From the NCBI RefSeq assembly GCF_000165485.1, contig NC_014623.1, positions 9,132,893 through 9,196,892 of the forward strand: 64,000 bases of DNA, in the 5' to 3' direction. The stretch comes from Stigmatella aurantiaca DW4/3-1. Lineage in GTDB: Bacteria; Myxococcota; Myxococcia; Myxococcales; Myxococcaceae. Positions 1 through 64,000 of this stretch are shown here, piece by piece (the first letter of the stretch is position 1; every line of letters begins with the position of its first letter). The position numbers and the translations under genes were made by a program. A model generated the notes under the pieces. The model had not been told where the DNA came from. It did no database searches and worked only from the letters and a program-made list of their open reading frames with translations.

Positions 1-1643
1 CCGTTGCCGAGGATGAGGATCTCCGGTGGAAGATCCACCCCCACCCCCACCCCCACCGCCTTCCAAGCATCCGTCACCGAGCCCTTGTTCCCGGGGTGGA
101 ACTGCTCCGCCTTCTGCTCCGTGCACAGCTTGGCCGCAGCGAAGTTGGAGGAGGCCGTCATGCAGTTGGCATTGGCCTCGTAGAAGATCTTCCCCGCCTT
201 CTGCACGCCGATGCCCGTCACCTCGATGGAGGTCTTCGCACGCGGGTGCGTCCCCCCGGTGGCCAGCAGCTTGAACGCGAGGTTGGCGATGCCCGAGTTC
301 GAGTGCACCCCGCCGTAGTCCGAGCTGCCCCGGTACCGCTCGGGGTAGTAATCGTGCGACGAGTCATCCTGCGTCGGGTTGCCCATGTACCGCAGCGCAT
401 CGCCCGGGATGGCCGGCGTCCAGACATCTTCTCCGATCAACCACACGTCCGCGTCCATGGCCCAGCCGCGCGTCCAGCTCTCGCAGTAGGCGGAGAAGAT
501 GTCGCTCCAGGCCTCGTTCAGCGCTCCCGGCTCGTTGGAGTAGAGGAGGTTCGACTCGGCCTCGGTCACCGCATGGGTGAGCTCGTGCACCGTGACGTCG
601 AGATCCTTGCCCAGCTCGGTGGCCATCTCCCCATCCCCGTCCCCGTACACCATCTGGCTGCCGTTCCAGTACGCGTTGACGTAGCCGCTGCCATCCTCGG
701 AGTAGTGGACCGTGCTCTTCAGCAGCGCGCCCGCGCCGTCGTAAGAGTCGCGGCCAAAGTTCTTCTGGTAGCAGTCGTAGGTCTTCCCCAGCAACTCGTA
801 GTTCACGTCCACGTGGGCATCCTGGGTGGCCACGGCGCCCTCGCCCCGCATGAGCGTGCCGGGGAGCCGGTAGCTGCTGTTGGCGCTGTACACCGAGCGC
901 CCCAGCACCGTGTGGATGCGCGGATTGCGCAGGGCGACCTCCCCGCTCACCGCATCCACGTAGACCCAGTCATCCACGGGCAGCCCCTCCTTCACGCCCG
1001 TCACCCGCACCTCGTACGCCAACACGAGACGCGCCTCCTCCGAGCGCACGTAGACCAGGCGGCCGGTGCCGAGCGCGTCCATCCGCCGCGCGCCCGTGGC
1101 CCGCCTCGCCGAGACCACCGCCGCCTCGGCGGAGAGGCTGGGCTGGACCGCGGCCAGCGCCTTCGGCCCTCCGTGCGCCGAGCTGTTGACCGCGTAGGCA
1201 TTCCCCTCCGCATCCAGGAAGAGGAGCAACTCGGCGCCGATCACCTCGCGGCCATTCCAGAGCTGGCCGTAGCGCAGGTACCGGTGGCCCTGCTCATCCC
1301 GCGAGACGCGCTTGAGCACCAGCTCCTCCGGGCTCAGGCGGAACACCGGGGCGACCTGACGCAGGATGTTCAGGACGCTCTCGTGGGCCTCCTTCACCGC
1401 CGCCCCCGCGGCACCGCGCGAGGCCTGGCCGAAGTGGCCCCGGATGAACGCCGGCACCTGATCCTCGTGCGTGGCGAGCACGCGCACCTCCTTCAGCGCG
1501 CTCATCGCGGCCCGGATGTCCTCGCCCGTGTCCTTCTCCACGGACGCGACGGCCTCCTCCTCCACCGGCCCGCCGGGATCGCAAGCCCCCGACCCCACCC
1601 CCAACCACGCCACGCAGAATGCTCTCAGCATCTTGGTTCTCAA
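1..1643 (-). CDS. Secreted M4 (thermolysin-like) metallopeptidase, 3' end cut by window
   Basis: Zinc-dependent endopeptidase, probably exported, acting on proteins outside the cell. Reading the minus strand gives an open frame running off the left edge. It shows a propeptide-like first half, the zinc site HELTHAVTEAE near residue 353, the downstream ligand region NEAFSD, and the catalytic-His block GVHSNSGIANLAF, all diagnostic of family M4. I chose a TTG start at 1643 because GGGGAGG lies 7 bases upstream and it adds basic residues before a hydrophobic stretch ending in SGAC, giving a plausible signal (possibly lipoprotein) peptide. An ATG at 1631 is the alternative. Just after the usual AWKAVGV of the M4 core comes a short GV repeat coded by a GTGGGG hexamer run (about 38-58). 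The C-terminus is not visible. Confidence 0.93.
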   Translation of the reverse strand, partial: MRTKMLRAFCVAWLGVGSGACDPGGPVEEEAVASVEKDTGEDIRAAMSALKEVRVLATHEDQVPAFIRGHFGQASRGAAGAAVKEAHESVLNILRQVAPVFRLSPEELVLKRVSRDEQGHRYLRYGQLWNGREVIGAELLLFLDAEGNAYAVNSSAHGGPKALAAVQPSLSAEAAVVSARRATGARRMDALGTGRLVYVRSEEARLVLAYEVRVTGVKEGLPVDDWVYVDAVSGEVALRNPRIHTVLGRSVYSANSSYRLPGTLMRGEGAVATQDAHVDVNYELLGKTYDCYQKNFGRDSYDGAGALLKSTVHYSEDGSGYVNAYWNGSQMVYGDGDGEMATELGKDLDVTVHELTHAVTEAESNLLYSNEPGALNEAWSDIFSAYCESWTRGWAMDADVWLIGEDVWTPAIPGDALRYMGNPTQDDSSHDYYPERYRGSSDYGGVHSNSGIANLAFKLLATGGTHPRAKTSIEVTGIGVQKAGKIFYEANANCMTASSNFAAAKLCTEQKAEQFHPGNKGSVTDAWKAVGVGVGVDLPPEILILGN

Positions 1644-1856
1644 CGCACAACCTCCCCCCGAGGATCAGCGCATCGGTTGTGACACGTCCCCGACGACCGG
1701 GGCAATTCTCCATACCGGCAAACAGTAAAATTTCATCTTTGCCGCAACCCCTCAGCCAACAGTCTGAAGATTGCCGAGGGCTTTCGAGCGCTTACGCTTT
1801 CCGGAATTCCCCAGCGGGGGCGCCGCGTTCCGTGGCGGGATGAGTGGCCTCACACG

Positions 1857-3053
1857 ATGGTGAACACAACAGCCTGGGCGTTCCGAGGGCTCCTCCTGGC
1901 CGGAGCCCTGTTGACCTTGGAGTCTTGCAGCGGGCCGGCCCTCCGGGCCTCGGAACCCCCCGCCCCCGAGCCCGTGCTGCTCACCGTGCCCCGGACCGCG
2001 CGGCTCGTTCCCAGCGGCGTGAAGGACCGGGAAGGCTGGGCCCAGGCGGTGCTGGACGCGCTGGAGGCGCAGAAGATCGCCCCCACGGTGGAGCCCATCT
2101 GCCAGGTGCTCGCCGTCATCGAGCAGGAGTCCGGCTTCCAGGCCAACCCCGGGGTGAAGGACTTGCCGCGCATCGTGCGCCGGCGCCTGGACGCGTACGC
2201 CGGGAAGCTGGGCGTGATTGGCCGGAGCGCCCTGAAAGCACTGCTCCAGCACAAGGCCCCGGGCGAGTCGCGCACCTTCGAGAAGCGCCTGAAGGGGGTC
2301 CGGACAGAGCAGGACCTGGACCGGTTCTTCCGGGACCTGCTGGAGGCCTACGAGCGCCACTACCCGGCGTTCTACAGCGCGGCGGACCTCGCCAGCGAGC
2401 TGTTCACCTCGAAGCGGCTCGCGGAGCTCAACCCCATCACCACCGCGGGCTCCATGCAGGTGAGCGTGCGGTACGCGGTGGAGCAGGACGATGGCGAGCA
2501 CTCGGAGCAGGAGGTGCGCGAGCAGCTGTACACCCGCGCCGGCGGGGTGCACCACGGCACCTCCCGGCTGCTCGGCTACCCCGCCGGGTACCCTCAGCCC
2601 GTCTTCCGCTTCGCGGACTACAACGCGGGCTTCTACGCCTCGCGCAACGCGGCCCTCCAGGCGCAGCTGAGCCGGCTCACCGGCAGACGCCTGCTCCTGG
2701 ACGGAGACCTGCTCCTATATAATGACCAGGGCAAGCCCCGGGACGAGGACAGCCAGAGCCTCTCCGCGCTGCTGGCCTTCCGCCAACGCCACGCGCCCAA
2801 GCTGAGCGAACGTCAGCTCCGCAAGGACGTGCGCAAAGAGAAGGAGGCCAGCTTCGAAAAGACCGAGACGTGGCGCGCCCTCAAGCAGGCCTACGAGCGG
2901 GTCACGGGCGAGCGCCCCGCCTATGCGCGCCTGCCCGAGGTGACACTCCAGAGCCCGAAGCTGAGCCGGGAGCGCACCACGGCGTGGTTTGCCCACTCGG
3001 TGGACCAGCGCTTCCAGCGGTGCCTGGCCCGCCACCGCGTGCAAACGCCGTAG
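1857..3053 (+). CDS. DUF1615-family lipoprotein
   Basis: A 398-residue protein of unknown biochemical role. The N-terminus (basic start, hydrophobic core, LESC at about residues 22-25) fits a type II lipoprotein signal, so it probably sits in an envelope membrane. The body matches what I know of the DUF1615 family: a GWAQAVLDAL helix, then VLAVIEQESGFQANPGV and a central PITTAGSMQVSVRYA block. The EQESGF and PMQVS-like motifs resemble lysozyme/transglycosylase folds, so cell-wall lytic activity is possible but is inference. It stands alone, divergent from the M4 protease upstream and convergent with the M16 pair. An alternative ATG lies 13 bases upstream in another frame. Confidence 0.8.
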   Translation: MVNTTAWAFRGLLLAGALLTLESCSGPALRASEPPAPEPVLLTVPRTARLVPSGVKDREGWAQAVLDALEAQKIAPTVEPICQVLAVIEQESGFQANPGVKDLPRIVRRRLDAYAGKLGVIGRSALKALLQHKAPGESRTFEKRLKGVRTEQDLDRFFRDLLEAYERHYPAFYSAADLASELFTSKRLAELNPITTAGSMQVSVRYAVEQDDGEHSEQEVREQLYTRAGGVHHGTSRLLGYPAGYPQPVFRFADYNAGFYASRNAALQAQLSRLTGRRLLLDGDLLLYNDQGKPRDEDSQSLSALLAFRQRHAPKLSERQLRKDVRKEKEASFEKTETWRALKQAYERVTGERPAYARLPEVTLQSPKLSRERTTAWFAHSVDQRFQRCLARHRVQTP

Positions 3054-3069
3054 CGGGCGGCCCCGGCCG

Positions 3070-4536
3070 TCACCGCCGGGCGGCGGGAGGCGGGGTGAAG
3101 TGCTTGTCGGAGAGCTTCATCTCCGTCACCGGCCCATACTTCCGGGCCACATCGCGGATGGCGGAGGCCTTGCCGACGAGCACCAGGGTCAGGTCTTCCG
3201 GGGCGGGATACACGCGCTGGATGACCCCGAGCACGCGCTCCCGGCTGGCGCCCCGCACCGCGTCCGAGAAGCCGTCCACGTCCCGGGCATCGAGCCCATA
3301 GAAGGCCAGCTCCGCCAGCTTCGAGGCCACCCGCCCTCCCGTCTCCAGCGTGGGCGGAAACTGGCCCAGGACATAGGCCTTGGCGGACGCCAGCACCGCA
3401 TCCTCCATGCCGCCCTGCCGGTAGCGGGCGAGCACCTGCAACGTCAGGTCGAGGGCCTGGGCCGTGGACTCGCTCTGGGTGTAGGAGCTGAGCACCACCG
3501 CGCCGGGCTGCGTCTCGCGCAGCACCATCGAGTTGGCGCCATAGGTCAGCCCGGATTTGACGCGCAGCTCCGTGTTGAGCAGCGAGGTGAACCGCCCCCC
3601 CAGCACCGTGTTGGCGAGCGTCACATCCACGCGGTTCGGGTCGCCGCGGGCAATGCCCGTGTTGCCGAGCCAGAAATACGTCTGGGTGGCATCGGGCTTG
3701 TCGACCAGCAACACGCGCCGGCCCTTCGTCACCGGGGAGGCGGGGGCCACCGGCGCCACCGCGGTGGCCCGGGCCCACCCTCCCAGGGCCGCTTGCAGCC
3801 GGGCGGAGAGCTGCTTCGTGTCGAAGTCTCCCACCACCGCGAGGATGAGCCGGTCCCCCCCGAGCTGGGCCTTGGCATAGGCGAGCACATCTTCCCGCCG
3901 GAGCGTGGCGAACGAGGCCTCGCTGCCGCCCAGCGGCCGTGCATAGGGGTGACCCTCGAAGTGGAAGGCATAGAAGTACGTGCCCATGAGGGAGCGCGGA
4001 TCGCCGTCCTTCTCGGCGGCGAGCTCGGAGGCCATTCGCTCCCGCGCCTTGTCGAACTCGGCGGCCTCGAAGCGCGGACGCATCAACAGGTCCGACAACA
4101 GCTCCACCATCAGCGCGGCGTCCCGGGCCAGGAACTGGCCGTTCACCAGCAGCGCCTCGCGCCCCGAGCTGACGGAGAGCAGCCCACCCGCCCCGTCCAC
4201 GGCCTCCGCGAAGCCCTGGGCATTCCGCGCGCCCGCGCCCTTCTGCAGCAGCTCTCCGGTGAGCGCGGCCAACCCCTCCTTGCCCTCGGGGTCTCCCAGG
4301 CTCCCCCCGCGCAACCAGGCGCTGAAGGAGATGAGGGGAAGCTCGTGCTTCTCGACCAGGATCAGCCGGGCCCCGTTCTTCAGTTCCAGCACCGTCGCCT
4401 TCGGCAGCTTCACCGACGGCTCCGGCCCGGCCTTGGGCGGCTGGCCCTGCCCCAGCGCCGCGGTGGCCACGAGCAGCACCGCCAGCACGCCCCTGCCCAG
4501 CCGCGCATTCCACGCCGTCATCGTTCTGGCCGTCAT
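3070..4536 (-). CDS. M16 family peptidase-like subunit, catalytic motif missing
   Basis: A 488-residue insulinase-fold protein with a signal-type N-terminus (residues 1-30, ending near ALGQGQ). M16 peptidases often work as heterodimers of one active and one inactive subunit. Here the position of the HxxEH zinc motif reads ALTGEL, so no zinc can be bound as in active members, while the two-domain M16 pattern ([18 protein letters not shown] early, [12 protein letters not shown] late) is kept. The start ATG overlaps the stop of the catalytic partner upstream by 4 bases (ATGA), implying translational coupling and a shared periplasmic complex. Role in processing or degrading small peptides is inferred from the family. 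Confidence 0.9.
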
Positions 4537-5921
4537 TGTCCTGCCCCCGGAGTCGCCGGCACAGCCTGCTCTGGAGCCGCCCCGGTGGGCACCAGCACCC
4601 CCACCGTGCGATGGTCCTGGATGAAGAGCTTCGCGGCCAGCTTGCGCATCTGCTCGCGCGTCACCTGCTCGTAGCGGGCGGGGGCCTCGAAGAGCTTGCG
4701 CCAGTCTCCTTGGAAGACCTCGTAGCTGCCCAGGAGTTGGGCTCGCGAGCTGTGGGTCTCCAGGCCCCGCCAGAAGTCCGCGACGGTCTTGTTCTTCGCC
4801 TTGCGCAGCTCCGCCTCGGTCACCCCCTGCTGCCCCAACCTCGCCAGCTCCGCATTCAGCAGCGCCTCCACGCGCGCCACATCCCCGCCCGGCGGCAGTT
4901 CCACCAACACCCAGACCAATGACGGATCCAACGAGGGGCCGAAGTGACTCGCCACACTGAGGGCCACCTGCTCCTCCTCCACCAGCTTCCGGTGGAGCCG
5001 GGAGGAATCCCCCTCGGTGAGCAAGCCCATCAGCATCTCCAGGGCGGGCGCATCTGAGTCGGTGGCGGCCAGCCCATGCCAGGCCATCTGGAGCAAGGGG
5101 GCCTGGGCCAGCCGGCGCACCGTCACCCGGCGCTCTCCCTGCTGCTCGGGCTCCTGGGTGCGCACCGGCGCGGGGGCGGGCTGCGCGGGGATGGGCCCCA
5201 GGAACTTCTCCGCCAGGGTGAACACCTCCGCCGGGGTGACCGCGCCCACCACCACGAGCGTGGCGTTGTTGGGGGCGTAGTACGTCTGGAAGTAGCGCCG
5301 CAGATCCTCCAGCCGCCAGGACTCGATGTCCGAGGGCCAGCCGATGACGGGGTACTGGTAAGGGTGCGCCACGAAGGCGGTGGCCTGGACCTGTTCCGCC
5401 AACGCCCCCATGTTGTCATTGTCCACCGACGAGCGCCGCTCCGAATAAACGACCCCCCGCTCGCTCTCGACGACCTTGGGATCGAACGCGAGGTGCGCCA
5501 GCCGGTCCGCCTCCAGCTCGAAGATGGTCTCCAGCGCCGTGCGGGGAAACCAGTCCTGGTACACGGTGACGTCCTCGGAGGTATAGGCGTTGTTGCTCCC
5601 GCCCGCGGCCTCCATGACGCGATCGAACTCGCCGGGCCCATACTTCTTCGCGCCGTTGAACATCATGTGCTCGAAGAAGTGGGACAGGCCGGTGATGCCC
5701 GGGGACTCGTTGCGGCTGCCCACCCGGAACCAGTTGAAGAAGGCCACGGTGGGAATGTCCTGAGCGGGCCAGACGATGACCTTCAGCCCGTTCTTCAGGG
5801 TCCGCTCCTCGATGCCTGCCCCCGGCCGGGCGGGCTCCGCCTTGCCCTTCCGGGTCTGCGCCCCAGCAGTCCCCACCAGGAGCAACGCTGCCCCCACCAC
5901 GAGCCACCTATGACCGCACAT
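4533..5921 (-). CDS. M16 family zinc metallopeptidase, catalytic subunit
   Basis: A 462-residue secreted or periplasmic insulinase/pitrilysin-type peptidase. It carries the inverted zinc motif HFFEH (in [13 protein letters not shown], about residue 82) with the expected downstream glutamate region ([12 protein letters not shown]). A signal peptide is clear (MCGHRW then a hydrophobic run to AGAQ). I placed the start at 5921 because GGAGG precedes it by 8 bases; the frame stays open further upstream but that part has no family similarity. It is followed with a 4-base overlap by a non-catalytic M16 gene, so the two probably form one heterodimer. The upstream helicase gene on the same strand is 83 bases away. 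Confidence 0.93.
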
Positions 5922-6004
5922 CCGCCCTGCCTCCGCGTGCAAGCGCTCCCTGATCGGCGAGCGGGCCGCATCTTCCCCGGAAAGCAGGGCGCCTGTCTCG
6001 GACT

Positions 6005-9000
6005 TCAGGGGCTTGGGGTGAACCGCAGCAGATCCATGAGCTGCTCCGGGCTGAGCGCGGCGGCCCCATCGGCCTCGGAGAGCAGGCTCATGGCCAACTC
6101 CCGTTTCTCGGCGTGAAGCGCGAGAATGGCCTCCTCGATGGTCCCCTCGGACACCAGCCGGGACACCGTCACCGGCCGGGTCTGCCCGATGCGGTGCGCC
6201 CGGTCCGTGGCCTGGTCCTCCACGGCCGGGTTCCACCATGGATCCAAGTGGATGACGTGGTCGGCCGCGGTGAGGTTCAGGCCCGTCCCGCCCGCCTTGA
6301 GCGAGATGAGGAAGACGTCCCCCTCGCCCCGCTGGAACGCCTCCACCCGCGCCTGACGCTCGGCCGCGGGCGTCTGCCCATCCAGGTACTGGAACGTGAT
6401 GCCCCGGGCCTCCAGGGCCTCCCCCGCGAGATTCAGCAGCCGGACGAACTGGCTGAAGATGAGGGCCCGGCTGCCTTCGGCGCGCAGCTCCTCCACCCGC
6501 TCCACCATGCGCTCCAGCTTCGAGGAGGGCAGCGGCGAGTCCTCATCCCAGAGCTTGGGATGACACGCCAGCAACCGCAGGCGGGTGAGGGCCGCCAGCA
6601 TCACGAAGCGCTTGTCCTTCTCCGTCCGTGATTCCAGTTGCAGGATCGAGGCGATCCGGGCGGCCTCGTAGAGCTTGCGCTCCCCCTCGGAGAGCACCAC
6701 CGGAACGACGGTTTCGATGCGAGGCGGCAATTCCCGCGCCACCTCGGCCTTGGTGCGGCGCAGCAAGAAGGGACGGATGACGCGGGACAGCGAGGCCCGG
6801 GCCTCCTTGTTTCCCTCCCGCTCGATGGGAACCGCGAAGCGCTTGCGGAAGGCCTCCCGCCCCCCGAGCAGTCCCGGAAAGACGATGTGGAACAGGCTCC
6901 ACAGCTCCGAGAGCCGGTTCTCCACGGGGGTGCCCGAGAGCGCCACCTTCGCCTCGGCCTGGATGTCCGCGAGCGCCTTGGCCCGGGCGGAGTCCGGATT
7001 CTTCGCCGCCTGGGCTTCATCCACCACGAGGGTGGCAAAAGGCACCGAGGCGAAGCGCTCGGCGTCCCGGACGAGCAGTCCATAGCTGACGAGCAGCACG
7101 TCCCCAGCCTTCAAGACCGGGAGCACCCGCTCCCGGTCCGCGTCGCGGTACGACTTCACCCGCAGGGAAGGGGCGAAGCGCTCTGCCTCTCGAATCCAGT
7201 TGAAACAGACCGATGTCGGGGCCACCACCAACGCTGGGCCGTCCTTCGCGCGGTGCAACAGCAGGGTGAGCGTCTGCAAGGTCTTGCCCAAGCCCATGTC
7301 ATCGGCGAGGCACCCACCGCCGCCCCACTCCGCGAGCCGGGCCATCCACGTGAAGCCCTCCCGCTGGTAGTCCCGCAGCTCCGCCTTCAGCGCCGGGGGA
7401 ACGGAGACCTCCATCTCCTGGGCCTTGCGGATCCGGGTGGCGAGCTTCCGCCAATCCGGGGGCGCGTGGACCTCCACGCCCGCCTCGGCCAGGGCATCCA
7501 GCACGGGCGCGACCGCCGCGCTGACCTCGAGTCCTTCCCGGGTGGGGTGAACCAGGTCCACCAGCGGGATCAGCCGCTCGCGCAACGCCTGGGTGATCCG
7601 CAGGAAGCGGCCCTTTCCGAGGGGGACGAAGCGCCGGTGGTGGAGGAGCGTGTCCAACAGCGGCCCCAGCTCCACCCGGATGCCCTCCACGTTCAGAGCG
7701 CCTTCCAACCCAAACCAGTCGCGCTTCTTCTTCACCTCCACCTTCAGCCCCTCTGCATCCGGAGAGGTCCACACCTTCCATGGCTGCTGCGCCCACTCGA
7801 CGCGAAGCTCGGGGCCCGTCAACGGCTCCAAGCGCTCCAGGAAGTCCAGTGCGGCCTCCGAGCCTTCCCACACGAAGCTGGGCGAGGCACTGTCCACCGG
7901 AAGCCCGAGACGTTCGCGCAACGCGCGTGCTTCCCCGCGCTCCGCATCCAGGTCCCGCCGCGCCATCACCCGCTCTCCGGCCCGAAGTCCCCGGAGTTCG
8001 GAGGGCCCCTCTCCCGGAGGCCACGGAGGCGCCTCGGGCAAGGGCCGAACGAGGAGCTTGCCCTCCAGCCCTTCCTCCTGCACGGCCGCCAGCCGCAGCA
8101 AAAACCCGGGCGTGGAGGGCACGACACGGGCCTCCAAGGACTCGGGCAAGCTGACGGGAAAGGCCGCTTCGAACTTGGAGAGATGGCGCAAGAGCTCCGG
8201 CCGCGCCTGGGCGGGAAGCCGGGTGCCATACTCTCTCAGGGTGGCGAGCAAGCCCTGCGCCCCGGAGGGAATGGAGACCAGGGTCAACCGGGGCAGGATG
8301 GGCTCCACCAGCAGCCAGGGCCACTGGCCTTCATGCCCGAGGGGGGGCGGCAACAGCGCTTGAACATCGATGACGGAGCCTTCGATGGCGGGCTGAACGG
8401 AGAACCCCTCTTCGGCATCCGCGAAGGTGAAGCCCAGGGGCGCCTCGCGCACCAGCAAGGGCGCATCCAGGCGAGAGGCCAGGAAGAGGTGGGAGCCCCG
8501 GGCCAACAGCCGGAGCGCTCGCAACAACAGCGCGTACCCTTCCGCGAAACGCGGCAGCCGGGAGAGCACCCCGCACAATTCCAGCGCCTCCAATTCCTCG
8601 GGAGAGGACAGGGCCGCTCGCACTTCGGCCGCTTCGCTCCACCTCACGAGGGAGCCCGTGGAGAAACCTCCCTTCTTGCGGCGGCGCTGGAGATAGGGCT
8701 GCAACCGGGGGTCTCTCTGTTCGAGCCCCTCCAGACGGAAGGCGATGCGGCTGGCGGAATCCGGCGCCTCGAAGGAAGGCAAAGGCACCGCGGCGACCTT
8801 CTCGATGGCCCCAAGAAGCTGACGGCCGGGCTCGACGAAAAGCAGTTCCGCCAGTCGCGCATTGCGCGCCGCCTCTTCCGGGGCCGAGAGCGAATCCAGC
8901 AAGGTGTCCAAGGCCGAGAGGGCATGAACGCAGTGGGCCTCCGCTTCATCCGGGGTGCACCAGCACCAGAGGCCCGCCCGGCCCTCGAGCAGCGCCCGGG

Positions 9001-9904
9001 GATCCACCGAGACCCGCATCTTGGGAACGAAGCCCTCCGGTTTCCCCACCGCGCCCGAAAGGCGCCGAGGCTCTTCCACGTAGAGCCGCAGGGGGCGCTC
9101 GTGAAAGGTGACGGTAGAGCGGCCTGAAAGGAGGCGAGGAACGGCATGCGCGCGCACCCGCTCCCGTTCCCGCTCGAGAACCTGGCGCCAGGGCTCCAGA
9201 CGCGCATCCGTGAGGGGCGGACGGGGGAGCCTGGCCCGCTCCTGTTCATGCTCGAGGCCGCGGCGGACACGGCGGGCTTCCATGTCCAGCCACTTCCAGG
9301 CGGCTTCCCACAGAAGGGATTGCTGCAAGGTTCCCTGGACACGCCGACTCAGGTCCAGGGAGCCATCCAGCACAGCCGTCACGGGCAGGTGCCCCAGTTC
9401 GGAGACCACCTGGGAGGTGCGAAAGCCCGAGGGGAGCAGGGGCAGCACCACAGACAGCGACTCTCGCCGGGCATGGGTGACCTGATGGGCTTCCAACCAG
9501 GCTTCGACCGCCTTGGGCGTGCGAGGCCGCTCGGCCTTCGAAGCAGCTTCCGCGGCGGGCTCTTCCTGCGGGGGCCTGGCCCCCAAGAAGGCAAGCCCCA
9601 GGGCCACGATGTGCTTGCAGATGCCATTGCTCCAGAAAGCCGTGCATTCACACTCGCAGGAGAGGCCATCCACATCGGTGGAGAGAAACACCTCCTGGGG
9701 CTTGCCATGACGGTTCAAGACCTTGCCGCGCAGCTCATTCTCGGTGACCTCGTACGAGGCCACCCGCCGCTGGGCCAGACAGACCCGTCCTCGATTGAAC
9801 GTGCGGGGCCCCGCGGCCTCTTGCAGCAAGGCCACGGTCAACCACCCCAAGGAAGGTGGGGTCTGCCCAGGAACAGCGGGAGGAGAGGATGATGAAACAG
9901 ACAT
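6005..9904 (-). CDS. SWIM zinc-finger / SNF2-family helicase
   Basis: A 1299-residue ATP-dependent DNA translocase of the bacterial SNF2/RapA-like group. A SWIM zinc finger (CECx...CKH) lies at residues 83-98. After a long poorly conserved middle comes the helicase core: Walker A region DDMGLGKTLQTL, DEAQ box (VVDEAQAAKN), motif III SGTPVENRL, and the C-terminal lobe with LIFSQF, AGGTGLNL and DRAHRIGQ. The ATG at 9904 is preferred over an in-frame TTG at 9940; neither has a strong ribosome site. The two genes upstream on the same strand have no recognised function and may act with it. A role in chromatin-like remodelling, transcription recycling or repair cannot be decided from sequence. Confidence 0.95.
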   Translation of the reverse strand: MSVSSSSPPAVPGQTPPSLGWLTVALLQEAAGPRTFNRGRVCLAQRRVASYEVTENELRGKVLNRHGKPQEVFLSTDVDGLSCECECTAFWSNGICKHIVALGLAFLGARPPQEEPAAEAASKAERPRTPKAVEAWLEAHQVTHARRESLSVVLPLLPSGFRTSQVVSELGHLPVTAVLDGSLDLSRRVQGTLQQSLLWEAAWKWLDMEARRVRRGLEHEQERARLPRPPLTDARLEPWRQVLERERERVRAHAVPRLLSGRSTVTFHERPLRLYVEEPRRLSGAVGKPEGFVPKMRVSVDPRALLEGRAGLWCWCTPDEAEAHCVHALSALDTLLDSLSAPEEAARNARLAELLFVEPGRQLLGAIEKVAAVPLPSFEAPDSASRIAFRLEGLEQRDPRLQPYLQRRRKKGGFSTGSLVRWSEAAEVRAALSSPEELEALELCGVLSRLPRFAEGYALLLRALRLLARGSHLFLASRLDAPLLVREAPLGFTFADAEEGFSVQPAIEGSVIDVQALLPPPLGHEGQWPWLLVEPILPRLTLVSIPSGAQGLLATLREYGTRLPAQARPELLRHLSKFEAAFPVSLPESLEARVVPSTPGFLLRLAAVQEEGLEGKLLVRPLPEAPPWPPGEGPSELRGLRAGERVMARRDLDAERGEARALRERLGLPVDSASPSFVWEGSEAALDFLERLEPLTGPELRVEWAQQPWKVWTSPDAEGLKVEVKKKRDWFGLEGALNVEGIRVELGPLLDTLLHHRRFVPLGKGRFLRITQALRERLIPLVDLVHPTREGLEVSAAVAPVLDALAEAGVEVHAPPDWRKLATRIRKAQEMEVSVPPALKAELRDYQREGFTWMARLAEWGGGGCLADDMGLGKTLQTLTLLLHRAKDGPALVVAPTSVCFNWIREAERFAPSLRVKSYRDADRERVLPVLKAGDVLLVSYGLLVRDAERFASVPFATLVVDEAQAAKNPDSARAKALADIQAEAKVALSGTPVENRLSELWSLFHIVFPGLLGGREAFRKRFAVPIEREGNKEARASLSRVIRPFLLRRTKAEVARELPPRIETVVPVVLSEGERKLYEAARIASILQLESRTEKDKRFVMLAALTRLRLLACHPKLWDEDSPLPSSKLERMVERVEELRAEGSRALIFSQFVRLLNLAGEALEARGITFQYLDGQTPAAERQARVEAFQRGEGDVFLISLKAGGTGLNLTAADHVIHLDPWWNPAVEDQATDRAHRIGQTRPVTVSRLVSEGTIEEAILALHAEKRELAMSLLSEADGAAALSPEQLMDLLRFTPSP

Positions 9905-9941
9905 GATGTGATTTCTAGAAAGGGACCGATGACAACCCAAA

Positions 9942-9972
9942 GGCAGCCCCGCGCACGAAAGGCGCGGCTGCC
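9942..9972 (-). terminator. GC-rich hairpin between helicase and upstream gene
   Basis: On the minus strand GGCAGCCGCGCC pairs with GCGCGGGGCTGCC around a short TTTCGT loop, just after the stop at 9977. Only a weak T tract (TTTGGGTT) follows, so it may attenuate rather than terminate transcription into the helicase gene. Confidence 0.4.
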
Positions 9973-9976
9973 CGAC

Positions 9977-11089
9977 TCATGAACGGGAGAGACCCGCCTG
10001 ATCCATCCGGGCCAGGAGGCTGTGCCTCCGGGCGTTCTGCTCTCGCAAGAGGTGGATCCTTCGGGTGAACGCTTCTTCGGTTCCGCGGCGGCGGGCCACC
10101 TCCTTCAGGTCCGCGAGAAGCTGGACACCCGCGTCGTGTTCCGTATGGCTCCGGGTGGCGAACCGCTCCGCCACCTGCTTCCAGACCTCGACCTCGCGCG
10201 CGGCCAGCGCCTCGAGATGCCGCTCCCACATCGCGGCCTGATCTTTCTCCACCCGCTGCCGCCGACGGCCTTCGATGGCCTCGGCCTCGCGCTTCAGGTC
10301 TTCTCCCGTTCGCCGATCCTCGGGCGCCCGGGCCGACGCCGCACCGCGCGTGTCTTTCTGGAAACGCTGGAGCAGTTCCTGCTCCAGGTGGGGGTCTTTG
10401 CCTTCCATGACCCGGACCAACAGCTTGTTCTTCTCGGGGAGGGGCAATTGCTTCACCCAGGCTTCGAGCGCCTGGCGGGGAGCGCGCGGCGCCAGGGGCT
10501 GGCTGGCTTGAGCGGCCGCTTCGAGCAAGGACTCGGGAATGAGCAGGAACTCCGCCAGCGCGGCTTGTGCGCTGGTCAAAGAGCGCATGCCCGGGGGAAC
10601 CGGGGGTGCCTCTGCCTCCTCGAACTCATCCTCCTCCCGGAGGCCCGCCAACCATCCGATGTAAAGACAGCGCAAGTCCCCGGCGAGCAGTTCCTGGCGC
10701 AAGGGCAACAAGGAGGCGAGCCATTTCTCGCCCTCCAAGTCCTCACCGGCTTCGTCCTCGGCCTCGAACGTCACGATGACCCATCGCCCCTTCTTGTGGA
10801 GGGAGAGGCCTTTCTCGGCCAGATAAGGGTGGGCGCTCCCCGGATCAAATCCCTTCCGGGGCAAGCGCAGCATCAGGGTTCTTCCCCACGTTGCCACGTA
10901 AAGATGGGCATCGAAGTACTGCTCCATCATCCGCAGGGGAGAGCCCTTGAAGTTTCCCCAATGGTAGACATTGGTGAATTGATAATCGGTGATCTCCGCG
11001 CGAGTGGAGAGCTTCCGCAACTCAGCCTGCTCTTGAGGCGTGAGGCGGCGATCCACGGCCCGGAACTCATAATATTGGTATTCACTCAT
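9977..11089 (-). CDS. Conserved protein of unknown function, helicase neighbour
   Basis: A 370-residue cytoplasmic protein. The first 90 residues (MSEYQYYEFRAVDRRLT..., TDYQFTNVYHWGNFKG, YFDAHLYVATWGRTLMLRLPR) look like a well-conserved globular domain that I recall from many bacteria but cannot name functionally. The last 150 residues are charged and helical, rich in E, R and A, and likely coiled coil. The start at 11089 was chosen because the conserved domain begins there. It lies 7 bases after the stop of the gene upstream, so the two are probably co-transcribed, with the SNF2 gene downstream beyond a hairpin. Involvement in the same nucleic-acid process as the helicase is inference. Confidence 0.75.
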   Translation of the reverse strand: MSEYQYYEFRAVDRRLTPQEQAELRKLSTRAEITDYQFTNVYHWGNFKGSPLRMMEQYFDAHLYVATWGRTLMLRLPRKGFDPGSAHPYLAEKGLSLHKKGRWVIVTFEAEDEAGEDLEGEKWLASLLPLRQELLAGDLRCLYIGWLAGLREEDEFEEAEAPPVPPGMRSLTSAQAALAEFLLIPESLLEAAAQASQPLAPRAPRQALEAWVKQLPLPEKNKLLVRVMEGKDPHLEQELLQRFQKDTRGAASARAPEDRRTGEDLKREAEAIEGRRRQRVEKDQAAMWERHLEALAAREVEVWKQVAERFATRSHTEHDAGVQLLADLKEVARRRGTEEAFTRRIHLLREQNARRHSLLARMDQAGLSRS

Positions 11090-11096
11090 GCGGTGC

Positions 11097-11651
11097 TCAC
11101 TCGTAGAAGAGATGCTCCTCCAGCACGAGGCGGTGGTAATTCGTGCTGATGAGGGACAGAGAGAACGTCTTGGCTGACCGGCGGAGGCGGTTGACCACTG
11201 CCTCGAACTCGGCCTGGCTGACGTCACACAGGGACAAGTAGAGGCGTGCGGCGGCCTGAAGGTAGAAGAACAGCGGATTCGCATCCTGACCGTCCGGCCT
11301 GCGCCGCAGATGCCTGTAAAGACGCTCGAACTCCTTGTCCCGCTCAGGCCGGCCCGTCGCGCTGCAGTAGTCCGCAGCGGTGGCCTCCAGGAGGATGAAG
11401 AAGGGCTCGTATTCGGGAGGGGGGGCGAACGAGAAGTCCGGCGGAATCTTCGAGCCCACCCAAAGCTGAGAAATGGGCTGTAGGGGCACCCAGACCACCT
11501 GGTCCCCTATCCCCAGGACAGGGACTGGCAGTTCCTGCACCAGCGGCAGGACGCGCCCTTCTTCCCCCAGCACCGTGGGCACCCGGAGAAACTCCGGGGA
11601 GGCGGTGTCTATGCCCGCCTGCTCCAGCATTGTGACGACCTTGGCATCCAT
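11097..11651 (-). CDS. Hypothetical protein, first gene of the helicase cluster
   Basis: A 184-residue soluble protein without signal or membrane segment. I do not recognise the family. The N-terminal half is rich in V, L and P and predicted beta (VLPLVQELPVPVLGIGDQVVWVPL); the C-terminal half is helical with an RRRPDGQDANPLFFYLQAAARLYLSL segment. It precedes the 370-residue unknown protein by 7 bases. The ATG at 11651 is the only good start. Because it begins the run of same-strand genes leading into the SNF2 helicase, it may be part of that functional unit. The boundary with decayed accessory DNA is just upstream, at about 11.69 kb. Confidence 0.7.
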   Translation of the reverse strand: MDAKVVTMLEQAGIDTASPEFLRVPTVLGEEGRVLPLVQELPVPVLGIGDQVVWVPLQPISQLWVGSKIPPDFSFAPPPEYEPFFILLEATAADYCSATGRPERDKEFERLYRHLRRRPDGQDANPLFFYLQAAARLYLSLCDVSQAEFEAVVNRLRRSAKTFSLSLISTNYHRLVLEEHLFYE

Positions 11652-11687
11652 GACCTACCCCATTGAGTTGGGTCTCTCTCACCCAAC

Positions 11688-12446
11688 CTAACGCCTCGGG
11701 TCGCATCTGGCCAGAACTCGGACGCCGGCCAAGCAGGGGGCCCCCTCCTTCCCATGGGGTAGGCAGCCCGGTATCCTACCTTTCATGAAGGCTTCAGCCT
11801 CCGGCAGCCGCCCATATGGAATACGCCTCGACACGGTGAAGGGAGCTCCCCGGGAGTACAGGCCGCCCTCGTCGAACCAGTCCGTGAGGGTGGAGGCAGA
11901 AGCATTCGAGGAAGTGCTCATGCGATGGGTGCGGAGCGCGCCACTGATGCTCCGCTCTTCCCCAAACGGCTGGCGGGTGCTCGCCTCCTACCCCAACAAC
12001 GGCACAGCTCCCCATGGACAACACCTCGTAGCGCAGGTCAGGAAGCTGTTCGGGCCGTAGCCCCTTGCGCCGCCGGAAGATCTCCTCGTCCACCAAGAGC
12101 ACCGCAGCCCCGTGCAGCCGCGTGTCCGGCTCGGCGTCGGGAGCACCGCGCACGAGCAGGCGCACCGCCTCGGGAATCTTCTCCGGCGAGCAATCATGGA
12201 ATCGGGCCACGCACTGCGTCCATACGTGGGACCACTCGCTCTTCATGTCGAGCCCCAGGCCCTCGCGACGGGAGTCGAAGTAGAGCCGGTCTGGCAGCTT
12301 CGGGAGCCCCTCTCGCCCTCTCGTTTGACCCGGGCCTCGAATGCGACCAGGTGCGCCTCCTCCTTGAAGGGGTTGCTCCTCCCCTTCCTCTGGCTTGCCC
12401 GGACCACCTCCAGCAAGCGGAGGTCGCAACAACCTTCGCTTCCCAC
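11688..12446 (-). pseudogene. Frameshifted gene of unknown function
   Basis: Three consecutive minus-strand segments in different frames join into one protein-like sequence of about 250 residues. Segment 1 (12446 to about 12300) reads LRLLEVVRASQRKGRSN. Segment 2 (about 12310-11975) contains LPDRLYFDSRREGLGLDMKS and then VLLVDEEIFRRRKGLRPEQL. Segment 3 (about 11975-11688) reads PFGEERSISGALRTHRMSTS and later FTVSRRIPYGRLPEAEAF. The joins lie near 12305 and 11975. I do not recognise the family; no membrane segment or signal is seen. Its place at the edge of a toxin/immunity-rich accessory block suggests an old immunity-type gene, but that is only context. Sequencing error could also explain the breaks. 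Confidence 0.55.
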
Positions 12447-12901
12447 CTGCAGATCGCCGACCGCACAATTCGAAGATGAAGAACACCGCTGTCAGAACCG
12501 CCGTGCAGGCCGCTCACCCCGCGCTCAACGGAGCCCGCTCCTGGAGCCCACGACCCCGGCAGGCAAAGTCGAGGCCAGCAGTTTCCTCACGGCGCTCAGC
12601 ATGGCGTTCACCCCCTTCCCGCCTGACTGATCACGCCTCGCCCGCACCGTGACAGGTACGGGGACGAAGCCTCCACCATGGCCCTTATCCCGCCAGAGAG
12701 GGGAGATTCACCGGACCACGTTGCAAGCGGGGCGTCCACGGACCACTCCTGTGGGTGGCCTCGGTCCGCCACAGCGGCACCCCCACTCGCTTCCCAGGGG
12801 GCGCGTATGCCCGGCTGAGGGTGTGGCAGCAGGCTCGCGAAGTGCGTAGGCTTGCCGTACCACCGTGCTTGGGCACGTCCTCCCTTCGCGAGAAGGCGCT
12901 C
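12447..12901. other. No gene recognised
   Basis: Frames here are open only because of high GC. I see no ribosome site, conserved motif, repeat or RNA fold that I would defend. It separates the decayed minus-strand gene from the start of the plus-strand JAMM-like gene. Confidence 0.5.
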
Positions 12902-12965
12902 ATGAAATCTCTGCTTCCGCTCCTCCTTTCTCGGAGCAGCATGCGCGACTCCGCCCCCGGCTAAC
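12902..12965 (+). other. Lipoprotein signal peptide put out of frame by one base
   Basis: An ATG at 12902, preceded by GAGAAGG at good spacing, opens MKSLLPLLL. Removing one T from the TTT at 12927-12929 continues it as LLGAACATPPPANMTPQ, a textbook lipobox (LGAAC region) running straight into the downstream open frame. As printed the frame stops at 12963. So the JAMM-like protein was, or is, a lipoprotein. Confidence 0.7.
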
Positions 12966-13655
12966 ATGACGCCTCAAGATGCGCCCGTCTCTCGCGGACC
13001 GTGGTCGGATGTGCCCACCGTCGAGATGCCAACAGGGGACACCTCCATCCCCATCTCCTTGCTGCGAGATGTCGCGGACGCGCTGCTCAAGCTCCCAGGC
13101 GCCAAGGTATGTGACTGGGCGGCGCAACAGCCCATCGTTGGCCTGTCCACGGAGTACTGCTCGACGGTCTATGTCGCTGGAGACGGCAACTCCCTGTCTT
13201 GGCGCGTGTCCGAGCCCGTCGCGGGAAACCACAAGACATGCAGGCCGTTCTTCGCGGTGAAGGATGACGACTACCCTCCCTCTCAGGTGTGGGTCGTGGG
13301 ATATGTCCACAATCACCTCTGCGCCGCGCCTCCTTCCTCGGATGATCTCAGCGCATGGCCGACGGACGTGTTCGATCCGTTTGTGGCCATGGTGGAAGTC
13401 CGCTTGTGGCCGGGCAACCCGGCTCCGGCCCGCTACAAGAACACGCCGATGGAGCTGGCCTCGGCACTGGTGGCCGAGCGCCAGGACGGCACGCGCATCT
13501 TCCTCCGCTGGTTTCCCACGGGCGAGGTCCAACAGTGGAGCAATGCCAAGTCTCGCTGGGTCGCTCTCGGTCACTGCGCCCCAGGCAACCTCACTGGGCA
13601 CGGCATGACCGTGCCTCAATGTCGTCAGGGATCTCTGCATCTGTTGAGCGAGTAG
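12966..13655 (+). CDS. JAMM/MPN-like (JAB-domain) protein
   Basis: A 229-residue protein with the sequence YVHNHLCAAPPSSDDL near residue 116, a variant of the JAMM zinc motif (HxH then S-x-x-D, here with six rather than seven residues between). JAMM proteins are zinc isopeptidases or peptidases that cut ubiquitin-like or related bonds. Six cysteines and a missing cytosolic character fit an exported protein, and an out-of-frame lipoprotein signal lies directly upstream (12902-12965), so the printed ATG at 12966 is probably not the native start. It is followed by the IS-interrupted lipoprotein gene on the same strand. I infer that it belongs to the same envelope toxin/immunity locus. Activity is uncertain because of the altered spacing. 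Confidence 0.6.
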   Translation: MTPQDAPVSRGPWSDVPTVEMPTGDTSIPISLLRDVADALLKLPGAKVCDWAAQQPIVGLSTEYCSTVYVAGDGNSLSWRVSEPVAGNHKTCRPFFAVKDDDYPPSQVWVVGYVHNHLCAAPPSSDDLSAWPTDVFDPFVAMVEVRLWPGNPAPARYKNTPMELASALVAERQDGTRIFLRWFPTGEVQQWSNAKSRWVALGHCAPGNLTGHGMTVPQCRQGSLHLLSE

Positions 13656-14076
13656 ACACCTGGCCTGGAGCGTGGACCGCGCCTATGCGACTCAAGCCAT
13701 GAGGGAAACCGGAGCGATGGAACGCAGCACCCAGAGTTCTGTTGCTGGGTGCGATGGAGGAAAGAGATGATCAAGGTGTGTGCACTGGCTGTACTCGCAG
13801 CGATACTGCCTGGCTGTATCAGGCCCGCTGTCTCCTGGAAGGGAGAGGTGAAGTGGCCGGAGACCGCGCAAGACGAGCAATCGGTCAAGCTCATCGTCCC
13901 TGCCATCGAGGCGGAGGCCGCGATTGCCGCAGCGGCCGCCATCCGTGAAATGGTGAGAACCAACACGGATCCAGGACTGTTCTGGGGATGCTCCACTCCC
14001 GCGCAGGGAATGGATGTCGCCGTCTCCACAGGCCCCACGCCGGGCCTGTATTATGTGGCGCTGGGCCAACACTTTA

Positions 14077-14097
14077 GAGCGCCTAACAAAAGTCAGG
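14077..14097 (+). repeat. Left inverted repeat of the IS5-family element
   Basis: Begins GAGCGCCTAACAAAAGT; preceded by the target duplication TTA at 14074-14076. Confidence 0.9.
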
Positions 14098-14888
14098 ATT
14101 AAGGGCCCGGAAGAGGATCAGGCAGCAGCCCAGAACAAGGAGGCCGAAGTGGACATCATCGCGCCGTTCATCGCGCACGCGCAGACGCCGCTGCCGGTGA
14201 AGCCACGCGTTGGTCCGCTCCACCACCCACCGGTGCTGTCCCAGCCGTTGCTTCGACTCGATGCCGGGCCGTGCGATGCGTGGAGTGATGCCGCGCCGAC
14301 GCAGGCCGCGACGGTTCTTGCGCGACGCGTACGCCTTGTCGGCATGCAGCTTGTCGGGCCGGTGACGGGGAGGACCGCGCGGCTGCCTCACCTTGGGCAC
14401 GGCCTCCAGCAGAGGGAACAGCTCGCGCGTGTCATGGACGTTGGCTCCCGTCAGACTCTCGGCCAGCGGAAGCCCTCTTCTGTCGACAAGAAGATGATGT
14501 TTGCTGCCCGCCTTCGCTCGGTCCGTCGGGTTCTTGCCCGTGAGGGCCCCCCTTTGGAGGCTCGCACCGTCGAGGAGTCGATCGAGGCACGGCTGAAGTC
14601 CACTTGGCCGCGCTGGCCCAGCTCGTTGAGCAGCAGTCGCTGGAGCTGCTCGAACACTCCGGCACGTGTCCATTGCTCCAGGCGTCGCCAAGCCGTCATC
14701 CCCGACAGGCCGAACTGCTTGGTCGGCAGCATCTCCCAGGGAATGCCGGTCCTGAGCACGAAGACGATGGCCTCCAAGGCGGCTCGCTCATCAACCCGGG
14801 GGCGGCCGGGCTTCTTCTTCTTCTTGGGAGCTGGAAGCAGCGGAACGACTCGCTCCCACAGCGCATCCGGTACGAGATCGCGAACCAT
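14083..14888 (-). CDS. IS5-family transposase, OrfA/OrfB joined by -1 frameshift
   Basis: DDE transposase made from two frames. OrfA (from ATG 14888, or an upstream TTG at 14936) has the helix-turn-helix part and the first catalytic aspartate in SRASIDSSTVRA. OrfB carries the second aspartate in KLHADKAYASRKNRRG and the glutamate in WVVERTNAWLHRQRR, ending at 14083. The frames overlap, and OrfB lies -1 relative to OrfA. On the minus strand AAAGGGGGG (14547-14555) sits exactly where similarity passes from one frame to the other, a credible slippery site. Both frames are undamaged and the terminal repeats intact, so the element could be active. Family behaviour (IS427 group uses such frameshifting) is established knowledge; its use here is inferred. 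Confidence 0.9.
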
Positions 14889-14937
14889 GAAGCCCAAGTG
14901 TTCATGGGCCTGGCTTCCGTCCACCCTCCCTTTCAAA

Positions 14938-14958
14938 CCTTACTTTTGTTAGGCGCTC
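14938..14958 (-). repeat. Right inverted repeat of the IS5-family element
   Basis: Its reverse complement begins GAGCGCCTAACAAAAGT and differs from the left end at one base near the inner edge; followed by TTA at 14959-14961. Confidence 0.9.
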
Positions 14959-15446
14959 TTAATCGGTGCGGTGGCCCACGCGGGCGCGTGCTCGACTGGC
15001 ACTATGTGTACGCAGTCACTCCCCAAGGTGAAGTGGTAGCTGAGGCCCCGCCACCACGAGCCGAACCTCTTCCGGCCGAGCCCGAGCCCTATCGCCCAAG
15101 CACTCCTTCGCCCGAGCCAACACCCTCACCTGCCGTTCCCCTACCGGGCACGGGCACCGGTACGCCCGCGTCGGCGCCACCACCGGCCTCTTCTCCTCCG
15201 CCCGCGCCCGCCCCTAAGCCTGCGGCTGTTCCTTCTCCAGCGTCACCGCCACCTACCCCACCGCCACCCGCTGCGCCAGGGTGAGTGCCCACGCCCACAG
15301 TCACTCCGAGAAAGCTGGAGCCTGCGAGCGCCCCGCTCCGGGAGGGACAGGCTCCAGTGAGAAGAGACTCAAGCCTTGAGGGAAAGTCGGATCCATTTTT
15401 CCAGGGGCACTGTCGGTCCCGACCGGCCCTACACGGATTGAAGACC

Positions 15447-16019
15447 ATGCCCCTCCAGCCCCTCCTCGAAGAGATCTCGCGCCATCACTTCCCGAATCCT
15501 CCCGCCACTCCAGAAGAGATCGACGAGTTCGAGCGGCGGGTCGGCTGGCGGCTGGATCCCGATCTGCGGGCCTTCTACCTGCATTGCAACGGGGGAAAGG
15601 GCCGTCCCTACCGCGCCCTTCACTTCTTGCCCACCCACGATCGATGTTCGTATCCCTGGTATCGGTATCCGCGAGATCAAGTTCAGCCCATGAGCACCAA
15701 CGACTTCTTGGAAGACCTTCGAAAGCGGTGGGTCGAGAGCTGCACGAGCAGCGACGTCGGCCTGTGGTGGATCGCAGACGATGTTCGCCAACTCAGGCCG
15801 GAAGCATCGGAGAATGAGGTCCGCGCAGAAACCTTGCGTGCGCTTCGCCCCCTCTTGAACCAAGGCCTGTTCCGAGCGGCCAATCTCCTACCAGGGGGCT
15901 CATACCAACTATGGGAGGGCTCTGTTGAAGAGCAACTGATGAGGATCGACACGGAATGGGCCACACTCGGGCGACCTCCTGATATCGGAGGCATCGTCTG
16001 GTTCATCGGTGCCCGCTGA
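15447..16019 (+). CDS. Immunity-type protein with SUKH-like N-terminus, mosaic
   Basis: A 190-residue cytoplasmic protein. Residues 1-50 (LLEEISRHHFPNPPATPEEI, then GWRLDPDLRAFYLHCNG) match almost residue for residue the start of the SMI1/KNR4 (SUKH) gene at 17226. The rest does not: it has its own domain ending in GSVEEQLMRIDTEWATLGRP and DIGGIVWFIGAR, which I cannot name with confidence. The start at 15447 is set by that shared N-terminus. It follows the interrupted lipoprotein gene by 160 bases and has no intact toxin gene beside it, so it looks like an orphan or spare immunity gene. Function as an antidote to a delivered toxin is inferred from the context and the shared module. Confidence 0.7.
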   Translation: MPLQPLLEEISRHHFPNPPATPEEIDEFERRVGWRLDPDLRAFYLHCNGGKGRPYRALHFLPTHDRCSYPWYRYPRDQVQPMSTNDFLEDLRKRWVESCTSSDVGLWWIADDVRQLRPEASENEVRAETLRALRPLLNQGLFRAANLLPGGSYQLWEGSVEEQLMRIDTEWATLGRPPDIGGIVWFIGAR

Positions 16020-16381
16020 GCAGCAACCCCGAAAGCAGCGCACGTGGGGACTGGCTGCTTCGAGGGCGGCCTGAGACAGCCTGGAGTTGATGGGCACGCC
16101 GTTGTCGAGCACGAGCACGATGGGTCGTCGCGTGCGCCGGGCCCGTTGTTCCAATTGCGCCAGCAAAGGCAGGAACAGCGCCGTGGTGGCTGTCTTGGGC
16201 TGGTGCGTAAAGAGGAACTGCCGGGTGGGGAAGCGGACGGCTCCGCACACGTCTGGAGTTCCGCAAGCACGAGGATCGCGGTGATGGAGACGGGCGCTCG
16301 CAGTTCCTGCGCTTGGCTGTCCAGCGAGTGCGTGGCCAGTCCATCCGCGATGAAGCGTGCCCCTTCGATGGCACATCTCAC
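16020..16381 (-). pseudogene. IS630-type transposase remnant
   Basis: Minus-strand fragments in two frames give a DDE-transposase-like stretch: AILVLAELQTC in one frame, then, after a shift near 16245, RFPTRQFLFTHQPKTATTAL followed by RRPIVLVLDNGVPINSRLSQ. The IVLVLDNG...S pattern is the central catalytic region of IS630/Tc1-like transposases. The N-terminal DNA-binding part, the final glutamate region and both ends are missing. It lies tail to tail with the immunity gene that ends at 16019. Confidence 0.65.
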
Positions 16382-16578
16382 CTCGGCCAGCGCAGCGGAC
16401 AGGCTGATGGCCTTCTTCGGCCTTATCCCACTGGAGGGGCGAGATTGTCCGAACCGATGGGGGCCTACAGTGGCAGCGGCATGCCCCCCATCAGCCCGGA
16501 TTCATGAGCTGTCAGGCCCTTCAGGTAATTGTTCAGAATGGTCATGCCGAAGAGGGCCGGCGCCAGGAGGAATCTCCA

Positions 16579-17223
16579 TTGAAGCTGCGCTCGACGGTGC
16601 TGGTCGCGATTCTCGCCGGTTGCTCCACGACTCATGGGACGGGCGGGTCTGGTTCCGACTCATCACCAGGGGTCCAACCCGCGACGAGGAAAGAGCTGCC
16701 CTGGATTCCAGTGCTCGGCGGGCGGATGAAGACGACTCTCTTCTATGGTCCGTGGCAGTGCAGGCAGGAGTTCATGCGAACGTGCCAGCGGGAGTGCGCA
16801 CGGATCATGGGCTGCATGTGGCTGGCCGACATCAAGCTGGATTGGGAAGGGCGCCTCGTCGCGCCACCGCTCCCCGTCAAAGCTGGCAGCCGCTACGGCA
16901 TCTTCCACTGCTGCTGCGAGGACTATCCCAAGTTGTCGCCGGACAAGAAAGAGGTTGAGCGGAAGAGGTGGGAGAACTTCCGAACCTCCTTCCGGAAGGA
17001 CTGGAGCAAGAAGTTCGGAGACTGGCCCGAAGAGGAGGGCGTGGCTTGGCCCGGGCACCACATCCGGGACCTTCATCATGGCGGCGACCCGGTGGATCCC
17101 AGCAACATCATTCCCGTCGAGCCGGGCGTGCACAACGTCCTCAACAAGGCGTACCCCGCCTGCTACGGAGGTCTGGCGCCCTGGAATACAGTGGGGCCCC
17201 ATCTGCCCTACTCGGACAACTGA
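16579..17223 (+). CDS. Lipoprotein toxin with C-terminal HH/HNH-like nuclease domain (SitA-like)
   Basis: A 214-residue lipoprotein. The TTG start at 16579 has GGAGG 8 bases upstream and yields MKLRSTVLVAILAGC, a clean lipobox. A cysteine-rich middle (CQRECARIMGCM, CCCEDYP) precedes the C-terminal WPGHHIRDLHHGGDPVDPSN and VEPGVHNVLNKAYPACY, a histidine pattern like that of HNH/LHH-type nuclease toxins. It is followed after 2 bases by a SUKH-family gene, the classic immunity partner of nuclease toxins. In myxobacteria, lipoprotein toxins with variable C-termini (SitA) are passed between kin by TraA/B outer-membrane exchange; this gene has that architecture. Assignment to a known SitA family is not claimed, and nuclease activity is inference. 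Confidence 0.7.
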   Translation: MKLRSTVLVAILAGCSTTHGTGGSGSDSSPGVQPATRKELPWIPVLGGRMKTTLFYGPWQCRQEFMRTCQRECARIMGCMWLADIKLDWEGRLVAPPLPVKAGSRYGIFHCCCEDYPKLSPDKKEVERKRWENFRTSFRKDWSKKFGDWPEEEGVAWPGHHIRDLHHGGDPVDPSNIIPVEPGVHNVLNKAYPACYGGLAPWNTVGPHLPYSDN

Positions 17224-17225
17224 CG

Positions 17226-17699
17226 ATGGCCACGCCCATGAGCAGCCTGCTCGAAGAGGTCTCCCGCGAGCACTTCCCGTATCCGCCCGCCGCACCCGAC
17301 GAGATCGATGCGTTCGAGCGCCGGGTGGGCTGGAAGTTGGATCCGGACCTGCGCGCCTTCTACCTGCACTGCAATGGAGCGGAGTTGATCGAGCGATTGC
17401 CGGACACTCCGTACCGCGTCCTCCCGCTGCACAAGATCGTCCGAGCGCGGGTGGCCATCTACGGAGAGGATGACGACAAGTGGGGGTCGGCCTCGGTGTA
17501 CGCGCTCTGCGATGTCCAGGACGGCAACTACGTGCTGGTGGACGTGGCCCGACAGGAGAATGGTCGCTATCCCCTGTTCGATGGGGACCACGAAGCGTGG
17601 CCGGACCCGGCCTACTGTAAGCAGGTCGCCAGTTCCTTTTCGGAGTTTCTGGAGCAGGTGCTGCGCACCCGGCGTGGCCTCTACTGGTTGGGGGCTTGA
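17226..17699 (+). CDS. SMI1/KNR4 (SUKH) family immunity protein
   Basis: A 157-residue cytoplasmic protein of the SUKH fold: the opening EEIDAFERRVGWKLDPDLRA and FYLHCNG block, the middle ...VLPLHKIVRARVAIYG, and the closing FSEFLEQVL region follow the family pattern. SUKH proteins bind and neutralise diverse toxins, mostly nucleases. It starts 2 bases after the stop of the lipoprotein toxin gene, so the two form a pair expressed together. The first 50 residues are shared with the gene at 15447, though the rest is not, which suggests exchange of immunity C-termini behind a constant N-terminal module. Confidence 0.85.
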   Translation: MATPMSSLLEEVSREHFPYPPAAPDEIDAFERRVGWKLDPDLRAFYLHCNGAELIERLPDTPYRVLPLHKIVRARVAIYGEDDDKWGSASVYALCDVQDGNYVLVDVARQENGRYPLFDGDHEAWPDPAYCKQVASSFSEFLEQVLRTRRGLYWLGA

Positions 17700-17981
17700 G
17701 AGGTGCGCAGCAACACTGCAATTGACGGAGGCCAATCTGCGGATGCTTCTTGCCAAAGAGAACGCAGAGCACGTTGTAGGCTTCGAGGGTGGCGTTGATC
17801 TCAGCCAGTACCCCGTAGCGAGGAAGTGCCTCCCGAGAGCTGGCAAGAGCAGGTCAAGGGTAGGTGCAGGAAGACCGTGACCGCTGCCGAACGTGGTCGT
17901 GTCGTCATGCGCCGCCCTCTTGTTTCGGCGCTTTCGAAGCGGGCCTTCTCGGTGCTTCCGCAGCTTGCGCCCCAGCTTCGC

Positions 17982-18251
17982 TTAGAGGTCTAGATCGGCC
18001 GGAGGCCGGCCGGAACGCTTCGCCGTCTTGAGCAGCCCGTGGAGGGCTACGGCATGATCGAGAAGTTCGATGACCGGTGGAACCGTGAGCATGACCCCAC
18101 GGGCGTCCTGGGGATCGAGTCCGTTCAGAAGGCGCTGAAGGTTCCGGCAGGCCTCCGTACAGGCGATGAGTTCAGCAGCATGATCACTCGCCGGGAACCA
18201 CGATTCATCCCGGTCAGGCTGCGCCGCATCGTAGATTCCGGTCTTCTCCAT
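17982..18251 (-). CDS. Small hypothetical protein in the tRNA-Phe island
   Basis: An 89-residue acidic soluble protein (MEKTGIYDAAQPDRDESWFP start), helical in its second half (IELLDHAVALHGLLKTAKRS). I do not recognise it. The ATG at 18251 follows AGAGAGAAACACC, an adequate ribosome site. It lies between the toxin/immunity pair and the integrase stub. Small genes of this sort often ride with phage-derived islands, but no function is suggested. Confidence 0.45.
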   Translation of the reverse strand: MEKTGIYDAAQPDRDESWFPASDHAAELIACTEACRNLQRLLNGLDPQDARGVMLTVPPVIELLDHAVALHGLLKTAKRSGRPPADLDL

Positions 18252-18373
18252 GGTGTTTCTCTCTCTAACGTCGGCACCGGGGGTTTCCCAAGAAGGGAAC
18301 ATTGGTGCGCTCTACGCCTCCAAGTGGGGAAGAGGACGCCAGAAACCAAGAGTGCCTGGCACCAGGAGCCCAT

Positions 18374-18499
18374 GTTGTAGTTTTCCGGGTCGGCCTCGAA
18401 CCGCTTGAGTTGCTCCATGGCCGCTCGGAGCGTGCTGGCCCGGGTGCTGATCTTGTAGTTCCGCCCGTTGATCATCCGGCGGATGACGTAGACCTCCAT
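18374..18499 (-). pseudogene. Phage-type integrase, N-terminal stub
   Basis: From ATG 18499 the minus strand reads MEVYVIRRMINGRNYKIST and then LRAAMEQLKRFEADPENYN, which looks like the arm-binding N-terminal domain of a tyrosine recombinase. After about 42 codons the similarity stops and no catalytic domain (R...HxxR...Y) follows. It sits about 130 bases downstream of the tRNA-Phe 3' end, the usual place for an integrase of a tRNA-targeting phage or island. I infer a deletion that removed the rest. Confidence 0.5.
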
Positions 18500-18569
18500 C
18501 GTCCTCGACCTTCACAGGGGAGAACGTGCGGGTGGGTTGACCGTATTTTCCCCACGGCGCTCAGCGGGC

Positions 18570-18606
18570 AAAAAAAGAAGGGCCTCGAACCGGAGTTCAA
18601 GGCCCT
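18570..18606 (-). terminator. Rho-independent terminator of tRNA-Phe
   Basis: On the minus strand AGGGCCT ... AGGCCCT form the stem, extended inward by GAAC/GTTC, and are followed by TTCTTTTTTT. It lies about 20 bases beyond the tRNA 3' end. Confidence 0.9.
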
Positions 18607-18626
18607 GAAATCTCTTCGAATTTCTG

Positions 18627-18699
18627 TGCCCAGGGGCGGAATCGAACCACCGACACGGGGATTTTCAGTCCCCTGCTCTACCGACTGAGCTACCTGGGC
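18627..18699 (-). tRNA. tRNA-Phe (GAA)
   Basis: The minus strand folds into a standard cloverleaf of 73 bases: acceptor GCCCAGG/CCTGGGC with discriminator A, D-arm GCTC...GAGC, anticodon stem GGGGA/TCCCC around the loop CTGAAAA (anticodon GAA), T-arm with GGTTCGATTCC. CCA is not encoded. A strong terminator follows. The block of mobile and toxin genes on its 3' side suggests use as an integration site. Confidence 0.97.
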
Positions 18700-18896
18700 G
18701 AACGGCCGCTGCGAGAAGCAGCGCCGATTTACGAGGACTCCTCGGTCCCGTCAAGCCCGTTCTCGCCCTTCCCTCTTCGCCCCCCCTTCCGCCTGGCCGC
18801 CTGCCCCCCCTTCCCGCCTTGGCGGAAGCCGCGTACTCCCTGTGCCAGGAAGTCTCGTCCCGGACATCAGAGGAGCCCCCCTTTGGCGAGGTTCGT

Positions 18897-19793
18897 GTGA
18901 GCTGGCTCAACTACCACCACCTGCTCTACTTCTGGACCGTGGCCCGCGCGGGCTCCCTCGCCAAGGCCGGCGAGGAGCTCCACCTCGCCCAGCCCACCAT
19001 CAGCAGCCAGATCAAGCTCCTCGAGGAGTCCCTTGGCCACAAGCTCTTCGAGCGCCAGGGCCGCAAGCTCGTCCTCACCGACGTCGGCCGCACCGTCATG
19101 CGCTACGCCGATGAAATCTTCCGCCTCGGCAATGAGCTGAAGAACGTCGTCGGCGGCCTCCCCCCGGGCCAGCAGCTCCGCCTGCACGTGGGCGTCGCCG
19201 ACGTCCTGCCCAAGGTCGTCGCCGAGCGTCTGCTCCAGCCCGCCCTCGACGCAGGCCCCCTGCGCCTGGTGTGCCGGGAGGGCCCCCTGCCCCAGCTCCT
19301 CTCCGCGCTCGCCCTGCACGAACTCGACGTCGTGCTCGCCGATGCCCCCAGCCACGAGCCCGTCAGCGTCCGGACCTTCAACCACCTGCTGGGCAAGTGT
19401 GGCGTCTCCTTCTTCGCGGCCGCCCCCCATGCCTATCTGCGGAAGGACTTTCCCCGCTCCCTGGACGGCGCCCCCATGCTCCTCTCCTCCGAGACCAGCT
19501 CCATCCGCCAGGCCCTGGACCGGTGGTTCGAGACCCAAGGCGTTCACCCCTCCGTCGCCGGCGACTTCGACGACAGTGCCCTCCTCATGGCCTTTGGCCA
19601 GCGCGGGCTCGGCGTCTTCGCCATGCCCTCTGCCATCGAGTCCGAGATCGTCCGCCAGTTCGACGTGTCCGTCGTCGGCCGCACCCAGGAAGTCGAGTCC
19701 TGCTTCTACGCCATCACCGTGGAGCGCAAGCTGCGCCACCCCGCCGTCGTCGCCATCGCCGAGGCCGCCCGCTCGAGCCTCTTCGGCACCTGA
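18897..19793 (+). CDS. NhaR-type LysR-family transcriptional regulator
   Basis: A 298-residue DNA-binding regulator. The N-terminal winged helix (LNYHHLLYFWTVARAGSLAK, AQPTISSQIKLLEE) is very close to NhaR, which senses Na+ and activates sodium/proton antiporter genes in enterobacteria; the rest is a LysR effector domain (RLHVGVADVLPK...). The GTG at 18897, with GGCGAGG just upstream, gives the usual NhaR start and is preferred to an ATG 78 bases earlier. No antiporter gene is nearby, so its target and ligand here are unknown. It converges with the amidohydrolase gene, the two stops being 15 bases apart. Confidence 0.92.
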   Translation: MSWLNYHHLLYFWTVARAGSLAKAGEELHLAQPTISSQIKLLEESLGHKLFERQGRKLVLTDVGRTVMRYADEIFRLGNELKNVVGGLPPGQQLRLHVGVADVLPKVVAERLLQPALDAGPLRLVCREGPLPQLLSALALHELDVVLADAPSHEPVSVRTFNHLLGKCGVSFFAAAPHAYLRKDFPRSLDGAPMLLSSETSSIRQALDRWFETQGVHPSVAGDFDDSALLMAFGQRGLGVFAMPSAIESEIVRQFDVSVVGRTQEVESCFYAITVERKLRHPAVVAIAEAARSSLFGT

Positions 19794-19808
19794 CCCCCCA
19801 GGCCGCGT

Positions 19809-21395
19809 TCAGGCCCGGAAGACCTCGACCCCCGCCACCACGGTGGCCAGCACCCGGGCATCCAGCAGCGCCCGGGCCTCCCCCTCCACCGGATCCACCG
19901 AGAGCGCCACGAAGTCCGCGTCCATCCCAGGCATGAGCCGCCCGCGCCGCCCCTCCGCGAACGAGGCCCACGCGGCCCCCCCCGTGAAGCCTTCCAGGGC
20001 CTCCTCGGCCGTGAGCCGCTCGTGGGGCCACCAGCCTCCCTCGGGCTGGCCCGCCGCGTCCTGCCGCGTCCGCGCCGCGTACAGCCCCGCCAGCACGTCC
20101 GGGTTCTCGATGGGAAAGTCACTGCCCAGCGCCAGGCACGCCCCTGCGTCCTTCAGGCTGCGCCAAGCGTAGGCTCCCGCCAGCCGCTCCCGGCCGAGCC
20201 TCGCCTCCGCCCACCCCATGTCGCTCGTGGCATGCGTGGGCTGCACGCTGGCCACCAGCCCCGCCGCCCCCAGCCGCTGGATGTCCTCCCGCCGGAGGAT
20301 CTGCGCGTGCTCCACCCGGTGGCGCAGGCCCCGCGTCCCCGTCTCCTCCGCGCACTTGAGCAGCACCTCCACCACCAGCGTGTTCGCCCGATCCCCGATG
20401 GCGTGAATGCACACCTGGAAGCCCCGCGCCATGAAGGCCCTCGCCCGCGCCTCCAGCTCCTGGGGCGACAGCAGCAACAGGCCCCGCTGCCCGGGCTCGT
20501 CGCTGTAGGGCGCGTGCAGCGCCGCCCCCCGCGAGCCGAGCGCCCCATCCGCCAGCAGCTTCACCCCGCGCATCGTCAACATCCGCCCCTCGTGGGGCCC
20601 CTGCTCCAGGTACGCGTGGCGCTGCGCCCCCTGACCGGCCGCCATCGCGTACACCCGCAGCGGCAGTTGTCCCGCCGCGTCCCACTCCCGCAGCGTTTGG
20701 AAGGACTCCAGGTCCATCCCCGCGTCGTGCACCCCCGTCAGCCCCACCTGGGCACAGCGCTCCAGCGCCACCCGCAGCCGCGTCTCCCGTTGCGCATTCG
20801 TGGGCTCGGGGAGCACCGCGGTCACCAGGTCCATCGCGTTGTCGATGAGCACCCCGGTGGGCTCTCCCGCGGCGTCCCGGACGATGAGGCCCCCGTCCGG
20901 ATCCACCGTCTCCCGGCCGATGCCCGCCCGCCGCAGCGCCTCCCCATTCACCCACGAGGCATGGTGGTCCACCCGCGTGAGGCACACGGGCGTCGAGGCA
21001 AAGCGCGCATCCAGCTCGGCCCGGCCTGGAAACGCCCGCCCCGGCCACGCGTTCTGGTCCCAGCCCTTGCCCAGCAACCAGTCCCCCTGGAAGCAGGTGT
21101 CCGGCGCGGCCTCCAACCGCCGCACCACCTCCTGCACCGAGGCAGCCCCCTCCAGCCGCGCCGTCGTCAGGCTGAGTCCCAGGCCCGCGAGGTGGGCATG
21201 GGCATCCACCAGCCCCGGGACGAGGATGGCCGCGCCCAGGTCCACTTCCCGGGCGTCCGGGCCCGCCGCGGCCCGCACCTCGGCCCGGGAGCCTACCGCG
21301 AGCACCTTGTCCCCCCTCACGGCCAGGGCTTGGGCCACGGGCCGGGCTGCATCGAGGGTCCGCACTCGCTCCGCGACATAGAGGGTCGTCTTCAC
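19809..21395 (-). CDS. YtcJ-type amidohydrolase
   Basis: A 528-residue metal-dependent hydrolase of the amidohydrolase superfamily. The first metal motif is HAHL (in VPGLVDAHAHLAGLGLSL, near residue 67); the lysine/histidine region and the late aspartate (LALGSDFPIENPD) are present, as is the N- and C-terminal beta-sandwich (VRGDKVLAVG; FVALSVDPVEGEA). The closest known group (YtcJ/NfdA-like) hydrolyses N-substituted amides and formamides; the substrate here is unknown. No signal peptide, so it is cytoplasmic. The small lipoprotein gene on the same strand ends 17 bases upstream. Confidence 0.92.
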   Translation of the reverse strand: MKTTLYVAERVRTLDAARPVAQALAVRGDKVLAVGSRAEVRAAAGPDAREVDLGAAILVPGLVDAHAHLAGLGLSLTTARLEGAASVQEVVRRLEAAPDTCFQGDWLLGKGWDQNAWPGRAFPGRAELDARFASTPVCLTRVDHHASWVNGEALRRAGIGRETVDPDGGLIVRDAAGEPTGVLIDNAMDLVTAVLPEPTNAQRETRLRVALERCAQVGLTGVHDAGMDLESFQTLREWDAAGQLPLRVYAMAAGQGAQRHAYLEQGPHEGRMLTMRGVKLLADGALGSRGAALHAPYSDEPGQRGLLLLSPQELEARARAFMARGFQVCIHAIGDRANTLVVEVLLKCAEETGTRGLRHRVEHAQILRREDIQRLGAAGLVASVQPTHATSDMGWAEARLGRERLAGAYAWRSLKDAGACLALGSDFPIENPDVLAGLYAARTRQDAAGQPEGGWWPHERLTAEEALEGFTGGAAWASFAEGRRGRLMPGMDADFVALSVDPVEGEARALLDARVLATVVAGVEVFRA

Positions 21396-21412
21396 CCGGC
21401 GCAGTCTGCTCC

Positions 21413-21607
21413 TTAAGGGGTGCCGCCGTCTTCTGGGGGCGCGGTGATGGGCTCCGCGGGCCCCGCGGTCTCCGAGGGCACGCTCTGGACGGGCTCCGGG
21501 CCCACCGCATCGATGGGCATCTGGTTCTCCGTCCCAGGCGGCTGGGTCGTACGGCAGGCAGAGGCAGCGGTGACCAGGCAGGCGGCAATGAGCACGAGAC
21601 GGCGCAT
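21413..21607 (-). CDS. Small lipoprotein
   Basis: A 64-residue protein from ATG 21607 with AGGGAG upstream. MRRLVLIAACLVTAASAC is a clear lipoprotein signal; the mature part is short and rich in P, E and T, with no fold visible. It precedes the amidohydrolase gene by 17 bases and may be co-transcribed. No function can be given. Confidence 0.75.
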   Translation of the reverse strand: MRRLVLIAACLVTAASACRTTQPPGTENQMPIDAVGPEPVQSVPSETAGPAEPITAPPEDGGTP

Positions 21608-21705
21608 GGATTCTCCCTTGAGAGGTCCGCGGACCCTAGGGAGCGCCCCCGGGCAGGGCAACCCGCTTGGCCTGCATCCGTTCTCCATCGAATGCCCCGA
21701 GCCTC

Positions 21706-22197
21706 TTATTCGGGCCCCCTCGCGGAAGGCGCGGCGTCCTCCTCGAAGAGCTCCTGCTTCTCCAGCCACATGGCCCGGCGGCTGAGCCTCAGCGAGGCCA
21801 TCGCGTAGAGGGCGATGCCTCCCAGGAGGATGACCCCCAGGGAGAAGGACACCACGGGCGCCACCTCGGGCACCCCGAAGCGCCGCTGGAGCAGGTACAG
21901 CAGCGACGTCACCACGAAGGACAGGATCGCCGCGTAGTCCAGCAGCAGCGCCCGGGCCAGCAGTGCATGCCGCCGGTCCATGATGGCCACCTCCTGGCGC
22001 AGCACCCCGCGCCGCCGGTGCCCCTCGGGCAGCGTCCGCCACTCGCGCACCATGTCCCGCATGCGCGTGGTGACCCGGGCCACCTGGTTGTCCAGCCCCG
22101 TCGCCAGGATGCCGCACCCGGACACCATCACCGCGGGGGTCACCGCCGCGCCGATGACCCGGATGGAGGAGACGTCGACGCCCAGGGTTCCGTCCAT
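21706..22197 (-). CDS. DUF2721-like membrane protein
   Basis: A 163-residue integral membrane protein with one hydrophobic segment near the N-terminus and two near residues 85-140 (AALLLDYAAILSFVVTSLLY-like and VVSFSLGVILLGGIALYAMA). The central RVTTRMRDMVREWRTL and LRQEVAIMDRRHALLARALL blocks match the DUF2721 family of small membrane proteins, whose function is unknown. The start at 22197 keeps the family start; a longer frame upstream would cover the divergent promoter of the MerR-type gene. It is transcribed away from that gene. Confidence 0.75.
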   Translation of the reverse strand: MDGTLGVDVSSIRVIGAAVTPAVMVSGCGILATGLDNQVARVTTRMRDMVREWRTLPEGHRRRGVLRQEVAIMDRRHALLARALLLDYAAILSFVVTSLLYLLQRRFGVPEVAPVVSFSLGVILLGGIALYAMASLRLSRRAMWLEKQELFEEDAAPSARGPE

Positions 22198-22270
22198 GCC
22201 CTCTGTCTCCCACTCCCCCTCCCCCCGCCGCAAGCGGACCCGCCAGTGGCACATTCCGCCCACTGTCATC

Positions 22271-22299
22271 TTGACACTTCGACTGTCGAGTCTTACAGT
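22271..22299 (+). promoter_or_regulatory. Sigma-70-type promoter with internal dyad for the MerR-type gene
   Basis: TTGACA (22271-22276), 17 bases, TACAGT (22294-22299). Between the boxes lies the perfect dyad TCGAC-T-GTCGA (22279-22289), where a MerR-type repressor/activator would bind. The start codon at 22307 is only 7 bases past the -10, so the message is probably leaderless. Confidence 0.7.
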
Positions 22300-22306
22300 C
22301 TGTTTT

Positions 22307-22798
22307 GTGAGCACGACCAAGGCACAGAGCGAATGGAAGCTGGCGGAGCTGGCCGCCGCGGTGGGCGTCTCGCCGCGGACGGTGCGCTACTACGTCCAGC
22401 GCGGGCTGCTCCCCGCCCCTCCGTTCCGGGGTCCGGACACGGTGTATGGCGAGGAGCATCTGGTGCGGCTCAAGGCCATCCGCGTCCTCCAGGCCCGCTT
22501 CCTTCCGCTGGATGCGATCCAGGCGGAGCTGGCACGCCTGAGCCCCGAAGCGCTGCGGGGGCTGGCCGAGGCCGAGCTGCCCACGGCCCTCCTGCCTCCT
22601 CCGGTTCCTCCGGAACCGGTCCTCCCCCCAGCGGTGTCCATCCCGGGCCCCTCGGGCGGGCAGGCGGCGGCCAAGGGCTACCAACGGTGGGAGCTGGCAC
22701 CGGGGTTGGAATTGCACCTGTCGAACTCGGCGGACGAGAAAACCCGCGCGCTGGCGGAACGGATGCGCGCCCTCATCGAACAAGCGGAAGGACGGTAA
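22307..22798 (+). CDS. MerR-type transcriptional regulator
   Basis: A 163-residue DNA-binding protein. The N-terminal winged helix WKLAELAAAVGVSPRTVRYY with VQRGLLPAPPFRG is typical of the MerR superfamily. The effector half is short, proline-rich (about 95-120) and has a small C-terminal helix; no metal-binding cysteines are seen. GTG 22307 is the likely start because a strong promoter ends 7 bases upstream, leaving no room for a ribosome site. The VIT/VWA gene follows after 6 bases, so this protein probably controls that operon and itself, acting at the dyad between the promoter boxes. Confidence 0.88.
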   Translation: MSTTKAQSEWKLAELAAAVGVSPRTVRYYVQRGLLPAPPFRGPDTVYGEEHLVRLKAIRVLQARFLPLDAIQAELARLSPEALRGLAEAELPTALLPPPVPPEPVLPPAVSIPGPSGGQAAAKGYQRWELAPGLELHLSNSADEKTRALAERMRALIEQAEGR

Positions 22799-22804
22799 GG
22801 CCAG

Positions 22805-25450
22805 ATGAAGACTGCGCTGACAGGCTGTGAGCCAAGCGGGCTGTACACCCGTGAAGGAGCGAAGGTCCCGCTGCAAGGGGTGGAAGTCACCGGAGAGCTG
22901 CTCGGGGGCCATGCGCGGGTGCGCGTCCGCCAGCGCTACCTCAACACCGAGCGCCGGCCCGTGGAAGCCGTCTATGTCTTCCCCCTGCCCTCGGACGGGA
23001 CGCTCACTGGATTCAGCATGGAGTGCAACGGCCGCCGCCTCCAGGGCGTGGTGAAGGAGCGCGAGGAGGCCTTCCGCACGTACGACGACGCCATCACCGA
23101 GGGCCACGGCGCCGCGCTGCTCGACCAGGAGCGCTCCAACGTCTTCACCGCCCAGGTGGGCAACCTGCTGCCGGATGAGGAGACGTGGGTGGAGGTGGAG
23201 TTCCTCCAGGCCATCCAGGTGGAGGAGGGCAGCGTGCGGTGGATGTTGCCCACGCTGGTGGCGCCCCGCTACATCCCGGGCACGCCCCAGGGAGACCGCA
23301 CCGCGCACGGCACGGCCTCCCCCACCCAGCGCGTTCCGGACGCGGACCGCATCACCCCGCCCATCGGCGCCGTGGGCTACGGGCTGAAGATCGACCTGCG
23401 GGTGGACCTGGGCCGGGAGGTGGTGGTGGAGAGCCCCTCCCATGCGCTGACCTTGAACAAGGAGGGGCACCAGGTGCGCGTGTCGTTCGCGCGCAACGAG
23501 GTGGCGCTGGACCGGGACTTTGTCCTCACCGTGCGCAGCCCGGACACGAGCGCCTCGCTCACCCCGCTGGTGACCCATCGCCTGGGCGAGAAGCCGGGCA
23601 CCTTCGCCCTCACCGTGGTGCCCGACCTGCTGGGCCTGGCAACGGGCCCCAAGCGCCAGGAGGTGGTGTTCGTGGTGGACACCTCCGGCTCCATGGAGGG
23701 CGAGAGCTTGCCTCAGGCCCAGGGCGCCCTCCGGCTGTGTCTGCGCCACCTGCGCGAGGGGGACCGCTTCAACATCATCGCCTTCGACACCTCCTTCCAG
23801 AGCTTCGCCCCGCAGCCGGCCGTCTTCACGCAGAAGACCCTGGAGCAGGCGGACCGGTGGGTGGCCGCGCTGAGGGCCAACGGCGGCACGGAGCTGCTCC
23901 AGCCCATGCTGGCGGCCGTGCAGGCCGCGCCCGAGGGGGTCGTGGTGCTGCTCACGGACGGACAGGTGGGCAACGAGGCGGAGATCCTCCAGGCGGTGCT
24001 CCGCGCCCGGAAGACGGCGCGCATCTACTCGTTCGGCATCGGCACCAACGTGAGCGACGCGCTGCTCAAGGACATGGCGCGGCAGACGGACGGCGCGGTG
24101 GAGTTCATCCACCCGGGCGAGCGCATTGACGACAAGGTCGTGGCGCAGTTCTCCCGGGCGCTCGCGCCGCGCATCACGGAGCTGCAAGCCCACTTCGAGG
24201 GCGTGGAGGGCACGGAGCTGGCTCCGGCCGAGCTGCCGGCCCTGGTGGACGCCGTACCTTGGACGCTGCTGGGCCGCTACACCACGCCCGGCCGGGGCAA
24301 GGTGACGCTCAAGGGCCGCTCGGGCGCCGAGCCCTTCGTCCTCAGTGTCCCGGTGGACTTTCCGGCCGTCTCGGACCGGCCCGCGGTGGAGAAGCTGTGG
24401 GCCGCCGAGCGCATCCGCGGGTGGGAGTCCGCCGAGCTCGACGGCCGCCGCGCGCAGCGGATGAAGGAGCGCATCGTCCAGCTCGCCGTCGAGCACCAGC
24501 TCGTCACCCGCCACACCTCCTTCGTCGTGGTGGAGGAGCGCACCGGGGAGCGCCGCGCCTCCGGACAGCCCGAGACGCGGGTCGTTCCCGTCAACGCACC
24601 GGCCGGCTGGGCCATGTTCGATACGGCCAGTCAGAAGGAGCGCCGGGATGGCGCGCTGCCACCGCCTCCGCACGGGGCGCCCATGGCCCCCGCGGCCGCC
24701 GCCCCCGCCTCCGCCGTGACCAGGAGCCGCATGGCCAGCGCCGGGGGGCCGGGGAGCATTCCCAAGCCGGCCCCTGCCCAGGCCCAGGAGAGGTCGCTCG
24801 ACGTCGACGACGAGGCCGCGGACTCCTTCTTCCTGGAGGCCCCCGCCAAGGCGGAGATGGCGCCTACACCCGGTCCCCTGAAGAACACAGGCGCCTTCCC
24901 CGTGCCGCCGCCTCCCCCCGCGCCCGCCCCCGCCAAGAGGAAGAAGGGAGGCCTGTTCCAAAACCTCCTCGGAAGGCACGAAGAGGAGTCCCTGAAGAAG
25001 GACTTCGCGTCAGAGGTCGCGAGGGCAGCCCCTGAGCCGGAACCTCGCGGCGGCGAGGACGCCACCACGCTGCTGTCCCGCCAGCTCGCCAGCGGGTTGT
25101 GGGATGGCGCGGGCCCGGGCACGGAGGCGGTGCGTCAGGCCCGTGCCACCGCGCTCGCCCTGCTGGAGTTGCTGCGTCAGGGCATCACCAGCCACCACGC
25201 GCTTCATGGCGCGCAGGTGAAGAAGGCGGTGGAGGCGCTGCTCCAGCTGAGCACGGGGCTCGCCAACGAGCCCGAGGTGGCGGAGCTCGCCCTGGGAGTC
25301 GCCTGGCTGGTGGCCGCTGGCCCCCGGACGCGCGGGCAGATCGCCCAGGCGGCCCAGCCCCTCGCGGGCCTCAGCGCGCGCCTCGGTGACGAGGCGGCCC
25401 TGCGCCAGCACGTGGACGCCCTCGCCACCCGGTGCGGGTTCTTCGCCTGA
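22805..25450 (+). CDS. VIT and von Willebrand factor A domain protein
   Basis: An 881-residue protein. Residues 10-140 form a VIT domain (PLQGVEVTGELLGGHARVRV... FPLPSDGTLTGF), as in inter-alpha-trypsin-inhibitor heavy chains; a VWA domain follows with a full MIDAS start DTSGSMEG near residue 296. The region 600-720 is low-complexity, rich in P and A, and the last 130 residues form a helical domain. No signal peptide is visible, so it may act in the cytoplasm as a metal-dependent scaffold. It sits 6 bases after the MerR-type regulator, which suggests stress-regulated expression. A large hairpin follows. Partner proteins are unknown. Confidence 0.92.
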   Translation: MKTALTGCEPSGLYTREGAKVPLQGVEVTGELLGGHARVRVRQRYLNTERRPVEAVYVFPLPSDGTLTGFSMECNGRRLQGVVKEREEAFRTYDDAITEGHGAALLDQERSNVFTAQVGNLLPDEETWVEVEFLQAIQVEEGSVRWMLPTLVAPRYIPGTPQGDRTAHGTASPTQRVPDADRITPPIGAVGYGLKIDLRVDLGREVVVESPSHALTLNKEGHQVRVSFARNEVALDRDFVLTVRSPDTSASLTPLVTHRLGEKPGTFALTVVPDLLGLATGPKRQEVVFVVDTSGSMEGESLPQAQGALRLCLRHLREGDRFNIIAFDTSFQSFAPQPAVFTQKTLEQADRWVAALRANGGTELLQPMLAAVQAAPEGVVVLLTDGQVGNEAEILQAVLRARKTARIYSFGIGTNVSDALLKDMARQTDGAVEFIHPGERIDDKVVAQFSRALAPRITELQAHFEGVEGTELAPAELPALVDAVPWTLLGRYTTPGRGKVTLKGRSGAEPFVLSVPVDFPAVSDRPAVEKLWAAERIRGWESAELDGRRAQRMKERIVQLAVEHQLVTRHTSFVVVEERTGERRASGQPETRVVPVNAPAGWAMFDTASQKERRDGALPPPPHGAPMAPAAAAPASAVTRSRMASAGGPGSIPKPAPAQAQERSLDVDDEAADSFFLEAPAKAEMAPTPGPLKNTGAFPVPPPPPAPAPAKRKKGGLFQNLLGRHEEESLKKDFASEVARAAPEPEPRGGEDATTLLSRQLASGLWDGAGPGTEAVRQARATALALLELLRQGITSHHALHGAQVKKAVEALLQLSTGLANEPEVAELALGVAWLVAAGPRTRGQIAQAAQPLAGLSARLGDEAALRQHVDALATRCGFFA

Positions 25451-25454
25451 CGAA

Positions 25455-25501
25455 AGGGCTCGGGAGGCGATCGGCGGGCTTCACCTCCCGCCCCGAGCCC
25501 T
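25455..25501 (+). terminator. Large GC hairpin after the VIT/VWA gene
   Basis: AGGGCTCGG pairs with CCGAGCCCT, with an inner GGGAGG/CCTCCC stem. No T tract follows, so intrinsic termination is not certain. Confidence 0.5.
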
Positions 25502-25594
25502 GGAGCTGCTGACACCGCTGGCCCCCCTGGGAACAGAAGACAAAAGCCATGACGGGAGGTTGACCGCGCCGGGCCCACGCCTCACGCTTCCCCC

Positions 25595-26431
25595 ATGGAG
25601 CGGCAGAATCCAGACAAGCCCGGCGTCTTTCCTCAAGCCCCCTCGCAGGAGGAATGGGATGCGATGGACGAGGCAGCGCGGGCGCGGGTGCTCAACTCCC
25701 TGCCTGGAGAGGTGACGTGGGAGGAGATGGCGCCTCCGGAAGGGGACCGCCACTTCCAAGCCAAGATTCGCGCCCTGGACGCACTCCGTGGCTACTTCAC
25801 GCGCCAGAAGCGGCGGGTGTACCTGGCGGCCGAACTGCCCGTGTACTTCCCGGCGAAGAAACGGTTCGCGCCCGATCTGTTGGCCGTGCTCGATGTGGAG
25901 ACGCACGAGCGGGACCGGTGGGTCGTCAGCGCGGAGGGCAAAGGGCTGGATTTTGTCCTCGAGGTGCACGTGGGCGGAGACCGGAAGAAGGACTCCGAGC
26001 TGAACGTGGAGCGGTATGCCCAGCTCGGCATCCCCGAGTACTTCGTTTATGACCGGGCCCGGCAACGGCTCTTCGGCTGGCGTCTGCCCGTGTCAGGGGC
26101 CAGGGCCTATATGCCCATCTTGGCGCAGCACGGGCGCTATGCCTCGGAACAGCTCGGGTTGGAACTCCAGGTCGAGGATGGACGGCTGCGCTTCTGGGCA
26201 GGCCACGCCCCCCTGCTGGAGTCCGATGAGTTCATCTCCCGCTTGGAACACCTGATGGCCGGCATCCAGCTGCGCGCGGAGGAAGAAACCCGCAGGGCGG
26301 AGGAAGAAGCCCAGCGCCGACAGGACATGGAGCATCGGCTGGCCGAAGAGACTCGGCGGCGCGAAGAGGCCGAACGGCGGCTGGCCGAGGTTCAAGCCAC
26401 CCTGGAGCGTCTGGAGAAAAATCAGCGCTGA
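25595..26431 (+). CDS. Uma2-family (DUF820) nuclease-fold protein with coiled-coil tail
   Basis: A 278-residue protein. Residues 30-200 follow the Uma2/DUF820 pattern of the PD-(D/E)XK nuclease superfamily: RFAPDLLAVLDV, FVLEVHVGGDRKKDSELN and the strongly typical YAQLGIPEYFVYDRARQRL. The last 65 residues are a highly charged coiled coil (EEETRRAEEEAQRRQDMEHR). Such proteins are numerous in myxobacteria and cyanobacteria; their targets are unknown. The start at 25595 has only a weak ribosome site. The tail suggests self-association or a partner. It converges with the DUF1232 gene. Confidence 0.85.
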   Translation: MERQNPDKPGVFPQAPSQEEWDAMDEAARARVLNSLPGEVTWEEMAPPEGDRHFQAKIRALDALRGYFTRQKRRVYLAAELPVYFPAKKRFAPDLLAVLDVETHERDRWVVSAEGKGLDFVLEVHVGGDRKKDSELNVERYAQLGIPEYFVYDRARQRLFGWRLPVSGARAYMPILAQHGRYASEQLGLELQVEDGRLRFWAGHAPLLESDEFISRLEHLMAGIQLRAEEETRRAEEEAQRRQDMEHRLAEETRRREEAERRLAEVQATLERLEKNQR

Positions 26432-26456
26432 GCGAGTCGGCCTCGGAAGGCCCTCC

Positions 26457-26759
26457 TCAGAAGGCGCCGCGTGAAGACGGCAAGCGCGGGCGCCCGTTCA
26501 AGTCCTTCGGAACTCCCTCCACGTCCGGCGCCGGCCGGTACTGCTGCACCTGGCGGACCATGTAGAAGGCCGCCGCGGACAGCACGCCGAGATCATCCAA
26601 CCAGCCCAGCAATGGCAGCACATCCGGGATCGCGTCCACGGGAGACAGGAAGTAAAGCACGGCGAACACGCCCGTGAGCTTCTTCCACAGCGGCACGCGT
26701 CCGTCGCGCAGGTATCCGAAGAAGCGAGTCCCCATCCCTCGAAGCCCAGTCACGTTCAT
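26457..26759 (-). CDS. DUF1232 (YkvA-type) small membrane protein
   Basis: A 100-residue protein with the DUF1232 signature WKKLTGVFAVLYFLSPVDAI followed by PDVLPLLGWLDDLGVL, a short membrane-associated helical hairpin. The family is widespread and of unknown function. The start at 26759 leaves 43 bases to the iron transporter genes further along the opposite end of the block. No regulatory site was seen. Confidence 0.88.
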   Translation of the reverse strand: MNVTGLRGMGTRFFGYLRDGRVPLWKKLTGVFAVLYFLSPVDAIPDVLPLLGWLDDLGVLSAAAFYMVRQVQQYRPAPDVEGVPKDLNGRPRLPSSRGAF

Positions 26760-26802
26760 GCCCCTCCCTACGCAGGAAGAGGCACGGCGATTGCGGCCCC
26801 TC

Positions 26803-27894
26803 TCACCTCACGCCCGGCACCTCGGGGGGCGGCCGGGCATCCGGTGGAGGATCCTCGAGCACCACGGCCTTTCCCGTCACCTCCAAGCGCGCCCTGTCCC
26901 CGGGACGCAGCGGCGACTCCGGTCCCCCGCGCACCGTCAACTCCATCCCCGCGCACCCGGCGGTGAACTCCACCCCGGGCCCCTGGAACTCGCGCGAGAG
27001 CACCTCCGCGCGCAGGGCTCCTCCCACCGCCACCACGTCCCTGTCCGGCACGAGCCGCAGGCTCTCGGGCCGCAGGGACAGCAGCACGGGCCCCTTGGCC
27101 TCCCCCTGCAATGGAAGAATCCCGAGCGCCGTCCGCGCCCCGTTGCCGAAGGCGCTGCCGGGCACCAGGTTGGTGCCCCCGAGAAACCACGCCACGAAGG
27201 CGTTGCGCGGCGTGGTGTAGACGGCCTCGGGCGTCCCGGCCTGCTCCACCTTCCCGGCGCGCATCACCGCCAGCCGGTCCGCGAAGGCCATGGCCTCCTG
27301 CTGATCGTGCGTGACGAGCACCACGGCCGTCTCCAGGGACTTGAGCACCCGGCGCACCTCGCTCCGGGTGGTGGCCCTCAGCGCCGCATCGAGGCTGGAG
27401 AAGGGCTCATCGAGGAGCAACACCCTCGGTCCCGGGGCCAGCGCCCGGGCCAGCGCCACCCGCTGCTGCTGACCTCCCGAAAGCGCATGGGGCATCCGCG
27501 CCTCGAAACCGCCCAGCCCGAACAGCTCCAGCATGGCGCGGGCGCGGGCCACCTGCTCCCGGCGCGGCAGCGCATCGAGGCCAAAGGTGACGTTGTCCAG
27601 CACGGACAGGTGGGGGAAGAGGGCGAAGTCCTGAAACACCATGCCCACCCGGCGCTGGTCCGGCGGAAGGAACGCGTCCGGCCCGGACAGCAGACGGCCC
27701 TCCAACGTGACGGTCCCGGTCTCCGGCCGCTCGAAACCGGCCACCAGCCGCAGCGTCGTCGTCTTGCCGCAGCCCGAGGGGCCAACCAAGGCCAGCGTCT
27801 CGCCAGGGGCCAGCTCCAAGCAAAGCCCATCCACCGCGGCGGTGCCGCCAGCGGTGTAACGCAGGGTGACGTGATCGAGCGAGAGCAGCGGCAT
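26803..27894 (-). CDS. fbpC: Iron(III) ABC transporter ATPase (FbpC-like)
   Basis: A 363-residue ABC ATPase powering the uptake of a small solute. Walker A is GPSGCGKTT (about residue 38), the Q-loop MVFQDFALFPH, the signature LSGGQQQRVALARAL, Walker B VLLLDEPFSSLD, and the H-loop THDQQEA. A C-terminal TOBE-type domain follows (LLSLRPESLRLVPD...). FALFPHLSVLDN and the gene order binding protein-permease-ATPase fit the ferric-iron FbpABC family. The ATG at 27894 is the first that fits the family start. It begins 26 bases after the permease gene stop. Confidence 0.9.
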   Translation of the reverse strand: MPLLSLDHVTLRYTAGGTAAVDGLCLELAPGETLALVGPSGCGKTTTLRLVAGFERPETGTVTLEGRLLSGPDAFLPPDQRRVGMVFQDFALFPHLSVLDNVTFGLDALPRREQVARARAMLELFGLGGFEARMPHALSGGQQQRVALARALAPGPRVLLLDEPFSSLDAALRATTRSEVRRVLKSLETAVVLVTHDQQEAMAFADRLAVMRAGKVEQAGTPEAVYTTPRNAFVAWFLGGTNLVPGSAFGNGARTALGILPLQGEAKGPVLLSLRPESLRLVPDRDVVAVGGALRAEVLSREFQGPGVEFTAGCAGMELTVRGGPESPLRPGDRARLEVTGKAVVLEDPPPDARPPPEVPGVR

Positions 27895-27920
27895 CGCGTC
27901 CTGGCGCGTACACCAATCCC

Positions 27921-29489
27921 TCACCCGGGGCGAGCGCCTTCCTCCTGGGAGAGCAACAGACCCACCCCCAGGGCGGAGACCGCCATCAGCACCAGCGCGG
28001 ACGGAGCGGCCTGGGCAAATCGCCCTTCCGCCGTGGCGCTCCAGACACGGGTGGCGAGCGTCTCGAAACCAATGGGCGCCAGCAACAGCGTCGCGGGCAG
28101 TTCCTTCATGGCGGTGAGAAAGACGAGCGCTGCCCCCGCGAGCCACCCAGGCGTCATGAGGGGCACGGTCACCCGGGCGAAAACGGAGGGAGGGGTGTGC
28201 CCCAGCGTGGCGGCGGCCTCGGCCAGGTGAGGAGACACCTGCAAGAGCGCCGTCCGGAGTGCCCCCACCGCCTGCGGCAGAAAACGGACCAGATAGGCCA
28301 GCAACAACATGACCAGCGTGCCGTAGAGGAAGGGCACCGCGTGGATGCCGAAAAAGACGAGCGACAGCGCCAGCACGATGGGGGGCAGGGCGTAGCCCAC
28401 ATAGGCGCTCCGCTCCAGCATCAGGGCCCCCCTCCCCGGGTGACGCACCCCGAGCAGGGCGAGCGGCAGCGCGGCCACCACCGACAACACCGCGGCCAGC
28501 CCCGAGGCGAGCACCGAGTTCACCGCCGCCCCCAGCACCGGCCCTTCTCCAGCCCCCCACCCCCGCGCCGCCCAGTACACGAGGATTCCCACCGGAAGCC
28601 CCACGCCCAGCGCCACCACCCCGCCACACAGCCCCAGGCACGGCAGCCGCCAGCGCCCCAGGAGCACGGGCGCGCCCCGGCGAGAGGCGCCCTTGGCGCT
28701 GCGGTGATACCCGGCCCGGCCACGCACCCACACCTCCAGCACGAGCACGGCCACCGTCACCACGACCAGCGCCAGCCCCAACAGCGCCGCGTAGCTGCGG
28801 TCATACGCACCTTCGTACTGCATATAAATGATGCGGGAGAAGGCGTCGTACTGCACCAGGGCCACGGCGCCGAAGTCCGACAGGACATAGAGCCCCACCA
28901 GCAACGCGCCCGAGGCAAAGGCCGGACGCAACAGCGGCACCGTGACGCGCCAGAAGGCCCGGACGGGCGAGAACCCCAGGCTGCGCGCGCTCTCCAGGAG
29001 CGCCGGGTCCTGGGCCAACAGGCCCGCCCGGAGCGCCAGGAAGAAATAGGGATACGTCGAGAGCGTCAGCGCGAACAGGGCCCCGGGGAAGCCGTAGACC
29101 GGAGGCACGGGCACCCCGAGCCGGGCCAGGGGCCCTTCCAGCGCCCCGCCCGTGCCAAACGCCGCGAGCAACACGTACCCACTGACGAAGGTGGGCAGCG
29201 CGAGCGGCAGACACAGCAGCGCTGTCCACACGCGCCGGCCCGGCAGGTCCGTCCGGGTGGTGAGCCAGGCCAGCGGCAGAGACAGCCCGGCCGAGCACAC
29301 CGTCACCGCCAGCGCCAGCCCCAGCGTGCTCCCGAGCAGCGCGAGCGTCCGCGCCCGGAAGAGCAAGGCCCACGCCTCGGCATCGGCCTCGGCGGCCCGG
29401 ACGGCCAGATAGACGGCGGGCAGCAGCGCGAGCGCGGCCACCGCCATCCCCGCGGCCCGCAGCGGCCAAGAGGCACGGCGCGGCATCAT
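27921..29489 (-). CDS. fbpB: Iron(III) ABC transporter permease (FbpB-like)
   Basis: A 522-residue inner-membrane permease made of two fused halves, about 12 membrane segments in total, as in FbpB/SfuB. Each half has the EAA loop that docks the ATPase (ALLESARSLGFSPVRAFWRV and LAEAAATLGHTPPSVFARV). It starts at the double ATG 29489/29486, 16 bases after the binding-protein gene stop, so the three genes are one operon. No Fur-type box was recognised upstream. Confidence 0.92.
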   Translation of the reverse strand: MMPRRASWPLRAAGMAVAALALLPAVYLAVRAAEADAEAWALLFRARTLALLGSTLGLALAVTVCSAGLSLPLAWLTTRTDLPGRRVWTALLCLPLALPTFVSGYVLLAAFGTGGALEGPLARLGVPVPPVYGFPGALFALTLSTYPYFFLALRAGLLAQDPALLESARSLGFSPVRAFWRVTVPLLRPAFASGALLVGLYVLSDFGAVALVQYDAFSRIIYMQYEGAYDRSYAALLGLALVVVTVAVLVLEVWVRGRAGYHRSAKGASRRGAPVLLGRWRLPCLGLCGGVVALGVGLPVGILVYWAARGWGAGEGPVLGAAVNSVLASGLAAVLSVVAALPLALLGVRHPGRGALMLERSAYVGYALPPIVLALSLVFFGIHAVPFLYGTLVMLLLAYLVRFLPQAVGALRTALLQVSPHLAEAAATLGHTPPSVFARVTVPLMTPGWLAGAALVFLTAMKELPATLLLAPIGFETLATRVWSATAEGRFAQAAPSALVLMAVSALGVGLLLSQEEGARPG

Positions 29490-29505
29490 GGCTCCAGACG
29501 GCGGC

Positions 29506-30492
29506 CTAAAGGACGCCGGTCTCCTGAAGGAGCCGCAGGGTCCCCTTCAAGTCCTCCAGCTTCGACAGGTCCAGGTCCGGGGAGCCCACCTTGCTCAGCG
29601 CGGGCAGGGCCGAGGCTGCCGCCACCCCGGGTACCAGTGGGTACTCGAACGTCTCCTGGGCGAAGTGCTGCTGCGCCTGCGTGTCGAGCAGGAAGGCGAT
29701 GAGCTGCTGCGCCGCCTCCGCCTTCTTCGAGCTCTTCAGCACCGCCGCACCCGACACGTTCACCAGCGTGCCCGGATCTCCGGCCGCCAGGAAGTGGTTG
29801 GCCACCGGCAGCGCCTCGCCTTGGTCCTTCTTCGCGGCATACAGGTAGTAGTGGTTCACGAAGCCCACGTCGATCTCTCCACGCCCCAGCGCCTCGACGA
29901 TGGCCGCATTGTTCTTGTAGGTGCGCGGCGCATTGGCCTTCACGCCCTCCAGCCACTTCTTCGCCGCCGCGTCCCCCTTCATCAGCCGCAGCGCCGTCAC
30001 GAACGCCTGGAACGAGCCGTTGGTGGGCGCCCAGCCAATGCGGCCCTTCCACGCAGGCTCCGTGAAGCCCTGAATCCCAGTGGGCAGTTGCTCTGGCTTC
30101 ACCTTGGCGGTGTTGTAGGCCACCACACGGGCCCGGCCGCTCAGACCGACCCAGAGCGCCTCGGGCGAGCGGAAGCGCGCGTCCACCTTCTCCACTTGCG
30201 CCTTGGGCAGCGGCTGAAGCAACTGGGCCTTCGCCAGCGCTCCGAGCGCGCCCGCATCCTGGGCGACGAACACGTCCGCGGGCGACTTCGCCCCCTCCTC
30301 CATCAGCGTGGCGACCAGTTGCGGCGTCTCGCCATAGCGCACCTTCACCTCGATGCCCGTCTTGGCGGTGAAGGCTTTGTAGAGGGGCCCCACGAGGCGC
30401 TCATTGCGTCCGGAGTAAACGGTCAGGGTCTCCGCGGCATGAACAGCGGAGGTCAGCAGCAGGGCAATCAGGGGAAGCAGAAGGCGGCTCAT
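29506..30492 (-). CDS. fbpA: Iron(III)-binding periplasmic protein (FbpA-like)
   Basis: A 328-residue periplasmic binding protein with a cleavable signal (MSRLLLPLIALLLTSAVHAA). The opening ETLTVYSGRNERLVGPLYKA and the tyrosine pair in VGFVNHYYLYAAKK are those that bind ferric iron in FbpA/FutA. It is the first gene of the minus-strand fbpABC-like operon. The histidine kinase gene ends 44 bases upstream on the same strand, so read-through is possible, but I see no evidence that the kinase controls iron uptake. Confidence 0.93.
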   Translation of the reverse strand: MSRLLLPLIALLLTSAVHAAETLTVYSGRNERLVGPLYKAFTAKTGIEVKVRYGETPQLVATLMEEGAKSPADVFVAQDAGALGALAKAQLLQPLPKAQVEKVDARFRSPEALWVGLSGRARVVAYNTAKVKPEQLPTGIQGFTEPAWKGRIGWAPTNGSFQAFVTALRLMKGDAAAKKWLEGVKANAPRTYKNNAAIVEALGRGEIDVGFVNHYYLYAAKKDQGEALPVANHFLAAGDPGTLVNVSGAAVLKSSKKAEAAQQLIAFLLDTQAQQHFAQETFEYPLVPGVAAASALPALSKVGSPDLDLSKLEDLKGTLRLLQETGVL

Positions 30493-30536
30493 GGGCCGCA
30501 GACCCTAACGGACAGCGCCACCGGATGCCACCCAGG

Positions 30537-31745
30537 TCAGATGGGCTCGGGGGTGGGCGGAGTGGCCGCCTCGCGCAGGGGCAGCATCACGCGAAAGCAG
30601 GTCCCCTGCCCCACGGTGCTCTCCACGGAGATCTCCCCTCCCAGCCCCTTGACGATGCTGTGGCAGATGGACAACCCCAGCCCCGTGCCCACCCCCACGG
30701 GCTTGGTGGTGAAGAACGGATCGAAGATGCGCTTGAGGTGCTCCGGGGCAATGCCCTCCCCGCTGTCCCGCACCTCCCCCACCACCCAGGGCCCCTCCAC
30801 CCCCAGGCGCACCTCCACCGTGTGCCGGTCGGATGCCCCCTCGGGGATGGCCTGGGACGCGTTGAGCAGCAGGTTGAGAAACACTTGGCCCAGACGCGCC
30901 TCGCTGCCCCGCACGGAGGGCACCGTCTGCAAATGGTTGATGAGCTGAGCCCGGAGCTGGATCGTTCCCTGGGCCATGTTGATGGCGCTCTCGAAGGCCT
31001 GCCGGACATCCGCCCAACCCTCGATCGAATCATCTCCCCGCGCATACGTCTTCAAGTCCCCGGTGACGTGGAGCAGCCGCACGGTGCCCTGACGGGCCTC
31101 ATCGAGCGCCTCCCGGCACTCCTCCAAGGTCAACGTCAGGAAGGCCAGGTCCGGCGGCGTGCCGTTGGCACCAAGCAGCGCCTTGCGCATCTCCGCCATC
31201 CCGCTCAGGGCAAAATTGAGGTTGGCGGAGATGTAGCCCAGCGGATTGCTCACCTCGTGGGCCACGCTGGCCGCCAGCGTCCCCAACGCCGCCAGCCGGT
31301 CCGCCTGGATCAATCGCAGCTCCAGGGTCTTCTGCAGGGTAATGTCACGAATCAGAAACGTCACGCTGGGGCGCGGCGAGACACTCAACGTCTCGGCACA
31401 AAACCATCGGCGCCCCCCGGCCACCTCCAGCGCATACTCGAAGCGCTCGAACTGTCCGGTGGACACCACCCGCTGGACGCGCTCCACCATGGGCTGGGCC
31501 ACGTCGGCACCGAGGATCTCCTCCAGCGTCCTGCCCACCACACTGGCCTGGGGAGCAGCCAGGAGCTCGTCGGTCCGGGTCCAGACCGCCAGGCAACGGC
31601 CATCCGGCTCCAGCTCGATGACAATGCCATCCGTGCTTCCAAGCACCTGGCGCAGCCGCTGATCAGCGGCCTCCAGGTCGCGCTTGGATGAGTTATCGGA
31701 TTCGGGAGGTGGGGGGTTTGCCCCCCGACCGGCGGAGTCACCCAT
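30537..31745 (-). CDS. PAS-domain sensor histidine kinase
   Basis: A 402-residue soluble kinase. A PAS domain covers about residues 25-140 (LRQVLGSTDGIVIELEPDGR). The phosphoacceptor is H163 in ASVAHEVSNPLGYI, then come the N box (LNLLLNASQAIPEG), G1 (VRDSGEGI) and G2 (GVGTGLGLSICHSIVKGLGG). No membrane segment and no response regulator nearby, so it is an orphan cytoplasmic sensor of the type common in myxobacteria. It lies downstream of gyrA and upstream of fbpA on the same strand. Confidence 0.93.
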   Translation of the reverse strand: MGDSAGRGANPPPPESDNSSKRDLEAADQRLRQVLGSTDGIVIELEPDGRCLAVWTRTDELLAAPQASVVGRTLEEILGADVAQPMVERVQRVVSTGQFERFEYALEVAGGRRWFCAETLSVSPRPSVTFLIRDITLQKTLELRLIQADRLAALGTLAASVAHEVSNPLGYISANLNFALSGMAEMRKALLGANGTPPDLAFLTLTLEECREALDEARQGTVRLLHVTGDLKTYARGDDSIEGWADVRQAFESAINMAQGTIQLRAQLINHLQTVPSVRGSEARLGQVFLNLLLNASQAIPEGASDRHTVEVRLGVEGPWVVGEVRDSGEGIAPEHLKRIFDPFFTTKPVGVGTGLGLSICHSIVKGLGGEISVESTVGQGTCFRVMLPLREAATPPTPEPI

Positions 31746-31835
31746 GGCAGTGCTCCTTATCTTGCCTCACCTCTTCAGAAGGTGCTGCTTCTGGGCCATC
31801 CTGGGTCACCCGTGACTGAGGGAGCGAGCGGTCCT

Positions 31836-31860
31836 CCTCCTCTCCGTCCGGGAGAGGAGG
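31836..31860 (-). terminator. Hairpin after gyrA
   Basis: Ten-base perfect arms CCTCCTCTCC and GGAGAGGAGG around a 5-base loop, just beyond the gyrA stop on the minus strand. It lacks a T tract. Confidence 0.4.
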
Positions 31861-31873
31861 GACTCGAAGTGGC

Positions 31874-34633
31874 TCACCCTTCTTCCGAGGGATCGCCTCC
31901 GGACTCGGCTTCGCCCGAAGGCTCGGCGGGCGGCTCCTCGGAGGACTCTGCCAAAGCCTGCGGCTCGCCCCCGGCGGCCTCCCCTTCCAAGGTGTCTTCG
32001 GACTCGTTGCTGGACTCCGGCAGCTTGGAGATGCCCGTGACCTTCTCCGTGCCGTTCTCCAGGGCAATGAGCCGCACGCCCTGGGTGTTGCGGCCGATGA
32101 CGGAGATCTCCCGGGCCTTCATCCGGATGAGCATGCCGCCGTTGGTGACGAGCAGCACTTCATCCGCATCCTTCACCTGCACCAGCCCCACCACCTTGCC
32201 GTTCCGCTCGGTGGTCTTGATGTCGATGATGCCCTTGCCGCCGCGGCCTTGTACCCGGTACTCGGCCTCCTGGGTGCGCTTGCCGTAGCCGTTCTCCGTC
32301 ACCGTGAGGATGGTGGCGTCCTTCTCCACCACGTCGGCGCCCACCACCTCGTCCCCATCCACCAGGGTGATGCCCTTCACGCCGTAGGCCTGCCGGCCCA
32401 TGGAGCGCACCTCTTCCTCGGGGAAGCGGATGCTCATGCCCTGGGCGGTGGACAGCAGGACATCCTTGCTGCCGTCGGTGATCTTCACCGCCACCAGCTC
32501 GTCGCCCTCCTCGATGCCCAGCGCGATGATGCCGCTGACGCGCACGTTGGCGAAGGCGCTCAGGTCCGTGCGCTTCACCACGCCCTTCTTCGTGACGAAG
32601 AAGACGAAGCGGTTCTCCGGGAAGTCCCGCGTCACCAGCACCTGCGCGAGCTTCTCGTCCTCCTCGAACTTCACCAGGTTGATGATGGCCTTGCCACGCG
32701 AGGTGCGGCTGGCCTGGGGAATCTGGTGCACCTTGAGCGAGTACAGCTTGCCCTTGGTGGTGATGGGCATGAGGAACGCGTGCGTGCTGGCCACGAACAG
32801 GTCGGTGACAAAGTCATCTTCCTTCGTCGTCGCCCCCGTCTTGCCGCGTCCGCCACGCTTCTGCGCCCGGTACTCGTTGAGCGGCGAGCGCTTCACGTAG
32901 CCGGTGTGGGACAGGGTGACGACCATGTCCTCCTCGGCGATGAGGTCCTCGCTGGTAATCTCCGACACCTCGCCGGTGATCTCCGTGCGGCGCTTGTCGC
33001 CGTACCGGGCGCGGATGTCCTGCAACTCCGTCTTGATGACGTTCAGCAGGCTGCTCTCGTGGGCGAGGATGTCGCGCAGCCGGGCGATGTCTCGCACCAG
33101 CGCCAGCAGCTCCTTGAAGAGCTCCTCGCGCTGCAACCCGGTGAGCCGCTGCAGGCGCATCTCGAGGATGTTCTGCGCCTGGATCTCACTGAAGCCCTGG
33201 CCCTCGTACTTGTGCTCCAACCCGAAGTAATCCGGCTCCTCGGCGCGCGCGCGGCTGACGAGCATCTCCATCTGCGCCTTGGCCTGGGCGTAGTCGATGC
33301 GCGGCAGGTTGCCGAAGCGCTCGTGCTCGTAGAGCTCCGAGGAGAGGATGTGCATGAGACCCCAGCGGGCCTCGTCCGGATCCTTCGAGGCGCGGATGAG
33401 GCTCACCACCAGATCGATGAGGTCCTGCGCGACCAGCAAGCCCTCGACGATGTGCAGGCGGGCAAGCGCCTTGCGCAGCTCGTAGCGGGTGCGGCGGGTG
33501 ATGACATCGCGGCGGTGGGAGATAAACCGGTCCAGCAGTTCCTTGAGGTTGAGCGTGCGGGGCTGGCCCCCATCGATGGCCAGCATCACCGCGCCGAAGG
33601 TGGTCTCCAGCGGGGTCATCGAGAACAGGTTGTTGAGCACCACGCCCGAGATGGCATCGCGCTTGAGCTCGATGAAGATGCGCATGCCCTGCCGGTCGCT
33701 CTCGTCGCGGATGTCGCTGATGCCCTCCAGCTTCTTCTCGCGCACCAGGTCGGCGATCTTCTCGATGAGCCGCGCCTTGTTCACCTGGTAGGGGATCTCC
33801 GTGATGATGATGGCCTCCCGGTCCCCCTTCTTGCTGGTTTCGATCTCCGTGCGGGCCCGGATGGTGATCTGCCCACGGCCCGTCTCGTAGGCCCGGGCGA
33901 TGCCCTCGCGGCCGGTGATGGTCGCCGCGGTGGGGAAGTCCGGGCCCGGGATGAACTGCATCAGGTCGCGGACGGTGGCCTGCGGGTGGTCGATGAGGTG
34001 CAGCGTCCCGTCGATGACCTCGCCCATGTTGTGCGGCGGGATGTTGGTCGTCATGCCCACCGCGATGCCGGTGGAGCCGTTGACCAGGAGGTTGGGGAAC
34101 TTCGTGGGCATCACGAGCGGCTCGGTGAGCGAGTCGTCGTAGTTGGGCCCGAAGTCCACGGTCTCCTTGTCGATGTCCGCCAGCAACTCCTCGGCCAAGC
34201 GGTCCATGCGCACCTCGGTGTAGCGCATGGCCGCGGGCGAATCGCCATCGACGCTGCCGAAGTTGCCCTGCCCGTCCACGAGCAGGTAGCGCAGGCTCCA
34301 TTCCTGGGCCAGGCGCACCATGGCCTCGTAGACGGAGGCATCGCCGTGGGGGTGATACTTGCCAATCACATCGCCCACCACGCGCGCGCTCTTCTTGTAG
34401 GCACGGTTGTGGGTGTTGCCCAAGTCGTGCATCGCGTAGAGGACGCGGCGGTGCACGGGCTTGAGGCCGTCACGCACATCGGGCAGGGCGCGCCCGATGA
34501 TGACGGACATGGAATAGTCGAGATACGAGCGTCGCATCTCGTCTTCGATGTTGACGGGGATGAGCTCTCCCGCCCCACTCGGAGGAGGAGAAGCGGGGGG
34601 CGTTGCCGGCTTGTCGGTGGTGTCGTCGGCCAT
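31874..34633 (-). CDS. gyrA: DNA gyrase subunit A
   Basis: A 919-residue type IIA topoisomerase subunit that cuts and rejoins DNA during negative supercoiling, working with GyrB. The winged-helix core starts [20 protein letters not shown]; the catalytic tyrosine is Y138 in [10 protein letters not shown]. The GyrA box ([10 protein letters not shown]) in the C-terminal pinwheel domain marks gyrase rather than topoisomerase IV. The quinolone-determining segment reads [14 protein letters not shown], so the positions equal to E. coli S83 and D87 are A99 and E103. An S/P/T-rich 20-residue extension precedes the core and a 50-residue acidic tail follows the last blade. gyrB is not in the window. Confidence 0.98.
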
Positions 34634-34781
34634 GGCTTTTCAGGTAGGCGAAGGCGGGGGGGCGGGCCCGCCTGAAAGGGGGCATCCGCCAAACATAAGA
34701 GCGTACGTAACCCTCGAATTTCCGAGCGTCAACAAGGGAAACGAGGGGGTGTTGGCAGGGTTGCTCGGCCGGAGGGGTGGG

Positions 34782-35546
34782 CTACGCGACGCCCTTGGGA
34801 CGCAAGGGGGCGGCGAGCCGCTCCGCCTCGGCGCCCGTGGGGCCTTCCGGGTCCTTTTCACGGGCTTTTTCGAAGGCGGCGAGCGCCGCTTCCCGGTCTC
34901 CCTTGAGCTTCAGGGCTACCCCGACATGGAGGTGGGCGGCGGGGTTGTCCCGGTCCATCGCCAGGGCTTCCCGGAAAAAGGCGAGGGCCTGATCCACATC
35001 GCCGGACAGCAGGGCCTCCTTGCCCGCCTGGACGCGCTTGTCGGCGTCGTTGATGAGTTCCACCTGGAGCACGCTGCTGCCCACCACGTTGGCGATGAGC
35101 AAGCGCAGGACCCCACCCCAGTAGAAGGTCAGCCCCTCGGCGGCGGCCACGGCGGCGAGGGGGAGATCCGGCAGGAGCTGCTTTCCACGAAACTTGAAGC
35201 GAACCTTGGTGTAGCGGCCTTTGTTGGCCCAGTGGGCCACCTCGCCCTGGAGCTTCTTGAGCCCCTCCTCGATGCGCTTGGGGTCGATCTCCAGAGGGAA
35301 CGTGGAGCCCTTGTCCACGGGCTCCCCCGCGGGCAGCGCCTTCTGGACGGGCGGGGGCGCGGGAGGCTCGACCTCGAAGACCTCGACGATCGCGCGGCGG
35401 GGGGCGGCGGGGGCACGGGGGACCGGGGAGGAAGCGGGAACCTTGCGAGGCTTGGCCTTCACGGGAGCCTTGCGCGGTTTGGGGGCCCCCGCGTGGGTGG
35501 GCGTCTTCTTCGCAGGGGCCTTGCTACGAGGAGGAGTCTTCGCCAT
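34782..35546 (-). CDS. TPR protein with histone-like basic N-terminus
   Basis: A 254-residue protein. Residues 1-50 are rich in K, P and A (KTPPRSKAPAKK, PKPRKAPVKAKPRK), like the tails of H1/HMGA-type proteins. The middle (about 80-165) is an unrecognised domain, and residues 175-240 form tetratricopeptide repeats (ALLSGDVDQALAFFREAL, NPAAHLHVGVALKLKGD). Tail and repeats together suggest a DNA- or polyanion-associated scaffold, which is inference. It stands alone behind gyrA, transcribed in the same direction. Confidence 0.8.
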   Translation of the reverse strand: MAKTPPRSKAPAKKTPTHAGAPKPRKAPVKAKPRKVPASSPVPRAPAAPRRAIVEVFEVEPPAPPPVQKALPAGEPVDKGSTFPLEIDPKRIEEGLKKLQGEVAHWANKGRYTKVRFKFRGKQLLPDLPLAAVAAAEGLTFYWGGVLRLLIANVVGSSVLQVELINDADKRVQAGKEALLSGDVDQALAFFREALAMDRDNPAAHLHVGVALKLKGDREAALAAFEKAREKDPEGPTGAEAERLAAPLRPKGVA

Positions 35547-35578
35547 GGACGCACTCTACCGCGTTCTTCCGCCACAAC

Positions 35579-36382
35579 TCAGCCCAGCACCGCCACGAGC
35601 TGACGACACTGGGCCAACAACACCCCTTCCGCGCTCCAGAGCTCCTGGAGGTCCTCGGCAAACCCCTCGCTCGCCTGGCGAGAGGCCCCGGTGCGCAGGT
35701 ACAGGGCGCCTGGCGTCTCCCCGGGCCGGGGCAAGGCGTGGAAGAAGTGCACCGTGAAGTCCACGCTGGCCGCGGGCCGCACCCCGTCCAGGCGCGGCAA
35801 CACCGACGGTGGATAGGCATCCAGCAGCCCCACGCACAGCGGCGCATCCAGCACCAACGGCTCGCCCTTCGGACGGATCCACCCGCCCGTCCGAGCCTCC
35901 TGGGAGCCCGAGTACGGCACCCCACCCACACAGAAGCGGTACTCGAAGAACTGGCAGAAATCGGGCATGGGCACCTCCGGGGGCACCGGCGCGACGTCAT
36001 GGGCGGGTGGCACCTCTGGAGGCCGTGCCTCCAGATACTCGGGGCCCGCGCGAGGAATGCCAAAGGTGGCGCTCGCCACGGCCACCACGCCCCCGGCGTT
36101 CTCCACCCGCGCGGTGACGTGGGTGACGAGCTTTCCCGCGCGTTCGACACGCACCTGGAGCTGCGCCTCGCCCTGCACGGCGGGGGCGCAGAAATGCACG
36201 GTGAACGAGCGCACCGGCCGGGCCGGATCGGCCACCTGGTGTTCCATGGCGCGCAGCACCTGCCCCGCCACGACTCCCCCGAACGCCCCGCGCCCCTGGT
36301 ACCAGGGCTCATCGAAGCGGCTGAGATAGCGTCCCTCTCCCTGGGGACTGACGTGGGTGGCGGCGAGAAAAGGCGCGGTCAT
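35579..36382 (-). CDS. Acyl-CoA thioesterase (double hot-dog fold)
   Basis: A 267-residue TesB-type thioesterase that would hydrolyse acyl-CoA. Each hot-dog half is visible: the first with YQGRGAFGGVVAGQVLRAME and VRSFTVHFCAPAVQGE, the second with VDFTVHFFHALPRPGE and a closing QELWSAEGVLLAQCRQL. The ATG at 36382 gives the family start; an upstream extension in the same frame is not conserved. Its stop is 33 bases before the TPR gene. The substrate chain length is unknown. Confidence 0.85.
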   Translation of the reverse strand: MTAPFLAATHVSPQGEGRYLSRFDEPWYQGRGAFGGVVAGQVLRAMEHQVADPARPVRSFTVHFCAPAVQGEAQLQVRVERAGKLVTHVTARVENAGGVVAVASATFGIPRAGPEYLEARPPEVPPAHDVAPVPPEVPMPDFCQFFEYRFCVGGVPYSGSQEARTGGWIRPKGEPLVLDAPLCVGLLDAYPPSVLPRLDGVRPAASVDFTVHFFHALPRPGETPGALYLRTGASRQASEGFAEDLQELWSAEGVLLAQCRQLVAVLG

Positions 36383-36447
36383 GGCGAGCACCCTACCAGC
36401 AGGCACGCCCGGAAGGCGGTACGGGAGAATCACCTTCTTGGATGAAC

Positions 36448-37617
36448 CTAGCGGGCGGCGGGAAAAGTCTCGAAGGGCCAGGAGGGCGCCCCGGGCGTTC
36501 CGAGCCACAGGTCCGCCAGCCGCTGGGCCAGCCGCCACGGTTCTCCCCCTGCACGATTCGTCAGGACGATGACCGTGAGCCGCTGCTCCGGATACTTCAC
36601 GACCGCGTTGGTGAAGCCCGAGGTCTCGCCATGGTGCGAGAGGCGCAGCCGCCCTCCATCGTCATCGACGAACCAGCCGAAGCCATAGCGCGCCGAGGTG
36701 CCATCCGGCAGGGCCGGTGCCATCCATGCGAGCCGCTGGGTGGCCTCGCCGACAAGCACGTGCGCGTCCAAGGCCCTGTCCCACGCCACCAGCTCATCCA
36801 CCGACGAGTAGATGCCGCCATCCCCCAGCACCGCGCTGGTAGGGCTCTGGTCCCGAGGACGAAAGCCATTCATCCCCACTGCATAGCCGTACGCGCGGTG
36901 GGGCACCATCGAGAGTCCCTCCTCGTGCGCGACCGTCGAGCGCATGCCTACCGGGGTGAAGACTCGCTCGCGCAAAAAACGGGCGAACGGCACGCCACTG
37001 ACCTGCTCCACGATGAGGGCGAGCACCGCGTACCCGGAGTTGCTGTAGCGCACCTCGGACCCTGGCGGAAAATGGGTGCGGTCCGCGCGGGAGAGCAGCT
37101 CGAGCACATCGCGGTCCTTCACCTGCACGGTCTGGGTCTCAGGGACGAAAGCCTCGTAGTCCCAGATGCCCGAGGTGTGATTCAGCAGGTGGCGGATGCG
37201 GACCTCGCTCGCATGGGCCGGAAAGCCGGGGAGCACACTGGCCACAGGGGCGTCGTACCGGAGCTTGCCTTCCTCGGCGAGCTGCATGATGGCCATGGCC
37301 GTGAACTGCTTGGAGAGCGAAGCCAGCCGGTAGTGCGTCTGCGACGTTGCGGGCGTGCGCTCCTCAAGCTCGGCCAGGCCATAGGCGCGGGTGAGCACTG
37401 CCCGTCCTTCGTGAATCACGACCACACTGGCGCCAGGACTTTCTGAACCGGCGTACGCGGCGAAGAGCGAGTCCACGGTGCGAACATCTGGGCCTGAGGC
37501 CCTTCTGACGCTCGACGTGGCGCCAGTACATCCGGCGAGCAGGGTCAAGGCTGCGAAGAGGGCGGCTATCGCAACACCCCATCCCCCGTATCCGGGGAAC
37601 TGATCACTTTGGCGCAT
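36448..37617 (-). CDS. Class C beta-lactamase-family serine hydrolase
   Basis: A 389-residue exported hydrolase. The SxxK motif is S100-LSK (LASLSKQFTAMAIMQL), the second motif YSNSGY (YxN), and the third HHGET in place of KTG. A hydrophobic segment ends at LLAGC (C30), so it is probably a lipoprotein facing the periplasm or the outside. Members act as D-Ala-D-Ala peptidases, esterases or beta-lactamases; which one cannot be told. The start at 37617 precedes the signal. It lies 20 bases after the M24 peptidase stop and is likely in an operon with it. Confidence 0.9.
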   Translation of the reverse strand: MRQSDQFPGYGGWGVAIAALFAALTLLAGCTGATSSVRRASGPDVRTVDSLFAAYAGSESPGASVVVIHEGRAVLTRAYGLAELEERTPATSQTHYRLASLSKQFTAMAIMQLAEEGKLRYDAPVASVLPGFPAHASEVRIRHLLNHTSGIWDYEAFVPETQTVQVKDRDVLELLSRADRTHFPPGSEVRYSNSGYAVLALIVEQVSGVPFARFLRERVFTPVGMRSTVAHEEGLSMVPHRAYGYAVGMNGFRPRDQSPTSAVLGDGGIYSSVDELVAWDRALDAHVLVGEATQRLAWMAPALPDGTSARYGFGWFVDDDGGRLRLSHHGETSGFTNAVVKYPEQRLTVIVLTNRAGGEPWRLAQRLADLWLGTPGAPSWPFETFPAAR

Positions 37618-37636
37618 CGGGAGTCTCCAGGGCGCG

Positions 37637-38983
37637 TCAAGGCTTCTGCGCTGGCGTGACGGCGGGGGACGACGGAATGAGGATGAGCTGTTCCTGGGGT
37701 GGATTGAGATACTCGGCGCCGGTGTCGGTGACGACGGCCATCTCCTCCACGGAGAGGATGCGCAGCGCGTCCGGACTGCTGCCGTCCTTCCACGCGAAGA
37801 ACCCGTCAAAGGCGAACACCTGGCCGGGCTGCAACGTGCGCAGCGCGGAGCCCGTGGGCGGCTTGCCGGACTGGGCGCCGGACAGCGCTGGGCCGGCATC
37901 GTGGGCCCAGTAGCCCACGGGGTGGCCGGTGCCCCACATCACAGGCTCGGAGCCCGCCTCGCGCATCCAATCGCGCTGGGCTTTGTCCACGTCATAGCCG
38001 CGCACACCGGGCTTCATCGCCGCAAGCGCGATGCGGCTGCCCTTCTTGGACTTTTCCCACTTCGCCAGCGCCTCGGCGGGCGGCTGCTGTTCGCCTGGTG
38101 CCAGCACGTAGGCGAAACGCTGGATGTCCGTGACCCAGGTGCCCCCCACGCGGATGCCGAAGTCCGTCTGGATGAAATCCCCAGGCTGGATAACGCGATC
38201 GGTGGCGTGCGAATGGCCGCGCGTGGGCCCGCTGTTCACGTTGGGATTCTGGTCCGGCTGCCACCCGTCCCCCACGCCCAGCTCCGCCATGCGCTTCTTG
38301 AGGAAGCGCGCCACGTCCGAGTCGCGCGTCTTGCCCGGCACCACCGTCCGGTAGGCCTCCTCCTCCAGCTTCGCGGTGAGATCCGCGGCCTTGCGAAGAA
38401 TGTCCACCTCTTCTGGCAGCTTCACCGACAGCCACTCGGAGACAAGCGCCTCGGAGGACACCACCTTCTTGCGGAGCGCGGGCGGGAGCGCCGCCTCCAG
38501 CTTCGCGCGCTGCATGGCGGACAAACCATCCGCCACGGACATCCGCTCCGAGGAGTTGATGGCCACCTTCGCGGGCTTCGCCTTCAGGAGCCGAGCAGCC
38601 AGCAGCCCATAGACATCCGCGCCCCGGTCCACCGCCACCACCTCGTCGATGAGCCCCATGTCCCTCAGGGCGGTGGCCTCCCCCTCGGGGGACAGCGCCA
38701 CGGAGCGCAGCCCGGCGCCCTCTCGCAGGAAGAGGAATGCGGCAGTCCCCCCCGCATTCTCCCCGCCCACATGGTTCGCGAGCGGATCGTTGTCGTTCTC
38801 GCGGCAGAGCACCACCCACGCATCCACGCCAGCGCGGGACATGGCCGAAGGCAGCAACTTCTGGAGGCGCTCCTTGCGCAGGCGCGGCCATGCCCCTTCC
38901 GCCGCGGGCACGGCGGGCGCCGCGTGGACGAGGGAAGAAAAGAGCAGCAGGGCGGAGAGAACGGTGGGCCGGACGCGTGACAT
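37637..38983 (-). CDS. Exported M24 (Xaa-Pro peptidase-like) metallopeptidase
   Basis: A 448-residue protein with a signal peptide (SALLLFSSLVHAAPA). It has the creatinase/prolidase two-domain plan; the pita-bread domain shows metal ligands in FIQTDFGIRVGGTWVTDIQR (two Asp), GTGHPVGYWAHDAG (His) and VEEMAVV (Glu). Where most members have a Glu in the IEPG strand it reads FAFDGFFAW, so one ligand may be Asp. Probable job: cleaving N-terminal residues next to proline from peptides in the periplasm. The serine hydrolase gene follows at 20 bases. Confidence 0.88.
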   Translation of the reverse strand: MSRVRPTVLSALLLFSSLVHAAPAVPAAEGAWPRLRKERLQKLLPSAMSRAGVDAWVVLCRENDNDPLANHVGGENAGGTAAFLFLREGAGLRSVALSPEGEATALRDMGLIDEVVAVDRGADVYGLLAARLLKAKPAKVAINSSERMSVADGLSAMQRAKLEAALPPALRKKVVSSEALVSEWLSVKLPEEVDILRKAADLTAKLEEEAYRTVVPGKTRDSDVARFLKKRMAELGVGDGWQPDQNPNVNSGPTRGHSHATDRVIQPGDFIQTDFGIRVGGTWVTDIQRFAYVLAPGEQQPPAEALAKWEKSKKGSRIALAAMKPGVRGYDVDKAQRDWMREAGSEPVMWGTGHPVGYWAHDAGPALSGAQSGKPPTGSALRTLQPGQVFAFDGFFAWKDGSSPDALRILSVEEMAVVTDTGAEYLNPPQEQLILIPSSPAVTPAQKP

Positions 38984-39105
38984 GGCGGCATTCTTCCTGG
39001 AGCGGAGGGAGGACGTCGATGGCCCTGCACTCCCATGCGCCCAATCGCCCTGCCTGACGTTTCACCCTCTGTTCGACGAACCCGAACCCTCCTAAGGTGA
39101 GCCTG

Positions 39106-39612
39106 ATGGACCGGCTGATCCTGATGCGCCACGCCCAGGCTGAGCCCTCGTCGCCCGCGGGTGGCGATGCGGCGCGGCCCCTGTCGCCCAGCGGCTGCGC
39201 CGAGGCCTCTTTGATGGGCCGCGTCCTCTCCGGACGCGGCCTGAAACCCGATCTCGCCTTGGTCTCCCCTGCCACCCGCACCCAGCAAACCTGGGAGCTG
39301 ATGAAAGAAGCCTTCGGCCACGTGAAGGTGCGCGACACGGCCAACCTCTACAATGCCTCGGCCAAGACCCTTCGCCACTTGATCGAAAGCCACGAGGACG
39401 AGGCAGGCTGTCTGCTGGTGATCGCCCACAATCCAGGCGTTCACGTCCTGGCCACGGAATACTTCCGCGACAGCGACGCCTCGCCAGCAGAGCTCGAGCG
39501 GCTGTCGGCGGGCTTCCCGCCCGGCGCGGCGGCGGTGTTCTCCATCCAGGGGACTGGACGTTGCACCTACGAGGGCTTTCTCACCCCCCGCGCGATGGGC
39601 GTCAGCCCATGA
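39106..39612 (+). CDS. sixA: SixA-type phosphohistidine phosphatase
   Basis: A 168-residue histidine-phosphatase-fold enzyme. The catalytic RH is in DRLILMRHAQAEPSS; the second histidine lies in LLVIAHNPGVHVLATEYF. SixA removes phosphate from histidine phosphotransfer domains or from phosphotransferase-system proteins. The ATG at 39106 has AAGG 8 bases upstream; a GTG 9 bases earlier is also possible. Its stop overlaps the start of the DUF952 gene by 4 bases (ATGA), so the two are coupled. It is divergent from the M24 peptidase. Confidence 0.9.
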   Translation: MDRLILMRHAQAEPSSPAGGDAARPLSPSGCAEASLMGRVLSGRGLKPDLALVSPATRTQQTWELMKEAFGHVKVRDTANLYNASAKTLRHLIESHEDEAGCLLVIAHNPGVHVLATEYFRDSDASPAELERLSAGFPPGAAAVFSIQGTGRCTYEGFLTPRAMGVSP

Positions 39613-39974
39613 CCCGGCCGGCCGAAGCCTTCAAGATCGTCGCCGCTGGCGAATGGGAGACAGCCCTCGCCCAAGGCGTCTATTCGGGTTCAGCGGTCGA
39701 TCGAGCCGACGGCTATATCCACATGTCCACCGCCGGGCAGTTGGCGGAGACCGCCCGGCGTCACTACGCCGGGCGCAGCCACCTTCTCCTGCTGACCGTC
39801 TCGCTCGATGGATTGGGCGATGCCCTGCGATGGGAGCCGTCACGCGGCGGCGACCTGTTTCCGCACCTCTATGCACCCCTGGCCGTCACCGCCGTCACCG
39901 CCACCCGGGCCTGTTCCGTCTCACCGGCGGGCGAGATGCGCTTCGAGGACGCAGCGGACACTTCGGCCGATTAG
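39609..39974 (+). CDS. DUF952-family protein
   Basis: A 121-residue cytoplasmic protein. FKIVAAGEWETALAQGVYSG with YIHMSTAGQLAETARRHYAG and FPHLYAPLAVTAV fit the DUF952 family, a small ART-like fold without known activity. The ATG overlaps the sixA stop by 4 bases. Linked expression with a phosphohistidine phosphatase is common in my recollection of such operons but gives no firm function. Confidence 0.85.
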   Translation: MTRPAEAFKIVAAGEWETALAQGVYSGSAVDRADGYIHMSTAGQLAETARRHYAGRSHLLLLTVSLDGLGDALRWEPSRGGDLFPHLYAPLAVTAVTATRACSVSPAGEMRFEDAADTSAD

Positions 39975-39984
39975 AGGGATTGCG

Positions 39985-40199
39985 CGCGGATGCGCGCAGA
40001 TGGATGAAGAGTTGATGAACTGCTCGCGATCCGGCCGGCTCTGCTCATGGCAGAACCCAAGCGCGTGCATGAGCTCATGAACAGCCGTGCTCTTGAACTC
40101 ACAGCCCTGTCCCAGGCTGATACCCAGAGAAGACAGTCACGTCGTTCGTCTCCCGGGTCTGAGAAATGAAACGGACACAGGTCTTCGCAGAGTGGCTCC
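39985..40199 (-). pseudogene. Astacin (M12A) metalloprotease fragment
   Basis: Minus-strand translation gives AVHELMHALGFCHEQSRPDR, the full zinc signature of astacins (HExxHxxGFxHE), preceded by LGISLGQGCEFKST in the same frame. Just upstream, one frame over, KTCVRFISQTRETNDVTVFS continues the family pattern. So a frameshift near 40130 separates two pieces of one gene, and both ends are missing. About 70 codons survive between the DUF952 stop and the palindrome at 40201. Confidence 0.8.
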
Positions 40200-40200
40200 C

Positions 40201-40226
40201 TGTGTCATTGACGTGTCAATGACACA
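40201..40226. promoter_or_regulatory. Perfect 26-bp palindrome
   Basis: Arms TGTGTCATTGAC and GTCAATGACACA, exact over 12 bases each with GT between. It lies 124 bases upstream of the amide-hydrolase gene and at the edge of the astacin remnant. The symmetry and AT-leaning core suit a dimeric repressor better than a terminator. Confidence 0.6.
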
Positions 40227-40349
40227 TCCCCTCGTGCCCTGGCCTCCACGAGTCTAGTCAGCGATGGCCCCGAGAACCCAACGCCATTGCCGTTGCTCGC
40301 ATGAGGGGTTCCGCTTACGGTGGGCCCCCCGCTTTCAAGGAGGCAACAC

Positions 40350-41366
40350 ATGTGCACGGATTTCCTGATTCAGTCGGGCGATGGCGCTTGGATCAATGGG
40401 CGCAGCATGGAGTTCGGAATGGATTTGCGCACGAAACTCTATGTGCAGGCGCCCAAGCAGCGGGCCGTGCTGAAGGGAGTCGGGGGCGATGAACTCGAGA
40501 CCACGCCGGATTATGGCTATGTGGGGACCTCCTCCTGGGATCTGCCGGTGGTCACCGATGGACTGAACACCGCGGGCCTCTCCACGGGAGCCCTGTGGCT
40601 GCCGGGCTCCGAGTACCAGCCGCCCAGCCTGTCGCACAAGAACGTGTTCTGCGCCTTCTTCGTGAACTGGATGCTGGGCCACTGCGCCACCGTCGCGGAT
40701 GTCCGCCATGCGCTGGAGAGCGGCTCCGTGCATGTGATCGGCAGTGAATGGGTGGCCAAGGCAGGGCCCCTGCATTTCCCAGTGCACGACGCCCAAGGCA
40801 ACAGCCTTGTCATCGAGTTCCTGGACGGCAAGCCGGTCATCAGCAACAACCCGGTGGCTGTTCTGACCAATCGGCCCGTCTTTCCCTGGCAGCTCGACAA
40901 CCTGCGCAACTATGTGAACCTCAGTCCCTGGGACAAGGAAAACATCACGCTGGGCAGCCTGGCCGTCACGCCCACCGGCCATGGCTCCGGCCTGGATGGG
41001 CTGCCGGGCAATGCCACCCCTCCCTCCCGGTTCGTCCGGGCCGCGTACCTGAAGCAATTCGCCCTTCAGCAAAAGACAGCAGAGGAGACCGCCGTGCTGG
41101 CTTTCCACCTGCTGAACAACGTCGACATCCCCCTGGGCACCGTCCGGGCCAAGACCCAGCCCACCCTCCTGAACCCAGAGGGAGTGGAATATGATTACAC
41201 CCAGTGGGTGGTGGTGAAGGATTTGACCCACAGGCTTCTGAACATCCGCGTCTATGGCAGCCCCTTGACGTGGAATGTGGATCTCAAGAGCCTGGACTTC
41301 GCGGGCCTGAACGGAAAGCAGCTTCCCATTCCCACGGGCCAGGTGGCCCTGCCGCTGCTGGGGTAG
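40350..41366 (+). CDS. Choloylglycine-hydrolase-family Ntn amide hydrolase
   Basis: A 338-residue linear C-N amide hydrolase. The N-terminal nucleophile would be Cys2 after removal of the start Met (MCTDFLIQSGDGAWINGRSM EF region), and conserved points GRSMEF, VTDGLNTAGLSTGALWLPG and VLTNRPVFPWQLDNL fit bile-salt hydrolase/penicillin V acylase relatives. No signal peptide, so cytoplasmic. The start is fixed by AAGGAGG 6 bases upstream. Such enzymes in non-gut bacteria often hydrolyse acyl-homoserine lactones or N-acyl amino acids; that is inference. A perfect palindrome 124 bases upstream may be its operator. Confidence 0.9.
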   Translation: MCTDFLIQSGDGAWINGRSMEFGMDLRTKLYVQAPKQRAVLKGVGGDELETTPDYGYVGTSSWDLPVVTDGLNTAGLSTGALWLPGSEYQPPSLSHKNVFCAFFVNWMLGHCATVADVRHALESGSVHVIGSEWVAKAGPLHFPVHDAQGNSLVIEFLDGKPVISNNPVAVLTNRPVFPWQLDNLRNYVNLSPWDKENITLGSLAVTPTGHGSGLDGLPGNATPPSRFVRAAYLKQFALQQKTAEETAVLAFHLLNNVDIPLGTVRAKTQPTLLNPEGVEYDYTQWVVVKDLTHRLLNIRVYGSPLTWNVDLKSLDFAGLNGKQLPIPTGQVALPLLG

Positions 41367-41376
41367 GCGGCCCACC

Positions 41377-41429
41377 GGGGACGAGGAGGGCGGTGTGGCA
41401 ACGGCCAGAATGGCTGACCGCCCGTCCCC
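41377..41429. terminator. Hairpin between convergent genes
   Basis: GGGGAC...GGGCGGT pairs with ACCGCCC-GTCCCC in an interrupted stem between the hydrolase gene and the convergent ELWxxDGT gene. No T tract on either strand. Confidence 0.45.
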
Positions 41430-41438
41430 AGGCTCCCG

Positions 41439-43592
41439 TCACGGCAGGCGGCGAATGCCAAGCCGGAACGCGCCACACTCCCTCTCGTAGCCATCGACCG
41501 TGATGATCAGCGTCTGCCCCGCCGTCACCGTCCGGGTCACGGAGGACTGAAGCGAGTCCTCCGTGTCGTCGTTGCACCCCAGGGAGCCGCCAGACACGGG
41601 ATCCGACAGTTCCAGGCTCGTGTCATAGCCCGAGCCCGCCGTGGTGAAGACGAAGGTCCCCGAGGAGGGAGCGGTCCAGGCGAACGAGGCATCCGGAGCC
41701 AGGGTGTTGTAGGTGCAGCTCGGGGTGACCTGCGGCAAGGCCGTGCAGGTGGAGCCCTCGGCGACGGCGGTGCCGATGATGGTTCCGAGCTCCTTGGGAA
41801 AAGCGAGGAACCGGGGTTCCCGGCCATGCGCCGCATCCCCCGCCATGAAGAAGAGCCGGTCCCCCAACCGGGCAAAGGCACTTGGCGAGGAGGAGACGGC
41901 GCCAGCGGCGATCTCTGCCTTCCGGAAGGTGCCGACCGCGGTGCCATCGGTCTGCCACAGCTCCACGCCGCTGGCCTCATCCCCTCCCGCGAAGATCGCC
42001 AGCGGGCGGTCCTGGATGCCCAGCAGGGTGACGGGATTGTCCCCCGTCATGAGGATGCCATTGCCCGGACCAGGCGTCATCTCCACGAGCACCTGGGTCC
42101 CGGACTCCGTGCCGTCGGTGCTCCACAACTCCATCCCGTGGGCTTCATCGTATGCCACGAAGACCAACCGCGCCCCCACGCGCGTGAAGGCATGCGCGGT
42201 GGAATTGCCAGGACCGGGCTGAATGTCCTTCAGAAGCACCGTCCCCGCGGCGGTGCCATCGCTGCGCCACGGTTCATAGCCGTGAGTGGCGTCGCACCCC
42301 ATGAAGAAAAGCCAACCGTGGAGGCTCCCTGCGTGGAGCATCTCGATGCACTCGAGCCCCGTCTTGACGGGCACCGTGCCCCCCGCCGTGCCGTCGCTCT
42401 TCCAAAGCTGCGTCTCCTCCCTTCCGTCACTGGCGGAGAAGAAGAGGGTGCCCTCCACGCCCACGAGCTTCGACAGGTAGGAGGAAGCGCCAGCGATGGG
42501 CACCTTCACCCGGCTCGTCCCCTCTGGCGTCCCATCACTCTTCCACAGCGCCGCGCCGATCCCGTTCTCCTCCGCGGAGGCGATCATGTAGAGGGTGCCA
42601 TTCACCACCGTCAGGTTCGAGAAGGGCCCCTGCTTGACGGGGAAAGTGCCCGCCTCGGTTCCGTCGCTTCGCCAGAGAGACTTCTCCAAACCAAAGGCTC
42701 CCGGAACCCTGACCCCTCGGGGCCCGGGACCAGGTCCTTCAACAGGTGCGTGCCCGCCGCCGTGCCATCGCTCGTCCACAGCTCCGTGCCAAAAGAAGCA
42801 TGGGGGCCCGCGAAGAAGAGCGCCCCGCCCAGCGTGGCGAAGGAGCCCACCTCGCCCCCGAAGGCTTGGATCCGGGACGCCACCGTGGCGTCGCTCTTCC
42901 AGAGCCCTTGATCATTCCCGAAGAAGAGCGCCCCATTGAACGCCACCATGTCCCCAATCTGAGAGGAGAGCGTGGTCACGGCAAAGGTCCCCCGGGGGTT
43001 CCATCACTCCTCCAGAGCGTCCTGTCCGCGGCCAGGAAGAGCATGTTGCCCACGGCGGTCAGGCGCTCGCCCCAAGAGGACGAGCTGGGCGTGAACGTCA
43101 CGAGCCGCTGGAGACTGGCGCCCTCCCGCTTCCACAACTCCCCTCGGCGCTGCGCGTCCCGCGCGGTGAAGAACACCGTGTTGCCCACGGCGAGCAACTG
43201 GACGTCTTCATAAGGACGGGCCACGGACTGGACGACCACGGTTCCCGCGTCGGTGCCATCGCTCTTCCAGAGCTGCGCTTCGTAACCGTGATCATAGGTA
43301 AAGTACACGGTGCCGTTGGCCTGAACCATGACGGCGATCTGATCCGGCTCACCGGCCTTGGGCAGGCGCTTGACCCGGACGGTCCCGGAGGGAGTGCCGT
43401 CTGTCTTCCAGAGTTCCTCCACCGCGAAATCGTTGAAGCCCTCACTGCGGGCCGCGAAGAAGACCGTGTTCCCCACCCTCGTGAGGTACCAGGAATCTCC
43501 TCCGGGACCGTGCCCAGGCCTTGTGGCTTCCCACAAGCCCCTAGCACCGCGAGCATCCCAGCCATCCACGCTCCACGCGTCTTCACTTCCAT
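41439..43592 (-). pseudogene. ELWxxDGT-repeat (hyalin-like) lipoprotein gene with several frameshifts
   Basis: The minus strand starts with a lipoprotein signal (MLAVLGACGKPQG) in one frame, shifts near 43500 to a repeat region (EELWKTDGTPSGT, AQLWKSDGTDAGT), shifts again at a CCCCCGGGGG run near 42985 (one G short), and once more near 42700, where about 20 residues of a repeat seem missing. From there a 400-residue open stretch carries more repeats (ALWKSDGTPEGT, ELWSTDGTESGT) and ends in a beta-sandwich tail like a pre-peptidase C-terminal domain. The whole would be a secreted surface beta-propeller protein of about 710 residues. Loss by mutation is likely, but the homopolymer break could be a read error. 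Confidence 0.8.
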
Positions 43593-43708
43593 CAAAGAAG
43601 CCCCCTTCTCCTTGAGATGTCTCTCTTTATCAGGCTTGGGCTGTCTTCATTGTGTGAATGATTTCACAACGCGTATCCTCCCCCTTGAATACAAACCACG
43701 CACTCAGG

Positions 43709-44971
43709 TCATGCCCTGCCACGCAGCATGAAACCCCAGTATAAACGGGGCAACCCGTGTTTCTTCATCCACCACATGTCACGGCGTTCCTGGAGGGTGT
43801 TGATGAAGGGAAAGGAAGGCGTGGGCTTGCCGTCGTAGTCAAACTCGGCCAGCAGCAGCTTGCCGTAGGCGGTGGTGAGCGGGCACGAGGCATACCCCCC
43901 GTAGCGCGCTTCAGGCTTGGCCCCTCGCATCACGGCCAGGAGGTTTTCCACCAAGACCGGGGCCTGGCTGCGAATGGCCGCCCCCGTGCGGGAGGTGGGC
44001 AGATCCGAGGCATCGCCCAGGGCGAACACCTCTGGGAAATCCGGGTGCTGAAGGGTGTATTTGTCCGCCTTCACCCAGCCTTTGTTGGGTCCTTGCTGAT
44101 GAGACAAGGGGCCGCGCTGGATGAAGTCCGGGGCGCTCTGCGGCGGCGTCACGTGGAGAAAGTCATACGAGAGGGTGACCTGTGCCACGCCCCCTTCTGG
44201 GCGTGGAACCTCGAAGACCGCTTCACGCCGGTCCCCCCGCACCTCCACCAAGTTGTGCTGAAACCGTGTATCAATGCCATACCGGGTCACCACCCCTTGC
44301 AACACTTCTGCAAACGGCTTGACGCCGAAAAGGACCTTGCCCCCCGAACCAAAGAGAACCTTCACCCGCTCGCTCAGACCGGTGCGCCGCCAATGGTCCG
44401 CCGCCAGGTACATGATCTTCTGGGGCGCACCCGCGCACTTCACGGGCGTGGCGGGATGCGTGAAGAGGGCCGTGCCTCCCTGAAACCCCCGGATCATCTC
44501 CCACGTCTTCGGAGCCAACTGGAAGCCGTAGTTGCTGGAGACGCAGGGCGTCTGGAGCGCCTCGCGCAGTCCGCGCACCTTGTCCCAGTCGAGCTGGATG
44601 CCCGGGGCCACCACGAGGAAGTCATAGCCCACGCGCAGGCCCGAGTGGGTGAGCACCTCACGGGCCACGGGATCCACCTCCTCGGCGCGCTCCTGGATCC
44701 ACCGGACGCCCTGGGGGATGAAGTCTGCCTCGTCCCGCTCGCTGTCTTCGGCCCGCGCCACCCCCGCCCCCACCAGTGTCCACAGGGGTTGGTAGTAATG
44801 CTTGCGGGACGGCTCGATGATGGCCATGTCCGTCACCCCCTGGCGACGAAGCCGTGCGGCCACCGTGATGCCCGCCGTCCCTCCTCCAATGAGGACGACT
44901 CGAAAATGCTCGCGCGCGGGAACCCGGAGGAGTGGCGCGGCCGAAGCTTGAGAGATCTGAGAAATCGTCAT
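43709..44971 (-). CDS. Type II sulfide:quinone oxidoreductase
   Basis: A 420-residue FAD enzyme that oxidises sulfide to sulfane sulfur and passes electrons to quinone at the inner membrane. The FAD site is VVLIGGGTAGITVAARL (residues 25-41). The two redox cysteines lie in PVKCAGAPQKIMYL (C179) and YASCPLTTAYGKLLLAEFDY, contexts nearly the same as those of mitochondrial SQOR, hence type II. FALGDASDLPTSRTGAAI is the second FAD contact. GGAAG lies 5 bases before ATG 44971, so I reject the in-frame extension upstream. It is divergent from its likely activator, a sigma-54-dependent regulator. Confidence 0.95.
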   Translation of the reverse strand: MTISQISQASAAPLLRVPAREHFRVVLIGGGTAGITVAARLRRQGVTDMAIIEPSRKHYYQPLWTLVGAGVARAEDSERDEADFIPQGVRWIQERAEEVDPVAREVLTHSGLRVGYDFLVVAPGIQLDWDKVRGLREALQTPCVSSNYGFQLAPKTWEMIRGFQGGTALFTHPATPVKCAGAPQKIMYLAADHWRRTGLSERVKVLFGSGGKVLFGVKPFAEVLQGVVTRYGIDTRFQHNLVEVRGDRREAVFEVPRPEGGVAQVTLSYDFLHVTPPQSAPDFIQRGPLSHQQGPNKGWVKADKYTLQHPDFPEVFALGDASDLPTSRTGAAIRSQAPVLVENLLAVMRGAKPEARYGGYASCPLTTAYGKLLLAEFDYDGKPTPSFPFINTLQERRDMWWMKKHGLPRLYWGFMLRGRA

Positions 44972-44984
44972 GGGTTCTTCCAAA

Positions 44985-45001
44985 AGCATGGCCCATGCCA
45001 A
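44985..45001 (-). promoter_or_regulatory. Possible sigma-54 promoter of the SQR gene
   Basis: The minus strand reads TTGGCATGGGCCATGCT, with GG-N10-GC spacing. The expected transcript start would be only about 4 bases before ATG 44971, which conflicts with the GGAAG ribosome site, so this is tentative. Confidence 0.35.
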
Positions 45002-45073
45002 CATCCCCTGGAGGGGACTGCCTCGGGGCGGCCCTTGCCAGCGTTTGCGGACGAACACCCTCCGCGGGGCCGT

Positions 45074-45090
45074 TGAAACGGTGTGAAACG
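45074..45090. promoter_or_regulatory. Tandem TGAAACG half-sites between SQR and activator genes
   Basis: TGAAACG occurs at 45074-45080 and 45084-45090, one helical turn apart. The same heptamer forms the palindrome at 46464-46475, so this is probably the activator's binding site on the SQR side. Confidence 0.5.
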
Positions 45091-45131
45091 CTTGCCTGCT
45101 TGTCCTCCTGTTTCCGCGTTATGAAGAAGAC

Positions 45132-46466
45132 ATGAACCTGGGGGGAGAAGGGCTGCCGGCAGAGGCGCTGAAACAATCCCTGCGGGCCCTGGAGTCTTTC
45201 GCCGGGCCCACCGTGCTGATCGATGCCCAAACGCGGGTGCTGGCCCTGGGGGCCCAGGCCCATTCGCTCTTGAAGGGCCGCCTGAAGCCAGGACAACGGC
45301 TCGCGGAGGCCTTCGAAGCGAGGCTCGCCGACACGCTCCGGGCAGCGCTGCGCGCCCGCGAGGAGCTGCCCATCGCCGCGCTGGAAGCCGCGAGCCCAGG
45401 TTCGCCGAGGGCCCTGCGCCTGCGCGCCACGGACCTGACGGAAGGAAACCGGAGCGTGGGGTGGGCGATTCACCTGGCCGTTGCCCCGGAAGCGCCAGAC
45501 GGGCCGGAGGAACTCTTCCATGGCCTGTGGACGCAGGAGCCCCAGATGCGCCAGCTCTTCCGAACCATCGAGCGGGCCGCCCGCACGGAGGCGAGCGTCC
45601 TCGTCCGGGGAGAGAGTGGCACGGGCAAGGAGCTGACCGCATACGCCTTGCACACCCTCTCCTCCCGAGCGAAGGGCCCTTTTCGCGCCATCAACTGCGC
45701 CGCGCTCTCGCCCAGCCTTCTGGAGAGCGAGCTGTTTGGCCATGTGCGTGGAGCTTTCACGGGCGCCGTGAGGGACAGCCCCGGCCATTTTCGGCTGGCC
45801 GGGGGGGGCACCCTCTTCCTGGATGAGGTGGCCGAACTCCCGCTGGAGTTGCAAGCAAAGCTCCTCCGGGTGTTGGAGACACACTCGGTCATTCCCGTGG
45901 GAGGGCGGGAGGCCATCTCGGTGGATGTGCGCATCGTGGCCGCCACGCACCGAGCCCTGCGCCGGGAGGTGGAGCAGGGCCGCTTCCGCGCGGACCTCAT
46001 GTACCGGCTGCGTGTGGTGCCCCTCTTCCTGCCCTCTTTGCGCGAACGGCCGGGAGACATCCTTCCCCTGGCCGACAGGTTCCTGAAGGATCTCAACGCG
46101 CGGGGAGGGCGCCAGGTGCTGCGCTTCTCCGCCCCGGCCCGCCGCCTGCTCCAGGAGTACCCCTGGCCCGGCAACGTGCGCGAACTGCGCAACGTCATGG
46201 AATACGCCCACGTCATGGGCGAAGGCCCTGTCCTCTCCGAAGCCGAGCTGCCCCCGGAATTCCATGAGCCGCCCGCCACCGGCCTCAAGCCCCTGAACAC
46301 CGGGGCTCCGCGCAGGCTTGCCCCTTCGGCCACGGTGGGCCTCGACGACATCCGCCGCGCGCTCTCCCAGACCCAGGGCAACCGGGCCAAGGCCGCCGCG
46401 CTGCTGGGCATCAGCCGGATCACCCTCTGGCGCAGGCTGCGCCAGGACCCAGGCAAGACAGGCTGA
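45132..46466 (+). CDS. Sigma-54-dependent activator of the sulfide genes
   Basis: A 444-residue enhancer-binding protein. Residues 1-120 resemble a PAS-like sensor; the AAA+ domain has Walker A GESGTGKE (160-167), the sigma-54 contact loop GAFTGA (207-212), Walker B GGTLFLDEVAEL and the R fingers; a Fis-type helix-turn-helix ends the protein (NRAKAAALLGISRITLWRRL). It lies between SQR (divergent) and the dioxygenase-rhodanese-exporter genes, the position of FisR in other sulfide oxidisers. FisR senses sulfane sulfur through cysteines, but here the only cysteine is in the AAA core (C189), so sensing must differ. Palindromic TGAAACGTTTCA sites flank it. Confidence 0.93.
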   Translation: MNLGGEGLPAEALKQSLRALESFAGPTVLIDAQTRVLALGAQAHSLLKGRLKPGQRLAEAFEARLADTLRAALRAREELPIAALEAASPGSPRALRLRATDLTEGNRSVGWAIHLAVAPEAPDGPEELFHGLWTQEPQMRQLFRTIERAARTEASVLVRGESGTGKELTAYALHTLSSRAKGPFRAINCAALSPSLLESELFGHVRGAFTGAVRDSPGHFRLAGGGTLFLDEVAELPLELQAKLLRVLETHSVIPVGGREAISVDVRIVAATHRALRREVEQGRFRADLMYRLRVVPLFLPSLRERPGDILPLADRFLKDLNARGGRQVLRFSAPARRLLQEYPWPGNVRELRNVMEYAHVMGEGPVLSEAELPPEFHEPPATGLKPLNTGAPRRLAPSATVGLDDIRRALSQTQGNRAKAAALLGISRITLWRRLRQDPGKTG

Positions 46467-46475
46467 AACGTTTCA
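46464..46475. promoter_or_regulatory. Activator binding palindrome (upstream site)
   Basis: TGAAACGTTTCA is a perfect 12-base palindrome overlapping the stop of the activator gene. A weaker copy, CAACGTTTCG, lies at 46489-46498. Both sit 60-90 bases before the sigma-54 promoter, the usual enhancer distance. Confidence 0.65.
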
Positions 46476-46547
46476 CGAAACACCCGTGCAACGTTTCGAG
46501 CGCGCCACCGGAAGGGGCCTCGCCCTGCTTCCAAGGCACGAAGGGGC

Positions 46548-46563
46548 TGGCACGCGGCTCGCA
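46548..46563 (+). promoter_or_regulatory. Sigma-54 promoter of the persulfide dioxygenase operon
   Basis: TGGCACGCGGCTCGCA matches the consensus with GG-N10-GC and differs mainly by TCGC for TTGC. The transcript start would fall about 15 bases before the GGAGG of the next gene. Confidence 0.8.
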
Positions 46564-46591
46564 ACTGATGCCGGGTCTGGAGGGAAGGCCC

Positions 46592-47290
46592 ATGCTCTTC
46601 CGTCAACTGTTCGATCCTGAGTCATCGACTTACACCTACCTGCTGGCGGATCCCGCGACGCGGCAGGCCGCCTTGATCGACCCGGTTCTGGAGCAGGCGG
46701 AGCGGGACCTCGCCCTGCTGGCGGAGTTGGGGCTGATGTTGACGCATGTCCTGGAGACCCACGTCCACGCCGACCACGTGACGGCCGCGGGTCGGCTGCG
46801 CAAGCAGACACGCTGCCGCCTCGTGGCCAGTGCCCAGGGTGCTTCCTGCGCGGACCTGCATGTCGGTCACTGCGATGAAGTGGAGGTGGGGGGATTGAAG
46901 ATCCAGGTGCTCGCCACGCCCGGCCACACCGATGACAGCCTGAGCTACCGCGTGGAGGGGCGTGTCTTCACCGGCGATGCGCTCCTGGTCCGCGGCACGG
47001 GACGCACGGACTTCCAGAACGGAGACGCAGGGCAGCTCCACGACTCCATCACCCAGGTGCTCTTCGCGCTTCCCGGCGAGACGCTCGTGTACCCCGGGCA
47101 CGACTACCACGGCCATCTGGTGACGACCATCGCCGAGGAGCGGCGCTTCAACCCGCGTCTTGCGGGAAAGGATCGCGCCGCCTTCATCTCGCTGATGGCC
47201 CAGCTCCGTCTCCCTCCTCCCAAAAAGCTCGCCACCGCGGTGCCGGCCAACAGGGCCTGTGGCCTGGTTCCCGCGCTTCCAGCAGCCTGA
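46592..47290 (+). CDS. Persulfide dioxygenase (ETHE1-like), metallo-beta-lactamase fold
   Basis: A 232-residue iron enzyme that oxidises glutathione persulfide to sulfite. The metal motif HVHADH is in LETHVHADHVTAAGRLR (near residue 56); further ligands are in ATPGHTDDSLSY and VYPGHDYHG, with GTGRTDFQNGDA typical of ETHE1. The ATG at 46592 has GGAGG 8 bases upstream. It is the first gene behind the sigma-54 promoter and is followed by rhodanese and TauE genes. Together with SQR this gives a full sulfide detoxification route in the cytoplasm. Confidence 0.94.
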   Translation: MLFRQLFDPESSTYTYLLADPATRQAALIDPVLEQAERDLALLAELGLMLTHVLETHVHADHVTAAGRLRKQTRCRLVASAQGASCADLHVGHCDEVEVGGLKIQVLATPGHTDDSLSYRVEGRVFTGDALLVRGTGRTDFQNGDAGQLHDSITQVLFALPGETLVYPGHDYHGHLVTTIAEERRFNPRLAGKDRAAFISLMAQLRLPPPKKLATAVPANRACGLVPALPAA

Positions 47291-47358
47291 CCCCCGGCCG
47301 TCCCTGTCCCCTCACATCGCTGTCTGCCGCCCCTCACCCGATGGGGCAGGAGAACGCC

Positions 47359-47691
47359 ATGCCTTCTGGCCCCATTCACGCCCTGCTCCCCTCGGCGATT
47401 CCCCCGGTCACCTCCATCCGGCGCATCGACGTGCGCGAGCCCGCGGAGTTCGACGGTCCACTGGGCCACCTGCCCGGCGCCGAGTTGGTTCCGCTCGGAA
47501 GCCTTCCCGCTGCCGCCGCGTCCTGGTCCCCCCATGAGCCCCTGCTGCTCATCTGCCGCTCGGGCGCACGCTCCATGAAGGCCGCGCGGTGGCTCGCGGA
47601 GCAAGGCTTTCTCCAGCTCTACAACCTGGAAGGGGGAATGGTGGCGGTGCGCGAGGCGGTGCGCGCCCACGGAGAGGCCTTTCGCACATGA
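47359..47691 (+). CDS. Single-domain rhodanese
   Basis: A 110-residue sulfurtransferase. The active-site cysteine is in LLICRSGARSMKAARWL (about residue 74), after the usual IDVREPAEF opening and HLPGAELVPL. It moves sulfane sulfur from persulfide to an acceptor such as sulfite or cyanide, forming thiosulfate in the first case. ATG 47359 follows GGAG at 7 bases. The next gene starts within its stop (ATGA overlap), so it is coupled to the exporter. Confidence 0.92.
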   Translation: MPSGPIHALLPSAIPPVTSIRRIDVREPAEFDGPLGHLPGAELVPLGSLPAAAASWSPHEPLLLICRSGARSMKAARWLAEQGFLQLYNLEGGMVAVREAVRAHGEAFRT

Positions 47692-48548
47692 TGGCGTTCC
47701 TGCTGAGCGCCTGCCTCTCGTTGATGGCGGGGCTCACGCTGGGCCTTCTCGGCGGCGGCGGCTCCCTCCTCACCGTGCCCATCCTGGTGTACGTGCTGGG
47801 CATGGAACCCCGGGGCGCCATCGCCACCTCCCTGTTCGTGGTGGGGGTGACGAGCCTCACGGGGATGCTCCTCCACGCGCGGGCCCGGCGGGTGCAATGG
47901 CGGGAAGGGCTGCTCTTCGGCGCGGCGGGAATGGCCGGAGCGGCGCTCGGGGGGCGGCTGGGCAAGGCCGTCCCTTCCCAACTGCTGCTCGTCGCCTTCG
48001 CGGGACTGATGCTCGCCATGGCCTTCGCCATGCTGCGTCCGCGCCAGGCGCAGGCGGAACCTCCAGCGCCGTTGCCCAAACACAAGGGTGTGGCCGTCCT
48101 GTGCCATGGCGCTGGCGTGGGCCTGCTGACGGGCCTCGTGGGCGCCGGCGGAGGCTTCCTGGTCGTCCCCGCGCTGGCACTCCTGGGCGGTCTCTCCATG
48201 CCGAAGGCCGTGGCGACGTCCCTGCTCGTCATCTCCCTCAACTCCACGGCGGGGTTCCTCAGCGCCTTCCTCGCGGGCGCTCCCGTGGATTGGCGTCTCG
48301 CCGCGGGCATGTCCCTGGCCACCGTGGGCGGTTCCTGGCTGGGAACCTCCCTGTCCCGGAAACTCTCCCCGGAAGCGTTGCGGCGAAGTTTCGCGTTCTT
48401 CACCGGGGCCCTTGGCCTCTTCATCCTTGTACGGGAACTGCCCACCCTTCACGGCCTTCCAGCTCCAGCCGCCACGAGGACGGCCCCGGTAATCGCCCGG
48501 GATCCCTCGGGGATCCATGGACTTACCTCTCCGCCACGAGGAGACTAG
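47688..48548 (+). CDS. TauE/SafE-family sulfite or thiosulfate exporter
   Basis: A 286-residue membrane protein with about eight segments in two repeats: LTLGLLGGGGSLLTVPILVY in the first and TGLVGAGGGFLVVPALALLG in the second, the paired glycine-rich motifs of the TSUP family. It probably exports the sulfite or thiosulfate made by the dioxygenase and rhodanese encoded just upstream. It starts at 47688 inside the rhodanese stop. The last 30 residues are hydrophilic. The sensor kinase gene begins 32 bases downstream. Confidence 0.92.
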   Translation: MMAFLLSACLSLMAGLTLGLLGGGGSLLTVPILVYVLGMEPRGAIATSLFVVGVTSLTGMLLHARARRVQWREGLLFGAAGMAGAALGGRLGKAVPSQLLLVAFAGLMLAMAFAMLRPRQAQAEPPAPLPKHKGVAVLCHGAGVGLLTGLVGAGGGFLVVPALALLGGLSMPKAVATSLLVISLNSTAGFLSAFLAGAPVDWRLAAGMSLATVGGSWLGTSLSRKLSPEALRRSFAFFTGALGLFILVRELPTLHGLPAPAATRTAPVIARDPSGIHGLTSPPRGD

Positions 48549-48580
48549 GCGCTACACCCCTCATCTGCTGGGGGAACCTG

Positions 48581-51577
48581 ATGCACCTCCATCCACTGGC
48601 CCTCTGGGTGGCGCTCCTATGTGGCACGGGGATGCTCCCCTCGGTTCCCCCCTCCCAACGCCTGGACCCATATGTTCAGCGCTCCTGGACCAGCGAGGAG
48701 GGCCTTCCCCAGAACGCCGTCATCGCCATCGCCCAAACGGAAGACGGTTATCTGTGGGCCGCGACCCAAGAGGGATTGGTCCGCTTCGATGGCACGTCGT
48801 TCAAAACCTTTGACCGCCACAATACGCCCGAGCTGAAGAGCAGCTTCATCACGTCCCTCCACGTGGACGGGGCCGGGGTGCTCTGGATCGGCACGGGGGG
48901 AGGTGGGCTCACCCGGTACGCCGAAGGCACCTTCCGGACCTACCGGACCGGGGATGGCCTGCCCCATGACATCATCTCCGAGCTCGAATCGGACGCCTCC
49001 GGCGCGGTCTGGGCCGGCACGGATCAGGGACTCGCACGGATCTTCCACGGCGAGGTGACCGCCTTTCGCCCCGGAGAGGGGCTCAGGGGAGAGATCGTCA
49101 CGAGCCTCTTCGCGGGCGAGGAGGGCACGCTGTGGGTGGGGACCGAGCTGGGCATCTCCGTGCTGAAGGAGGGGGTGTGGACCGCCGGGCCCTTCGCGGA
49201 GCAGCTTCCTCCTGGCAAGGTGCACAGCCTGCTGAGAGACAGGGCCGGCCGCTTCTGGATCGGGCTCCACAAAGGTCCCTTGATGCGCGTGGAGGAGGGA
49301 CACGTCACCTCCTATGGCCCCGCCCAGGGGCTGATGGGCGAGCGCATCCATGTGCTCCTCGAGGACAGGAATGGCTTTCTCTGGGCAGGCACCTCCGGCG
49401 GCCTCTACCGCTTCTCCGGCGAGCGCTTCGAGGCCATGGAATCCGTCACCAGCCCCGTGCTCTCGCTGTTCGAGGACAAGGAAGGCAGTCTCTGGGCCGG
49501 GCTGGATGGAAAGGGGCTCTTGCACCTGAGGGCCGCCCGGCTTCAGGTCTACACCACCCGCCAGGGCCTTCCGACGGACAACGTCCTGGCCCTGCACGAG
49601 GACGCACAGGGCCACCTGTGGATGGGCACCTACGGGGGCGGCGTGGTCCGGTTCCAGGGGGACACGCGGACGGGCGCCTGGACCACGAAGCAAGGCCTGC
49701 CCAGTGACAACATCACCACGCTCGTTGCCGCGCAGGATGGAACGGTCTGGGCCGGCTCGATGAACCGCGGGCTCGCCCGGATTCAAGGAGCACGCATCCT
49801 GCCGGATGAGGCCACGGCCTCCCTGGCCTCGGACGGCATCCTCTCGCTCCTGGCCAGCCAGGATGGGCGGCTGTGGATCGGCACGCTGCGCCGGGGCCTC
49901 TACTGCCTCGAGCACGGCCAGCTTGTCCATTATGGGGAGGCCGAAGGGCTCGCGGATGACACCGTCTATGCGCTGAAAGAGAGCCAGGACGGCAGCCTCT
50001 GGGTGGGAACCCGGGGAGGGCTCAGCCACTTGCGCGAGGGACAGTTCATCCAGGACGCGGCCACGCGCGCGCTGGAGCGGGTGGCCATCATGGCGCTCCA
50101 CGAGGACGCCCCCGGCTCCCTCTGGGTGGGCACCTACTCCCAGGGCCTGCATTGGATGCAGGGAGCGCAACACTTCGTTTTCGGGACCCGGCAAGGCCTG
50201 TTCAACGAGGTCGTCTTCCACATCCTCGAAGACGACGCGGAGGTGCTCTGGATGAGCTGCAACCGAGGGCTCTTCAGCGTGCGAAAGGCGGAACTCCAGG
50301 CGGTCGCGGCAGGCCAGGCCCCTCGCGTCACCAGCACCGTGTACGGGAAGGGAGAAGGCCTGCACACACCGGAAGGCAACGGCGGGAGCCAGCCCGGCGC
50401 GTGGAAAGCCCGGGACGGCCGGCTCTGGTTTCCCACCATGAGCGGGGCGGCGGTGATCGACCCACGGCGCATCCGCGAGGGCCACAACCCGCTTCCGCCT
50501 TCCGTCCACGTCGAGGAAGTCTGGGGAGATGGGAGTCTGCTCGACACCCGTGGGGAGATCCGGATGCCCCCGGGCAGCGGCAGGCTCGAGCTGCGCTACG
50601 TGGGCGTGAGCTTCGTCTCGCCCGAGAAGGTGACCTTCAAATACCGGCTGGATGGCTTTGACACCGGATGGATCGAAGCGGGCACCCGCCGCAGTGCCTT
50701 CTATACCAACCTCCCGCCGGGCGAGTACCGCTTCCACGTCAAGGCCGCCAACAGCCATGGCGTGTGGAGCACGGACGAGGCCTCCACCCTCCTCGTCCTG
50801 GAACCGCACTATCACCAGACCGGGTGGTTCCGGGCCCTGCTCGTGCTCCTGCTCGGCTCGCTCGGCTGGGGCGCGCACCACCTGCGCATCCAGAAGCTCC
50901 GGGCCCACTCCGCGGTGCTGGCGGAGCGCAACCGGCTGGCCCGCGACATGCACGATGGCCTCACGCAAAGCCTCACCGGGGTGATGATCCAGATCGACGC
51001 GGCGCTGGGCTATCTCGCCGTGGCGCCCCGGAAGACCCAGGAGCACCTGGAGCGGGCGCGGGACTGGGCCCGGCAAAGCCTGTCGGAGACACGCCGGGCC
51101 ATCTGGGACTTGCGGCCCTCCATCCTCTCGGTCTCCGCGCTCGCGGAGGACCTGAAGCGCAGCGCGGCCCTGCTCACCCGGCCCGATCAAGTCCAGGTCG
51201 AGGTTCACGTGGCCGAAGATCAGCCCCTCATGCCCGACGTGGGGGCCACGCTGCTGCGCATTGGCCAGGAGGCGCTCACCAATGCCGTGCGCCACGGCCA
51301 GCCGAGGCATATCTGGATCGACATTCAGTACGAGCCCCCCCAGGTGCGCTTGTGCCTGGAAGATGACGGCCGGGGCTTCGAGCCCTCAGGGCCGCTCTGC
51401 ACGGGCGGCGGGCTGGGGCTCACCGGCATGCGCGAGCGCGCGGAGGCTCACGGGGGCTCCCTGGAGATCGACAGCCAGCCGGGACAAGGCACCCGGCTCA
51501 CCGCCGTTGTTCCACTCCATCCCAGACACACCGGGCACCCGCATGAAGACCGAACCCATTCGAATCCAAGTGGTTGA
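48581..51577 (+). CDS. Beta-propeller sensor histidine kinase
   Basis: A 998-residue membrane sensor. After a signal-type N-terminus come about 14 two-component-regulator propeller repeats (DGYLWAATQEGLVRFDG, GHLWMGTYGGGVVRF and similar), then a Y_Y_Y domain (FKYRLDGFDTGWIEAG), one membrane segment (ALLVLLLGSLGWGAHHL, about 750-766), and a HisKA_3 kinase: the phosphoacceptor is in LARDMHDGLTQSLTG, followed by ATPase boxes RIGQEALTNAVRHG and GLGLTGMRERAEAHGG. This is the NarX/DegS-type kinase class that pairs with LuxR-type regulators; that partner gene overlaps its end by 35 bases. The ligand, probably periplasmic, is unknown. It could be linked to the sulfide genes by position only. Confidence 0.95.
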   Translation: MHLHPLALWVALLCGTGMLPSVPPSQRLDPYVQRSWTSEEGLPQNAVIAIAQTEDGYLWAATQEGLVRFDGTSFKTFDRHNTPELKSSFITSLHVDGAGVLWIGTGGGGLTRYAEGTFRTYRTGDGLPHDIISELESDASGAVWAGTDQGLARIFHGEVTAFRPGEGLRGEIVTSLFAGEEGTLWVGTELGISVLKEGVWTAGPFAEQLPPGKVHSLLRDRAGRFWIGLHKGPLMRVEEGHVTSYGPAQGLMGERIHVLLEDRNGFLWAGTSGGLYRFSGERFEAMESVTSPVLSLFEDKEGSLWAGLDGKGLLHLRAARLQVYTTRQGLPTDNVLALHEDAQGHLWMGTYGGGVVRFQGDTRTGAWTTKQGLPSDNITTLVAAQDGTVWAGSMNRGLARIQGARILPDEATASLASDGILSLLASQDGRLWIGTLRRGLYCLEHGQLVHYGEAEGLADDTVYALKESQDGSLWVGTRGGLSHLREGQFIQDAATRALERVAIMALHEDAPGSLWVGTYSQGLHWMQGAQHFVFGTRQGLFNEVVFHILEDDAEVLWMSCNRGLFSVRKAELQAVAAGQAPRVTSTVYGKGEGLHTPEGNGGSQPGAWKARDGRLWFPTMSGAAVIDPRRIREGHNPLPPSVHVEEVWGDGSLLDTRGEIRMPPGSGRLELRYVGVSFVSPEKVTFKYRLDGFDTGWIEAGTRRSAFYTNLPPGEYRFHVKAANSHGVWSTDEASTLLVLEPHYHQTGWFRALLVLLLGSLGWGAHHLRIQKLRAHSAVLAERNRLARDMHDGLTQSLTGVMIQIDAALGYLAVAPRKTQEHLERARDWARQSLSETRRAIWDLRPSILSVSALAEDLKRSAALLTRPDQVQVEVHVAEDQPLMPDVGATLLRIGQEALTNAVRHGQPRHIWIDIQYEPPQVRLCLEDDGRGFEPSGPLCTGGGLGLTGMRERAEAHGGSLEIDSQPGQGTRLTAVVPLHPRHTGHPHEDRTHSNPSG

Positions 51578-52172
51578 TGATCACCCCCTCATCCGGGATG
51601 GCCTCTCGGCGTTGATCCGTCAATGCGAAGACATGCGGCTGGTGGCCGAAGCCGCGGACGGCAAACGCGCGGTCGAGCTGTTCCGAGAGCACCGGCCCGA
51701 TGTGACCCTCATGGACCTGGGGCTGCCCGTGATGGATGGAATGAGCGCCCTGCGCGCCATCCGGCGGGAATTCCCAGATGCTCGGATTCTGGTTCTCACC
51801 TTGAGGCAAGGCGATGAGGATGTGCACCAGGCCATCCAGGCGGGCGCCAGGGGCTATCTGCTGAAAGGTGCCACCGGACCGGAGATCCTCGACGCCATCC
51901 GGGCCGTCCACCGGGGCCTCCGGCACGTGGCCCCCGAAGCGGCCGCCATGCTCGTGGAGCGGGTGGGAGACTCCCCCCTGACCGAGCGGGAACGGCAGAC
52001 CTTGGAGGCCATGGCCCGCGGGCGCTCCAACAAGCAAATCGCCCAGGAGCTCTCCATCACCGAGGCCACGGTCAAAGCCCACGTCACTCAAATCCTTAGC
52101 AAGCTGGGCGTGGACGACCGGACCCAGGCGGTGACCCGCGCCTTGCGCCGGGGCCTGATTCACTTGGATTGA
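51543..52172 (+). CDS. LuxR/NarL-family response regulator
   Basis: A 209-residue two-component regulator. The receiver domain has the acidic pair in IQVVDDHPLIRDGL, the phosphoacceptor aspartate in DVTLMDLGLPVMDG (near D57), and the lysine in GARGYLLKGA. The C-terminal helix-turn-helix reads LTERERQTLEAMARGRSNKQ with ITEATVKAHVTQIL. The start overlaps the kinase gene by 35 bases, so the two are translated from one message and form a cognate pair. Targets unknown; the protease gene downstream is a candidate. Confidence 0.95.
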   Translation: MKTEPIRIQVVDDHPLIRDGLSALIRQCEDMRLVAEAADGKRAVELFREHRPDVTLMDLGLPVMDGMSALRAIRREFPDARILVLTLRQGDEDVHQAIQAGARGYLLKGATGPEILDAIRAVHRGLRHVAPEAAAMLVERVGDSPLTERERQTLEAMARGRSNKQIAQELSITEATVKAHVTQILSKLGVDDRTQAVTRALRRGLIHLD

Positions 52173-52326
52173 GAAAAACTCACCTGGCTTGTGAAAAGGG
52201 TCACAGCGGAATTTTGAATAAGGGGGCTCGTGAATGTCAGACGTTTCCGCTATAAAGCTGTCAACCGGGCGAGGCGGTTGAAAGCCTTCTTCCCGGCCAA
52301 ATCCCCCAAGACAGAAAAGGTGTCCA

Positions 52327-54639
52327 GTGCACAAAACGGGTCTGAAGTTTTTCGCGGGAGCCCTGACGGGCCTTGTCCTGGCAGGCTGCGGAACCGAGTC
52401 CTCGCAACCCGAGGCGCAAGCCCCCCAGACCGCTCAGTTCGAGCTGAAGCGCGCCTCCGATGACCGGGAGCTCATTCCTGGCCGCTACATCGTCGTCTTC
52501 AAGCAAGAGATGGGGCGTACCCTGTCGGTCTCGGATGTCCAGCGTCAGGCGCTGAGCGTCGCCCAGCAGTATGGCGCGAAGGTCTCCCGCACGTACGCGC
52601 ACGCGCTGCAAGGCTTCTCGGCGCAGATGGATGAGCGGCAAGCGGAGGCGCTGCGCCAGGATCCGCGCGTGGCCTTCATCGAGCAGGACGCGGTGGTGCG
52701 CATCTCCACGGACCAGGCGAACGCCACCTGGGGCCTGGATCGCATTGACCAGTCGGATCTGCCCCTCAACAGCACCTACAGCTACAACCTGACGGGCGCT
52801 GGGGTGAATGCCTATATCATCGACACGGGCATCCGCCTGACCCACACCGACTTCCAGGGCCGGGCGGTCACCGGCTTCGACGCGGTCACCCCGGGCGGCA
52901 CGGCCAATGACTGCAATGGCCACGGCACGCACGTGGCGGGCACCGTGGGAGGCGCCACCTACGGCGTCGCCAAGGGCGTCAACCTGCACGCGGTGCGCGT
53001 GCTCGACTGCGGCGGCTCGGGCACCTACGAGGGCGTCGTGGCGGGCGTGGACTGGGTGACCGCCAACCACGTGAAGCCGGCGGTGGCCAACATGAGCCTG
53101 GGCGGCAGCGCCTCGGACGCGCTGGACCAGGCCATCCGCAACTCCATCGCGGCCGGCGTCGTGTATGCCGTGGCGGCGGGCAATGACAGCGGAGATGCGT
53201 GCAGCAAGTCGCCGGCGCGCACCGCCGAGGCCCTCACCGTGGGCTCCACCACCAACACCGACGCCCGGTCGTCCTTCTCCAACTTCGGCACCTGCGTGGA
53301 CATCTTCGCGCCGGGCTCGAACATCACCTCCACCTACAACACGAGCGACACGGCGACCTCCGTGCTGAGCGGCACCTCCATGGCCAGCCCGCACGTGGCC
53401 GGCGTGGCGGCGCTCTACCTGCAGGGCAACCCCACGGCCTCGGCCGCGACGGTGGGCGCCGCGCTGACGGGCTTCGCCACCGCGGGCCGCGTGACGAGCC
53501 CTGGCACGGGCTCCCCCAACCTGCTGCTCTTCTCGGGCTTCATCCAGCCCGGAGGCGATGTCACGCCTCCGACGGTGTCCCTCACCTCGCCCACCGAGGG
53601 CAGCTCGGTCCAGGGCACGGTGGAGCTGAAGGCCAATGCCGCGGATGACGTGGCCGTCAAGCGGGTGGAGTTCTGGCTCAACGGCCAGCTGCTGGGCAGC
53701 GATGATTCCGCGCCGTACGCGCTGGCGTGGGACACGCTCCAGAGCTTCAACGGCACGGTCTCGTTGGTGGCCAAGGCCTTCGACACCTCCTTCAATGCCG
53801 CGAGCAGCACGGCCGTGAGCTTCACCGTGCAGAACCCGGGCTTCGCCAGCTACGACTCGACGCGCAAGGCGCCCATCTGCGCCAACGTGGGCGCCGCGTG
53901 CGACACCGGCTCGCTCATCATCGGCCGGGGCACCAAGGGCCCCGAGCTCAACGCGCCGAACACGATTGGCTCCAGCTGCGCGGATGGCAACTCCGGAACG
54001 TTCCACGTCGATGAGTCGCTGGACCGGCTGCGCATCGCCACCGTGGACGGCGGCCCGCTGCTGCCCGGCAAGGAAGTGACCATCTCGGCCACCATCTGGG
54101 CCTGGTCCACCTTCGCCAATGACAAGCTGGAGCTGTTCCACACGGCGGATGCGAACAACCCCTCGTGGACGCACCTGGGCACGCTGGCGCCGACCAAGGC
54201 CGGCAGCCAGGTCATCACCAAGACCTTCACCCTGCCCGCGGGCTCCCTGCAGGCCATCCGCGGCCTGGTCCGTTACAACGGCACCGCCGGGGTGAGCTGC
54301 TCCACGGGCAGCTACGATGACCACGACGACCTGATCTTCGCCCTGGGTGAGGTGGACGCGGCGCCCACCGCCGAGATCCTCTCGCCGACCGCCACCGCCC
54401 TGGTGAACGGCCATGTCACCATCACCGCCCGCGCGACGGACGACAAGAAGGTGGACCGGGTGCTCTTCTACGTGGGCACCAAGTACGTCTCCTACAAGCG
54501 GAACGCGGGCAATGAGTTCTCGTTGACGTTCGACTCCACGAAGTTCGCCAACGGCTCCTACCCCATCACCGTCAGGGCCATCGACTCGGCGGAGCAGTCG
54601 ACCACGTCGCAGCCTGTGTCCGTGACCATCCAGAACTAG
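52327..54639 (+). CDS. Secreted subtilisin-like serine protease with Ig-like domains
   Basis: A 770-residue S8 protease. GTG 52327 follows AAAGGTG and opens a lipoprotein-type signal (LTGLVLAGC). An inhibitor I9 propeptide covers about 48-125 (GRYIVVFKQEMGRTLS...). The catalytic triad is Asp in AYIIDTGIRLTHTD, His in NGHGTHVAGTVGG and Ser in SGTSMASPHVAG, closest to proteinase K-type subtilases. Two Ig-like domains (PTVSLTSPTEGSSVQGTVEL; PTAEILSPTATALVNG) flank a beta-rich domain with paired cysteines. Probable predation or nutrient enzyme. A strong terminator follows, and the two-component genes lie upstream. Confidence 0.95.
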   Translation: MHKTGLKFFAGALTGLVLAGCGTESSQPEAQAPQTAQFELKRASDDRELIPGRYIVVFKQEMGRTLSVSDVQRQALSVAQQYGAKVSRTYAHALQGFSAQMDERQAEALRQDPRVAFIEQDAVVRISTDQANATWGLDRIDQSDLPLNSTYSYNLTGAGVNAYIIDTGIRLTHTDFQGRAVTGFDAVTPGGTANDCNGHGTHVAGTVGGATYGVAKGVNLHAVRVLDCGGSGTYEGVVAGVDWVTANHVKPAVANMSLGGSASDALDQAIRNSIAAGVVYAVAAGNDSGDACSKSPARTAEALTVGSTTNTDARSSFSNFGTCVDIFAPGSNITSTYNTSDTATSVLSGTSMASPHVAGVAALYLQGNPTASAATVGAALTGFATAGRVTSPGTGSPNLLLFSGFIQPGGDVTPPTVSLTSPTEGSSVQGTVELKANAADDVAVKRVEFWLNGQLLGSDDSAPYALAWDTLQSFNGTVSLVAKAFDTSFNAASSTAVSFTVQNPGFASYDSTRKAPICANVGAACDTGSLIIGRGTKGPELNAPNTIGSSCADGNSGTFHVDESLDRLRIATVDGGPLLPGKEVTISATIWAWSTFANDKLELFHTADANNPSWTHLGTLAPTKAGSQVITKTFTLPAGSLQAIRGLVRYNGTAGVSCSTGSYDDHDDLIFALGEVDAAPTAEILSPTATALVNGHVTITARATDDKKVDRVLFYVGTKYVSYKRNAGNEFSLTFDSTKFANGSYPITVRAIDSAEQSTTSQPVSVTIQN

Positions 54640-54675
54640 CCGTCCCGCGGGCGCCCCTCGGGCGCACCGCACCTG

Positions 54676-54715
54676 GACGCCGGGGGGAACCTTTCCTCCC
54701 GGCGTCTTGTTGTTT
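54676..54715 (+). terminator. Rho-independent terminator of the subtilase gene
   Basis: GACGCCGGG pairs with CCCGGCGTC, with a further G/C-rich inner stem and a TTGTTGTTT tail. The tail overlaps the stop of the convergent gene. Confidence 0.8.
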
Positions 54716-55392
54716 CAAGGCTGGGCCGCGAGCCGGTGGATGTCTTCATTCTCGAGCACGGCCTTGGGCGCCCCCTGCCGGGCCGCGCGAAGCATGGCGC
54801 GCCCGACTTCCTCCGTGGAGGTGACGTGCTTGGGAAGGAGCGCTTTGAGCACACCCTGGAAGGGCTTCAGCCCCGAGTAAATCACCCGGTACCAGGCGAC
54901 CTTGGTCTTCTCCCCGTGCATGGGCTGAATGAAGCCGGGCCGGAACATGTACTTGGCCTGGAAGGGCAGCCGGAGCAGGGCATTCTCCGTTTCGCCCTTC
55001 ACGCGGGCCCACATCATGCGGCCCCGCTCCGTGCTGTCCGTGCCTTCCCCCGAGACGTAGATGAACGTCATCCCCGGGTTGCGCTCGGCCAGCGCGCGGG
55101 CCAGCGTCAGCGTCAGCTCATAGGTGATGCGCCGGTACGCCGCCTCCTTCATGCCCGCGGAGGAGACGCCGAGGCAGAAGAAGCACGCGTCATAGCCCTG
55201 GAGCACCCCCTCCAGGGCCGGGAGCGCCCAGAGGTCCTCCTGCACGTGCTCACGCAGCTTCTCGTGCCGCTGCCCCGTCCCGCTCCGGCCCACGGCCAGC
55301 ACCTGCTCCACGCCCTCGTCGAGCAGGCACTCCCGGAGAACGCCCTGCCCCACCATCCCTGTTGCGCCAAAGAGAATGACCTTCATCCCCAT
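54715..55392 (-). CDS. NAD(P)-binding, atypical short-chain reductase/epimerase
   Basis: A 225-residue Rossmann-fold protein. The dinucleotide site is VILFGATGMVGQGVLRECL; YVSGEGTDSTERGRMMWARV contains the conserved region before the Lys of the family, and FRPGFIQPMHGEK is typical of NAD(P)H-binding proteins with nucleoside-diphosphate-sugar epimerase fold. The substrate is unknown. ATG 55392 (or 55386) lies directly behind an 11-base inverted repeat, so expression is very likely repressed by a dimeric regulator not encoded beside it. Confidence 0.88.
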   Translation of the reverse strand: MGMKVILFGATGMVGQGVLRECLLDEGVEQVLAVGRSGTGQRHEKLREHVQEDLWALPALEGVLQGYDACFFCLGVSSAGMKEAAYRRITYELTLTLARALAERNPGMTFIYVSGEGTDSTERGRMMWARVKGETENALLRLPFQAKYMFRPGFIQPMHGEKTKVAWYRVIYSGLKPFQGVLKALLPKHVTSTEEVGRAMLRAARQGAPKAVLENEDIHRLAAQP

Positions 55393-55394
55393 GG

Positions 55395-55423
55395 AATTGA
55401 CAAAATGACTATTTTTGTCAATT
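55395..55423. promoter_or_regulatory. Operator-like inverted repeat upstream of the NAD(P)-binding gene
   Basis: AATTGACAAAA (55395-55405) and TTTTGTCAATT (55413-55423) are exact 11-base arms 7 bases apart. The site ends 2 bases before the start codon and contains TTGACA on both strands. It is AT-rich in a GC-rich genome, which fits a TetR- or HxlR-type operator. Confidence 0.75.
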
Positions 55424-55465
55424 TAAACCACCCAGAACCCCTTCGCGTGCCCGCGGCGGACACGC

Positions 55466-55909
55466 ATGATGGCTTCTGCCCCCATGGTCCCGCGCAAGGC
55501 TTCCTTCCCACCGGCGTCCCTCCTCCACTCGAAGCGGCTGCGCCTCGCGGGGTGGGGGGCCTGCGGCGTGCTGTTCGCCCTGGCCGTCGCGCGCGCAGGG
55601 AGCGCCTCCCTCCCGGCCCGCCCCCGTCACCTGTCCGAGAGCGAGCGGGCCGCGGAAGGGCGCCTGGGCGCGGCGGAGGAGCCCCGGTGGCGCAAGGACG
55701 CGATGCACCGCTTCCCGGGGGATCGCTGGTCCCAGGACGATGACTTCCACGCCTCGGAGCGAAACTGGGCCCTGGGCGTCTCCCGCCGCAGGGACGTCCC
55801 GCCCGAGGACGTTTTCCGTGCCATCGACGAAGACCTCCGCGCCCACCCCGTGGAGCCGCCGCGCAAGGCCAGCGCGAGCCCGAGCAAGCCGCGCCCCTTC
55901 TACGACTGA
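55466..55909 (+). CDS. Hypothetical protein with one membrane segment
   Basis: A 147-residue protein. Residues 28-48 (LAGWGACGVLFALAVARAGS) form a single membrane anchor; the outside part is charged (FPGDRWSQDDDFHASERN) and ends in a basic, proline-rich tail. I do not recognise it. The first of two ATG codons is at 55466, with only a weak ribosome site. The large membrane-protein gene starts 12 bases downstream, so the two are probably co-expressed and may interact. Confidence 0.6.
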   Translation: MMASAPMVPRKASFPPASLLHSKRLRLAGWGACGVLFALAVARAGSASLPARPRHLSESERAAEGRLGAAEEPRWRKDAMHRFPGDRWSQDDDFHASERNWALGVSRRRDVPPEDVFRAIDEDLRAHPVEPPRKASASPSKPRPFYD

Positions 55910-55921
55910 GCCCCTCGCGCC

Positions 55922-58180
55922 ATGGCCGTGCTCCCGCTCCGCATTCTCCGCTCCGCCCGCCTCGTCGCGGTCACGGCCAGCCTCCGGCTGATGTGCTTCT
56001 GCGCGCTCGCGCTCTGGGCGGCCTGGACTCCGCTGGGGCAGGCCGGCGGCATGAACGACTTCCGCGACTCCCAGGTCATCCACTCCTACGAGGAGATGGC
56101 GGTGCGGACCGTCCTGGACTACGGCCAGGTGCCGCTGTGGACGCCCTGGACGTGTGGGGGGCTGTACGCGCTGGGCAGCCCACAGACGCGCTTTGCCTCG
56201 CCCCCGTTCCTGCTGTCGCTGCTCGTGGGGGCCCGGCGCGCGGAGCCCGTGCTGCTCTTCCTCTTCCTGGTGGTGGGGATGGAGGGGTTCTTCCGCTATG
56301 CCCGGCTCCGGTCGGGCTCCGCGCTGGGGGCGTTCGTCACGGCGCCCCTGTTCGCCCTCAATGGCCTGATGGCCATGTCCTGGATGCAGGGGTGGATCAA
56401 CTTCTTCGGCTTCCTGCTCCTGCCCTGGTGCCTGCTCGGCACGGCCTGGGTGTGCCGGAGGCGGCCCGGAGGGCTCGTGCTCCTCGCGGGAGCGTTCGCG
56501 GTCATGCTGGGGTTCGGAGGGACATACCCCGTTCCGATGAGCGCGCTCTTCGTCGTGCTCGAGGCCGCGGGGGGGCTGCTCGCCCAGCGGTCCTGGACCC
56601 AGCGCTCCCGGGTGGCGGGGTGGCTGGGCGCCGCGGCGCTCTTCACCCTGGGCGCCAGTGCCTTCCGGCTCTGGCCGCTGCTCGAGACGATGCGGAGCGC
56701 GCCACGCATCATGGCGGGACAGCCCGGCACCTCCCTGGCGGGCCTGGCCTCGACGCTCCTGGGAAGCGTCCGGCAGTGGGACAGTCCCTTCTTCCTGGCG
56801 CCGCCCATCCTCCTGCTCGCCGCCGCCAGTGTCTTCTCCCGCCGGGCCCTCTTCCCAGGGGTGGCGGCGCTCGTCTCCGCCTGGCTCGCGACCGGGTACC
56901 ACTTCAAGGCCTCCCTCTTCGAGGCCCTGAGGGCCTTGCCCTTCTTCGAGACGCTCCGTTATCCAGAGCGCTTCGCCTTCTTCCTGGCCTTCTTCCTCGC
57001 CGTGCTGGGCGCCATCGGCCTGGGCGTGCTGGGACGCCGGGCCCAAAGGTCGCGCCGGGCGGCCTGGGGGGGCGTGGTGCTGTGCGGAGCGGCCCTCGTG
57101 GGCATGGTCATCGCGCGGCAGGGGTTTGACACCATTGCCCGGCGGACGGGCATCGTCCCCGAGCCCGAGCGGGTGGAGCAGCCCTTTGCCCAGGCGCGGG
57201 GCAACCGCTGGTCCCTGGGTTACTTCGTCGCGCTCAACCGCGGCTCGATCGCTTGCGGTGAAGCCTATCCCGTACCGATGTCCGAAGCGCTCCGGGGGGA
57301 TCTGCCTCACGAGGAGTCTCTGGAGGATCCCTCGGCCGGAACGGCCCGGCGGCTCTCCTGGTCTCCCAACCGCTTGGAGTTGGAAGTCCACGCGGCGCAT
57401 CCCGTCTCCCTCCGGATCAACCAGAACTGGCATCCTGGGTGGACAAGCTCCGTGGGCGAGGTGGTCTCACGCGAGGGATTGCTGGGCGTCCGTCTTCCCG
57501 CGGGTGAGCACCACGTCACGCTGCGCTTCCTTCCCCGTTCAGGCATCGGTGGCGCGCTGGTGTCCCTGCTGGCGTGGGGAGGCCTGGGATTCATCGCCCT
57601 GAGGAGCCGCCGGCAGAGGCCCCTCGCCCTGTGGAAGGTGGGGGGGCTCGCGGCCGGGCCGCTCATCGCCTGGGCCCTGCTCGCGGCCCTCTGGCACGAG
57701 CGCTCCGCGCCGCCGGTCTTGACCAATCCCAATGGAACCCCTCTCTTGGCGGAGGCCCTGCCCCCGAAGGCGCGCCCCGTCCGGGCCACCTTCGGCGTCC
57801 CCGTGGAGTTGTATGGGGCGCTTGTGCCCGGAAGCCCGGATGCGAACGGCCTCCTGTCCTTCGAGCTGTTCTGGAAGGTCACCGGGAACGTGCCACGCCC
57901 GGTGGGGGTGTTCGTCCACCTGGTGCATGAACACGGGCGGATGAGCTCCGCGGATCATGAGGTCGTGGGAGGAACGTACTTCTTCAAGAACGCGCCCCGG
58001 GGGCCCTTGCTCCGTGATGCCTTCACGGTCAGCGCCCCCACCCTGGCCCCTGGGACCTGGAAGGTCCTGGTCGGCCTGTGGAACACGCGGCAAGGCAACC
58101 GGATCTCCGCGCGCGACACGGGGGGTCTCGTGTCCGATGGGCGGGTACTGGCCGGCACCTTCACCGTGCCGCAGCCCTGA
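55922..58180 (+). CDS. Multi-pass membrane protein, YfhO/glycosyltransferase-like architecture
   Basis: A 752-residue inner-membrane protein with about 11-12 hydrophobic segments in residues 20-400 and 540-610 and two soluble parts. The first periplasmic loop NDFRDSQVIHSYEEMAVRTV, then DYGQVPLWTPWTCGG, resembles the start of YfhO and GT-C type transferases (D near a lipid-linked donor site, PLWTPW). The C-terminal 150 residues form a beta-rich domain (VPVELYGALVPGSP... GVFVHLVHEHGR). A role in modifying surface glycans or lipoteichoic-like polymers is inference. It follows the small membrane protein gene by 12 bases. Confidence 0.8.
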   Translation: MAVLPLRILRSARLVAVTASLRLMCFCALALWAAWTPLGQAGGMNDFRDSQVIHSYEEMAVRTVLDYGQVPLWTPWTCGGLYALGSPQTRFASPPFLLSLLVGARRAEPVLLFLFLVVGMEGFFRYARLRSGSALGAFVTAPLFALNGLMAMSWMQGWINFFGFLLLPWCLLGTAWVCRRRPGGLVLLAGAFAVMLGFGGTYPVPMSALFVVLEAAGGLLAQRSWTQRSRVAGWLGAAALFTLGASAFRLWPLLETMRSAPRIMAGQPGTSLAGLASTLLGSVRQWDSPFFLAPPILLLAAASVFSRRALFPGVAALVSAWLATGYHFKASLFEALRALPFFETLRYPERFAFFLAFFLAVLGAIGLGVLGRRAQRSRRAAWGGVVLCGAALVGMVIARQGFDTIARRTGIVPEPERVEQPFAQARGNRWSLGYFVALNRGSIACGEAYPVPMSEALRGDLPHEESLEDPSAGTARRLSWSPNRLELEVHAAHPVSLRINQNWHPGWTSSVGEVVSREGLLGVRLPAGEHHVTLRFLPRSGIGGALVSLLAWGGLGFIALRSRRQRPLALWKVGGLAAGPLIAWALLAALWHERSAPPVLTNPNGTPLLAEALPPKARPVRATFGVPVELYGALVPGSPDANGLLSFELFWKVTGNVPRPVGVFVHLVHEHGRMSSADHEVVGGTYFFKNAPRGPLLRDAFTVSAPTLAPGTWKVLVGLWNTRQGNRISARDTGGLVSDGRVLAGTFTVPQP

Positions 58181-58279
58181 GCGCGAGCGGCCCGAGAGGC
58201 GCACCCGCTCGACATCCGGGACACAACGCGTCCCCGTTGGCTTAAGCTTCGCGCCTACCCATTTTTTCGTCACCTCCTT

Positions 58280-59392
58280 ATGCGCCCCTCGCCCGTCCCT
58301 CAACTCCTCTGGAAGGCGCTTCTCACCGCGGTGCTGCTGTGCCTGGTGCTTCCCGCGCCCGTCGGGGCGCAAGCACCGGCCGAGACCCAGGCCAAGTCCA
58401 AAACCAAGTCCAAAGCCAAGGCCAAGCCCAAGTCCTCCACTTCGACCCAAGCCAAGGCCAAAACCAAGGCCAAGTCCAAGTCCAAAGCCAAGGCGGACGA
58501 GCAGGAGAAGCTCCAAGCGCAAGAGAAGCTTCAGGCGGAGCAGAAGGCCCAGGCGGAGCAGAAGGCCCAAGAGCAAGCGAAAGCCCGGGAGCAGGAGAAG
58601 GCCCTGGCCCAGGAGAAAGCGCGCGAGCAGGAGAAGGCCCGGGAGCAGGAGAAAGCCAAGGCGCTGGAGCGGGCGCGCGAGCAGGCCAAGGCAGAAGAGG
58701 AGGCCAGGGCGCGGGTCCAGGCCAGGGCCCAGGAGCAAGCCAAGGCCAAGGCACGCCCTCCCGAGAAGCCCCAGTCTCCGTTGCGAATCGGCCTCGGGCT
58801 GGACTTCTACACCGAGAGCTCACGCTTGTCGGGCGAGCAGATCATCAATGGCGCCCGCCGGGACGAGTCTTTTGACTACAGCAGTGCCAACCTCCTCTCC
58901 GCCACCCTCACCGTGAGCTTCCCAGCGCCCATCGCCAGCCAGCGAACGCGCATCGGGGTAGGTCTGCGCGCGCTCGGGAACTATGGCACCGGAGGAGACC
59001 GCCAGTTCGGCTTCGGCGTGCTCAATCAGATGTTCCTGAGCGGCGAGTATGGCCTTCCCGTCGCCAAGCAGGTGGAGGCCCTGTTCGGGTTGCGCGGGGG
59101 TTTGTCGCTGCTCATTCCCGGCAAGGAGCTGAGCGCGGAGATCCAACGGCTCCGGGACGACGACGTGGACGTGTGGAACGTGCCGCGTCTGGGCTGGCTG
59201 GTGGGCCTCTCCGTGGGAGGGCGCTGGCACTTCAGCACCCACTTCGCCGCGCGCGCGGACCTGTTTGGACAGCTCGAGAAGCTCTACCTTTTCCGTACGA
59301 GCCAGGAGGTCAACGGCGTCAACGTCGACAAGAACTGGAGCACCTTTGGCGTTCGCCTGGGGTTGACGCTCGGCATCGAGTTCGCTCTCTGA
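58280..59392 (+). CDS. Outer-membrane beta-barrel protein with Lys-rich and coiled-coil N-terminal region
   Basis: A 370-residue exported protein. A signal peptide (LTAVLLCLVLPAPVGAQA) is followed by a repetitive K/A/S stretch (KSKTKSKAKAKPKSS, about 38-72), a long Q/E/A/K coiled coil (EKAREQEKAREQEKAKALER, about 75-155), and from about 165 a beta-rich domain with alternating hydrophobic strands (LRIGLGLDFYTESS ... GVRLGLTLGIEFAL) ending in a Leu as in some barrels. I infer an outer-membrane barrel whose basic arm binds peptidoglycan, polysaccharide or DNA in the periplasm. No family name is offered. Confidence 0.75.
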   Translation: MRPSPVPQLLWKALLTAVLLCLVLPAPVGAQAPAETQAKSKTKSKAKAKPKSSTSTQAKAKTKAKSKSKAKADEQEKLQAQEKLQAEQKAQAEQKAQEQAKAREQEKALAQEKAREQEKAREQEKAKALERAREQAKAEEEARARVQARAQEQAKAKARPPEKPQSPLRIGLGLDFYTESSRLSGEQIINGARRDESFDYSSANLLSATLTVSFPAPIASQRTRIGVGLRALGNYGTGGDRQFGFGVLNQMFLSGEYGLPVAKQVEALFGLRGGLSLLIPGKELSAEIQRLRDDDVDVWNVPRLGWLVGLSVGGRWHFSTHFAARADLFGQLEKLYLFRTSQEVNGVNVDKNWSTFGVRLGLTLGIEFAL

Positions 59393-59407
59393 GAGCCCCC
59401 TCGTGAA

Positions 59408-59808
59408 GTGTCCGCGCAATTTTTGGACATAGTCAGGAGCGAAGTCGTCCACGCGTTCGCAATGGCGGCGTCCAGAATCGCGAGTGATGCGGGCAGCAGG
59501 AACAGGGGGCCTTGAGTTTGAGGACGCAGGTCGCGGGTTATTCGTCTCGGCGCGGGGCTCCCCGTCTTTGACGGGTCCTCCCGCACACCGGCGGCCCCGC
59601 TCTCCCTCGGCACGCAACTCCCAGGCACTGAACCGGTTCGAGTTCACTCCTTTCGCGGCACTCTGGGCAAACCGGTATGGCTGTCCGACAGGTTTGTTCG
59701 AGGTGGTGCCGTCGGTGAGCTCCGGACAAACTTGTAGGATTGTCCGACAGGTGCAGACGACTTGTCGTCGGCAGGGGTCACGACTATGTCGAAAAACTTG
59801 TAAGACAC
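59408..59808. mobile_element. 0.4-kb element with imperfect 27-bp terminal inverted repeats
   Basis: The right end begins GACTATGTCGAAAAAC (59782-59808), and the reverse complement of 59408-59434 begins GACTATGTCCAAAAAT; 20 of 27 bases agree. Inside, TGTCCGACAGGT occurs at 59682-59693 and 59741-59752, and AAACTTGTA at 59728-59736 and 59794-59802. No transposase is encoded. This looks like a non-autonomous (MITE-like) element or the joined ends of a deleted one. Confidence 0.5.
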
Positions 59809-60036
59809 TCCACTAATACGGCTCCCCCTTGGACAAGGGAGCTTAACCCGCCCCCGGGATGGCAGGGAGCCCAAGCGGTCCTCAAGGAGTGCCCCGGGCG
59901 CTTCGACGGGCGCTTCGAAATGGGCGAGCGGGCTCTGGGAGAGGGAGACCACCGCGCCGTGAGCCTCAAGGACCCGCGCACTGGAATGGCTGTGCTGAGG
60001 AATCACTCTTACGGCCCGCAGCGCCCCACCGCCGCA

Positions 60037-60150
60037 GCAGCCCAGAACAAGAAGGCCGAAGTGGACATCGTCGCGCTGCTCATCGCGCACGCGCAAGCGC
60101 CTCTGCCAATGGAGCCACGCGTTGGTCCGCGCTCCCACCCCGCGGCGCCG
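60037..60150 (-). pseudogene. IS5-family transposase, C-terminal fragment
   Basis: Minus-strand RTNAWLHWQRRLRVRDEQRD and VHFGLLVLGCC match the end of the transposase of the intact element at 14.1-14.9 kb, at both protein and DNA level, with scattered changes. The catalytic glutamate region is just cut off and no terminal repeat is seen. Confidence 0.8.
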
Positions 60151-60177
60151 TCCTACGCTCCCGGACATAGATGTTGA

Positions 60178-60636
60178 TCACCTGCGAGAGGTGATCTGAT
60201 GCCGGAAGGCTCGGCGCACAGCCGCCATCAGCGCAGAGAGCGTCGCGTAGCTGCGCTCGGGCATTTCGTGGCCCTTGATGACGCCGAAGACGGGCTCTAC
60301 CTCGTTGAGCTGCGGTGAGTAGGCCGGTAAGTAGAACAGCGACAAGCCGACCCGGGAGAGCGCAGGCAACGCCCGCTGCACGGCCTTACTGGTGTGGATG
60401 CCCGCGTTGTCGAGGACGACAACGCAGGGGTGCTTGCCGGAGGGGAGCGTTTTCACAATGTCATCGGACCTCAGCGTGCGCGGGTACAGCCGCCAGCGCA
60501 GCGTGGGCCGGGTACCCAGGGGACGTAGGCGACCACGGCATTGACACGGCCCTTGGGCGCCTCGTAGGCGACTGGATGGCGCTGACCGCGTGGACTCCCG
60601 CGGTGCGCTCCAGCCACCACTGGCCAGCAGCACCAT
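60178..60636 (-). pseudogene. IS630-family transposase remnant
   Basis: The open part reads RTLRSDDIVKTLPSGKHPCV, then VVLDNAGIHTSKAVQRALPA and FYLPAYSPQLNEVEPVFGVI, the second aspartate and final glutamate regions of IS630 transposases. Upstream, in another frame, EAPKGRVNAVVAYVPW continues the family, so a frameshift lies near 60520. The N-terminal domain is missing. It is not the same copy type as the remnant at 16.0-16.4 kb, whose surviving part differs. Confidence 0.8.
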
Positions 60637-60780
60637 CTCTCCCCTGTCACGGACCCACCAGCCGACGGTGGGCGCGCGGCCCAGCAGCCTCAGCTATGTC
60701 CGGGGGCTTAGAGTGGGCCGGGTTGCTGAGCAGAAGCTTTGCGCTCGACATTTTCGCCTGCGCCACCTCTGAACTTCCTA

Positions 60781-60915
60781 TGCGAGTACCAAGGCGGCTC
60801 GGGCGTGGGCCTGTCCATCGTGCAGACGCTGGTGATGCGCCTGGGCGGCAACGCAGACGTGGAGTCAACGCCGGGCGCGGGGACCACCGTTCTAGTCACC
60901 GTGCTCACGGCCTGA
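60781..60915 (+). pseudogene. Histidine kinase, C-terminal tail only
   Basis: Forty-four codons read GGSGVGLSIVQTLVMRLGGN followed by VESTPGAGTTVLVTVL and a stop, which is the G2 box and last strand of a HATPase domain. No upstream kinase sequence exists; IS debris directly precedes it. The insertion or deletion of mobile DNA probably removed the rest. Confidence 0.8.
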
Positions 60916-60928
60916 AGCGTCTCCGGGC

Positions 60929-61324
60929 TCATGCACCCGGTATCCGAGCGATCACCTTGATCTCGAACTGGAACCCAGCGAGCCAAGTGACGCCGACCGC
61001 GGTCAAGTTGGGATAGGGCTTTTGGGGGAAGGCCTTCTGCTTGGCTTCGATCAGGTGCGGCAGGCTGGCTTCGGCATCGATGTGAAAGGTGGTCACATCC
61101 ATCACGTCCTCGAAGCTGCACCCGGCGGCTTCCAGAATCTTCCTGAGATTTTCGAACGCCAGATGGACCTGCTTTTTGAGGTCGGGCTCTGGGGAGCCGT
61201 CCTCGCGTGCTCCGACCTGGCCTGAAACGAATAGCAGGCTGCCCGATCGGATCGCCGGCGAATAGCCATGTTGCTCGAACAGGGCATGTGGATTGGCGGG
61301 AAAGACGGTCTCGCGTGTCGCCAT
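60929..61324 (-). CDS. RidA/YjgF-family protein
   Basis: A 131-residue trimeric-fold protein. YSPAIRSGSLLFVSGQVGAR and NLRKILEAAGCSFEDVMDVT are family hallmarks. True RidA enzymes deaminate reactive enamines using an arginine near residue 105; here that segment is YPNLTAVGVTWLAG, with no Arg at the site, so it likely belongs to a non-RidA subgroup with another, unknown role. AAGGAG precedes the ATG. The gene is 72 bases downstream of the MarR gene on the same strand and may be under its control. Confidence 0.88.
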   Translation of the reverse strand: MATRETVFPANPHALFEQHGYSPAIRSGSLLFVSGQVGAREDGSPEPDLKKQVHLAFENLRKILEAAGCSFEDVMDVTTFHIDAEASLPHLIEAKQKAFPQKPYPNLTAVGVTWLAGFQFEIKVIARIPGA

Positions 61325-61396
61325 GGCGGGCTCCTTCAGAACTGGGGGAGGCCTCTATCATCTCGGGACTCTCTCGCGACACGAAAACCGCCTCGG

Positions 61397-61822
61397 TCAG
61401 TCCTCGGACTTCTGCAGACACTCCAGGAGCCTCGCCAGCTCCGAGCGCTCCGCCTGGGTCAAACGCGCCAGGCGCCGTTCGCATGCTTCGTCGAGCAGCG
61501 CGCGTGCCGCCTCCATCGCCTTGCGCCCTGACGGCGTGAGCGTGAGGCGGAAGCGCCGCAGATCATCGGCCTGCGTCTCGCGCCGGAGAAAACCCGCCGC
61601 CTCCATCCGCTTCACCATGAACGTGACAGACGGCTTCGGCGTGAGCAACGCGCGGGCGAGGGCCGCAGGATTCGGGTGCTCGTCGAGCTTGTCGAGGAGG
61701 AAGAGCTCTTTCATCTCGAGTCCGTGCTCGCGCACCTGAGGCTCGACCTCCACGAGGATCGACATCGAGAACTCGAAGTTGAGCGTCCAGAGCGCCCACG
61801 ACGAGACCTTGCGCACACCCAC
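61397..61822 (-). CDS. MarR-family transcriptional regulator
   Basis: A 141-residue winged-helix repressor: ALARALLTPKPSVTFMVKRM is the recognition helix region, followed by FLRRETQADDLRRFRLTLTP (wing) and a C-terminal dimer helix. GTG 61822 has a perfect AAGGAGG 5 bases upstream. It is divergent from the aldo/keto reductase gene, and the 113-base gap holds an AACTGTT/AACAGTT dyad that it probably binds. Likely signal: an aromatic or electrophilic compound handled by the reductase. Confidence 0.92.
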   Translation of the reverse strand: MGVRKVSSWALWTLNFEFSMSILVEVEPQVREHGLEMKELFLLDKLDEHPNPAALARALLTPKPSVTFMVKRMEAAGFLRRETQADDLRRFRLTLTPSGRKAMEAARALLDEACERRLARLTQAERSELARLLECLQKSED

Positions 61823-61864
61823 GTTTCCCTCCTTGACGGCGGAGCCCCGTCCAGAGATAGTTCC

Positions 61865-61907
61865 ATCTTGAACTGTTTAAAATATGAACAGTTTGAATCT
61901 TGAACTA
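61865..61907. promoter_or_regulatory. MarR operator candidate between divergent genes
   Basis: AACTGTT (61871-61877) and AACAGTT (61887-61893) form a dyad; ATCTTGAACT occurs twice in direct orientation (61865-61874, 61898-61907). The block is AT-rich. Confidence 0.6.
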
Positions 61908-61935
61908 CACCCACCCACCCTAACGGAGTCACCAC

Positions 61936-63024
61936 ATGCCGCTTGACCACTATGTCACACTGGGCCGCTCGGGACTGCGCGTGAGCCCCTTCTGCCTCGG
62001 CGCCATGACGTTCGGAGAAGACCTGGGCTGGGGCAGCAGCGTCCAGGAGTCCGAGGCCATCCTCGACCGCTACATCGAGCTGGGCGGCAACTTCATCGAC
62101 ACCGCGAACCTCTACACGAAGGGCCATTCCGAGAAGATCATCGGTGACCGCGTGGGCCATGACCGCGCGAAGCGCGACCGGCTCGTCATCGCGACGAAGT
62201 TCAGCGGGAACATGCACGTCGGCGATCCGAACGGCGGCGGCTCGGGCCGCAAATCGATCATCGAGGCCTGCGAGCAGTCGCTGAGGCGTCTGCGCACCGA
62301 CTACATCGACCTCTACTGGCTGCACAACTGGGACGCGCTCACGCCCATCGAGGAGACGATGGCCACGCTGCATGACCTCGTGAGCTCGGGCAAGGTGCGC
62401 TACATCGGTGTCTCGGACACGCCCGCGTGGAAGACGACGCAGGCGCAGATGCTCGCGCTCTTTCGGGGCTGGGCGCCGTTCATCGCCCTGCAGATCGAGT
62501 ACTCCCTCCTCGAGCGCACCGTGGAAGGCGAGCTCATTCCGATGGCCAAGGAGCTGGGGCTCGGCGTCACGCCATGGTCGCCGCTCAAGGGCGGCATCCT
62601 CAGCGGCAAGTACACGCGCGCGAACGCCGGCTCGGTGAAGATGGACCGCAACTGGGCCGCGAGCCTCCTCGATGACGGAAAGACCTATGGCCTCATCGAC
62701 GAGTTGCAGCGAATCGCGGCCGAACTCGACACGACCGTCGCGCGCGTCGCACTCGCGTGGGTGCAAACACGGCCCGCGGTCGCGTCGACGATCATCGGCG
62801 CTCGCTCGCTCGCGCAGTTCGACGACAACGTGAAGGCCCTCGATGTCCAGCTGAAGCCCGAGCAGACCGCGGCCCTCGACAAGCTCACCGAGCCGGTGCT
62901 GCCCTTCCCTTGCGGCCTGCTCGATCTGGTGCGCATGGGCCACGCGGGTGGCACCACCATCAACGGAAAGCCCTCGCAGCTTCTCCCTGCGTTTGGCCTC
63001 TCGAAGAAGGGCGATCACTACTGA
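61936..63024 (+). CDS. Aldo/keto reductase
   Basis: A 362-residue NADPH-dependent carbonyl reductase. The catalytic tetrad is visible: Asp and Tyr in FIDTANLYTKGHSEKIIG, Lys in RLVIATKFSGN, His in YWLHNWDALTP. The C-terminal coenzyme site (STIIGARSLAQFDDN) is normal. CGGAG precedes the ATG. The last 35 residues (LVRMGHAGGTTINGKPSQLL) are longer than in many relatives. It is divergent from the MarR gene and probably its target; it would reduce aldehydes or ketones. Confidence 0.94.
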   Translation: MPLDHYVTLGRSGLRVSPFCLGAMTFGEDLGWGSSVQESEAILDRYIELGGNFIDTANLYTKGHSEKIIGDRVGHDRAKRDRLVIATKFSGNMHVGDPNGGGSGRKSIIEACEQSLRRLRTDYIDLYWLHNWDALTPIEETMATLHDLVSSGKVRYIGVSDTPAWKTTQAQMLALFRGWAPFIALQIEYSLLERTVEGELIPMAKELGLGVTPWSPLKGGILSGKYTRANAGSVKMDRNWAASLLDDGKTYGLIDELQRIAAELDTTVARVALAWVQTRPAVASTIIGARSLAQFDDNVKALDVQLKPEQTAALDKLTEPVLPFPCGLLDLVRMGHAGGTTINGKPSQLLPAFGLSKKGDHY

Positions 63025-63107
63025 GTGGCTGGCCGTCCTGGCGGCGAGGTGAGGGCCGCTGAGGCGAGCCCCACCGTCCTGAGGTCCTGGGCGTTCCGCA
63101 CCTCGGA

Positions 63108-63293
63108 TCATGGGACGGGGGGATCTCCCAGGCCCCCTCGGACCCGCTCTGCCCTCGGCAGCGTCTCACTGAGCCGCCGGATGGCTTTCAGGTCGCGTTC
63201 GTCGAGCGGGGAGTCCCAGACCAGCCATTTGGTGGCGGCAATCGAAACCGCCTCAAATCCTGTCCACCCCGTCGCGGAAGATGGCCGCGCCAC
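63108..63293 (-). CDS. Short ORF, possible C-terminal remnant
   Basis: Sixty-one codons (GFEAVSIAATKWLVWDSPLD, then ERDLKAIRRLSETLPRAERV) have protein-like composition, unlike the surrounding noise frames. No clear ribosome site is seen. It may be the end of a lost gene or a small protein. The rest of 63025-63424 shows nothing I recognise. Confidence 0.35.
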   Translation of the reverse strand: MARPSSATGWTGFEAVSIAATKWLVWDSPLDERDLKAIRRLSETLPRAERVRGGLGDPPVP

Positions 63294-63424
63294 TTTGCCA
63301 TCGATTCCACGGGCACCTGCCTAGGGCTTGTCTGCCCGTTCATGGTTCCGGCATGGGGCTCCCGCTCCATCACATCCGTTATCCAGCGCCTCTCTCCAAC
63401 AGTCGTCTCCCCAAGGAGTCTTGA

Positions 63425-64000
63425 ATGCACGGTCGAACCAGGAGCATCGCGCTGCGAACAGGTGTGTTGTGGGTCATGGGCTGTGGAAGCATGAGCTTCG
63501 CGGGAAGTTCCGGGCCCTTCGAATCTGTCGTGCAGGCCACCCTTCCACAACTGCATCCGCGCTGCGCGCAAGCATGCAGCCCTACGGGATCCTGTGACAC
63601 GCGCTGTGACTTGGTTCCCGGAGAGCCGGCGACATGTGGAGACATTGGCCGGTGTGCCACCGGGGATGTGGATGGAGACGGCGTTCTTCTTGGGCAGGAC
63701 AACTGTCCACGCGTCTTCAACCCCACTCAATCCGACTGCGACGGGGACGGGCGGGGCGACGCCTGCGAGACCGACCCCGGAACCTATGCCTTCAAAGCGC
63801 GCACCATGACGCTGTGCCACTTTGACGCGGACACGCACATCAGCGGAATCACTGTGGAACTCTATACCGCCGATGTGTACCAGGACACGAGCTGCCTCCA
63901 CCTGCCGGATCGTTACGGCAAACGAGAGGTGTCGAGCGTGCACTGCGGTTTCCACAGTGCGAGCACGTGCAAGAGCCGCGTGGCCCAGCGAGTTCAGGAG
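63425..64000 (+). CDS. Thrombospondin type 3-repeat secreted protein, 3' end beyond window
   Basis: Open for 192 codons to the window end. ATG 63425 follows AAGGAG. The N-terminus is basic then hydrophobic with VMGCGSMSFA, a possible lipoprotein or Sec signal. Residues 40-75 are cysteine-rich (CAQACSPTGSCDTRCDLVPG), then GDVDGDGVLLGQDNCPRVFN and SDCDGDGRGDACE form calcium-binding TSP3 repeats. The part after that (about 125 on) starts a new domain with more cysteines. A surface calcium-binding protein is inferred. Confidence 0.85.
   Translation, partial: MHGRTRSIALRTGVLWVMGCGSMSFAGSSGPFESVVQATLPQLHPRCAQACSPTGSCDTRCDLVPGEPATCGDIGRCATGDVDGDGVLLGQDNCPRVFNPTQSDCDGDGRGDACETDPGTYAFKARTMTLCHFDADTHISGITVELYTADVYQDTSCLHLPDRYGKREVSSVHCGFHSASTCKSRVAQRVQE

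Follow-up and report, generated by a model that had tools for sequence, protein, structure and literature searches.

The 411-bp element at positions 59403–59813 (plus strand) of the window, i.e., of the 64,000-nucleotide stretch of DNA analysed here (9132893–9196892 on the single 10.26-Mb contig of genome G000), is with high probability a non-autonomous MITE of the IS630 type (Tc1/mariner-like), whose interior would consist of a captured hairpin repeat and two palindromes. Elements of this kind are already known; what is unusual, and partly documented here, is the origin of the interior. Judged by its sequence, the interior contains no recognisable transposase remnant; the hairpin repeat and the two palindromes that make it up have counterparts outside MITEs. 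Most likely a structured repeat that existed beforehand would have been captured into the MITE.

Borders, Ends and Copies of the Element

The element had been placed at 59408–59808 in an earlier note; it is indeed there, with borders that are corrected by the copies in its own genome and by the coordinates of the terminal inverted repeats (TIR) to 59403–59813. The left TIR (59403–59434, plus strand), which together with 59435–59440 matches the transposase-3′ end of the IS630 elements described below, and the right TIR (59782–59813, minus strand) each comprise 32 nt, of which 24 match. Up to 59815, the final 34 bp of the query are 97% identical to one end of the IS630 element of the relative G005. 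The right end is followed on its 3′ side by TA (59814–59815), and TC is found 5′ of the left end. The inverted ends of 27 bases with 20 matches that had been described for the element were reproduced, and within 1.2 kb no inverted pair of 27 nt with this spacing scored higher. In first-order Markov shuffles (n = 60) a score of 20 was never reached and one of 19 was reached six times (mean 17.25), and the inverted ends taken alone are thus marginally beyond chance. The MITE of the window is nevertheless far above chance because copies of it recur in its own genome.

The two pairs of short internal repeats seen previously were also found, TGTCCGACAGGT at 59682–59693 and 59741–59752 and AAACTTGTA at 59728–59736 and 59794–59802. 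The interior had been described by these short repeats only, a separate family of structured repeats outside MITEs not being visible to that reading. In agreement with the absence of coding content noted before, none of the eight open reading frames of at least 60 amino acids overlapping the MITE has a match in Pfam, the sole library run on them, and neither a sigma-70-like promoter nor a terminator was found within the MITE.

The earlier note had made its reading depend on a second copy in this or in related genomes, and such copies were found. A copy with 92% identity over nearly the full length of the MITE (E = 1.5e-151) lacks the left end, and a right-hand piece with 95% identity borders on a complete IS630 element, the junction being the TA next to the right end of the MITE. 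Furthermore, there is a second subfamily with at least five copies in the same genome, 72–76% identical to the MITE of the window; its members are about 490 bp long (two near-complete and several partial copies) and 92–97% alike among themselves. The numbers of copies in this genome and in those of relatives are lower bounds, since a limited number of candidates was scored per genome. The element of the window is therefore a multicopy MITE with several relatives in its genome.

The IS630 Partner

The search for a full-length parent that had been proposed was successful: elements of 1.2 kb that share the ends of the MITE are present in the same genome, two at 100% (rounded), one at 90%, and one that is interrupted. 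The interrupted copy (L010, G000:C1:6803500-6810500) carries an inserted segment of about 2.6 kb, the open reading frames of which look IS66-like by eye. The partner is encoded by two overlapping frames matching HTH_29 and DDE_3. With the NCBIfam model NF033545 (IS630; cut-off 100 bits) the second frame scores 120 bits in the own genome and 107 bits in G005, and the first frames score 34 and 35 bits, which is below the cut-off.

The sequence TAGTCAGGA is common to the transposase-3′ end of IS630 and the left end of the MITE, and TAGTCG(T/C)G is common to the transposase-5′ end of IS630 and the right end of the MITE. Immediately inside the IS630 ends, the bases on the 5′ side of the transposase gene are not those on its 3′ side, and each end of the MITE carries the version that corresponds to it. 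It should be noted that these exact subterminal polarity bases are not kept in the second subfamily and in some other short elements. TA adjoins 35 of the 42 listed ends of this end family, a tally from which identical flanks were removed and in which the two ends of the window copy (TA right, TC left) are counted. Other short elements with both ends are 116 bp (G005 and G006), 186 bp (G006), and 272 bp (G013) long. Because both ends match IS630 in the right polarity, because TA is found at 35 of 42 ends, and because there are other short elements with these ends, the element is assigned to the IS630-type MITEs. The IS630 transposase, acting in trans, would cut at the ends of the MITE and would insert it at TA; that the MITE of the window has itself been mobile we infer from its sequence.

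The earlier suggestion of a MITE is thus borne out by ends that match IS630, by multiple copies, and by a length of 411 bp without a transposase gene. For its mobilisation a tyrosine recombinase or a DDE element had been considered; the latter is supported by IS630, DDE_3, and NF033545, and for the former no support was found. The element could also be a decayed IS630 remnant with an interior of transposase sequence changed beyond recognition. Short tblastx matches of the interior to the IS, the strongest with E = 2e-6, would fit this, but they are attributed here to G+C-rich composition and to the summing of statistics with the ends. In blastn the matches of the MITE to three IS630 copies are confined to the terminal 48 bp, the overlapping open reading frames are without a Pfam match, and the interior module has copies of its own elsewhere with a covarying structure, which makes a decayed remnant very improbable.

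Site of Insertion

The MITE lies just downstream of an open reading frame (58280–59392, plus strand) without a Pfam match. The conservation of this open reading frame in relatives of the same genus (91% identity in G005, 80% in G004 and G001) reaches as far as the stop codon, after which the similarity to relatives ends. In the fetched flanks past the stop codon there is no match to the MITE in G005, G004, and G001, and the rest of the flank is also unlike the window. A clean empty site was not found for the window copy, the whole downstream region being different in the closest relative (91%), and because this region is not conserved the absence of the MITE beside the open reading frame of the relatives is inseparable from a wider rearrangement.

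On the other side of the MITE the C-terminal part of a transposase of the IS630 family is found (60181–60636, minus strand; 67 bits against an NCBIfam cut-off of 100), a neighbour for which a role as partner is not implied. Close to this remnant there is a repeat of about 120 bp (60034–60153), which occurs at 23 or more other places of the genome with 76–94% identity, including 14122–14241 of the window.

The Hairpin Module

Many matches in the genomes of relatives are to the middle of the MITE only, and their alignment revealed a module. In the window it extends from 59502 to 59621 (plus strand; 104 bits with the covariance model R1, this copy being among the 33 from which R1 was built) with a conserved core at 59526–59607 (plus strand). 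The module has a 5′ arm and a hairpin core, the latter 82–91 nt long; roughly half of the copies also have a 25-nt palindrome about 50 nt further on. In a scan of 55 copies the palindrome was found downstream in 30, within 54 nt in 27, and at 47–54 nt in 21.

A search of the own genome with R1 (E ≤ 0.1) yielded five strong places and a weak one, six in total, each within a copy of this MITE family; one of these MITE copies is without the left end. Among 58 genomes of the family R1 had matches in G000, G002 (36 places), and G020 (11 places) and none in G001, G004, and G005, which belong to the same genus. Separate searches gave 24 matches at 22 places in G003 and 10 matches in G006, a relative of the same genus; the filters in the search of the 58 genomes were stricter. 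Thus four genomes of relatives (G002, G003, G006, G020) carry the module at 10–36 places each. The 55 copies examined are 36 from G002 (35 of 36 model matches plus L057, which was found by blastn only), four from the 22 places in G003, five of 10 from G006, and 10 of 11 from G020. At three loci of G002 (L088, L090, L092) modules occur as inverted pairs (plus, then minus) with starts 229–256 bp apart, which is like the paired arrangements of REP sequences. One of the G020 modules, of which the borders are only approximate, lies in a tkt-rpiB gap, and the corresponding gap of G000, G001, G004, and G005 is without it.

No Rfam covariance model matched 59300–59900 of the window at E ≤ 1, and none reached the gathering score in ten loci of relatives, so that a known RNA family was dropped as a candidate. 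A source in phages, plasmids, or viruses was also rejected: blastn of the MITE gave no match in phage or plasmid records, and an exact search of viral contigs with a 27-base pattern of the module gave none either.

Pairing was examined in an alignment of 58 copies (52 distinct rows counted), namely five MITE copies and 53 of the 55 module copies, L056 and L057 being left out as they were from the R1 alignment (33 of 35 extracted copies). In these 58 copies 98.3% of the cells pair. Cells with a double change number 39 as compared to 10.3 in shuffles (reached in none of 500) and to 0–3 when the partner is slid; one pair changes through C-G, G-C, and T-A. Covariation is weak by two of five measures: four pairs are changed on both sides (2.0 in shuffles, reached in 14 of 500), and there are 12 further pair types (12.0 in shuffles, reached in 371 of 500). 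The covariation term of RNAalifold for the 33 copies is small (−0.31 kcal/mol). Folded as RNA, the whole MITE is better than 100 shuffles (z = −2.5); two isolated cores folded as single-stranded DNA are not better than shuffles (z = −0.4 and −0.8).

The five MITE copies have broken pairs in 12 of 124 cells and the remaining 53 copies in 10 of 1322 (Fisher p = 3e-8, a test that treats the related copies as independent), and four of the 10 broken cells outside MITEs fall in L034 and L026, each of which has one MITE-like end. The difference suggests that the module, the copies of which are related, may be under selection outside MITEs and may be decaying inside the MITE.

With respect to neighbouring genes, as assigned with a crude GC3 gene finder at any distance, 25 of the 55 copies lie between convergent genes, 17 between genes of the same direction, and three between divergent genes; for 10 the arrangement could not be resolved. 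Within same-direction pairs the two orientations of the module are about equally frequent (9 versus 8), which leaves a role as oriented leader or in a 3′-UTR unsupported. No gene family was seen to be tied to the copies: none of the 25 most frequent of 106 Pfam families occurs in more than two of 81 neighbouring open reading frames. This context is better suited to a dispersed repeat tolerated at the ends of genes than to a regulon's leader RNA.

The 25-nt Palindrome

The MITE of the window contains the palindrome twice: copy 1 (AACCGGTATGGCTGTCCGACAGGTT; 59670–59694, plus strand) has 25 nt and an imperfect dyad, and a degenerate copy 2 (59729–59753, plus strand) lies 59 nt downstream as a 79% repeat. 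A degenerate pattern allowing for paired and unpaired forms was found at 33 sites of the own genome and at 8 to 176 sites in each of six relatives and was absent from 32 of 39 genomes; a reversed control was unmatched everywhere. The palindrome is thus a dispersed repeat in seven of the 39 (G000, G002, G003, G006, G009, G013, G020). In a hand count of the 33 sites the two variable positions of the stem are paired in 23 and unpaired in 10, and nine of these 10 sit in copies of this MITE family. The outer stem is kept between lineages through paired base changes. In folding, the palindrome of the window has a z of −1.6 and one of G013 a z of −5.2; a 41-nt piece with a z of −2.6 is left out of account because its cut runs through the palindrome.

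Several other repeats surround the same palindrome. One of about 200 bp has it at its centre and occurs at 13 loci of G000, among them L174, L166, L173, L168, L163, L169, L171, and L178; two of the 13 have, within nine mismatches, both of two MITE-like ends (TGAGCCTGCCCCGG..., TGAGCCTGCCCCGGTTGTGTGG...), which are unrelated to the IS630 ends seen here, and six more have one of them. A third, longer repeat is present at eight loci of G000 (L164, L165, L175, L176, L177, L179, L180, L111), seven of which are near-identical over 300 bp. Another repeat has CACCGAATCGTTTGAA upstream of the palindrome (L014, L015, and L016 in G000; L120 and L127 in G003).

Palindromes and hairpins resemble the targets of single-strand transposases, and a non-DDE system, whether a tyrosine recombinase or something attC-like or REP/RAYT-like, could be argued to move the MITE; a phage integrase is indeed one of the 81 neighbours of module copies. 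Against this stand the ends of the MITE, which match IS630 and are mostly at TA, the 25 most frequent of 106 families among the neighbours of the module, none of which occurs more than twice, and the distribution of the Y1 transposase: PF01797 (Y1_Tnp) is absent at E ≤ 0.001 from G000, G002, G003, G006, G009, and G020, and three weak matches are found in G013 (24–26 bits, cut-off 23). A mobiliser other than a DDE transposase has therefore very little probability.

With the REP palindromes (GTAG and CGTC super-families; RAYT) the 25-nt palindrome shares that it is short and dispersed and that its stem is kept by paired changes. It differs in that six of its seven carriers are without a Y1 transposase and in that none of 72 distinct palindromes in the fetched loci is directly adjoined by GTAG or CGTC (within 12 nt such a tag is found at seven of the 72, reversed tags at four). 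On these two grounds a RAYT origin of the palindromes was rejected. A missing Y1 transposase alone does not exclude the CGTC group, because CGTC REPs, according to the part of the source drawn on, are also said to lack a dedicated transposase (PMC3733652). The main text of that paper on tagged REPs, to the extent consulted, is without Myxococcus, Stigmatella, or Cystobacter (PMC3733652).

Comparison With Other Small Repeats

A short dispersed repeat of a myxobacterium, RMX of Myxococcus xanthus, was reportedly described by Fujitani, Komano and Inouye in 1991. The repeat dealt with here is likewise short, dispersed, and myxobacterial, a likeness of general description that settles identity neither way. 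The RMX paper is not among the matches listed in the open-licence literature, and nothing on the present repeat is among them, by which its absence from print is not established; the match for myxobacteria together with miniature inverted-repeat concerns, in the portion available, Acidobacteria only.

Closest in kind is RUP of Streptococcus pneumoniae, an established MITE of IS630-Spn1 that is described, in the section drawn on, as a small intergenic non-coding repeat with TA-containing targets (PMC2229807). The MITE of the window is also small and non-coding with IS630-family-like ends. RUP has 107 bp, is repeated 108 times, and is there reported, as far as that section goes, without another functional motif (PMC2229807), whereas for the MITE of the window the length is 411 bp and the copies are few, and it contains a module with an existence of its own. 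The Correia/NEMIS elements of Neisseria are, in the same account, small, can form stem-loops as RNA, and can carry an added IHF site (PMC2229807). Small size, formation of stem-loops, and an added motif are shared with them, as compared by description. It is asked in that part of the source whether the motifs of such elements arose by capture of chromosomal sequences (PMC2229807); unlike for Correia/NEMIS, the form of the cargo outside MITEs is seen here in relatives.

Origin of the Interior

The direction of capture, from the free repeat into the MITE, is inferred because base pairing is poorer inside the MITE and because there are copies without IS630 ends in another genus. Conversely, the hairpin repeats outside MITEs could descend from old MITEs from which the IS630 ends have gone, in which case there was no capture. 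In favour of this, a single degenerate IS630-like end is present in copies of G002 and G003 (the scan picked up L034 and L059, and L026 was noted by eye); at least two of these, L034 and L026, had been taken for free copies. In L112 the palindrome is followed by an IS630-like end. But in the scan of the 55 copies (17-nt ends, up to four mismatches) the left end was found in two only and the right end in none, and pairing is better kept in the free copies than in those of the MITE. Moreover, the ten G020 copies examined are all without IS630 ends; their mean column identity is 98.5% in the core, 61.5% in the linker, 89% in the palindrome region, and, at background level, 47% in the 5′ flank. 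A loss of ends from old MITEs is therefore regarded as unlikely, and capture is preferred.

The free module, a long covarying hairpin often followed by the palindrome about 50 nt on, might itself be a new class of structured dispersed element of the Myxococcaceae that is kept or spread by a factor other than IS630 or a RAYT, and parts of it would have been captured by unrelated MITE-like elements and carried into genomes without the free form, such as that of the window. This is put forward as a tentative proposal.

The hairpin raises a puzzle in G020, where 91 nt are 98.5% identical in ten dispersed copies while the adjacent linker is only 61.5% identical. The pairing of the cargo is kept outside the MITE and appears to decay inside it; a single bacterial family shows the MITE together with its IS630 partner and with the cargo as it occurs outside MITEs.
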